Shown here piece by piece: positions 1 through 39,162 of a stretch of DNA of 39,162 nt. The stretch is from Anaeromyxobacter terrae (GTDB lineage: Bacteria > Myxococcota > Myxococcia > Myxococcales > Anaeromyxobacteraceae), in contig NZ_JALCYY010000047.1 of the NCBI RefSeq assembly GCF_022690685.1, positions 1 through 39,162 on the forward strand. Reading direction: 5' to 3'. Below the pieces are notes generated by a model. It did not search any database. It worked only from the letters and a program-made list of their open reading frames with translations, and was not told the DNA's origin. Each line of letters opens with the position of its first letter. Within the stretch, counting starts at the first letter, position 1. Both the position numbers and the translations under genes were made by a program.

Positions 1-2254
1 CCGCCCGCCCGTCGCGCCGCAGGTCCGCCCGCCCGGCGGTGCCCCAGGCCAGCCCGCCGCTCCCATGGCGGCCGCGCCCCACGGCGCGCCCGGGCAGCCG
101 GCGAGGCCGGCGGTCGATCCGCGCACGCTGCGCCCCACCTCGACGCAGGCGGTCGTGATCTCGCGGCCGCTCGTGCCGGTGCGCCGCGTGACGCCGCCGA
201 CGAGCGCGCGCCAGCAGTTCCCGGCCGCGCCGGGGCCGCGCGCGCTCGGCGAGGTCCGCGAGCTCAAGGTCGTCCCGGGCTCGCTCGGCCGCGAGCGCGA
301 GTTCATCGACGTCTCCCGCGACAAGCGCGGCCGCGGCCGCGCCCCGGGCCGCCCGGTGTCGGAGGAGCAGGCGAAGAGCCTCACCGGCAAGGAGCTGCTC
401 GCGGCCGCCATCACGGCCCGCGCGTACATCCCGATCCGCGGCAAGAAGAAGAAGCCTACGAAGAAGGGGGCCAAGACGCTGGTCACCGAGCGCGCCGAGC
501 ACAAGAAGGTCATCCGGATCGAGGAGTCCATCTCGGTCTCGGAGCTGTCCCAGGCCATGGGCGTCAAGGCGTCCGACCTCATCCGCAAGCTGATGCAGGG
601 CGGCACCATGGCGACCATCAACCAGCAGATCGACGCGGACACCGCGGCGCTGCTCGCCACCCAGTTCGGCTTCACCCTCGAGAAGAAGGGCTTCGAGGTC
701 GAGGAGTACATCCCGGAGATCGAGGTGGACGAGTCCAAGCTCGTCATCCGCCCGCCGATCGTGACCGTCATGGGCCACGTCGACCACGGCAAGACCTCGC
801 TCCTCGACGCCATCCGCCAGGCGGACGTCGCCGCGGGCGAGGCGGGCGGGATCACCCAGCACATTGGCGCCTACTCGGTGCAGACGCCGCAGGGGCCGAT
901 CACCTTCCTCGACACGCCAGGCCACGAGGCGTTCACGGCGATGCGCCAGCGCGGCGCGCAGGTCACCGACCTCGTCGTGCTCGTCGTCGCGGCGGACGAC
1001 GGCGTGATGCCGCAGACGGTCGAGTCGATCAAGGCGGCCAAGGCCGCCGGGGTCACGATCCTCGTCGCCATCAACAAGATCGACAAGCCGGGCGCGTCGC
1101 CCGAGCGCGTCATGCAGCAGCTCACCGAGTACGAGCTCGTCGCCGAGCAGTGGGGCGGCACGACGATCATGCTGCCCGTCTCCGCCCGCACGAAGCAGGG
1201 CATCCCGGAGCTGCTCGAGTACATCGCGCTGCAGTCCGAGGTGCTCGAGCTCAAGGCGAACCCGGAGATGCTCGCCTCGGGCCGGGTCATCGAGGCGAAG
1301 CTCGAGAAGGGCCGCGGTCCGGTCGCGACCGTGCTCGTCGAGGAGGGCACCCTCCGCGTAGGCGACGCCCTCGTCACCGGGATCCACTACGGCCGCATCC
1401 GCGCGATGATGAACGAGCGCGGCGAGCAGGTGAAGGAGGTCCCGCCGGGCTATCCGGTCGAGGTCCTCGGCCTCTCCGGCGTGCCGATCGCGGGCGACGA
1501 GTTCGACGTCGTCGAGGACGAGAAGGCGGCGAAGGAGGTCGCCGAGCACCGCGCCGAGAAGCAGCGCAAGAAGGAGCTCGGCACGACCCGCAAGGCGACG
1601 CTCGAGGATCTCTTCGCGAAGGCGAAGACGAGCGGCGCGAAGGTCCTGAACGTCGTCATCAAGGCCGACGTGCAGGGCTCGTCCGAGGCCGTGTCGCAGG
1701 CGCTCCAGAAGGCCGCCACGAAGAAGGTCGGGGTGAAGATCCTCGACGCCGGCGTGGGGGCGGTCACCGAGTCCGACGTCCTCACCGCGGCGGCCGGCAA
1801 CGGCATCATCGTCGGGTTCAACACGAAGCCCGAGACGAAGGTCGAGCAGATCGCCAGCCAGCAGGGCGTCAAGATCCTCCTCTTCGACATCATCTACGAG
1901 GCGGTGGACAAGATCCGCGAGGAGATGGCGAGCCTGCTCGAGCCCATCATCCGCGAGAAGCCGCTCGGCAAGGCCGAGGTGCGGGCGCTCTTCAACATCC
2001 CGAAGATCGGCGCCATCGCCGGCTCGGCGGTCACGGAGGGCGTCATCAAGCGCGCGGCGCACGTGCGGGTGCTGCGCGACCGGAAGGTCGTCTACAGCGG
2101 CAAGATCGGCTCCCTGAAGCGCCTCAAGGACGACGTGCGCGAGGTGCAGTCCGGCTTCGAGTGCGGCATCGGGATCGACGGCTTCAGCGACGTGAAGCCG
2201 GGCGACGTCATCGAGGCGTACGAGCTCGAGGAGATCCGCCCGTCCCTCGACTAG
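1..2254 (+). CDS. infB: Translation initiation factor IF-2 (5' end outside window)
   Basis: IF-2 is the GTPase that brings initiator fMet-tRNA to the 30S subunit and promotes 50S joining in the cytoplasm. The frame is open from base 2, so the start lies upstream; the first in-frame ATG (65) sits in a Pro/Ala-rich stretch typical of the variable N-terminal extension and is not taken as the start. An IF2_N-like segment (about 515-690) precedes the G domain: G1 GHVDHGKT at 773-796, G3 DTPGH at 911-925, G4 NKID at 1073-1084 and a G5-like SAR. The later translation-factor beta-barrels and C-terminal tRNA-binding domain run to the TAG at 2252. The basic KKKKPTKK patch near 445 is common in linker regions. 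The genes that follow match the conserved nusA-infB-rbfA-truB-rpsO-pnp operon. Identification is certain; only the N-terminal extent is unknown. Confidence 0.97.
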
Positions 2255-2405
2255 CCCGACGCAGGATCCCGGCCGATCTCGGGCGGGCTCGTCGCTGCGC
2301 TGCTCGCCGTACGGAGGCAGTACGGCTGCGCTGCTCGCTCCTCGCGCGCCCGACCTCGGCTCGGGCTTCTGCGTCGGGTCCGCCCGACGCGGGATCCCGG
2401 CCGAG
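2255..2405. repeat. Compound inverted and direct repeat, possible terminator or dispersed element
   Basis: It begins at the first base after the infB stop. Arms of about 35 bases (2255-2289 and 2344-2378) are imperfectly inverted; both ends read CCCGACGCAG when taken inward. The centre has a perfect hairpin, CCGTAC (2307-2312), loop GGAGGCA, GTACGG (2320-2325), flanked by a direct repeat GCTGCGCTGCTCGC at 2294-2307 and 2325-2338. A further copy of the left edge, 22 bases with one mismatch, lies at 2383-2404. The organisation resembles REP/MITE-like intergenic elements; it could equally end or attenuate transcription after infB. Only one complete element is present here, so dispersal in the genome is inferred. 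Confidence 0.6.
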
Positions 2406-2492
2406 TGGTCCTCGGACGAGCGTCCTCGAACCCGGTGGGATACGTTAGGCCGGATCGGGCAGGCGCGGCAGCGCCCGGAGGCGGGGGGCCAC

Positions 2493-2924
2493 ATGTTCGT
2501 CGGAGTACTCAGGCTCACCCTCCACCTCCCCGCGCCGGGCTCGCTCAAGTCGAAGCGGCACCTCGTCCGCTCCGCGATCGACCGCGTGAAGGCGAAGTTC
2601 AACGTGTCGATCGCCGAGGTGGGTGAGAACGACCTCTGGCAGCGCAGCGTCATCGGCGTCACCGCCGTGGGGAACGACCACGGGTTCGTGAACGAGACGC
2701 TCGACAAGGTCGCGAACTTCGTCGCGTCGATGCACGGCGGCCAGATCCAGCTCACCGCGCGCGACCTCGAGATCGTCGCGTACGGCGATCACCTCGGCGA
2801 GGACGGCGGCCGGACGCTCGCGGACGTCGAGGCGGAGCAGGAAGAGCGGGAAGAGCAGGACGAGGGCTGGAGCGGCGAAGACGCCGAGGGCGGGGAAGAG
2901 GAAGAGGACGAGGAGACCCGATGA
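2493..2924 (+). CDS. DUF503 / YlxP-like protein
   Basis: A 143-residue member of the DUF503 family, small proteins encoded between infB and rbfA in many bacteria and linked to 30S ribosome maturation (family knowledge; exact role unclear). The conserved core is visible: the N-terminal strand FVGVLRLTLHLP, the LKSKR motif (about 18-22), then FNVSIAEVGENDLWQRS. After about residue 100 a very acidic Glu-rich tail (EEEEDEE) extends beyond the usual roughly 95-residue family length. The ATG is preceded by GGAGG at about 2478. Its stop overlaps the rbfA start by four bases (ATGA at 2921), implying translational coupling. Confidence 0.9.
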   Translation: MFVGVLRLTLHLPAPGSLKSKRHLVRSAIDRVKAKFNVSIAEVGENDLWQRSVIGVTAVGNDHGFVNETLDKVANFVASMHGGQIQLTARDLEIVAYGDHLGEDGGRTLADVEAEQEEREEQDEGWSGEDAEGGEEEEDEETR

Positions 2925-3289
2925 GCACGCACAGCCGGCCCGCACGCGTCGCCGAGGAGTTCCGCCATGGGCTCGCGGAGGTGATCGCGCGCGGCCTCAA
3001 GGACCCCCGCGTCACCGGGTTCATCACCGTGACCGGCGCGAAGATGTCGCCCGACCTCAAGGAGGTCACGGCCTACGTGTCGATCCACGCCGACGAGGCG
3101 GAGCGCGCCCGCACGCTGGAGGGGCTCCAGGCGGCCACGACCTACCTGCAGCGCGAGGTCTCGCGGGGCCTCCGGCTCCGGCACACGCCGCACCTCCGGT
3201 TCGTCTACGACGAGTCGGTCGCGCGCGGCGATCGCATCGAGCGGCTCCTCAAGGAAGCGCGGGACAAGGACTCGCAGCGCGAGCCGTGA
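2921..3289 (+). CDS. rbfA: Ribosome-binding factor A
   Basis: RbfA is a KH-fold protein that binds immature 30S subunits and assists processing of the 16S rRNA 5' end. The 122-residue length is normal. Recognisable features are the N-terminal helix RVAEEFRHGLAEVIARGLKD, the VTGFITVTGAKMSPDLKEVTAYVS strand-turn-strand, and the late RHTPHLRFVYDES segment characteristic of the family. The start overlaps the preceding stop (ATGA) and its own TGA overlaps the GTG start of truB (GTGA at 3286-3289), so three genes are translationally linked. Confidence 0.96.
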   Translation: MSTHSRPARVAEEFRHGLAEVIARGLKDPRVTGFITVTGAKMSPDLKEVTAYVSIHADEAERARTLEGLQAATTYLQREVSRGLRLRHTPHLRFVYDESVARGDRIERLLKEARDKDSQREP

Positions 3290-4236
3290 GCCGCTCCGGC
3301 GTACTCGTCGTCGACAAGCCGGCCGGGCCGACCAGCTTCGACGTCGTGCAGCGCGTGCGGCGGCTGCTGGGCGCGGCGCGGGCCGGCCACGCCGGCACGC
3401 TCGACCCGGCCGCCACCGGGGTCCTCGCGGTGTGCGTCGGGGACGCCGTGAAGCTCCAGCAGTACCTCGCCGACGCGGACAAGGCGTACGAGGCGACGGT
3501 CGCCTTCGGCGCCGCGACGGAGACGGAGGACGCGGAGGGCCGGGTCATCGCGACCGGCGATCCGTCGGGGCTCAACGCGGACCAGATCCGCGCCGCGCTC
3601 ACGCGCTTCGTGGGCGAGATCGAGCAGGTCCCGCCCATGTACTCCGCCGTTCGTGTCCGCGGCCGGCGGCTGCACGAGGCGGCGCGGGCGGGCGAGTCGA
3701 TCGAGCGCGCGCCGCGGCGCGTCCGGGTGGACGCGCTCGAGCTCCTCGCGCTCGACGCGGCGCCGGGCGACGCGGCCGAGGGAGCCCCCGGGCCGGTGCT
3801 CCGCCTCGCCCGGCTCACGGTGCGCTGTGGGAAGGGCACCTACGTGCGGACCCTCGCTGCGGATCTGGGGAGGGCGCTCGGCGTGCCCGCCCACCTCGCC
3901 GCGCTCCGCCGCACCGAGGCGAGCGCCTTCCGCGTCGAGGAGGGGATCAGCCTCGCGGCGGCGGAGGCGCTCGACCGCGAGGCCCTCGCCGCGCGGATCG
4001 TTCCGATGGGGGAGGCGCTGCGGGTGCTCCCGCCGGTCGCCCTCGACTGGCACGAGGTGCGCGACCTCGTCCACGGCCGCGCGCTGCAGCGCGAGGCGCC
4101 TGCGGCGCTCGTCCGCGCCCTCGCCCCGGACGGTCGGCTCGTCGCGATCTGCTCGCTCGGGGAGCGGGGGCTCAGGCCCCAGCGCGTCTTCCTCGGCCCC
4201 GGCGACCTGGGCGCGGCTCGCGCCGAGGAACGTTGA
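3286..4236 (+). CDS. truB: tRNA pseudouridine(55) synthase
   Basis: TruB converts U55 in the T-loop of tRNAs to pseudouridine. The 316-residue protein carries the catalytic GHAGTLDP motif with the nucleophilic Asp at residue 40, the N-terminal GVLVVDKPAGPTSF motif, the KAYEATVAFG strand, the PPMYSAVRVRGRRLHE motif and GTYVRTLAADLG. The C-terminal 60 or so residues resemble the small PUA-like end of bacterial TruB. The start is GTG, overlapping the rbfA stop. Its TGA (4234-4236) lies within a TTGACT that may be the -35 box of an rpsO promoter. Confidence 0.96.
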   Translation: MSRSGVLVVDKPAGPTSFDVVQRVRRLLGAARAGHAGTLDPAATGVLAVCVGDAVKLQQYLADADKAYEATVAFGAATETEDAEGRVIATGDPSGLNADQIRAALTRFVGEIEQVPPMYSAVRVRGRRLHEAARAGESIERAPRRVRVDALELLALDAAPGDAAEGAPGPVLRLARLTVRCGKGTYVRTLAADLGRALGVPAHLAALRRTEASAFRVEEGISLAAAEALDREALAARIVPMGEALRVLPPVALDWHEVRDLVHGRALQREAPAALVRALAPDGRLVAICSLGERGLRPQRVFLGPGDLGAARAEER

Positions 4237-4261
4237 CTCGTCCGGACGGATGGCTTAAGAC
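4233..4261 (+). promoter_or_regulatory. Candidate sigma-70-type promoter with palindromic spacer, upstream of rpsO
   Basis: TTGACT (4233-4238) and TAAGAC (4256-4261) are separated by 17 bases, the optimal spacing for a housekeeping promoter; the -10 box is weak. The spacer contains a perfect 10-base palindrome, CGTCCGGACG (4239-4248). The rpsO start is about 88 bases beyond the -10 box. This would give rpsO-pnp its own transcription, as in other bacteria. Assignment is by inspection only. Confidence 0.45.
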
Positions 4262-4348
4262 CCCGCTTTCACACGAACGCCCACTGTGGCCCGAGGCGCG
4301 CGCCTTCGCCCTCGCCGCGGTGGAGCGAACCCACGAAAGGAAGTCCCT

Positions 4349-4618
4349 ATGGCGCTGGTGCAGGAGCGGAAGCAGGAGCTGGTGACGAAGTACAAGCGGC
4401 ACGAGAAGGACACCGGCTCGCCCGAGGTGCAGGTGGCGCTCCTCACGGAGCGGATCACGTACCTCACCGAGCACTTCAAGACGCACAAGAAGGACCACCA
4501 CAGCCGCCGCGGCCTGCTGAAGCTCGTCGGGCAGCGCCGGCGCCTGCTCGACTACCTCCGCACCATCGACCAGGGTCGCTACAAGACGCTGATCGAGCAG
4601 CTCGGCATTCGCAAGTAG
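4349..4618 (+). CDS. rpsO: 30S ribosomal protein S15
   Basis: S15 is a primary 16S rRNA-binding protein that organises the central domain of the 30S subunit. The chosen ATG gives 89 residues, the normal size, beginning [12 protein letters not shown]; an upstream in-frame start at 4286 would add an unlikely 21-residue basic leader. AAAGGAAG (about 4336-4343) is a good ribosome-binding site for this ATG. Conserved features include the [16 protein letters not shown] segment, [32 protein letters not shown] and the final [12 protein letters not shown]. It is followed by two RNA hairpins and pnp. Confidence 0.97.
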
Positions 4619-4630
4619 GCGGTGGAACGA

Positions 4631-4658
4631 AGCGCCTCGGCAATCTCGCCGGGGCGCT
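4631..4658 (+). terminator. Hairpin just after rpsO, attenuator/terminator candidate
   Basis: AGCGCCTCGGC (4631-4641) pairs with GCCGGGGCGCT (4648-4658) over 11 positions with one G-U wobble, and loop AATCTC. It starts 12 bases after the rpsO stop. There is no U-run beyond a short CGCTTTCC, so it may be a weak terminator or a 3'-end-stabilising stem rather than a strong intrinsic terminator. Confidence 0.55.
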
Positions 4659-4753
4659 CGCGCTTTCCGGCGACGGAGGCGCGAAGCAGGGCAACGCGCC
4701 CGCACGGGCCGGGGCCGCGACGAGACCGCGAGGTCGCTTCCGTTTCCGACTGG

Positions 4754-4780
4754 GCCGCCTCTCCTCCACGGAGAGGCGGC
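4754..4780 (+). promoter_or_regulatory. Perfect 11-bp hairpin in the pnp leader
   Basis: GCCGCCTCTCC (4754-4764) is perfectly complementary to GGAGAGGCGGC (4770-4780) with loop TCCAC. It lies about 110 bases upstream of the pnp start. In enterobacteria the pnp leader forms a stem cut by RNase III, which allows PNPase to repress its own translation. The position here fits an equivalent control element, but the mechanism is inferred. Confidence 0.5.
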
Positions 4781-4887
4781 GGAGTGAGGAACAGAGGCAC
4801 CTCCCGATCCCGGTGGCGGCAGCGGCGCGCGCGGGACAACGCGGCGAGGGACTCCCGAGGGCGTCCTCGCGCGCAAGGAAGGTGCAC

Positions 4888-7056
<2,169 letters not shown>

Positions 7057-7079
7057 ACGTCACAGCCCGTGCCGCGCGC

Positions 7080-7100
7080 CGGGGCCCTCCGCGGGCCCCG
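7080..7100 (+). terminator. GC-rich hairpin between pnp and dut
   Basis: CGGGGCCC (7080-7087) is perfectly complementary to GGGCCCCG (7093-7100), with loop TCCGC. It lies 24 bases after the pnp stop and 22 bases before the dut start. No U-run follows, so it may stabilise the pnp message end or partly terminate rather than fully separate the genes. Confidence 0.45.
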
Positions 7101-7122
7101 CGCCCGCGGTCGAGAGGTCTCG

Positions 7123-7566
7123 ATGCCGGTGACGGTGAAGGTGCGGCGCGTGGGCCAGCGCGGCCCGCCGCTCGAGCTACCCCGCTACGAGACGGACGGC
7201 GCCGCGGGGCTCGACCTGCGCGCCGACGAGCCGGTCACGCTCGCCCCCGGCGAGCGGCGGCTCGTCCCCACCGGCCTCGCCCTCGAGATCCCGCCCGGCC
7301 ACGAGGGCCAGGTGCGCCCGCGCTCCGGGCTCGCCGTGCGCCACGGCGTGGGGATGGTGAACGCGCCGGGCACCATCGACTCCGACTATCGCGGCGAGGT
7401 GGGCGTCCTGCTCGTGAACCACGGGCAGGCGCCCGTGTCGTTCGCGCGCGGCGATCGCATCGCCCAGCTCGTCATCGCGCCCGTCGTCCGGGCCGAGCTC
7501 GTCGCCGCCGGGGAGCTCTCCGGCAGCGGGCGCGGCGACGGCGGCTTCGGCTCGACCGGCCAGTGA
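7123..7566 (+). CDS. dut: Deoxyuridine 5'-triphosphate nucleotidohydrolase (dUTPase)
   Basis: This enzyme hydrolyses dUTP to dUMP and pyrophosphate, keeping uracil out of DNA and supplying dUMP for thymidylate synthesis. From ATG 7123 (GAGAGGT upstream) it has 147 residues, typical of trimeric dUTPases. All five family motifs are present: [13 protein letters not shown] (22-34), RPRSGLA (66-72), GTIDSDYRG (83-91, catalytic Asp86), [10 protein letters not shown] (109-118) and the C-terminal GDGGFGSTG (138-146). An upstream in-frame start at 7069 lies inside the intergenic hairpin region. The purB start follows 15 bases after the stop, suggesting a nucleotide-metabolism transcription unit. Confidence 0.96.
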
Positions 7567-7581
7567 TCCCGAGGTGACCCC

Positions 7582-8901
7582 ATGATCCCCCGCTATACCC
7601 GGCCCGAGATGGGCCGCATCTGGACCCCGGAGCGCCGCTACCGGATCTGGCTCGACGTCGAGCTCGCCGCCTGCGAGGCGATGGTCCGCCTCGGCGAGGT
7701 GCCGCCGGCGGACTTCGAGGCGCTGCGCCGCGCGTTCGACGGCTTCGAGTTCACCGCGGCGGACGTGGCCCGCATCGAGGAGATCGAGCGGACCGTCAAG
7801 CACGACGTCATCGCCTTCCTCACCTTCGTCGAGGAGAAGGGCGGCCCCGCCGCGCGCCACCTGCACAAGGGGATGACCTCCTCCGACGTGCTCGACACGA
7901 CGCTGGCGGTCCAGCTCCACGAGGCGACCAGGCTCCTCCTCGCCGGCGTGGACCGGGTGATGGCGGCCGTGAAGAAGCGCGCCCACGAGCACGCGCGCAC
8001 GCCGATGATGGGCCGCAGCCACGGCATCCACGCCGAGCCCGTCACCTTCGGCCTGAAGCTCGCCGGCTGGTACGACGCCTGGGGCCGCCGCCGCGAGGCG
8101 ATCGCGCGCGCCGGCGAGACCGTGGCGGTGGGCAAGATCTCCGGCGCGGTGGGGACGTTCGCGAACGTCGACCCGCGCGTCGAGGCGTTCGTGATGGAGC
8201 GGCTCGGCCTCGCCGGCGGGGAGGGGGCCGCGACGCAGGTCGTGAACCGCGATCGCCACGCCGACTTCTTCACCGCGCTGGCGGTGGCGGGCGGCACGCT
8301 CGAGCAGCACTCGACCGAGGTCCGCCACCTGCAGCGCACGGAGGTGCGCGAGGCGGAGGAGCCCTTCACGGCGGGCCAGAAGGGCTCGTCGGCGATGCCG
8401 CACAAGCGGAACCCCATCCTCTCCGAGAACCTCACCGGCATCGCGCGCCTGCTCCGCTCCTACGCGCTCGCCGCGCTCGAGGACATCGCGCTCTGGCACG
8501 AGCGGGACATCAGCCACTCGTCGGTCGAGCGGGTGATCGGCCCGGACGCGACCATCGCCCTCGACTTCGCGCTGCACCGCTTCGCGGGGATGATCGAGAA
8601 CCTGCGCGTGTACCCGCAGCGGATGCAGGAGAACCTCGATCTCACCGGCGGGCTGTACGAGGCGCAGCGCGTGCTCCTCGCCCTCGTCGGCAAGGGCGTG
8701 GCGCGCCAGGAGGGCTACGTCTACGTCCAGCGCAACGCGATGAAGGTCTGGGAGGAGCAGGTCGACTTCCGGACCGCGCTGAAGCGGGACCCGGACGTGA
8801 AGCGCGTGCTCTCCGACGAGGAGATCGACGCCTGCTTCGCGCTCGAGTACCACCTGAAGCACGTGGACACGATCTTCCGCCGCGTGTTCGGGGCGCCGTA
8901 G
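7582..8901 (+). CDS. purB: Adenylosuccinate lyase
   Basis: PurB catalyses two steps of purine synthesis: SAICAR to AICAR with release of fumarate, and adenylosuccinate to AMP. The 439-residue protein begins MIPRYTRPEMGRIWTPERRY, typical of the bacterial form. The superfamily signature GSSAMPHKRNP (about 268-278) holds the catalytic flexible-loop serine, and TSSDVLDT and GRSHGIHAEP carry conserved active-site residues, including the catalytic His of the second motif. GAGGTG at about 7569 is the ribosome-binding site. PurC, which supplies SAICAR, is encoded separately at 11574-12533. Confidence 0.97.
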   Translation: MIPRYTRPEMGRIWTPERRYRIWLDVELAACEAMVRLGEVPPADFEALRRAFDGFEFTAADVARIEEIERTVKHDVIAFLTFVEEKGGPAARHLHKGMTSSDVLDTTLAVQLHEATRLLLAGVDRVMAAVKKRAHEHARTPMMGRSHGIHAEPVTFGLKLAGWYDAWGRRREAIARAGETVAVGKISGAVGTFANVDPRVEAFVMERLGLAGGEGAATQVVNRDRHADFFTALAVAGGTLEQHSTEVRHLQRTEVREAEEPFTAGQKGSSAMPHKRNPILSENLTGIARLLRSYALAALEDIALWHERDISHSSVERVIGPDATIALDFALHRFAGMIENLRVYPQRMQENLDLTGGLYEAQRVLLALVGKGVARQEGYVYVQRNAMKVWEEQVDFRTALKRDPDVKRVLSDEEIDACFALEYHLKHVDTIFRRVFGAP

Positions 8902-8907
8902 GCGGCC

Positions 8908-9432
8908 GTGGTGCGGATCGAGCGGAGCCCCGGCGCGCTGGTCCTCGCGTCGCGCCTGGCGCGGCCGCGCGTGCTCGCCGTCCTCGCCGTCGCGCTCCTC
9001 CTCGGCGCCGCCGGCCTGCGCGGCGCCGCCCCCTGGGCGGCCCTCGCGCTCGCGGCGCTCGCCGCGCTCATGGTCCTGCTCGGCGGCCGCTCGGTGCGCG
9101 CGACCTTCGCGCGCGGGCGTGTCCGGGTGAGCGGCGGCAAGCCGCTCCAGCGCCAGGACCGCGCGCTCGCCGAGTTCACCGGCGTCCGGGTCGAGACGGT
9201 CGGGGAGGCGCGGGCGCGCCGCGCCGAGCGGCTCGTGCGCGGCTACCGGGAGCGCAGCGGCGGCTCGGCCGCGCCCGCCTGGCTCGTCCCCGCGCCCGCC
9301 CCCGGCACGAACGACCACCTCCGCCGCCTCGTCCTGGTGGCGCGCGACGGCGAGCCGCTCGCGGTGACCGCGTGGCTCGCGCCCGAGGACGACCTCGAGC
9401 CTGCGCGCGCCGAGATCGCGGCGATGTTCTGA
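8908..9432 (+). CDS. Hypothetical membrane protein
   Basis: I do not recognise this 174-residue protein. It starts with GTG only six bases after the purB stop, so it is very probably co-transcribed. Residues about 21-60 are Ala/Leu/Val-rich and can form two transmembrane helices (VLAVLAVALLLGAAGL and AALALAALAALMVLLGG). The remaining about 110 residues are soluble and basic, with GRVRVSGGKPLQRQDRALAEFTGVRVE resembling small bacterial PH-like membrane-associated domains, though this is only an impression. The C-terminal part (DDHLRR-like segment to FEP-free end) has no catalytic motif I can name. Confidence 0.75.
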   Translation: MVRIERSPGALVLASRLARPRVLAVLAVALLLGAAGLRGAAPWAALALAALAALMVLLGGRSVRATFARGRVRVSGGKPLQRQDRALAEFTGVRVETVGEARARRAERLVRGYRERSGGSAAPAWLVPAPAPGTNDHLRRLVLVARDGEPLAVTAWLAPEDDLEPARAEIAAMF

Positions 9433-9731
9433 TAGAGCGCTGCCCTCATCAGTCATCCTGAGGCTGCCGACCGTGCCCACGGTCGCCGTTCGACGAGCGG
9501 CTCAGCGCGCGGGGCGGTTGGGGCATCGACGGGGTGAGCAGCCCGTCCCGGGAATGCGCCCTTCGGAGTCATGCGGTCAGCAAGAGCGCGACAGGCGTGC
9601 CCGCGGGGACCTGGGCCACGGTGGCGCGGCTCTCGGCCGACCGCGGCTGGAGCGTCGTCGCTCCGGCCCGCGCGGCCGCGAGGCGCCGTCCGCGCGCGGG
9701 GCGCGGGCGCAGTCGTGCCGGCCCGCAAGTC
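9433..9731. other. Gene-free accessory stretch
   Basis: No convincing gene in about 300 bases. A compact inverted repeat GACCGTG (9469-9475) and CACGGTC (9478-9484) lies about 37 bases after the preceding stop and may act as a terminator. The sequence after it reads less like local coding DNA, with weak third-position bias in all frames, and joins the HNH remnant to its right. Confidence 0.5.
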
Positions 9732-10553
9732 TCACGGCGCCCGCATTCCCAGCTGCATGGCGGGACGCGGGGGCGCCCCGCCGGCGCGCTCCAGCGGCGT
9801 CGGTCCGTCGCCCGGGTGGCGGCGGAAGCCTTCCATGTGCTCGCGTCCGAAGGTCCTCTCGGCGTGAAGCAGGTTATGAGCTCGGCAGACGAGCCGTAGA
9901 TTGTCGATCGTCGAGGGCCCTCCGAGCGCCAGAGGGCAGATGTGGTCGAGCTCGAGCTTCCAGCGGCTGTTGCAGCGGCACCCATCCGGACCGACCCAGG
10001 CGCAGCGCCCGCCGTCGCGCTTCCACACCGAGCGGCGCACTATCGCCGAGATCGTGGACGTCGCCTCCGGGGACCTCGCCGCCATCGCCTCCGGGCGCTT
10101 CGTCTTTCGCTCCGGCGCGACCGCGCCCTTGCGCTTGCCGTGCTTGTCGATGGCGCAGCGGATCGCCTCGTGGAGCACCGCCGCCAGGTCACCGTCCGGG
10201 AGCTTGTGCGAGAGAAGACACCGGAGCGTCTCGAGGTCCTCCTTGCAGGCGCGGTCGAGGGTGACGCGGAGGGACCAGTGGCTCTCGGTGACCGCCACGG
10301 TCTCCGACCTGCGCCTCGGCCTCTCGCTCCGGACTTCGCGGGTTGCCGGGGACGCGGCGTCTGTCGGGCTCGCGTCGGGCATGGGCGCTGCGGGTGCTCC
10401 GCCCGACGGCTCGGCGCGCTCCCCGCCAGTGTCCGGCGCCGTGAGCGGCAGCGCCGCGCTCGCCTTGGCCGGCTCGCGCTCCGGGAGCTTGCGGATCCCC
10501 GCGCGCGGCGCGGTGCGCGCCTGGATGGAGGCGACGAGGTGCTCGACCTCGGC
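9732..10553 (-). pseudogene. HNH endonuclease, amino-terminally truncated copy
   Basis: The C-terminal HNH nuclease domain is intact: RRSVWKRDGGRCAWVGPDGCRC, then LELDHICPLALGGPSTIDNLRLVCRAHN, giving the Cys pair, the DH pair and the final HN typical of this metal-dependent nuclease fold. Before it lies the family segment LRCLLSHKLPDGDLAAVLHEAIRC. Related myxobacterial proteins, as I recall them, carry about 150 further N-terminal residues of helical DUF222-like sequence. Here homology-like sequence stops near EVEHLVAS (about 10550), and the frame upstream, although open to a GTG at 10811, looks non-coding. I read it as a 5'-deleted, decaying gene; a shorter expressed nuclease is possible. 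Confidence 0.6.
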
Positions 10554-10822
10554 GCTCCCGCCACCCCGGCTGGGCCGCTCGGACCGTGCCTGGACAGCGC
10601 GATCCCAACTCTTCGATGCCCGAGTCCGATGTGCGCATCCATACGCCGGTCCATCGGCGTACGGCCCTCCGGGCGGTCGGCCCTGAGATGAGTCCTGAGG
10701 GCTGCGCCCCGCCCCGCCGACGGCCGCCCGCGGTCGCGGGTGCGCGCGGGTTCCCCGCCGGAGGGACTTCGCCCCTCCCGCGAAGGCCCGTTCGACTGTG
10801 CCCCCACCCACCCCTGCTGCGG
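10554..10822. other. Gene-free stretch with short hairpins
   Basis: This lies between the broken 5' side of the HNH remnant and the hydrolase gene. It contains an inverted repeat TACGCCG (10642-10648) and CGGCGTA (10655-10661), and GGAGGG (10760-10765) with CCCTCC (10773-10778), the latter placed to end transcription of the minus-strand hydrolase. GGGCTGCGCCCC-type sequence occurs near 10698 and again near 10827, inside the hydrolase end. No gene is supported. Confidence 0.45.
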
Positions 10823-11563
10823 CTAGGGGCTGCGCCCCCGCCCCGGCGCGCGCGGGCGTGGCAAGGCGCGGGCGGCGAGCTCCTCGATGTGCGCGAGGCA
10901 GGCGTGCGGGGCGCGCTGCAGGATCATGTGGGGCGCGTCGAGCCGCACCACCTCGGCGGCGGGGCGGAGCGCCAGGATCTCGTCGCCGACGTCGGTGCGG
11001 ATGAGCCGGTCGCGCGACGGCGAGAGCACGAGGATCGGCGCGTCGACCTGCACGAGCGCGTCACGCACGTCCGAACGGAGCGCCTCCATCGCGCGGAGCG
11101 CCATGACCTCGGGCGTCGTCCTCCCCACCGCCTCCTGCACCTCGCGGAGGAGCGCGTCGGGTGCATCCCGCCCCGCCATGAAGTGGCGCACGAGGAAGGC
11201 GGGCATCCGCAGGCCGAAGAGGCGGGCGCCGACGAGCCCGCGGATCGGATGGAGGAGCGGGTGCAGCGGCCGGTGCAGGAACGTCGCGGCGAGCACGAGG
11301 CCGGCGAGCCCGGGCGGCCGCTCGGCGGCGAGCCGGATCGCGATCGGCCCGGAGAACGACTCCGCCACGAGGAGGAACGGCCCGCGCGGCAGGCTCGAGC
11401 GCACGCGATCGACGAGCGCGTCGTAGCCGAGCGGCGCGTCGGCCGGGTAGGAGACCACCACCGGCGCGATGCGCCGCGGCGCAGCGGCGAGGAGCGGCGC
11501 GAAGAGCCGGCCGCTCCCGTCGATGCCGGGGAGGAGGAGCGCCGGGGTCGCGCCGGCGGGCAT
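10823..11563 (-). CDS. Alpha/beta hydrolase
   Basis: A 246-residue alpha/beta-hydrolase fold protein without a signal peptide. The N-terminal LLLPGIDGSGRLF provides the oxyanion-loop strand and turn. The nucleophile elbow is AESFSG (67-72), with Ser69 as nucleophile; Ala replaces the first Gly of the common GxSxG. The acid is probably the Asp in LSPSRDRLI and the base the His in LDAPHM. These suggest an esterase or lipase-like enzyme; the substrate cannot be told. It begins ten bases after the purC stop on the same strand, so the two are probably co-transcribed, without an obvious functional link. Confidence 0.85.
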   Translation of the reverse strand: MPAGATPALLLPGIDGSGRLFAPLLAAAPRRIAPVVVSYPADAPLGYDALVDRVRSSLPRGPFLLVAESFSGPIAIRLAAERPPGLAGLVLAATFLHRPLHPLLHPIRGLVGARLFGLRMPAFLVRHFMAGRDAPDALLREVQEAVGRTTPEVMALRAMEALRSDVRDALVQVDAPILVLSPSRDRLIRTDVGDEILALRPAAEVVRLDAPHMILQRAPHACLAHIEELAARALPRPRAPGRGRSP

Positions 11564-11573
11564 GCGCCGGAGG

Positions 11574-12533
11574 CTAGAGATAGCCCTTCGCGCGGAGGTT
11601 GCGCTGGATGCGCTCCTCGACCGAGCCCACGTCCGACGCGAACGTCTCGCCGGTGAGCCGCTCGAAGACCTCGATGTACTTGCGCGCGAGCATCACCCGC
11701 ACGTCGTCGGAGAGGGCGGGGGGCTTGCCGTGGCCGGAGAACCCGTGCTCCTTGATGAGCCACTGCCGGATGTTCTCCTTGTCGAGCATCTCCTGCTCGG
11801 CGCCCTTCGCGAACCGATCCTCGTAGCCGTCCGCAACCCAGTAGCGGGAGCTGTCGGGCGTGTGGATCTCGTCGATGACCACGAGCTTCCCGGCGATGGT
11901 CCCCATCTCGTACTTCGTGTCCACGAGGATGAGGCCGCGGCTCCGCGCCCACTCCTGCCCGCGCTGGAAGAGCCGCTCCGCGATGGTGGTCGCCTCGCGC
12001 CAGAGCTCCGGCGAGACGAGGCCCTGAGCGAGGATCTCCTTCTCGCTGATGGGCTCGTCGTGCTTGCCGTACTCCGCCTTGGTGGAGGGCGTGATGATGG
12101 GCCGGTCGAAGCGCTGGTCCTTGCGGAGCCCCTTCGGCCACTCGATCCCGTAGGCGCCCGCCTTGCCGGCCTCGTAGTCGCGCCAGAGTGAGCCCGTGAT
12201 GTAGCCGCGGATCACGATCTCGATGGGCAGCGGCTTCGCGCGCTTCACGACCATGACGCTCGGATCGGGCAGGTCGACGACGTGCGTCGGCGCGAGGTCC
12301 TTCACCTTCTCGAACCAGAAGGCGGTGAGGCGGGAGAGCACCTCGCCCTTGAACGGGATCGTGCCGAGCACGTGGTCGAACGCGGAGATGCGATCGGTCG
12401 TGACCATCACGATCTCGTCGCCGCGGGCGTAGTTGTCGCGGACCTTGCCGCGGTACAGCTCGCCGAGCGCGGGCAGGTCGATCTGGCGGAGCGTGTGGGG
12501 GAGCTGAGCGCGGAGCTTGTCGTCCGGGATCAT
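11574..12533 (-). CDS. purC: Phosphoribosylaminoimidazole-succinocarboxamide synthase
   Basis: PurC (SAICAR synthase) condenses CAIR with aspartate using ATP in de novo purine synthesis. The 319-residue protein begins MIPDDKLRAQLPHTLRQIDL. Conserved features include LYRGKVRDNY (nucleotide-binding loop), TTDRISAFDHVL, VIRGYITGSLWRDY, and LVDTKYEMG followed by DEIHTPDSSRYW. The longer C-terminal region makes it like the roughly 300-residue yeast/proteobacterial long form rather than the 240-residue Bacillus type. The frame is open far upstream, but MIPDD is the family-like start and lies ten bases from a TATAAC box, leaving little or no leader. trmJ diverges 29 bases away. Confidence 0.96.
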   Translation of the reverse strand: MIPDDKLRAQLPHTLRQIDLPALGELYRGKVRDNYARGDEIVMVTTDRISAFDHVLGTIPFKGEVLSRLTAFWFEKVKDLAPTHVVDLPDPSVMVVKRAKPLPIEIVIRGYITGSLWRDYEAGKAGAYGIEWPKGLRKDQRFDRPIITPSTKAEYGKHDEPISEKEILAQGLVSPELWREATTIAERLFQRGQEWARSRGLILVDTKYEMGTIAGKLVVIDEIHTPDSSRYWVADGYEDRFAKGAEQEMLDKENIRQWLIKEHGFSGHGKPPALSDDVRVMLARKYIEVFERLTGETFASDVGSVEERIQRNLRAKGYL

Positions 12534-12542
12534 GGGCGGGAT

Positions 12543-12548
12543 GTTATA
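12543..12548 (-). promoter_or_regulatory. Candidate -10 box for purC (near-leaderless)
   Basis: On the minus strand this reads TATAAC, five of six matches to the TATAAT consensus, in otherwise extremely GC-rich DNA. Its downstream edge is nine bases from the purC ATG, so transcription would start within a few bases of the start codon. No convincing -35 box is seen; the region upstream is already inside the divergent methyltransferase gene. Confidence 0.4.
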
Positions 12549-12562
12549 CGTCGCGCCCTCAC

Positions 12563-13330
12563 ATGGAACCGGGAAAAGTACGGATCGTCCTTCACCGCCC
12601 GCAGAGCGCCGACAACATCGGCGCCGTCGCCCGGGCGATGAAGAACTTCGGCCTGTCCCGCCTGGCGATCGTGGCGCCGCCGTCCTGGGCGGGGCCTCCT
12701 CGCAGCGGGGGGCCGGGCACCGCCCGGGAGGACGTCCTCGCGCGCGCCCGCCGCCTCGCGCGGCGGGCGTCGGACGTCCTGGAGGCCGCCGAGGTCCACG
12801 CGGAGCTGCGCGGGGCGCTCGGCCCGGCCGTCTGGACCTGCGGCACGACCTCGCGCGCGGTGGAGGGGCGCCCCTTCCTCGATCCCGCCGGCCTCGCGGC
12901 GGAGGTCGCCCGGCGGAGCGTCCAGGGCGAGGTCGCGATCGTGTTCGGGCAGGAGCGGCGCGGGCTCTCCGACGCGGAGCTCGAGCTCTGCCAGGCGGTC
13001 TGCTCCATCCCGACCTCGCCGGCGTACGACTCGATGAACCTGGCCCAGTCCGTGGCGGTGCTCGCCTATGAGATCGGCCGGCCGCGCCAGGCTCCCACGC
13101 CGCAACCGGCCGCGGCGGAGCCCGCGCGGCACGCGACCGTAGAGGCGCTGTGGGACCGGCTGAAGGCGCTCCTCGGCGCGGCGGGCTACCTGAACCCGCA
13201 GAACCCCGAGCACATCCTCGCGGACCTGCGCCGCCTGCTCGCCCGCGCGGAGCCCACGCAACGCGAGGTCGAGCTCCTCGTCGCGGCGGTGCGCGCGCTC
13301 GAGCGGACGCTGCGCGACCGCGCGAGGTGA
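12563..13330 (+). CDS. trmJ: TrmH/SpoU-family RNA 2'-O-methyltransferase, TrmJ-like
   Basis: A 255-residue SPOUT-fold methyltransferase. The first motif is HRPQSADNIGAVARAMKNFG, with the Asn and Arg shared by SpoU enzymes. The knot motifs are IVFGQERRGLSDAELELC and SIPTSPAYDSMNLAQSVAVLAYE. The C-terminal 80 residues form a helical extension like that of TrmJ, which methylates the ribose at position 32 of tRNAs; LasT-type relatives are the main alternative. The ATG at 12563 is 29 bases from the divergent purC start. Its stop is only 12 bases from the end of the convergent zinc-motif gene. Confidence 0.85.
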   Translation: MEPGKVRIVLHRPQSADNIGAVARAMKNFGLSRLAIVAPPSWAGPPRSGGPGTAREDVLARARRLARRASDVLEAAEVHAELRGALGPAVWTCGTTSRAVEGRPFLDPAGLAAEVARRSVQGEVAIVFGQERRGLSDAELELCQAVCSIPTSPAYDSMNLAQSVAVLAYEIGRPRQAPTPQPAAAEPARHATVEALWDRLKALLGAAGYLNPQNPEHILADLRRLLARAEPTQREVELLVAAVRALERTLRDRAR

Positions 13331-13342
13331 GGAACCCGCCGG

Positions 13343-13633
13343 CTACGCCGCCGGGGCGGCCGCGGCCTGGTTCTTCTTGCGGCTCTTCTTCCAGGCCTCG
13401 AAGTGCTCCTGGCAGAGCCCGTGCTCGACGACCTTCTTCTTGCAGTCGGGCTTCGAGCAGGTGTCGTAGCGTCCCGGGCGGCTCTCGAGCTCGCCACGGC
13501 GGAACTGCTTGTAGTGGAAGAAGCAGAGGCCCTTGGCGCGGTAGGCGCGCTTGCAGCCGGCCACCGTGCAGGTCTTGGTGCCGCCGCCCTTCGCGCGAGG
13601 CGCGGCCTTCTTCGTGTTGGTCGTCTCGGCCAT
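13343..13633 (-). CDS. Small basic protein with two C-x4-C-x9-C-x2-H zinc motifs
   Basis: A 96-residue, Lys-rich protein with an exactly repeated metal-ligand pattern: Cys22, Cys27, Cys37, His40 and Cys59, Cys64, Cys74, His77. Each His is followed by an aromatic residue and each third Cys is preceded by a Gly-Leu pair (KGLC, HGLC). Such C-C-C-H sites nearly always bind zinc. The basic flanks (RKSRKK-like tail, Lys-rich head) suggest nucleic-acid binding. Similar proteins are annotated in myxobacteria as vegetative or hypothetical proteins (recollection). It lies 39 bases downstream of htrA on the same strand. No enzymatic motif is visible. Confidence 0.8.
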   Translation of the reverse strand: MAETTNTKKAAPRAKGGGTKTCTVAGCKRAYRAKGLCFFHYKQFRRGELESRPGRYDTCSKPDCKKKVVEHGLCQEHFEAWKKSRKKNQAAAAPAA

Positions 13634-13672
13634 AGAGGGGCGCTAGATACCCGACCCGAGGTCGGATGGCAA

Positions 13673-14791
13673 CTAGCGACCCTCGTCCCCGAGTGCGGCC
13701 CGCGCCTGGGCGGCCTTCGCCCGTTCCTGCGCGGGCACCTCGGCGAGCGAGATCCGGACCGAGCGCTCGGGCCCTTGCCCGCGGCGGGTCTTGAGCTCGA
13801 TCTCGCGGCCCACACCCGCGGTCGACACGTACCAGCGGAGCCTCGAGGGGGTGTGGACGTCGTGGCCCTGGAACCCGGTGATCACGTCGCCGACCTTGAC
13901 CCCGGCGGCGGCGGCGGGGCCGCCCGTCGCGACCTCCGTCACCACCACCCCGCGCGGCTCGTCGCCCCGCGGGATCTCGCGGACCGCGACGCCGAGCCAG
14001 CTCCGCACCACGCGGCCGTGATCGCGCAGCTGGCCGACGATCTCCTTCGCCATGTTGATGGGCACGGCGAAGCCGATCCCCTGGCCGGTCGCGTTTACCG
14101 CGGTGGCGATCCCGATCACCTCGCCGCGCAGGTTCAGCACCGGCCCCCCCGAGTTGCCCGGGTTGATCGACGCGTCGGTCTGGATGAAGTCGTACGTGCC
14201 CGGGCGCCCGAGCGGCGCGATGTCGGTCCGGCCGGTGTGGCTCACGATCCCGAGCGTCACGGTGTGGTCGAGCCCGAAGGGGCTGCCGATCACGAGCACC
14301 CACTCGGCGACGGCGACTCGGTCGGAGTCGCCGAGCGGCACGAACGGAAGCGGCCGCTTGGCCTCGATCTTGAGGAGCGCGACGTCGGACTCGGCGTCGG
14401 CACCGACCACGCGCGCGGGCACGCGCGGAGTGTCCGAGCCGAAGTCGACCTCGACCACCTCGGCGCCCTCGACCACGTGGGCGTTCGTGACGACCCAGCC
14501 GTCGCGGTGGATGACGAAGCCCGAGCCGATCCCCTTGCGCGGCCCCTCGTTGAGCTTCTCGAACAGGTCGCGGAGCTCCTCGTCGTTCGCGCCCGGCGGC
14601 GGCGCCTGCGTGGTCACGACCCCGACCACCGCGGGGATCGCCGACTCGGCGAGCCTGGACAGATCCGGGAGCCCCTGCGCGGCCTGCGGGACCACCTGTG
14701 GAGCCTTCGCCTCGGAGTACAGCGGGCGCGAGGCGTCGCCCGGTCCCGCCGCCACCCACGCCGCCGCCACGAGCGCCGCCCAGCCGGACAT
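13673..14791 (-). CDS. HtrA/DegP-family serine protease with one PDZ domain
   Basis: A 372-residue trypsin-like envelope protease. The start at 14791 is chosen because GGAGGTGG lies just upstream, giving MSGWAALVAAAWVAAGPGDA, a short signal-peptide-like N-terminus; the longer frame to 14830 lacks this site. The catalytic triad is His105 (TNAHVV), Asp136 (SDVALLK) and Ser214 (PGNSGGP). A single PDZ domain occupies roughly residues 275-350 (GVVVTEVATGGPAAAAGVKVGD). One PDZ domain is DegS-like, but unlike DegS the protein has no clear long membrane anchor. A site-2 protease of RseP type is encoded at 19621, yet the two genes are not in one operon. Confidence 0.93.
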   Translation of the reverse strand: MSGWAALVAAAWVAAGPGDASRPLYSEAKAPQVVPQAAQGLPDLSRLAESAIPAVVGVVTTQAPPPGANDEELRDLFEKLNEGPRKGIGSGFVIHRDGWVVTNAHVVEGAEVVEVDFGSDTPRVPARVVGADAESDVALLKIEAKRPLPFVPLGDSDRVAVAEWVLVIGSPFGLDHTVTLGIVSHTGRTDIAPLGRPGTYDFIQTDASINPGNSGGPVLNLRGEVIGIATAVNATGQGIGFAVPINMAKEIVGQLRDHGRVVRSWLGVAVREIPRGDEPRGVVVTEVATGGPAAAAGVKVGDVITGFQGHDVHTPSRLRWYVSTAGVGREIELKTRRGQGPERSVRISLAEVPAQERAKAAQARAALGDEGR

Positions 14792-14908
14792 GACCACCTC
14801 CACCCGCCGGACTCGCGGGCTCCCGAACAAGGTGGGGACCGCGGAGGAGGCGGCGCAAGGAGGCGAAGCTGGGGGTTGCCCGCGCGTCCGGCGCGGGCCG
14901 GGGCACTG

Positions 14909-15226
14909 CTAGGGGTGGGCGCGCAGCTCGTCCGCGAGGACGCGATCGAGGGCGCGGCGGTCGGCGTCGGTGTGAGCCTCGGTGGGCCGGGCGCGGGACC
15001 CTCCCTGCGCGCCGCGAGCCTGCGAGCGGGCGGTCGGCCGGTGGTCGGCCGACGGCTTCTCGCCGCCGCGGCCGGCGAGCTCGTCCCAGCCGCGCTCGAC
15101 GAAGGCGGGGAAGCTCCCGGCGCGCTCCCAGCGCGCCGCGAGGGTGCGGCCGTGGACGGGCACCCAGAGCCACAGCGCGGCGAGCACGGCGCCCGCGAGG
15201 ACGAGCTTCGCGAGGAGGCGGAGCAT
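14909..15226 (-). CDS. Small hypothetical membrane-anchored protein
   Basis: A 105-residue protein with an N-terminal transmembrane segment (LLAKLVLAGAVLAALWLWVPV, about 4-24) followed by a charged, mostly hydrophilic tail. GGAGGCGGAGC precedes the ATG. It lies 65 bases after the phosphatase gene and 117 bases before htrA on the same strand, so it is likely part of that run. No domain recognised. Confidence 0.65.
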   Translation of the reverse strand: MLRLLAKLVLAGAVLAALWLWVPVHGRTLAARWERAGSFPAFVERGWDELAGRGGEKPSADHRPTARSQARGAQGGSRARPTEAHTDADRRALDRVLADELRAHP

Positions 15227-15291
15227 GCGAACCGGGGTAGCACGGGACCCGGGCGCGAGCGAGTTTTGGGCGGGACCCGGGTGGGCGCCGG

Positions 15292-15921
15292 CTATCGCAG
15301 GTACGGGACGAGCTCGGCGGCGTCGTCCACGAACGCGGTCGCGCCCGCCGCGGCGAGCTCCGCGCGGGAGCCGAGCCCCCAGGTCACGGCGACGAGCGCG
15401 ACGCCCGCCGCGCGCGCGGTCGCGACGTCCACGCGGCTGTCCCCGACGAACACCGTGTCGCCGGGCGCCGCCCCGTGCTCGGCCATGATCTCGAGCGACC
15501 CGGTGGGATCGGGCTTCCGCGGCGCGTCATCGCCGCCGACGATCGCGACGAAGCGATCCGCGACGCCGAGGCCGGAGAGGATCTTGCGGGCCATCGCGCC
15601 CGGCTTGTTGGTGTGGACCGCGAGCGCGCGTCCGGCGCCGGCGAGCGCCGCGTCGAGCCCGGGGTAGAGCCGCGTGCGGTCGAGGCAGTGCGCCTCGTAG
15701 TGGTCGCGCCAGAGGGCGAGCGCCGGCTCGAGGAGCTCGTCGCGCGGGGCGATCGCGCGGGCGAGGAGCAGCCGCGCCCCCTCGCCGACGAAGCCGCGGA
15801 TCTCGTCCCGCCCCCTCGAGGGCAGCCCGAGCGCGGCGAGCGCGTGGTTCACCGACGCCGCGAGGTCGTCGATCGAGTCGACGAGCGTGCCGTCGAGATC
15901 GAGGATCGCGAGGCGGGTCAC
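15292..15921 (-). CDS. gph: HAD-superfamily phosphatase, phosphoglycolate phosphatase-like
   Basis: A 209-residue HAD hydrolase. Motif I is LAILDLDGTLVDS, with the nucleophile Asp8 and general acid Asp10; motif II is VHTNKP (Thr); Lys lies in APRKPDP; motif IV is VFVGDSRVDV. The helical cap inserted after motif I is the C1 type found in phosphoglycolate phosphatase, which removes 2-phosphoglycolate formed during DNA end repair. Other small phosphomonoesters are possible substrates. The GTG start at 15921 overlaps the stop of the upstream OmpA-like gene by four bases (GTGA), so translation is probably coupled. Confidence 0.87.
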   Translation of the reverse strand: MTRLAILDLDGTLVDSIDDLAASVNHALAALGLPSRGRDEIRGFVGEGARLLLARAIAPRDELLEPALALWRDHYEAHCLDRTRLYPGLDAALAGAGRALAVHTNKPGAMARKILSGLGVADRFVAIVGGDDAPRKPDPTGSLEIMAEHGAAPGDTVFVGDSRVDVATARAAGVALVAVTWGLGSRAELAAAGATAFVDDAAELVPYLR

Positions 15922-17438
15922 CGCGTCCCTTCGCCGCCGTCGAGGATCGTGAACTCGACGCGCCGGTTCTTGGCGCGCCCGAGCGCGGTCTTGTTGGACG
16001 CGATCGGGTGCTCCTCGCCGAAGCCGGTCGGCTCGAGCCGCTCGCGCGCGACGCCCTTGCCGGCGAGGTAGCGCGCCACGGTGCGGGCGCGCCGGTCGGA
16101 GAGGTCCTTGTTGTACGCGTTCGAGCCGACGTCGTCGGTGTGGCCCTCGACGCGCACGCGGCGGAGCTCCGGGTGGGCGACGAGGATCCCGCCGATGGCG
16201 TCGAGCACCGGGAACGACTGCGAGCGCAGGGTGTCGCGCCCGGTGTCGAACTGGATCGCGTCCTTGAGCGAGAGCCGCTCCGTCTCGATCTCGACGAGCG
16301 GCTCCTCCTCCTTCACCGGGCAGCCGTCGCGCGTCGCGGGGCCGGGCTGGGCAGGGCAGCGGTCCTCGCGATCCGGGATCTCGTCGCCGTCGCGATCCGG
16401 GCAGCCGTCGAGCTCGGCCGGGCCGGGCTCCGCGGGGCAGGCGTCGCGCGCGTCGGGCACGCCGTCGCGATCGCGGTCCGGCTCGCCGGAGGCGTCGTCG
16501 CGCGCGGTGTCGAGGGCGAAGCGGATGCCCCCGAAGACGCGCCACGACTCGCGGCCGTACCCGGCCGCGCCGAGGCCGGTGCCCGCGCCGAGGTCCACCG
16601 CGAGGCGATCGGAGAGGAACGCGCGGAGGCCGGTGCGAGCGGAGAGCGGGGCGCGGTGGCGATCGGTCGAGAGATCGTTGCCGCGCGGCCAGCCTCCGCC
16701 GACCTCGGCGATCGCGCGCCACTGCCGCGCGGCGCCGGGAGAGGTGAGGTCGTAGGAGCCGCCGAGGGACCAGGTCGGCCCGTCGTTCACCACGAGCTGC
16801 GCCCACTGCCCCCGCTCCCGGAGGACGTAGCCGACCTGGGCGTCGAGGCGGGTGCGGCCGAAGGCGCGGGTGAGGACCACGCCGGGCACCGCCATCGGCC
16901 CCTCGCCCGTGAAGGCGGTGCGGTCGCCGGTGGGCGCGCGCAGGTCGAGGAGCGCGGCGAGCCCGATCCCGAGCGGCGCGCGCGCCGCCTCGAGCAGGGA
17001 GAGCTTCGCCACGAGCCGGACGTCGCCGAGCGCGCTCCGCGCGATGGGGGCGACGAGCGGCCCGGTCACGCCCCGGTCCTGGAGCAGCGAGAGGTCGGAG
17101 CGCTGGTAGAGCGCGACGGGCAGGTCGAGGCCGAGCTCGAGCCGCCCGAGCGACGCGGCGGCGAGCAGGTGCGCGGACAGGCGCGAGGCGAGGACGTCCT
17201 CGCGCGCGTCGCCGAGCTGGAGGGCGAGCAGCCCGTCCGTCCAGTCGAGGAGGAACGCCGCGCCGATCCGCCCGCGCGGCGCCGTCGCCGCGGTCTCGAG
17301 CGTGAAGCCGCCGTCGAGCGAGAGCGCCGGGCGCGTCGGGTCGGGATCGAACCCGCGCGCGGTGGGATCGTCGGCCGGGGCCGCCGGGTGGGCAGCGAGG
17401 AGCGCTGCGAGCGCCAGGACAGGTCGGACGGTGCGCAT
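15918..17438 (-). CDS. OmpA-family outer membrane protein with TSP3 repeats
   Basis: A 506-residue exported protein. Residues 1-21 form a signal peptide ending in AAHPAAPA. Residues about 40-310 are strand-rich and look like an outer-membrane beta-barrel. Residues 320-374 contain Asp-rich thrombospondin type 3 repeats (DRDRDGVPDARDACP, DRDGDEIPDREDRCP), which bind calcium. The C-terminal OmpA domain (about 388-500) has VRVEGHTDDVGSNAYN and LSDRRARTVARYL, containing the Asp and Arg that hold peptidoglycan diaminopimelate. It probably links outer membrane and cell wall. A candidate promoter lies directly upstream, and it is translationally coupled to the gph-like gene. Confidence 0.93.
   Translation of the reverse strand: MRTVRPVLALAALLAAHPAAPADDPTARGFDPDPTRPALSLDGGFTLETAATAPRGRIGAAFLLDWTDGLLALQLGDAREDVLASRLSAHLLAAASLGRLELGLDLPVALYQRSDLSLLQDRGVTGPLVAPIARSALGDVRLVAKLSLLEAARAPLGIGLAALLDLRAPTGDRTAFTGEGPMAVPGVVLTRAFGRTRLDAQVGYVLRERGQWAQLVVNDGPTWSLGGSYDLTSPGAARQWRAIAEVGGGWPRGNDLSTDRHRAPLSARTGLRAFLSDRLAVDLGAGTGLGAAGYGRESWRVFGGIRFALDTARDDASGEPDRDRDGVPDARDACPAEPGPAELDGCPDRDGDEIPDREDRCPAQPGPATRDGCPVKEEEPLVEIETERLSLKDAIQFDTGRDTLRSQSFPVLDAIGGILVAHPELRRVRVEGHTDDVGSNAYNKDLSDRRARTVARYLAGKGVARERLEPTGFGEEHPIASNKTALGRAKNRRVEFTILDGGEGTR
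16317..16478 (-). repeat. Coding repeat: tandem TSP3 units in the OmpA-like gene
   Basis: Two near-identical units of about 26-27 codons (GCPDRDGDEIPDREDRCP-type) encode Asp-rich TSP3 calcium loops, residues 321-374. At DNA level the units share GCGATCCGG and GCAGCCGTCG words. They are protein-coding repeats, not CRISPR or mobile DNA. Confidence 0.7.
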
Positions 17439-17444
17439 CCCGCG

Positions 17445-17472
17445 AGCTTAGGCGAACCGTACGGGGAGGCAA
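17445..17472 (-). promoter_or_regulatory. Candidate promoter for the OmpA-like gene
   Basis: On the minus strand TTGCCT (17472-17467) and TAAGCT (17450-17445) are spaced by 16 bases, with the -10 box six bases before the ATG. Match to consensus is moderate. If real, the transcript would be leaderless or nearly so. Confidence 0.35.
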
Positions 17473-17481
17473 GCCGACGTC

Positions 17482-17598
17482 CGCCTACCTTTGTACCGGG
17501 GGGGCGCAGACGGCGCGTCCCCCCGGACCCCCGGCTCGCTCCGGCGCAGCTTCGAGCCGGCTGCGCCTGCGCTCGCATATCCGCCACGGAAGTAGGCG
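17482..17598. terminator. Dense hairpin cluster between HD-GYP and OmpA-like genes
   Basis: Four complementary pairs lie in 117 bases. Outer: CGCCTAC (17482-17488) with GTAGGCG (17592-17598). First stem: CCGGGGGGGCGC (17496-17507) with GCGTCCCCCCGG (17515-17526), one wobble. Second: CCGGCTCG (17531-17538) with CGAGCCGG (17553-17560). Third: GGCGCAGC (17543-17550) with GCTGCGCC (17560-17567). The third crosses the second, so they are alternatives or a pseudoknot. The site is downstream of the six-gene minus-strand operon, so a terminator is the simplest reading. Confidence 0.55.
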
Positions 17599-17619
17599 TG
17601 CGTGGGCGGAGTCGATCCG

Positions 17620-18564
17620 TCAAGCAGCCGACGGCGCGCGCGCGGCGGCGGCCCGCCGGCGCAGGACGGCGACGAGCGCGTCGTGAACCGCCGGGTCGAT
17701 CTGCGTCCCCCGGAGCTCGGCGAGGAGCGGCAGCGCGTCGCCCTCCGCGAGCGCAGCCTGGTACGGCCGGTTCGTGGTGCAGGCGTCCCAGGTGTCGGCG
17801 GCGTTCACGATGCGGGCGACGAGCGGGATCTCCTCGCCGCGCAGCCGGTCCGGGTAGCCGTCGCCGTCCCAGCGCTCGTGGTGGCCGCGGATGGCGGGCA
17901 CGGCCCCGCGCAGGAACTCGACGCCGGCGACGATCTCCGCGCCGGTCCCGGGGTGGACCTCGACGAGCGCGCGCTCCTCGGGCGTGAGGGCGGCGCGCTT
18001 CGCGAGGATCGCGTCGGGCACGCCGATCTTGCCGATGTCGTGCAGGATCCCGCCGTACACCAGGGCGGCGACGGTCTCGCGCGGCAGGCCGAGCTCGCGG
18101 CCGATCTCGGCGGCGAGCTCCGCCACGCGCTCGGAGTGGCCGCGCGTGTAGGGGTCCTTCGCGTCGATCGCGGAGGCGAGGCTCCGGAGCGTGTCGAGGT
18201 AGCCCGCCTCGAGGTCGTGGATGAGCCGGCGGTTCTCGGCGTCGTAGCGCGCGAGCTCGCGCGACATGTGGTTGAAGCCGAGGGCGAGGTCGCCGAGCTC
18301 GTTCCGGGCGCGGACCGGGACCTCCCGACCGAAGCGGCCGCGCGCGATCTCGAGCGCGCCACGCACGCACTCGGCGATGGGCCGGGTGATGCTCCGCGCG
18401 ACGAGCGCCGAGAGCGCGGCCGCCACGGCGAGCGCGCCGGCGGCGGCGGCGACGCTCGCGGAGTCGAGCTGCGCGTGGCCGCGGGCGAGGAGCCCCACGA
18501 CGAGCGCGGCGGGCGCGCCGGCCGCGCACGCGACGAGGAGGAGGAGGGTGCGCTGGAGCCTCAT
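17620..18564 (-). CDS. Membrane HAMP/HD-GYP protein, probable c-di-GMP phosphodiesterase
   Basis: A 314-residue protein. Two N-terminal hydrophobic helices (about 6-26 and 37-57) flank a very short periplasmic part, then a HAMP-like linker (58-110, SITRPIAECVRGALEIARGRFG). The HD-GYP domain (about 122-300) shows RGHSERVAELAAEIG, HDIGKIG (His175, Asp176), HPGTG, HHERWDGDGYP (Gly-Tyr-Pro at 236-238) and ARIVNAADTWDACTTNRPY. Metal ligands are present, so c-di-GMP hydrolysis to GMP or pGpG is likely. The ATG at 18564 overlaps the receiver gene stop (ATGA). The longer open frame upstream is a shadow of the receiver gene. Confidence 0.88.
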   Translation of the reverse strand: MRLQRTLLLLVACAAGAPAALVVGLLARGHAQLDSASVAAAAGALAVAAALSALVARSITRPIAECVRGALEIARGRFGREVPVRARNELGDLALGFNHMSRELARYDAENRRLIHDLEAGYLDTLRSLASAIDAKDPYTRGHSERVAELAAEIGRELGLPRETVAALVYGGILHDIGKIGVPDAILAKRAALTPEERALVEVHPGTGAEIVAGVEFLRGAVPAIRGHHERWDGDGYPDRLRGEEIPLVARIVNAADTWDACTTNRPYQAALAEGDALPLLAELRGTQIDPAVHDALVAVLRRRAAAARAPSAA

Positions 18565-18920
18565 GCCGTGGCCGCGGCGCGGGCGAGCGCCCGCGCGAGG
18601 GTCCTGCGCGAGACCGGCTTCTCGAGCACCACCGCGACCTCCTCGGCGCCCTCGAGCGCGCGCGCGCTGCCGTCCGTGATGGCGGTGAGGAGGACGGCCG
18701 GCGCCGCGACGCCCGCCGCGCGCATCGCGCGGAGCGCGTCGAGGCCGGAGAGGCGCGGCATGAGGAGGTCGAGCACGAGGACGTCGGGGCGCTCGCGCGC
18801 CGAGAGCGCCACCGCCTCCACGCCGTCGGCGGCCACGACCACCGCGTGGCCGAGCTCGGCGAGGAGGTCGGAGACGAGGGCGCGGATGAGCCCGTCGTCG
18901 TCGGCGAGGAGGACCTTCAC
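18561..18920 (-). CDS. Single-domain response regulator (CheY-like receiver)
   Basis: A 119-residue receiver with no output domain. The acidic pocket is Asp7-Asp8-Asp9, the phosphorylation site Asp51 (LVLDLLMP), the switch Thr79 (LLTA) and the conserved Lys101 followed by Pro (EKPV). The start is GTG and the stop overlaps the HD-GYP start by four bases. In RpfG-type proteins a receiver is fused to HD-GYP; here they are separate but coupled, so the receiver may control the phosphodiesterase. No histidine kinase is encoded nearby. Confidence 0.9.
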   Translation of the reverse strand: MKVLLADDDGLIRALVSDLLAELGHAVVVAADGVEAVALSARERPDVLVLDLLMPRLSGLDALRAMRAAGVAAPAVLLTAITDGSARALEGAEEVAVVLEKPVSRRTLARALARAAATA

Positions 18921-18948
18921 GGGCGAGGGAGGATAGCACGGGGGCGCG

Positions 18949-19602
18949 TCACGGCCCGAGGCCCACCCACTCCGACCCGTCGTCGTACACCTCGCGCTTC
19001 CAGATCGGCACGTCCTGCTTCAGCCGCTCGATGCAGGCCTCGCAGGCGCGGAAGGCCGGCGTCCGGTGCGCCGCCGCGCAGGCGATGACCACCGCCGCCT
19101 CGCCGGGCGCGAGCGCGCCGACGCGGTGGACGATGGCGACCTCGACGCCGTGCGCGCGCGCCACCTCGGCCCCGATCTCCGCGAGCTTCCGCTCCGCCAT
19201 CGGCGCGTAGGCCTCGTACTCGAGCCTGACCACGCGCTTGCCGTGCGACTCGCCTCGGACCGCGCCGGTGAAGGTGACGATCCCGCCGCGGCCGGGGCCC
19301 GAGACGGCGTCCACCACCTCGGCGAGCGAGAGCGGCCGGTCGACCACCTGGAAGCGCGGCGCGCCGCCCGAGACGGGCGGCACGATCGCGACCTCCGCCC
19401 CGTCGCGCAGCGGCGCGTCGTCGGGGGCGAACTCCTGGTCGACCGCGATCCGGCAGCGCGGCAGGATGCGCGCGAGGGCGGGGTGGGCGCCCTCGAGCGC
19501 CCGGCGCAGCTCGGCGACCGTGGCGGGCGCGCGCTCGAGCGTCTCGCGGGAGGCGCCGGCCGCCTCCCGGGCGCCGGCGAAGTAGAGGATGTGGATCGGC
19601 AT
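18949..19602 (-). CDS. moaX: MoaD-MoaE fusion: molybdopterin synthase
   Basis: A 217-residue fusion. Residues 1-80 are MoaD, the ubiquitin-like sulfur carrier, ending VPPVSGG at 79-80. Residues about 84-217 are MoaE, the catalytic subunit that adds the dithiolene sulfurs to precursor Z (cyclic pyranopterin); visible motifs are GGIVTFTGAVRGESHGKRV, RLEYEAYAPMAERKL, HRVGALAPGEAAVVI and PIWKREVYDDGSEW (Lys202 in the active site). MoaD normally needs a free C-terminal Gly-Gly for thiocarboxylation, so the fusion must be cut after Gly80, as reported for M. tuberculosis MoaX. It lies in a packed operon with no other moa gene in the window. Confidence 0.92.
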   Translation of the reverse strand: MPIHILYFAGAREAAGASRETLERAPATVAELRRALEGAHPALARILPRCRIAVDQEFAPDDAPLRDGAEVAIVPPVSGGAPRFQVVDRPLSLAEVVDAVSGPGRGGIVTFTGAVRGESHGKRVVRLEYEAYAPMAERKLAEIGAEVARAHGVEVAIVHRVGALAPGEAAVVIACAAAHRTPAFRACEACIERLKQDVPIWKREVYDDGSEWVGLGP

Positions 19603-19620
19603 GGCTCGTTCCCTAGCCCA

Positions 19621-20664
19621 TCACCGGCCGAGGAGCCGCGCCAGGTCGCCGAACACGGTCACGACGAGGATGAGCAGGAGGAGCGCGACGAAGCCGGCGA
19701 GGTGGACGTAGTTCTCGACCTTCTCGTTCACGCGCCGCCGCGTGATCATCTCCCACGCGAGGAACACGAGCCGGCCGCCGTCGAGCGCGGGGACGGGCAG
19801 CAGGTTCAGGATCGCGAGGACGATCGAGATCGTCCAGACGAGGGCGAGGAAGGGCTCGGCGCCCTGCCGCGCGCCGCGGACGAGCTCTTGCGCGATCCCG
19901 ACCGGCCCGGAGAGCTCCGCGCGCTGCTTGCCGGAGAACATGCTCCCGAACGCGGCGAGCTGCGCGCCGGCGGCGGCGTTCGTCCGCTGGAACCCCTCGA
20001 CGAGCGCGCCCGCCGGCCCGCGGCGCACCGCGACCTGCGCCTGCGCGAACCCGACGCGCCCCACGCCCCGGTCGTCGCGGGGCGTGATCGGCAGCGCGAG
20101 CCGCTCGCCGCCGCGCTCGACCTCGAGCACGATCGGCTCGCCGGGGTGGCGCTGCAGCTCCGCGACGAGCGCGCGGAACGAGTCCACCGGCGTGCCGGCG
20201 ACGGAGAGGATCCGGTCCCCCGGTGCGAGGCCCGCGGCGGCCGCCGGCATGTCCGGCATGAGCGCGCCGACGCGCGCCGCCGGGTCCGGGGCGCGGAGCC
20301 CGATGGTCGCGAGGAGCGCCGCCGCGACGAGCACGGCGGTGACGTAGTTCGCCGCGGGGCCGGCCACGATGACGAGGAAGCGCCGCCAGGCGGCCTGGTT
20401 CGCGTAGGCGCGCGGGTCGGCCGGGTCGACGTCGTCGCCGGGCGACATCCCGGCGATGCGCACGTACCCGCCGAGCGGCAGGGCGGAGACGGCGAACTCC
20501 GTCTCGCCGCGCCGGAACGACGCCACGACGGGTCCGAAGCCGACGCTGAAGCGCTCGACGCGCATGCCGGACCGGCGCGCCGCGAGGTAGTGCCCCGCCT
20601 CGTGCAGGATGATGAGGAGCGACACCGCCAGGACCGCGGCGGCGATGGCGAGGACCGTGCTCAC
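19621..20664 (-). CDS. rseP: RseP-type site-2 metalloprotease
   Basis: A 347-residue intramembrane zinc protease of the RseP/M50 family, which cuts anti-sigma factors or other transmembrane substrates. The first helix holds the zinc motif HEAGH (His21, Glu22, His25); the second zinc region is NLLPVPALDGG in a late transmembrane helix. One PDZ domain lies between (about 140-225, VGALMPDMPAAAAGLAPGD); E. coli RseP has two. The GTG start at 20664 overlaps the AMMECR1 gene stop (GTGA); the longer upstream frame is a shadow. The usual neighbours dxr, cdsA and uppS are absent here, so orthology to E. coli RseP is by family only. Confidence 0.9.
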   Translation of the reverse strand: MSTVLAIAAAVLAVSLLIILHEAGHYLAARRSGMRVERFSVGFGPVVASFRRGETEFAVSALPLGGYVRIAGMSPGDDVDPADPRAYANQAAWRRFLVIVAGPAANYVTAVLVAAALLATIGLRAPDPAARVGALMPDMPAAAAGLAPGDRILSVAGTPVDSFRALVAELQRHPGEPIVLEVERGGERLALPITPRDDRGVGRVGFAQAQVAVRRGPAGALVEGFQRTNAAAGAQLAAFGSMFSGKQRAELSGPVGIAQELVRGARQGAEPFLALVWTISIVLAILNLLPVPALDGGRLVFLAWEMITRRRVNEKVENYVHLAGFVALLLLILVVTVFGDLARLLGR

Positions 20665-21215
20665 TGTTCCGCTCCCTCGCCGAACTCGTCGGCCTCGAAC
20701 ACCTCGACCTCCGTCTCGGGCTCCTGCCACGCGCGCGCGGGGAGCCCGGCCTTGAGACAGCACCGGGAGAGGAACGTCTCCGCGTCCCATCCCTGCTCGA
20801 GCGCCACCTTGGGCAGGAGCGCTCCGCGGTGCCAGCCGCGGCGGACGAGGACCCCGTGCGTGCCCACCTTCACGGCCCGCCGGTCGTCGAGCCGGTGCGG
20901 CGGCGCGAGGACCGACACCGCGACGCGCAGCTCGGCGATCTCGTCGGCGCGCAGCGGCGGGAAGCGCGGGTCCTCCTTCGCGGCGGAGACCGCCATGCGC
21001 GCGACCGTCGCGGCGAGCGAGCCGTCGGGACGGAACGTGCCGACGCAGCCGCGCAGCGCGTCGCCGACGTGGAGCGTGACGAAGGCGCCGCGGGGCTCGG
21101 CGAGCGGGCCCGACGCGGGGAGCGACGGGGCCGGGGCGATGCCGAGGTGGCCGAGGATGGTGCCGCGGGCGATCCCGAGGAGCGCGGCGCGCTCGGTGGC
21201 GGAGAGCCCGCTCAT
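20661..21215 (-). CDS. amrA: AMMECR1-domain protein (AmmeMemoRadiSam protein A-like)
   Basis: A 184-residue protein of the AMMECR1 family. Family marks are LRGCVGTFRP (Cys57), the AKEDPRFPPLRADEIAELRVAVSVL segment and GVLVRRGWHRGALLPKVALEQGWDAETFLSRCCLKAGLP. Its biochemistry is not established; in many prokaryotes it is encoded with a Memo-like protein and a radical SAM enzyme, neither of which is in this window. It overlaps both neighbours by four bases (Nudix upstream, RseP downstream), so it is surely expressed with them. Confidence 0.9.
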   Translation of the reverse strand: MSGLSATERAALLGIARGTILGHLGIAPAPSLPASGPLAEPRGAFVTLHVGDALRGCVGTFRPDGSLAATVARMAVSAAKEDPRFPPLRADEIAELRVAVSVLAPPHRLDDRRAVKVGTHGVLVRRGWHRGALLPKVALEQGWDAETFLSRCCLKAGLPARAWQEPETEVEVFEADEFGEGAEQ

Positions 21216-21634
21216 GGACGCCGCCGCGCGCCGGTGAGGAGGAAGGTGCGGGCGTCGCGCAGGATCTCCGCGTGGTCGAAGGCGAGCGGGGAGGGGAGCG
21301 CGTCCCAGGCGAAGGCGCGCGCCTCCTCGGCGTCGTCCGCGCCGGCGGGCTCGCCCGAGGCGCGCCCGACGAACACCGCGCTCACGGTGTGGCGGCGCGG
21401 GTCGCGGCGCGGGTCGGAGTAGACGTAGAGGAGGTCGTCGAGCCGGACCTCGAGTCCCGTCTCCTCGCGCGCCTCGCGGATCGCCGCCGCCTCGAGCGTC
21501 TCGCCCACGTCGACGAAGCCGCCGGGCAGCGCCCAGCCGGGCGGCGGGAACTTCCGGCGGACGAGGACGACGCGGTCGCCGGGGAGGAGGACGACCACGT
21601 CCACCGTCGGCGAGGGGCTCTGGTGCTCCGGCAT
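21212..21634 (-). CDS. Nudix hydrolase
   Basis: A 140-residue Nudix protein. The full box is present, GFVDVGETLEAAAIREAREETGL, matching G-x5-E-x7-RE-U-x-EE-x-G-U at residues 39-61, with Glu57 and Glu58 as metal ligands. The preceding WALPGG and following LYVYSDPRRDPRRHTVSAVF resemble the ADP-ribose pyrophosphatase-like or NADH-type subgroups; the exact nucleotide substrate cannot be told. It is the first gene of the six-gene minus-strand run, and its stop overlaps the AMMECR1 gene start (ATGA). Confidence 0.9.
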   Translation of the reverse strand: MPEHQSPSPTVDVVVLLPGDRVVLVRRKFPPPGWALPGGFVDVGETLEAAAIREAREETGLEVRLDDLLYVYSDPRRDPRRHTVSAVFVGRASGEPAGADDAEEARAFAWDALPSPLAFDHAEILRDARTFLLTGARRRP

Positions 21635-21684
21635 GGGCGAGACCTAGCGCGAGGGTGGGCGGGGGGTCAAATGGTCACGCTGGC

Positions 21685-22881
21685 TCAGCGGGGCGAGACG
21701 ATGAGGGAGGGGGTGCCGGGCGAGCCCGGCGTCCCCGCCCCCGCCGCCGGGGTCGCCGCGAGCGGGAACGCCTTCTCGACGAGCAGGCGCGCGAACGGCA
21801 CCGCGTGCGGCGGGGCGCCGCCGAGGAGCGCGCGCGCGGTGGCGGCGGCGGACCGCGCGTGGGCGACGTCGCCCCGCGCCTGGAGGTGCTCGGCGACCGC
21901 GAGCAGGCGGCTCGAGTGGCGGCGGCGCCGCCCGTCGTCGAAGTAGGCGTCCACGGCGTCCGCCACGACGCGCGCCATCTGCTCGGCGCGCTGGCGATCG
22001 TCGATGTAGAGGGGGGAGACGCCGACCTCGTCGAGCTTCGCCGCGACCTCGCGGAGGTAGCCCTCGTCGGCCAGCCAGCCGCGGAAGAGCGGCAGGTCGT
22101 GGAGCTTCCCGGAGGCGGCGACCGCATCGCGCTCCTCCTCCTCGGGGAGGGGAGGGAAGCTCGCGGCAGGGTCGGGGAGCGGGGCGGCCCGGCCGAGCTG
22201 CGCGAGCCAGAGATCCGCCCCCTCCGGCACGCGCTGACCACTCACGTCGTTCAGCGCGCGCGCGGCGCCGACGAGCGAGTGCGCCCCGCCCCGGTCGATC
22301 TCGCCGACGCCCATCGCCGCGCCCCGCTCGATGAGCCCCTTCGCGAAGGCGCGCCACTCCTTGCGCCCGAGGAGCCCGACCTGCAGCTCGACCAGTCCGC
22401 GAACGTCCGAGACGACGGCCTGCGCGACCTCGACCCCCTTCCCGGGAACGTTGCGTGGCAGCCACACCGCGCGCTCCCCCTGGCCGTCGATCGCCGAGGC
22501 ATAGGCGGGCAGGGGGGGCTCCTCGGCGGCCGGAGGCGCGGGCGCGGGCGCACGCTGCGGCTCGGGCACCGCGACACCGCGCGACCGCAGGACGTGCAGG
22601 CTGCGCTTCGCCTCCTTCGCGACCTCCTTCCCGGCGTGGCCGGCGAGCGCCGCGAGCACGTCGGCGCGGCCGGCGCCGAGGGCGGCGCGGCAGAGCGCCG
22701 CGGCGAGCGGAGCCGGCAGGGTCGCGATCTCCTCCGGCTTCGCGCGGGAGAGGCCGAGGAGGAGGCGCGACGCGCGGCCGGCCTCCTCGCGCGGCACGCC
22801 GGCGAGCGTGGCGATCTCCTGGCTCTCCACGTTCGGATCGCGGAGGAGCGAGAGGAGCCGGTCGAGGTCGAGGGTCGTCAT
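21685..22881 (-). CDS. Hypothetical protein, helical
   Basis: I do not recognise this 398-residue protein. The ATG at 22881 (MTTLDLDRLLSLL) is preferred over an in-frame TTG nine bases upstream. The first about 105 residues look like helical repeat segments (ATLAGVPREEAGRASRLLLGLS, ALCRAALGAGRADVLAALAGHAGKE). A Pro/Ala linker follows (about 112-128), then a mixed alpha/beta region with ERAVWLPRN and VSDVRGLVELQVGLLGRKEWRAFAKG, and a helical C-terminal part. No signal peptide, membrane segment or catalytic motif is evident. It ends 50 bases upstream of the Nudix start, so it may belong to the same operon. Confidence 0.75.
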   Translation of the reverse strand: MTTLDLDRLLSLLRDPNVESQEIATLAGVPREEAGRASRLLLGLSRAKPEEIATLPAPLAAALCRAALGAGRADVLAALAGHAGKEVAKEAKRSLHVLRSRGVAVPEPQRAPAPAPPAAEEPPLPAYASAIDGQGERAVWLPRNVPGKGVEVAQAVVSDVRGLVELQVGLLGRKEWRAFAKGLIERGAAMGVGEIDRGGAHSLVGAARALNDVSGQRVPEGADLWLAQLGRAAPLPDPAASFPPLPEEEERDAVAASGKLHDLPLFRGWLADEGYLREVAAKLDEVGVSPLYIDDRQRAEQMARVVADAVDAYFDDGRRRRHSSRLLAVAEHLQARGDVAHARSAAATARALLGGAPPHAVPFARLLVEKAFPLAATPAAGAGTPGSPGTPSLIVSPR

Positions 22882-22993
22882 CGCCGGCAAATCTAGCGGC
22901 GCGTCCCGAGGGGATCCACCCCGCGTCGCGCCCGAGGAGAGACGGGACGGGCGTGGCGGGACGCCGCGGTGGCGCGGGCGCGGCGCCGTCGCG

Positions 22994-23023
22994 TTGACAT
23001 CACGCGGGAGGGGTCCCTACGCT
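22994..23023 (+). promoter_or_regulatory. Promoter of the exported Cys-rich protein gene
   Basis: A perfect TTGACA -35 box (22994-22999), an 18-base spacer and TACGCT (23018-23023) as -10 box. The gene start follows 51 bases later, with GGAGG (23063-23067) as ribosome-binding site. It is the best match to a housekeeping promoter in the window. Confidence 0.6.
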
Positions 23024-23074
23024 GCGCCGGTCCGCGGCCGCCCGGGCCGCTCGCTCACTCACGGAGGTTCACAC

Positions 23075-23344
23075 ATGATGAAGACCCTGCTCGCGGCGAT
23101 GGCTGCGCTCGTTCTCGTGGCGGCGCGCCCGGTGTCGGCGTGCGACGGCGACTGCAAGAACTGCCCGCATCACGCCCAGGCGGCCGCGGGCGAGGCGAAG
23201 AAGGACGGCGAGGCCACCCCGGCCGCCCCGTGCGCGTGCGCCAAGGAGGGCAAGGAGTGCAAGTGCGGCGAGAAGTGCAAGTGCCCGCACTGCGCCGCCG
23301 CCCACAAGGTCGAGGGCAAGAAGGCCCCGGAGAAGAAGAGCTAG
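23075..23344 (+). CDS. Exported Cys-rich metallothionein-like protein
   Basis: An 89-residue protein. The N-terminal MMKTLLAAMAALVLVAARPVSA is a signal peptide; VSAC just before Cys23 also fits a lipobox, so a lipoprotein is possible. The mature part has ten Cys and several His in small clusters: CDGDCKNCPHH, then CAC, ECKC, EKCKCPHC and AAAH, separated by Lys/Glu-rich linkers. This is like metallothioneins and metal-binding envelope proteins, so metal binding outside the cytoplasm is likely. ATG codons occur at 23075 and 23078; GGAGG at 23063 favours the first. It is flanked by its own promoter and a strong terminator, hence monocistronic. Confidence 0.82.
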   Translation: MMKTLLAAMAALVLVAARPVSACDGDCKNCPHHAQAAAGEAKKDGEATPAAPCACAKEGKECKCGEKCKCPHCAAAHKVEGKKAPEKKS

Positions 23345-23397
23345 GGCGAGGCTTCGCCCCGCGTGACTCGGCGGCCGCCCCGGGGACGGGGCGGCCG
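23344..23397 (+). terminator. Tandem hairpin terminator after the Cys-rich gene
   Basis: GGGCGA (23344-23349) pairs with TCGCCC (23354-23359). A stronger stem follows: CGGCCGCCCCG (23372-23382) pairs perfectly with CGGGGCGGCCG (23387-23397), loop GGGA. Only a short TTT follows (23405-23407), as is common in GC-rich genomes. Confidence 0.7.
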
Positions 23398-23507
23398 TCG
23401 CGCGTTTCAGGGAGGGGTGGCCCCGGCGGGCTCGCTCCGCTCGTTGACTGTTCCCGAATCATGATGGGTCGTCTAGCCTGTCCGACCGCCTCGCCCCGGA
23501 GCCGACA

Positions 23508-24047
23508 GTGCCCGTCCTCGACGAGATCCTCGACGCGAACCGCCGCGCCGACCACGCGCAGCCCGATCCCGGCGGCTTCGTCGCCGCGCGGCACCTCTGC
23601 ATCGTCACCTGCGTCGACCCGCGCCTCACGCACTTCTTCGGGAGGGAGCTCGGCGTCGAGCGCGGCCACGCGGTCGCGCTCCGGGTCCCTGGCGCGCACA
23701 TCCCGAAGGGCTCGGAGCTCCTGCGCGCGCTGGCGGCGACGATCTACGTGAACGACTGCCAGGAGGTGCTCGTCATGCCGCACACCGACTGCGGCGTCGC
23801 GCGGGTCTCCGAGGGCGAGCTCACGCGGGTCATGCGCGCGCGCGGTGTCCTCGACGACGCGATCCCGGCGGACGCGGCCGCGTTCTTCGGGCTCGTGAAG
23901 GACGCGCGCGAGGCGGCGCTCGAGACGGTCGAGGCGATCCGCACCGCGCCGTTCCTGCCGCGCCTGCCCGTTCACTGCGCGATGATGGACATCCGCACGG
24001 GTGTCCTCACGCTCGTCGAGCGCGGGTACGACGCCGTCTATCGCTGA
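23508..24047 (+). CDS. Beta-class carbonic anhydrase
   Basis: Interconverts CO2 and bicarbonate using zinc. The 179-residue protein shows the zinc site of beta carbonic anhydrases: Cys35 in TCVDPR with the Asp37/Arg39 pair, then His92 and Cys95 in HTDCG. It lacks a signal peptide. The length is short for plant-like enzymes but usual for compact bacterial and archaeal forms. The start is GTG at 23508, with a GGAG at about 23498. TTGACT occurs at 23444, without a well-spaced -10 box, and a palindrome ATCATGAT at 23458-23465. Its stop is 18 bases from the end of the convergent AsmA-like gene. Confidence 0.9.
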   Translation: MPVLDEILDANRRADHAQPDPGGFVAARHLCIVTCVDPRLTHFFGRELGVERGHAVALRVPGAHIPKGSELLRALAATIYVNDCQEVLVMPHTDCGVARVSEGELTRVMRARGVLDDAIPADAAAFFGLVKDAREAALETVEAIRTAPFLPRLPVHCAMMDIRTGVLTLVERGYDAVYR

Positions 24048-24065
24048 GCCGCCGCGAGCGGACCC

Positions 24066-26126
24066 TCACCTCTTCCCGCCGAGGCCCTTGAAGAACCCCT
24101 CGACGGCCTCGCGCCCGCGCTCCACCTGCTTGCGGGCGCCCTTCACCGCCTCCTGAGCCTCCCCTCGCGCGAGGTTCGCGACCGCGGCCTCCGCTCGCAC
24201 CGAGACGCTCGGCGACTCGAGCGTGCCGCCGAGCGCGAGCGGGACGTCGAGCGTCCGCGGCAGCGGCAGGCCGCCCGCGACGACGCCGGCGAGCGCCGCC
24301 TTCGGGACCGCGGCGGTGCCCTCGAGCGCGAGCCGGCCGTCGAGGCCCACGCGACCGCCGAGCGCGAGCTTCCCGAACGGCGTGTCGACCGTCACGGGCG
24401 CCCTCGCCACGAGGAACCCGTCCTTCACGTCGAACTCGCCGGCGAGGTTCTTGAACTCGGTGCGCCCCTTCGCGCCGCTCACCGTTCGGGCCGCGCCGCC
24501 GCGGCCGAGCTGCTCGAGCCCCCGCGCCACGCCGCCGAGCACCGCGTCGCCGACGTCGGTCGTGACGAGCGCGCCGTCCTTCACCGCGAGCGCAGCGAGG
24601 CCGGTGAGCGCCTGTCGCAGCTTCGCCCAGTCCGTCCCCTTGCCGGCGACGTCGAGCGTGCCGTCCAGCTTGCCGGTGAGCGGCTGCGCGCCGGCGAACG
24701 CCTGCAGCGCGCCGCCCAGATCGAGCGCCGAGAGCTTCGCTGCGAGCCTCCAGGTCGGCACCTTCTCGCCGAGCGCGATGCGCGTGCCGCTCCCCGAGAC
24801 CCGGCCGCCGAACACGGCTGCGTCGAGCTCCTCGAAGGCGAGCACGCCCTTGGCGAGGTCGACGCGCGCCTTCACGTCCTTCGCCTGGAGCCGGCCGCTC
24901 TTCACCTCGCCGAGCGCGACCGTGCCGCGGACGCTCGTCGCGCGGAGCTGCTCGCGCATCGCGGCGGGCACGAGGTCGCCGCGTGGCGGAGGCGCCTCCT
25001 CCTCCTTCTCCGGGAGGAGACCCATCACGGCGTCGAGGTCGAGCAGCGGCCCCGTCACGACGAACCAGGCCGTGAGCGGCGCGGTCTTCACCGTGGCGTG
25101 GCCGCCGAGGTCGACGCCGGGGCCGCGGAGGGTGAGCTCGGTGAGATCCACGCGGGACGCGTCCGGCCGCGCGGGTGACCACGTCGCGGCCGCGCGGAAG
25201 TGGCCCGACGCGGCCTGGCCGCGGAGCTTCACGTCCTTCAGCCCGCCGGAGCCGTCCACCTTGTAGGCCCGCCCCTCGCCGGTGGTGACGCTCGCGTCGA
25301 GGGAGGCCGTGCCGCCGCGGACGATCGCCCCGAGCTCCGCCGGGAGGAGCACGCGGAAGCGGTCGAGCGGCAGCGCGCCGATCTGGAGCGCGCCCGTGAG
25401 GAGGGGCCAGTCCTCCGGCCGCCGCGGCATCCCCTCCGGCAGGTGGTCCACCGAGAGCCGCGCGTGGACGTTCTGCTGCGCGCTCGCGAGCGCCGCCGCG
25501 ACGCGGAGCTCGAAGGGCAGCCCGGGGCCGGCGCCGGTCGCCTCGAGGTCGAGCTGCTCGAGCGCGACGCCGGCGTCGTCCCGCCCGGCGCTGCGGTCCA
25601 CCACCCGGATGGCCGCCTTCTCGACGCGGACGCGCTCCACCACGACGCGCGTCGCCGGACCGGCCTCGGAGGGCTTCTGCGCGGGCTCGACCTTCGCTCC
25701 ACCGCCGAGCCCCTCGTAGTTCCAGGTGCCGTCCTTCGCCCGGACGAGGTTCACGATGGGCTTCACGAGCTCGAGCGTGCGGACCTCGACGTCCTTTCCG
25801 AGCGAGCGGAGGAGCGCCCAGAGCCCGAGCTTCACGTCGAGCGACTCGGCCGCCACCAGCCCGGGTTCACCCGGGCGCCCCGCCACCGTGAGGCCGCGCA
25901 GCGCGACCCGCGGCTCGGGGAACAGGTGGAGCTCCGCCCCCGTGACCGCCACCTCGCGGCCGAGCGCCTTCGACGCCTGCGGGAGCACGAGGTCCACGAC
26001 GCGCCGCGTGACCGCGCCGGAGTCCACGAGGAGGAGCGCGCCCGCGACGAGGACGACGACGAGACCTGCCGCAGCGGCCGCGACGAGGAGGAGCCTCCTC
26101 GCGGCGGAACGCCTGCCGGTCGCCAT
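24066..26126 (-). CDS. AsmA-family protein
   Basis: A 686-residue protein with an N-terminal membrane helix (about 12-34, [22 protein letters not shown]) and a long strand-rich region in the periplasm. AsmA hallmarks are the opening [28 protein letters not shown] and the C-terminal part with [18 protein letters not shown] and [18 protein letters not shown], followed by [27 protein letters not shown]. Family members form bridge-like grooves thought to move phospholipids between membranes or limit porin assembly. The C-terminus is Lys/Arg-rich. The ATG at 26126 is chosen; upstream frame is non-coding. The PLD-like gene diverges from it 72 bases away, a possible lipid-related pair. Confidence 0.88.
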
Positions 26127-26198
26127 GCTCGAAACGTCGACCCGGGCCGCCGGGACCGCAAGGGGCGGGCCTCGGGGCTGCCCGGCCGGGAGCGTGCA

Positions 26199-27854
26199 AT
26201 GGGGGCCCCGGCGCAGAATGCTTCGGGGGTGACCCGACCCCAGGGATCGAGCGTCCTCCCCGCCGCCCGGGGCGCCGGAGGCGCTCCGGGCGGCCGTCGT
26301 GCGGGCGGCGCGGCCCTCCGGTTCGTCGCCGAGCACGCCTTCACGCGGGCCGCGGGGGCGCCGCTCGTGCCAGGCAACGCGGTGCGCCTCCTGCGCGACG
26401 CGGGCGAGAACTTCCCCGCCTGGCAGGACGCGATCGCTGCCGCGCGGGAGAGCGTGTTCTTCGAGGCGTACATCTTCGCGGACGACCGTGTCGGCCGGCA
26501 GTTCGCGGAGCTCCTCGCGGAGAAGGCGCGCGCCGGCGTGCGCGTGCGCGTGCTCCACGACTGGCTCGGCGGGCTCGGCGAGGCGTCGCCGCGCTTCTGG
26601 CGGCGCCTCTCGGACGCGGGGGTCGAGGTGCGCACGTTCAACCCCCCTCGCCTCGACAGCCCCATCGGCTGGATGGGACGCGACCACCGCAAGAGCGTCG
26701 TCGTCGACGGGCGCGTCGGCTTCGTCACCGGGCTCTGCGTCGCGGAGCGCTGGGCGGGCGATGCCGCGCGCGGCGCCGAGCCCTGGCGCGACACCGGGGT
26801 GGAGGTGCGCGGGCCCGCCGTCGCCGATCTCGCCCGCGCGTTCGCGCAGGTCTGGGACGAGGCGGGAGCGCCGCTGCCGGACGAGGAGCTCCCGGACGCC
26901 GCGGGCATCGCCGCGGCCGGGGAGGTGGCGCTGCGCGTGGTCGCGAGCGAGCCCGCGACCTCGGGGGTGTTCCGGCTCGACCAGCTCGTCGCGGCCATGG
27001 CGCGCCGCTCGCTCTGGATCACCGACGCGTACTTCGTGGGCACCGCCGCCTACGTGCAGGGGCTCCGCGCCGCCGCTCACGACGGCGTGGACGTCCGGCT
27101 CCTCGTGCCGGGCGACTCGGATCTCGGCCTCGTGAAGCGGCTCTCCGTCGCGGGCTACCGGCCGCTGCTCGAGGCGGGGGTGCGCATCTTCGAGTGGAAC
27201 GGCCCGATGCTCCACGCGAAGACGGCCGTCGCGGACGGGCGCTGGGGGCGGGTGGGATCGTCGAACCTGAACCTCTCCTCCTGGCTCGCCAACTGGGAGC
27301 TCGACGTCGCGATCGAGGACGAGGGCTTCGCGCAGCGGATGGAGGACGCGTACGAGGAGGACCTCGGGCGCGCGACCGAGATCGTGCTCGACGCGCGCCG
27401 CCGCGTGCAGCCGGTCCGCCCTGTCCCGCGGCAGCGCCGCCCGCGACCGCCCGGCCGGGGCCGTCGCCGTGAGGGCTCGGCGGTGGCCGCGGCCGGCGCG
27501 CTCCGCATCGGCAACGCGGTCGGCGCGGCGCTCGGCGGCTATCGCGTGCTCGGCCCCACGGAGGCGCGGCTCCTCGCCGTCGCCGCCGTCGTGCTCCTCG
27601 CGCTCGGCGCGGTCGGTGTCCTCTGGCCGCGCGTCACCGCGACGCCGCTCGCGTTCCTGTGCGGGTGGCTCGGCGTCGCGCTCGTCGTGCGCGCCTGGCG
27701 GCTGCGGCGGAGGGGCGGGCAGTACGGACGAACCGCGGTCGAGCGCTCGGCGGAGGAGGCCGCGGCGGCGCGGCGCGTGCTCGCGCGCGCCGCCGAGCCG
27801 GGTCCGGCCGCGGAGCCCGCGCGCGCGGACGCGGGCCGCGACGCGCGCGCGTGA
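26199..27854 (+). CDS. Phospholipase D-superfamily protein, cardiolipin synthase-like
   Basis: A protein of 551 residues from ATG 26199; a GTG at 26229, ten codons on, is an alternative start. Two HKD motifs define the superfamily: His163-x-Lys165 with Asp170 (DHRKSVVVD) and His339-x-Lys341 with Asp346 (LHAKTAVAD), the second followed by [10 protein letters not shown]. In cardiolipin synthases these make cardiolipin from phosphatidylglycerol. The usual N-terminal membrane helices are missing; instead two hydrophobic helices lie near the C-terminus (about 455-510, [20 protein letters not shown] and [13 protein letters not shown]), followed by an Ala/Glu/Arg-rich tail. YbhO-type ClsB is the nearest familiar group. 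It diverges from the AsmA-like gene. Confidence 0.87.
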
Positions 27855-27872
27855 CAGCGTCGGTCGCGCGGG

Positions 27873-28283
27873 TCAGGGGGTCGCGATCGCGTCGTAGCCC
27901 CGGCCGCTCATCTGGAGCAGGCACAGGCCGTGGCCGAACGGATCGGCGAGGAGCGCGAGCCGGCCCCACGCCTGCGTCTGGACCTCTCCCTCCTGCGTGG
28001 CGCCGGCGGCGACCGCGCGCCGGAGCGCGACGTCGAGGTCGGGCACGACCACGTCGAGGTGGACCGGGGTCCAGTGGCGGGCGTAGTCGCGGACGGCGGC
28101 GGACGCCGCGTTCGCGCGGCTCCCGGGCGTCTTCGCGAGGAGGTCCAGCGGGCACGGGCCGCCCAGCAGCTCGACTCCGCCCGCCCCGAAGCGGCGCCCG
28201 GGGAAGAGCCCGAGCGCCTCCGCGTAGAACCGGACGGCGCGCTCGAGGTCGGGGACGTCGATGCAGATGCGGAGCTCGGTCAT
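27873..28283 (-). CDS. VOC (glyoxalase/bleomycin-resistance) family protein
   Basis: A 136-residue single vicinal-oxygen-chelate protein. The two beta-alpha-beta-beta-beta halves open with LRICIDVPDLERAVRFYAEALGL and VHLDVVVPDLDVALRRAVAAGA, and the second ends with LLADPFGHGLCLLQ, where metal-ligand His and Glu usually sit (an acid is not obvious here). The substrate is unknown; glyoxalase I, dioxygenase and resistance proteins share the fold. It lies 37 bases after pepF on the same strand and ends 18 bases from the convergent PLD-like gene. Confidence 0.85.
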   Translation of the reverse strand: MTELRICIDVPDLERAVRFYAEALGLFPGRRFGAGGVELLGGPCPLDLLAKTPGSRANAASAAVRDYARHWTPVHLDVVVPDLDVALRRAVAAGATQEGEVQTQAWGRLALLADPFGHGLCLLQMSGRGYDAIATP

Positions 28284-28320
28284 CCCGACCGTGTAACGCG
28301 AGGCCCGAGGGTACGCCCGC

Positions 28321-30258
28321 TCAGCGCGCCGCCCGGGTCCGCTCGCCGCGCGCGAGGATCGCCTCCATCTGGTCCATGACGCGGTTCATCTCGTCCATCG
28401 CGGCGGCGAACGGCGCGGAGGTGGTCATGTCCACGCCGGCGTCCTTCAGGAGGTCGATCGCGTAGCGCGACCCGCCCGAGGCGAGCATCGCGAGGTAGCG
28501 GTCGCGCGCGGCGGTCCCGCCCGCCGCCGCCTCCTCGCGGATCGCCTTCGCGAGGGACGTGGAGGCGACGAGGCTCGTCGCGTACTGGAACACGTAGAAG
28601 TCGTAGTTGAAGAAGTGCGGGACCGAGGCCCACTCGACGCCGTACCGCGCGTCCACGCGGCAGATCCCCTGGGCATGGCCGTAGTACTTGCGGACGAGGT
28701 CGAGGTAGAGCGCGGAGAGCGCCTCCCCGGAGAGCGCCTCGCCCTTCTCGGCGCGCTCGTGCACGGCGAGCTCGAACTCCGCGAACATCGTCTGGCGGAA
28801 GAGCGTCGTGCGGAGGGTCTCGAGGTGACGGCCGAGGAGGAAGAGCCGCGTCGCGTCGTCCTTCGTCCGGTCGAGGACCCGGTGCAGGAGCAGGTCCTCG
28901 TTCAGCGTCGAGGCGACCTCGGCGACGAAGGTCGGGTAGTCGTACCTGGGGAACGGCTGCGCCTTCGCGGCGAGCGCCGAGTGCATCGTGTGGCCGGACT
29001 CGTGCGCGAGGGTCGAGACGTCCTCCCACTGCCCGTTGAAGTTGAGGAGCTGGTACGGGTGGACCGCGTACACGCCCATCGAGTACGCGCCCGAGCGCTT
29101 CCCGGGGCGGGGGAGGAAGTCGGTCCAGCGGCCGTCGAGCGCGGTCCGGAGCGCCTCGACGTAGGGCGCGCCGAGCGGCGCCACCGCCTCGAGCGTGAGC
29201 GCGACGCCCTCGGCGGGCGTGTAGCGCCGGTCGACGTCCTTCACGAGCGGGGCGTAGAGGTCCTCGTAGCGCAGCTCCGTGAGGCCCAGCATGCGCTTGC
29301 GGAGCGCGAGGTAGCGGTGGAGCGTGGGGAGGCTCCGGTTCACGTCCGAGACGAGCTGGTGGTAGACCGCGGGCGGGATGTTCGCCGCGAAGAGCGCCGA
29401 CTCGAGCGACGACGGGAAGCCGCGTACGTCCTTCTCGAAGCGGTGCGCCTTCACCTGCGCGTCCATGGCGGCACCGATGGTCCGCTCGTAGGTCTTCACC
29501 GTGTCGAAGAACGCCCGGAACACCTTCTCGCGGTCCGCCGCCGACGCCGCGGTGCGCGCGCGCTGGTAGCCGGCGGGGTCGAGGCGGACCTTCTCGCCCG
29601 TGGCGAGCTTCACGGTCGGCCAGGGGATGTCCGCGTTCGTGAGGACGCCGTGCACCGAGGGCGCGGCGCCCTCGAGCTCGCCCGCCTGCGCGACGATCCG
29701 CTCCTCCCGCGGAGAGAGGGTGTGGTCCTTCCAGCGGAGGAGGTCCGAGAGGAAGAAGTCGAACTGGGCGAGGCGCGGGTCCTCCTTCAGGAACGCCTTC
29801 ACCTTCGCCGCGTCGACGGCGAGGAGCTCCGGCCGGACGAACGACGCGGCCGCCTCGAGCTCGACCCCGAGCCGCTCCGCCTCCTGCCTCAGCTCGCGCG
29901 GGCGCGCCGCCTTGACGTCGCCGTCGCTCCTCAGCATCGCGTAGGCGAAGAGCCGCTCGTACTGCTCGCGGATCTGCGCGAGGTCCACGAGCCCGTCCCC
30001 GAGCGCCTTCGCGGACGCACCCAGCCGTCCTTCGTGCCGCCCCCGGAACCCCGCCACCTCCTTGGCGAGCGCGACCTTGGCCTCGGACCAGGCGGCGTCG
30101 GAGGGATAGAGGGCGGTGAGGTCCCACTGGAGCGCGTCGGGCTCGCGCGCCTCGGCCGAGCCGGGCGCCGGAGCGCGCGGCGACGCGATCTTTCGGGCGG
30201 GCGCGGCGGACGCAGAGGCGGCGAGGAGGAAGAGCAGAGAGGCGAGGAGGGGGCGCAT
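28321..30258 (-). CDS. pepF: Oligoendopeptidase F-like M3 metallopeptidase, exported
   Basis: A 645-residue M3-family zinc peptidase. The catalytic motif is HESGH (His419, Glu420, His423) in LAHESGHTMHSALAAK, followed about 25 residues later by the third zinc-ligand region. The start at 30258 gives MRPLLASLLFLLAASASAAP, a clear signal peptide, with GGGAG upstream; the open frame to 30339 adds unlikely sequence. Known PepF enzymes are cytoplasmic and lack signals, so this copy appears to act in the envelope or outside. It could trim peptides during predation or feeding (speculation). It is downstream of uvrA by 108 bases on the same strand. Confidence 0.92.
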   Translation of the reverse strand: MRPLLASLLFLLAASASAAPARKIASPRAPAPGSAEAREPDALQWDLTALYPSDAAWSEAKVALAKEVAGFRGRHEGRLGASAKALGDGLVDLAQIREQYERLFAYAMLRSDGDVKAARPRELRQEAERLGVELEAAASFVRPELLAVDAAKVKAFLKEDPRLAQFDFFLSDLLRWKDHTLSPREERIVAQAGELEGAAPSVHGVLTNADIPWPTVKLATGEKVRLDPAGYQRARTAASAADREKVFRAFFDTVKTYERTIGAAMDAQVKAHRFEKDVRGFPSSLESALFAANIPPAVYHQLVSDVNRSLPTLHRYLALRKRMLGLTELRYEDLYAPLVKDVDRRYTPAEGVALTLEAVAPLGAPYVEALRTALDGRWTDFLPRPGKRSGAYSMGVYAVHPYQLLNFNGQWEDVSTLAHESGHTMHSALAAKAQPFPRYDYPTFVAEVASTLNEDLLLHRVLDRTKDDATRLFLLGRHLETLRTTLFRQTMFAEFELAVHERAEKGEALSGEALSALYLDLVRKYYGHAQGICRVDARYGVEWASVPHFFNYDFYVFQYATSLVASTSLAKAIREEAAAGGTAARDRYLAMLASGGSRYAIDLLKDAGVDMTTSAPFAAAMDEMNRVMDQMEAILARGERTRAAR

Positions 30259-30366
30259 GGGACTCCCGTTGCAGGACGCAGGGCGGCTGCACGACGGAGG
30301 TGGCGAGCGGCCGGATGTGACGGGGGGTCGCCTCCGCACCGGGGGCCGGGCGCTCGCCGACGGGCC

Positions 30367-33282
<2,916 letters not shown>

Positions 33283-33431
33283 GTGGCGCGTTGTCTAACG
33301 GAACGGGGCCCCTTTGGCCAGCCGTGTTGTCCCCCGGCGAGGCGTCGTGGACCCCACCCGGCGACGCGACCGGAGCGGCGGACGGGCGCCGCCTTCCCCC
33401 GCCGGGACGATGGTGATAGACGCGGATTCCC

Positions 33432-34454
33432 GTGAGTTCAGCTCCCCCGCAGCCCTCGCGCTCGCCCGGCGCCGCGCCCCTCGCGCCCGCCACGGCCGGG
33501 CCTGCGGCCGGGCCCACGGCCGGTGCGCTCTACCCCGTGCACCCGGGCGAGCGGGCGATGGCCCGGGCGCGGCTGCTCCTCTTCGGCGCGGGGGTCTTCT
33601 TCGGGCTGTCCGCCGTGCTCGCGCGCGTCGCGACGCAGGCGGGGATGAACGGCGGGCAGGTCACGTTCGCCCGCTTCGTCCTCGGGATGGCGTTCGTCGG
33701 CGGGATCTTCGTGGCGCGCCCGGGCACGTTCCGCCCCCGCCGCAAGGCGCTGCTCGTCTCGCGCGGCTTCTTCGGCGGCATCGCCGCGCTCCTCTACTTC
33801 CTCTCCATCGAGCGGATCCCCGCGGGCGAGGCGACCCTCCTCAACAACACCTTCCCGATCTGGGCGGTGCTCCTGTCGCTCTTCGTCCTGAACGAGCGCC
33901 CGACCATCCACCTCGGCGTCGGCCTCGCGCTCGCGAGCGCGGGCGTGTTCCTCGTCCTCGGCGGCGGCGGGGTGAGCCTCGGGCTCGGGGTGGGCGAGAT
34001 CCTCGGCATCGTCTCCGCGGTGTGCGGGGGCGCGGCGGTGACCTCCATCCGCGCGCTCCGGACGACGGACAACGCACCGACCATCTTCTTCGCGTTCGCC
34101 GTCGGAGGCGCCGCGGCCTCGCTGCCGTACGCGTTCGCGCCGTGGCCGAGCGCGCCGCTCGCCTGGCTCGCCCTGCTGGGCGTGGGCGTCGTGGCGTTCC
34201 TCGCGCAGCTCTTCATGACCGAGGCGTACGGCGCGCTCTCCGTGCCGGAGGCGGCGCTCTGGCAGCAGCTCACGCCCATCGCGAGCTACCTCTGGGCGCT
34301 CACCATCGGCGAGCGGATCGGCGGCTGGACGCTCGTGGGCGTGCTGCTCGGGGTGGCCGGGATCGTCTACGGGTCCGTGCTCGGCCACCGGCCTCGCGAG
34401 GCGCGCTCGCCGGAGGCGGCGCTCGCCGCCGGGCTCCCCGCGGAGGAGCCATGA
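33432..34454 (+). CDS. EamA/DMT-family transporter, first of tandem pair
   Basis: A 340-residue inner-membrane protein with ten likely helices in two EamA halves, the drug/metabolite transporter fold. After a Pro/Ala-rich tail of about 40 residues, the helices begin at ARLLLFGAGVFFGLSAVLARV. Segments RIPAGEATLLNN, ERPTIHLGVGLALASAGVFLVL and MTEAYGALSVPEAALWQQLTP recur in the next gene. The start is GTG at 33432 with a weak ribosome-binding site; ATG 33558 would remove the tail and keep all helices. Substrate unknown. Its stop overlaps the second EamA start (ATGA at 34451). Confidence 0.87.
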   Translation: MSSAPPQPSRSPGAAPLAPATAGPAAGPTAGALYPVHPGERAMARARLLLFGAGVFFGLSAVLARVATQAGMNGGQVTFARFVLGMAFVGGIFVARPGTFRPRRKALLVSRGFFGGIAALLYFLSIERIPAGEATLLNNTFPIWAVLLSLFVLNERPTIHLGVGLALASAGVFLVLGGGGVSLGLGVGEILGIVSAVCGGAAVTSIRALRTTDNAPTIFFAFAVGGAAASLPYAFAPWPSAPLAWLALLGVGVVAFLAQLFMTEAYGALSVPEAALWQQLTPIASYLWALTIGERIGGWTLVGVLLGVAGIVYGSVLGHRPREARSPEAALAAGLPAEEP

Positions 34455-35401
34455 GCGAGGGGGGCGGGCGGCGGCCGGCCCCGACCTCGCACCGCGGCGC
34501 CGGCACCAAGTTCCGCGCGCGCCTGCTCCTCCTCGCCTCCGCGGCCTCGTTCGGTCTCATGGCCGTCCTCGCGCGGCTGCTCTCCACGCGCGGGGAGACG
34601 TTCAGCGCGGGACAGCTCACCGTCGTCCGGTTCGTGGTCGGCGCGGCGGTGTCGCTCGTGGCGTTCCGCGTCCGGCCCGGGCTCTACCGGCCGCACAACC
34701 GGCGCCTCCTCTGGACGCGCGGCGTGTCGGGCGGGATCGTCGTCGTCCTCTATTTCCTCGCGCTCCAGCGGATCCCCGCGGGCGAGGCGGGGATGCTCTA
34801 CAACCTCTTCCCCGTCATCGCGACGGCGCTCTCGATCCGGACGTTCGGGGAGCGCCCGACGATCCACCTCCTCCTCGCGCTCGTCCTCGCCACGGCCGGG
34901 GTCGCGCTCGTGCTCGGGAACGGCTCGCTCCGGCTCGGCCTCGGCGCGGGTGAGGCGCTCGCGGTGGGCGCGGCGGTGTTCGCGGCGCTCTCGGCGGTGG
35001 TCATCCGCGCCATGCGCGCGACCGACAACGCCGCGACGATCTTCTTCTACTTCTCCCTGGGCGGGCTGCCCGTCGCGCTCCCCTTCGCGCTCGGGCGGTG
35101 GCCGACCGCGCCCGGGCCGTGGGCCATCGCCGTCGTGATGGGGCTCGCCGCGTACTCCGCGCAGGTGCTCATGACGGAGGCCTACGGCGCGCTCAGCGTC
35201 GGCGAGGCCGCCGTGTGGCTTCAGCTCACGCCCCTCGCGCAGTACCTCCTCGCGGCGGTGCTGCTCGGCGAGCGGGTCTCCGCCGCGGGCGGGCTCGGGA
35301 TGCTCGTCGGCGTCGCCGGGGTCGCGTACGGCACGGTGCTCGGGCACCGCCCGCGCACGGCGGTGCCGGCGCCGGCGCCGCACCCGGGCGATCCGCGCTG
35401 A
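34451..35401 (+). CDS. EamA/DMT-family transporter, second of tandem pair
   Basis: A 316-residue, ten-helix EamA transporter clearly homologous to the preceding gene: shared RIPAGEA, ERPTIHL, RATDNA/RTTDNA, MTEAYGALSV and the end LGHRPR. It arose by tandem duplication and has diverged. GGAGG at 34442 lies before its ATG, inside the upstream gene. The first open frame in this region extends back to 33314 but is a shadow. The four-base overlap means equal expression; a heterodimeric transporter like paired SMR proteins is possible but not shown. A strong nested hairpin follows the stop. Confidence 0.88.
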   Translation: MSEGGGRRPAPTSHRGAGTKFRARLLLLASAASFGLMAVLARLLSTRGETFSAGQLTVVRFVVGAAVSLVAFRVRPGLYRPHNRRLLWTRGVSGGIVVVLYFLALQRIPAGEAGMLYNLFPVIATALSIRTFGERPTIHLLLALVLATAGVALVLGNGSLRLGLGAGEALAVGAAVFAALSAVVIRAMRATDNAATIFFYFSLGGLPVALPFALGRWPTAPGPWAIAVVMGLAAYSAQVLMTEAYGALSVGEAAVWLQLTPLAQYLLAAVLLGERVSAAGGLGMLVGVAGVAYGTVLGHRPRTAVPAPAPHPGDPR

Positions 35402-35414
35402 GCGCCGCCTCCCC

Positions 35415-35447
35415 GCCGCCATCGCGGGGGCGAGCCCCGCCGGCGGC
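35415..35447 (+). terminator. Nested hairpin after the EamA pair
   Basis: GCCGCC (35415-35420) pairs with GGCGGC (35442-35447), and inside it GCGGGG (35424-35429) pairs with CCCCGC (35435-35440), loop GCGAG, with a small internal ATC/C asymmetry. It starts 14 bases after the second transporter stop. It has no U-run, but placement fits a terminator. Confidence 0.55.
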
Positions 35448-35564
35448 CCCCGGCGACGCGGCGCGGCATGGGGCCCGAAGCGCGCCGCCCCGCCCGGGTC
35501 CGGCGACCGCCCGGTGAACCCGGGTACAAGGGAAGACCACCCGCCTCGACACGGAGAGTCAACG

Positions 35565-36122
35565 ATGAAGAAGCTCGCCGCCGCCGCCCTCGCGCTCGCC
35601 GTCGCGCTCCCCGCCCACGCGAAGAAGGTCGCCGGCGTGGACTTCCCGGACACCATCGAGGTCGCCGGGAAGGTGCTCAAGCTGAACGGCGCCGGGCTGC
35701 GCAAGAAGTTCATCATCAAGGTCTACGCGGGAGGGCTCTACCTCGCGGAGCCGTCGCGCGACGCGGACGCGATCCTCGCCGCCGACGCGCCGAAGCGCGT
35801 CCGCATGGTGTTCCTGCGCGACGTGACGAAGAGCCAGATCATGGAGGCGTACCGCGACGGCTTCCGGGCCAACTCGGCCGGCCCCAACCTCGACGCGCTC
35901 CTCCAGCAGCTGAAGCTCATCGAGCCCGCCATCCCGAACATGCGCGAGGGCGCGGAGATGTTCGTCACCTACGTCCCCGGCCAGGGGACGATCGTGGGGG
36001 CGGCGGGGGGCGGCAAGCCCGTGACCGTGCCGGGCAAGGACTTCGCGGACGCGCTGTTCCGCAACTGGCTCGGCCGCGAGCCCGCGGACGACGACCTGAA
36101 GAAGGCGATGCTCGGCCGGTAG
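35565..36122 (+). CDS. Exported chalcone isomerase-like protein
   Basis: A 185-residue protein with a signal peptide (MKKLAAAALALAVALPAHA, cleaved about 19). The mature part has the chalcone-isomerase-like fold: VDFPDTIEVAGKVLKLNGAGLRKKFIIKVYAGGLYL, then MVFLRDVTKSQIMEAYRDGF and a late PGKDFADALFRNWLG. Bacterial members lack plant flavonoid substrates and their role is unknown; fatty-acid binding has been described for plant non-catalytic relatives. GGAG (35553-35556) precedes the ATG at 35565, preferred over the upstream in-frame start at 35514. Confidence 0.85.
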   Translation: MKKLAAAALALAVALPAHAKKVAGVDFPDTIEVAGKVLKLNGAGLRKKFIIKVYAGGLYLAEPSRDADAILAADAPKRVRMVFLRDVTKSQIMEAYRDGFRANSAGPNLDALLQQLKLIEPAIPNMREGAEMFVTYVPGQGTIVGAAGGGKPVTVPGKDFADALFRNWLGREPADDDLKKAMLGR

Positions 36123-36184
36123 TCCCGCCTTCGAAGCACGGCGGTGGCCCGCCTGCGCCCTGGCGGGGTCGCGCGAGGCCGGGT

Positions 36185-37342
36185 ATGCGATGGCACATGC
36201 CCGGCCTCGATCCGTTCAACGAAGACCACCAGGCGTTCCGGCGCACCGTCCGCGAGTTCTGCGAGCGCGAGCTCGCCCCGCACGCGCGCGCATGGGACGC
36301 GGCCGCCGAGTTCCCGCGCGCGCTCTTCCGCACCTTCGGAGAGATGGGCTTCTTCGGCATCCGCCACCCGCCGGAGTGGGGCGGGTCCGGGCTCGACTGG
36401 TGGTACGTCGTGGCCTACGCCGAGGAGCTCGTCCGCTGCCGCAACGCCGGCCTCGCCATGTCCATGCTCGTCCACGGCGAGATGGCGATCCCGGTGATCG
36501 CCGACCTCGGCACCGACGAGCAGAAGCGCGAGTTCCTCGCGCCCGCCATCCGCGGCGAGCGCATCGCGGCCCTCGCCATCTCCGAGCCCGACGCGGGCTC
36601 CGACGTGGCGGCCATCCGGACGACCGCGCGCCGCGACGGGGACGAGCTCGTCGTGAACGGCGCCAAGATGTGGATCACGAACGGTGCGCGGGCGGACTTC
36701 CTCACGATGGCGGTCCGCACGGGCGGCCCGGGCCACGAGGGGCTGTCGCTCCTGCTCTTCCCCACCGACACGCCCGGCTTCCAGGTCTCGCGCACGCTCG
36801 AGAAGGTCGGGAACCCGTCCTCGGACACCGCGCTCCTCTTCTTCGAGGACTGCCGGGTCCCGGCGCGCTGGCTGCTCGGCGAGGAGAACCAGGGCTTCTA
36901 CCACGTGATGGCCAACTTCCAGGGCGAGCGGCTCGTCGCCGCGGTGCAGGCGGTGGCCGGGATGCAGCTCATGGTGGAGGACGCCATGCGCTACGCCGGC
37001 GAGCGCAGCGCGTTCGGCCGGCCGCTCGCGCGCATGCAGGTGTGGCGGCACAAGCTCGCCGAGCACCTCACCGCCATCGAGGCGGCGCGCTGGCTCGGCT
37101 ACCGCGCCTGCGACCTCCTCCAGCGCGGCGAGCCGGCCGTGAAGGAGATCTCGATGGCCAAGCTCTTCGCCTGCGAGCTCGCCCAGCGCGTCGCCTACGA
37201 CTGCATGCAGCTCCACGGCGGAATGGGGTACGTGCTCGAGACCGACATCGCGCGCGCCTGGCGGGACGTGCGGGTGATGACGATCGCCGGCGGTACGTCC
37301 GAGATCATGAAGGAGATCATCTCGCGCGCCGCCGGGCTCTAG
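36185..37342 (+). CDS. Acyl-CoA dehydrogenase, IVD/LCAD-like active site
   Basis: A 385-residue FAD enzyme that introduces the 2,3 double bond of acyl-CoA thioesters, passing electrons to ETF. The FAD signatures ALAISEPDAGSD (about 129-140) and QLHGGMGYVLETDIARAWRDVRV are present. The MCAD-type catalytic Glu, just before GT in YEGT, is Gly369 here (IAGGTSE); a Glu stands at 248 in FQGERL, where isovaleryl- and long-chain acyl-CoA dehydrogenases carry their base. So branched-chain or long-chain substrates are likely. Starts at 36185 and 36197 are both possible; GAGG upstream favours 36185. The frame upstream to 35468 is a shadow. cutA follows 32 bases later. Confidence 0.92.
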   Translation: MRWHMPGLDPFNEDHQAFRRTVREFCERELAPHARAWDAAAEFPRALFRTFGEMGFFGIRHPPEWGGSGLDWWYVVAYAEELVRCRNAGLAMSMLVHGEMAIPVIADLGTDEQKREFLAPAIRGERIAALAISEPDAGSDVAAIRTTARRDGDELVVNGAKMWITNGARADFLTMAVRTGGPGHEGLSLLLFPTDTPGFQVSRTLEKVGNPSSDTALLFFEDCRVPARWLLGEENQGFYHVMANFQGERLVAAVQAVAGMQLMVEDAMRYAGERSAFGRPLARMQVWRHKLAEHLTAIEAARWLGYRACDLLQRGEPAVKEISMAKLFACELAQRVAYDCMQLHGGMGYVLETDIARAWRDVRVMTIAGGTSEIMKEIISRAAGL

Positions 37343-37374
37343 GCGCGGGTCCAGATCCGGACACGGAGGAAACC

Positions 37375-37692
37375 ATGCACGACGCGCTCGTCGTCCTCGT
37401 CACCACACCGTCGGCGGAGAAGGCGGCGGAGATCGCGCGCGCCCTCGTCGAGGAGCGGCTCGCCGCCTGCGGCAACGTCGTCCCCGCCGTCCGCTCGATC
37501 TACCGCTGGGAGGGGAAGGTGCAGGACGACGCGGAGGCGCTCCTCCTCCTCAAGACGACACGGGCCCGCTTCGAGGCGCTGCGCGAGCGCGTCCTCGCGC
37601 TGCACCCCTACGACGTGCCGGAGGTGATCGCGCTGTCCGTGGAGGCGGGGAGCGCGCCTTACCTCGCCTGGATCGCCGGCGCGACGGGCTGA
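37375..37692 (+). CDS. cutA: Divalent-cation tolerance protein CutA
   Basis: A 105-residue protein of the CutA1 family, compact trimers implicated in copper/divalent-metal tolerance. Conserved features: ALVVLVTTPSAEKAAEIARALVEERLAACGNVVP, SIYRWEGKVQDDAEALLLLKT and LHPYDVPEVIALSVEAGSAPYLAWI. GGAGGA (37365-37370) is a strong ribosome-binding site for the ATG at 37375; the in-frame open region back to 36190 is a shadow of the dehydrogenase gene. It is probably co-transcribed with that gene. Confidence 0.95.
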   Translation: MHDALVVLVTTPSAEKAAEIARALVEERLAACGNVVPAVRSIYRWEGKVQDDAEALLLLKTTRARFEALRERVLALHPYDVPEVIALSVEAGSAPYLAWIAGATG

Positions 37693-37705
37693 GGCCCGGG
37701 GGGCT

Positions 37706-37720
37706 GCCCGCGAGGCGGGC
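37706..37720. terminator. Hairpin between convergent cutA and zinc-ribbon genes
   Basis: GCCCGC (37706-37711), loop GAG, GCGGGC (37715-37720), a perfect six-pair stem 13 bases after the cutA stop and ten bases before the end of the opposing gene. It could serve both strands; no clear U-run. Confidence 0.5.
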
Positions 37721-37729
37721 GGCCGCGCC

Positions 37730-38074
37730 TCACTTCTTGCGGAAGAGCGCCTCGAGCGCGTCGCGGGGATCCTCCGCCGCCGGCGCCGGCCCCTCCCCGA
37801 AGAGCGCCCCGAGCTGATCGCGCGCCGCCCTGGAGCTCTTGCGCCGGCGCGAGGCGCCGTCGCCGAGCTGGAACAGGTCGCAGGCGTTCGACGCGATCTT
37901 GTCGATGATGTGGTCGGCGTGGGGCTCGCGGCACTCGTGCGCCGAGCTCTCGTCGTAGTACCGGCAGTCGATGCAGGAGTGGAGGTCGGCGTCGCACTCG
38001 GGGCAGGTGGTCCGACGTCCCACCGGGCCGTCGATCCTGAGCGTCGCCCCACACGCGTGGCAGCTCGTCGGCAT
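37730..38074 (-). CDS. Zinc-ribbon protein
   Basis: A 114-residue protein with three CxxC pairs: Cys5-Cys8 (CHAC), Cys24-Cys27 (CPEC) and Cys34-Cys37 (CIDC), plus Cys48 and Cys65. The first two pairs make a zinc ribbon; the third with RYYDESSAHECREPHADHIIDKIASNACDLFQL is a conserved second module whose role I do not know. A Lys/Arg patch (about 76-80) follows, then an Ala/Glu-rich tail ending ALEALFRKK. ATG 38074 is chosen over the upstream frame (MRPSPPGAY...), which overlaps a TATGAT box. The kinase gene diverges 38 bases away. Confidence 0.85.
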   Translation of the reverse strand: MPTSCHACGATLRIDGPVGRRTTCPECDADLHSCIDCRYYDESSAHECREPHADHIIDKIASNACDLFQLGDGASRRRKSSRAARDQLGALFGEGPAPAAEDPRDALEALFRKK

Positions 38075-38079
38075 GCGGT

Positions 38080-38086
38080 TATCATA
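38080..38086. promoter_or_regulatory. Shared AT-rich -10 region of two divergent genes
   Basis: TTATCATAA (38079-38087) gives TATCAT on the plus strand and TATGAT on the minus strand, both good -10 boxes in a GC-rich setting. For the zinc-ribbon gene the transcript would begin at or within a base of its ATG (leaderless). For the kinase it would begin about 20 bases upstream, with a G-rich ribosome-binding site (GGGGGGGA). No -35 boxes were recognised. Confidence 0.4.
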
Positions 38087-38112
38087 AGCCCCCGGGGGGG
38101 ACGGGCGCATCG

Positions 38113-39162
38113 ATGCAGAAGCCCATCCCGTATGGCCGCTATCTGCTGCTCGATCGCATCGCGATCGGCGGGATGGCCGAGGTGTACGTGGCGCTCCGGC
38201 GCGACGACGCCGCCGCGCGCCTTTACGCCCTGAAGCGCATCCTCCCGACGCTCGCGGAGGACGGCGAGTTCATCCAGATGTTCCTCGACGAGGCGCGGCT
38301 CGTCGTCCAGCTGGACCACCCCGGCGTGGTGCCCATCCACGAGCTCGGGAAGCACGGCGACGGCTACTACATCGCGATGGAGTACGTGCCGGGGCGCGAC
38401 CTGCGCGCGCTCGTGCAGCGCACCCGGGCGCGCGGGGGGCTGCCGGTGCCGCTCGCGGCCTACCTCGGCTGGCGCGTGGCGGACGCCCTCGATCACGCGC
38501 ACCGGAAGCGCGACGCGCGCGGCACGCCGCTCCAGATCGTCCACCGCGACGTCTCGCCCGCGAACGTGCTGCTCGGCTTCGACGGCTCGGTGCGCGTCAT
38601 CGACTTCGGCATCGCCCAGGCGGCGCTGCGGACGCGCCGCGACGCCGCGCTCCGCGGCAAGTTCGGCTACATGAGCCCGGAGATGGCCGCGGGCGGGCCG
38701 GTCGATCGGCGCTCCGACGTCTTCGCCCTCGGGGTCGTCCTGCACGAGCTCCTGACCGGCGCGCGGCTCTTCACCGGCCCCTCGGAGCTCGCGGTCCTCG
38801 AGAAGGTCCGCCGCGCCGAGGTGCCGGCGCCCTCGGAGGTGAACCCGGCCGTGCCGCGGGGGCTCGACGCGGTCGTGCTCCGGGCGCTCGCGCGCGATCC
38901 GGCGGATCGGTTCGGCTGGGCGAGCGAGCTCCGCGACGCGCTCGTGCCGTGGACGCACGCGGGCTCGCCCGCCGGCGACCCCCCCGCGCTCGCGCGCTTC
39001 ATGGCGCTCGCCTTCCCGGACGAGCTGCGGCGGGAGCTCGATCGCGTCGAGCGGCTCCGGCGCGCCGATCGCGCGCCCGTCGACGAGGCCTCCCCGCCAG
39101 AGAAGACGCAGGTCATCGCGCTCAGGCTCGACGAGCTCCCGGCCGCCCCCGTGGCGGACGCG
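38113..39162 (+). CDS. Serine/threonine protein kinase (3' end outside window)
   Basis: The open frame from ATG 38113 runs 350 codons to the right edge without a stop. It is a Hanks-type kinase with IAIGGMAEVYVA (Gly loop), Lys41 (ALKRIL), Glu60 (LDEARLVVQL), catalytic loop HRDVSPAN (Asp146), DFG (164-166, VIDFGIAQ) and activation-segment FGYMSPE. HRDVSP in place of HRDLKP is common in myxobacterial kinases. The kinase domain ends at about residue 290; the later Ala/Pro/Glu-rich part is a linker toward an unseen C-terminal or membrane domain. It diverges from the zinc-ribbon gene. Confidence 0.93.
   Translation, partial: MQKPIPYGRYLLLDRIAIGGMAEVYVALRRDDAAARLYALKRILPTLAEDGEFIQMFLDEARLVVQLDHPGVVPIHELGKHGDGYYIAMEYVPGRDLRALVQRTRARGGLPVPLAAYLGWRVADALDHAHRKRDARGTPLQIVHRDVSPANVLLGFDGSVRVIDFGIAQAALRTRRDAALRGKFGYMSPEMAAGGPVDRRSDVFALGVVLHELLTGARLFTGPSELAVLEKVRRAEVPAPSEVNPAVPRGLDAVVLRALARDPADRFGWASELRDALVPWTHAGSPAGDPPALARFMALAFPDELRRELDRVERLRRADRAPVDEASPPEKTQVIALRLDELPAAPVADA

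Follow-up and report, generated by a model that had tools for sequence, protein, structure and literature searches.

Fused molybdopterin synthase precursor MoaDE of Anaeromyxobacter terrae and its probable maturation by a JAMM protease

MoaD is well established to be functional only with a free C-terminal glycine (PMC4326299). In the window analyzed here, i.e., the whole 39,162-nucleotide stretch of Anaeromyxobacter terrae DNA, a MoaD domain ending in Gly-Gly is continued directly by MoaE in the same open reading frame (ORF). The locus thus raises the question of how the masked Gly-Gly becomes available for sulfur transfer.

Results

Domain organization of moaDE

The 217-residue ORF is located on the minus strand, with its ATG at 19602 and its stop codon at 18951..18949, and the boundaries proposed in the first-pass annotation were exact. 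The plus-strand reading of 18949-19602 yields an overlapping frame only, and the GC content at codon position 3 of moaDE is 99%. The features of the locus are as follows.

18949..19602, minus strand: moaDE, fused molybdopterin synthase of 217 residues (ORF; Pfam ThiS and MoaE; the only MoaE of the genome).
19363..19602, minus strand: MoaD (ThiS/ubiquitin-like beta-grasp) domain, residues 1-80 (Pfam ThiS, TIGR01682, fold matches).
19363..19368, minus strand: codons of Gly79-Gly80, with predicted cleavage after Gly80 and before Ala81 (invariant Gly-Gly, variable P1′, low pLDDT).
18952..19362, minus strand: MoaE catalytic domain (residues 81-217), containing the invariant motif LKxxxPIWK (K195...K202; Pfam, Foldseek, invariant columns).
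19621..20790, minus strand: rseP, upstream neighbor (Peptidase_M50/PDZ, TIGR00054); context, judged to lie outside the processing system.
18561..18920, minus strand: response-regulator receiver protein, downstream (PF00072); context only.

The fusion with an internal Gly79-Gly80 that had been read from the DNA was borne out by the ORF and by profile matches. Pfam assigned ThiS (MoaD, PF02597) to residues 5-80 (E 3.9e-20; 72.6 bits versus a cut-off of 22.5) and MoaE (PF02391) to residues 87-196 (E 2.4e-36; 124.8 bits versus a cut-off of 23.4), and the NCBIfam moaD equivalog TIGR01682 matched residues 3-80 (72.4 versus a cut-off of 66.15), i.e., the beta-grasp domain scores as MoaD. The order MoaD-Gly-Gly-MoaE within one ORF is that of fused molybdopterin (MPT) synthases of the DR2607/MoaX type, and the protein possesses both the MoaE fold and the conserved lysine motif, in which we take K195 and K202, judged by motif, to be the counterparts of E. 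coli Lys119 and Lys126. The MoaD model ends with Gly79-Gly80, after which come Ala81-Pro82; 137 residues run on past Gly80, and the gene product therefore does not end in a free Gly-Gly. Because the chain extends beyond Gly80, which would be free only once processed, residues 1-80 are designated a MoaD precursor domain. The closest named relative is Anaeromyxobacter soli SG29 (97% identity over the fusion). As noted previously, rseP is the immediate upstream neighbor, located on the same strand and separated from moaDE by 18 nt.

moaDE as the sole MPT synthase source

The genome (5.65 Mb, 99.98% complete) contains one MoaE match, which is moaDE. Three ThiS-family proteins scored above the cut-off: moaDE, the sole one of MoaD type; a ThiS of about 69 residues, the gene of which directly precedes thiG and has a thiE-like gene close by; and a CysO/SAMP1-like protein of 91 residues, which ends in VPAIAGG and is encoded in a thrC-cysO-moeZ-cysK-cysK-JAMM cluster. 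No separate moaD or moaE, the search for which the first-pass annotation had recommended, was found in this genome, and moaDE is its only visible MPT synthase source. Since moaDE is present in single copy alongside moaC and at least eight loci that exceed the cut-off of the molybdopterin oxidoreductase family, Moco appears to be needed and the moaDE product should be functional.

The Gly-Gly junction

Fifty-six fusions from Myxococcota, Streptomyces, Armatimonadota, Latescibacterota, Poribacteria, Bacillota, and Acidobacteriota were aligned. Both glycines of the junction and the preceding Pro-Pro are invariant, as are K195 and K202. In the 51-sequence junction set, the spacing between the Gly-Gly and the first MoaE motif, where measurable, is 25 to 37, and the P1′ residue after the Gly-Gly varies (A, S, H, N, Q, G, L, T, or D). 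The AlphaFold model of MoaDE (mean pLDDT of 92) features two well-formed domains, and only the segment formed by residues 78-80 has pLDDT values below 50. According to Foldseek, the MoaE half best matches 9jbd, the MoaE domain of Mycobacterium tuberculosis MoaX (TM of 0.91 by target length), and the MoaD half matches MoaD/SAMP1 folds (1fm0_D, 5mpo_A, and SAMP1). Given its invariance, the variable P1′ residue and linker length, and the predicted disorder at residues 78-80, we read the Gly-Gly as exposed and under selection rather than as a mere linker.

Recoding at the junction, i.e., a partial stop or a frameshift after Gly80, would supply free MoaD with its Gly-Gly without any protease. However, a +1-frame stop within three codons of the junction is absent from 50 of the 51 fusions, a −1-frame stop within the same distance is absent from 49 of the 51, and no conserved internal ATG or other start was found at the junction in this set. 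In view of this lack of a conserved recoding stop or internal start, we consider such an origin of free MoaD to be extremely improbable. As MoaD needs a free C-terminal glycine and a recoding signal is missing, proteolysis after Gly80 is the simplest reading.

The uncut fusion might itself be active, either with MoaD serving the MoaE of another chain or with sulfur arriving by a route that does not involve a C-terminal thiocarboxylate, and the preservation of the fusion over long evolution with both domains intact would be in accordance with such an enzyme. However, E1 chemistry requires a free C-terminal glycine, the Gly-Gly is strictly invariant where a linker could drift, and the fusion is associated with a JAMM protease across genomes (see below). 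Moreover, a Gly81 mutant of MoaX, which stays uncleaved, is inactive (PMC4326299). Activity of the uncleaved protein is thus very doubtful, and the other sulfur route considered in the first-pass annotation is disfavored.

Candidate proteases in the genome

The search for a JAMM-type protease, likewise proposed beforehand, was positive. The last gene of the thrC-cysO-moeZ-cysK-cysK-JAMM cluster (G000:C57:28788-29228) encodes the one JAMM/MPN+ protein of the Mec/desampylase type in this genome (PF14464, 65 bits), hereafter C57 JAMM. Its active site is complete (E...HSHx7SxxD, with E, HSH, S, and D invariant), and among the NCBIfam models it matches only desampylase, with 44.5 bits and thus below the cut-off of 130. 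The genome of the fusion accordingly contains a JAMM/MPN+ protein with a complete active site, as is characteristic of DR2607/MoaX-type systems. Further JAB-type proteins are encoded on contigs C104 and C35, both RadC-like as read from their HNHP motif, and on C55, a JAB-E1 fusion, which leaves C57 JAMM as the candidate. The C55 frame (L023:7255-9243) comprises 663 residues with an N-terminal JAB and a C-terminal ThiF/E1 domain, an architecture of ubiquitin-like or defense-type systems. In none of 80 loci does a JAMM gene flank the fusion, which counts against JAMM as its protease. RseP was rejected as the processing enzyme, in agreement with the doubts expressed in the first-pass annotation, since the adjacency of rseP is confined to Anaeromyxobacteraceae and is not seen at the other fused loci sampled.

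Co-occurrence of masked Gly-Gly and JAMM in Myxococcota

Fusion and JAMM profiles were run on the same 156 Myxococcota genomes, each at least 90% complete; MoaD architecture was called from the profile matches, and split cases were called from sequence. A fused MoaD-MoaE ORF is present in 120 of the 156 genomes and is thus not a chance event. JAMM was detected in 119 of the 120 fused genomes and in all three genomes with a split MoaD carrying a tail after the Gly-Gly (GG-IDREAAP, GG-IR, and GG-SGIW), i.e., in 122 of 123 genomes with a masked Gly-Gly, whereas only 2 of 8 genomes with a split MoaD and an exact Gly-Gly-stop possess it. JAMM is absent from the single genome with MoaE in which no MoaD was found and present in 4 of 24 genomes lacking MoaE. 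The comparison of masked with free Gly-Gly gave a Fisher p of 3e-8, a raw value that overstates independence owing to the kinship of the genomes; with one vote per family, the counts were 16/16 versus 2/5 (p of 0.008).

All six JAMM-less split genomes encode an exact Gly-Gly-stop. In the MoaE tree, they occupy at least three separate places (G030; G161 to G164; G070), with G030 as the sister of the mostly fused f7 group and G161 to G164 as the sister of the fused G154/G160, so that two of the three placements are sister to lineages rich in fused, JAMM-positive genomes. The JAMM-negative state of G161 to G164 and of four other genomes was assigned by elimination (28 negatives, of which 20 were listed and the 8 left fit exactly), and G161 was also checked directly. 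G030 and G161 contain only marginal, different JAB-like proteins, and G070 has one RadC-like match. In the two JAMM-positive Gly-Gly-stop genomes, G150 and G027, the JAMM gene is part of a CysO-CysK cluster, where it has another job. The sole JAMM-less genome among the 120 fused ones is G113 (99% complete, 390 contigs; fusion at C178, L255), in which neither the JAMM profile nor PF14464 detected a JAMM; it represents either an assembly gap or a true exception. G042, which had appeared as another exception in a single-protein search, was dismissed as such when its JAMM was found by the profile search.

Outside the Myxococcota set, a PF14464 protein was present in 9 of 11 fused genomes reached via named loci, including two Streptomyces, Armatimonadota, Latescibacterota, Poribacteria, and Bacillota; it was absent from the other two, both of which are metagenome-assembled genomes (MAGs) whose completeness is not known. 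Locus L137 is split, with an exact Gly-Gly-stop.

Several individual loci deviate from the common organization. The tailed split moaD genes are located at L171 (G029, IDREAAP), L172 (G051, IR), and L247 (G068, SGIW), and those of G029 and G051, two genomes placed in a family of fused forms, appear to result from gene fission with JAMM dependence retained. The Anaeromyxobacter relative G006 (L262) encodes, in addition to the fusion, a second, split MoaD/MoaE pair near an E1-like gene, the MoaD of which ends in PPVCGG, and G016 carries two fused copies.

Relation to known systems

The fusion DR2607 of Deinococcus radiodurans is cleaved by the JAMM protein DR0402, the JAMM mutant accumulating cPMP (PMC8832034, citing Yang 2018). 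It resembles MoaDE in being the sole fusion of its genome, in having an internal glycine as the cleavage site, and in the presence of a JAMM/MPN+ protein; cleavage has been demonstrated there, whereas here we infer it, and the JAMM gene of A. terrae differs in its location within a cysO-moeZ-cysK cluster. M. tuberculosis MoaX (Rv3323c) shares the MoaD-MoaE order, a Gly-Gly junction (Gly-Gly-Ser in MoaX), and the requirement for cleavage after the Gly-Gly: it remains inactive until Gly82 is severed from Ser83, the responsible protease being left unidentified in the 2015 paper (PMC4326299), and it failed to complement in E. coli (PMC3227635). MoaX coexists with moaD1/2 and moaE1/2 as an additional copy, whereas moaDE is the only copy. 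In Haloferax, HvJAMM1 cleaves a SAMP1-MoaE fusion and frees SAMP1 and MoaE (PMC4443979). There, too, a JAMM frees MoaE from a beta-grasp protein ending in Gly-Gly, and C57 JAMM has its below-cut-off match to the desampylase model; however, the in vivo linkage is an isopeptide bond on the active-site lysine, unlike the gene-encoded linear fusion of moaDE. The mycobacterial CysO-CysM-Mec+/MoeZ system (PMC3227635) is alike in its CysO-like carrier, MoeZ (E1 plus rhodanese), cysteine synthase, and JAMM; the A. terrae cluster differs in having two cysteine synthases and a JAMM that, as we propose, would also act on MoaDE. In 2006, Iyer et al. had already listed both MoaD-MoaE fusions and E1-rhodanese/JAB operons in a row that includes the abbreviation "Adeh," which we take to mean Anaeromyxobacter dehalogenans (PMC1779556). 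The Deinococcus, MoaX, and HvJAMM1 precedents and this listing place the system among those of a known kind. In the open-access literature searched, we found neither a paper naming MoaX together with Rv1334 (Mec) nor a phylum-wide link between masked Gly-Gly and JAMM.

Discussion

We consider it highly likely that moaDE encodes a fused MPT synthase precursor that is matured by a JAMM protease through a cut after Gly80 and activated by MoeZ. Specifically, the fused precursor would be translated, and the Zn-dependent JAMM/MPN+ protease C57 would cut the exposed linker after Gly80, releasing MoaD with a C-terminal Gly-Gly and MoaE. MoeZ, the E1-rhodanese encoded in the JAMM's own cluster, would then adenylate and thiocarboxylate MoaD, which would hand its sulfur to cPMP in MoaE. 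We infer the cut, C57 JAMM as its agent, and the activation of the product by MoeZ. The MoaX-like cleavage considered in the first-pass annotation thus gains strong support from the invariant Gly-Gly, from the JAMM that tracks the fusion across the phylum, and from the precedents. The choice left open there between cleavage and another sulfur route is largely settled by the JAMM-cleaved fusion of D. radiodurans (PMC8832034), which the first-pass annotation had overlooked.

The fusion might instead be cut by RseP or a housekeeping protease, with JAMM co-occurring only for CysO-dependent cysteine synthesis. The location of the JAMM gene within the cysO/cysK cluster in Anaeromyxobacter, the fused but JAMM-less G113, and the protease left unnamed in the 2015 MoaX study (PMC4326299) are in line with this, and the JAMM may in part be retained for CysO instead of MoaDE; because CysO is a second plausible job, the presence of JAMM alone is no proof of action on MoaDE. 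However, the gene context varies. Besides the Anaeromyxobacter cluster, E1-cysO-rhodanese-JAMM clusters without cysK occur in Myxococcaceae, E1-rhodanese-JAMM in G147 and G112, and moeZ-JAMM alone in G010 and G009, i.e., JAMM is also kept where its locus contains neither cysK nor cysO. In G042, G111, G147, and G160, the ThiS-family proteins consist of the fusion and a stand-alone ThiS-like protein only, and these genomes yielded no CysO, yet JAMM is present and adjoins an E1 gene in G042, G147, and G160; there, the fusion is the sole visible Gly-Gly substrate for JAMM. Further counterarguments are the six Gly-Gly-stop genomes that lack JAMM and the cleavage of the Deinococcus fusion by DR0402 (PMC8832034). 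RseP, for its part, is an intramembrane protease, the gene of which neighbors the fusion in one family only. A protease other than JAMM is therefore improbable, and maturation by C57 JAMM is preferred.

The fused synthase with masked Gly-Gly is the norm among the Myxococcota genomes examined and is also present in other phyla, rather than being peculiar to Deinococcus and M. tuberculosis. What is added to the known systems is the co-occurrence rule, i.e., comparative evidence, independent of biochemistry, that JAMM is kept when the MoaD Gly-Gly is masked. Whether this extends to a general rule, according to which one Mec-type JAMM is the dedicated maturase in bacteria wherever the MoaD Gly-Gly is masked by a fusion or a short tail, may also release cysteine from CysO, and in mycobacteria is the MoaX protease, we regard as evenly balanced. 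The comparative evidence reduces the search for the MoaX protease to a single candidate, Mec, and points to processing enzymes common to Moco and cysteine synthesis; under the general rule, these would be one protease and one E1 (MoeZ).

CysO-like proteins with extensions of their own were also observed. In G012 and G017, which belong to the same family, a second kind of fusion with an internal Gly-Gly joins a CysO-like beta-grasp domain ending in LVPAIAGG to a ThiF/E1-like domain (L362:2839-4083, minus strand, and L363:2689-3813, plus strand) near the JAMM gene; the junction, GG-APELD, has the same GG-AP sequence and logic as that of MoaDE. At eight further loci, all of them in JAMM clusters (L185, L186, L257, L264, L163, L156, L159, and L160), the CysO-like protein extends one residue past the Gly-Gly (ending in AIAGGR or AIAGGC), so that CysO there would need trimming too.
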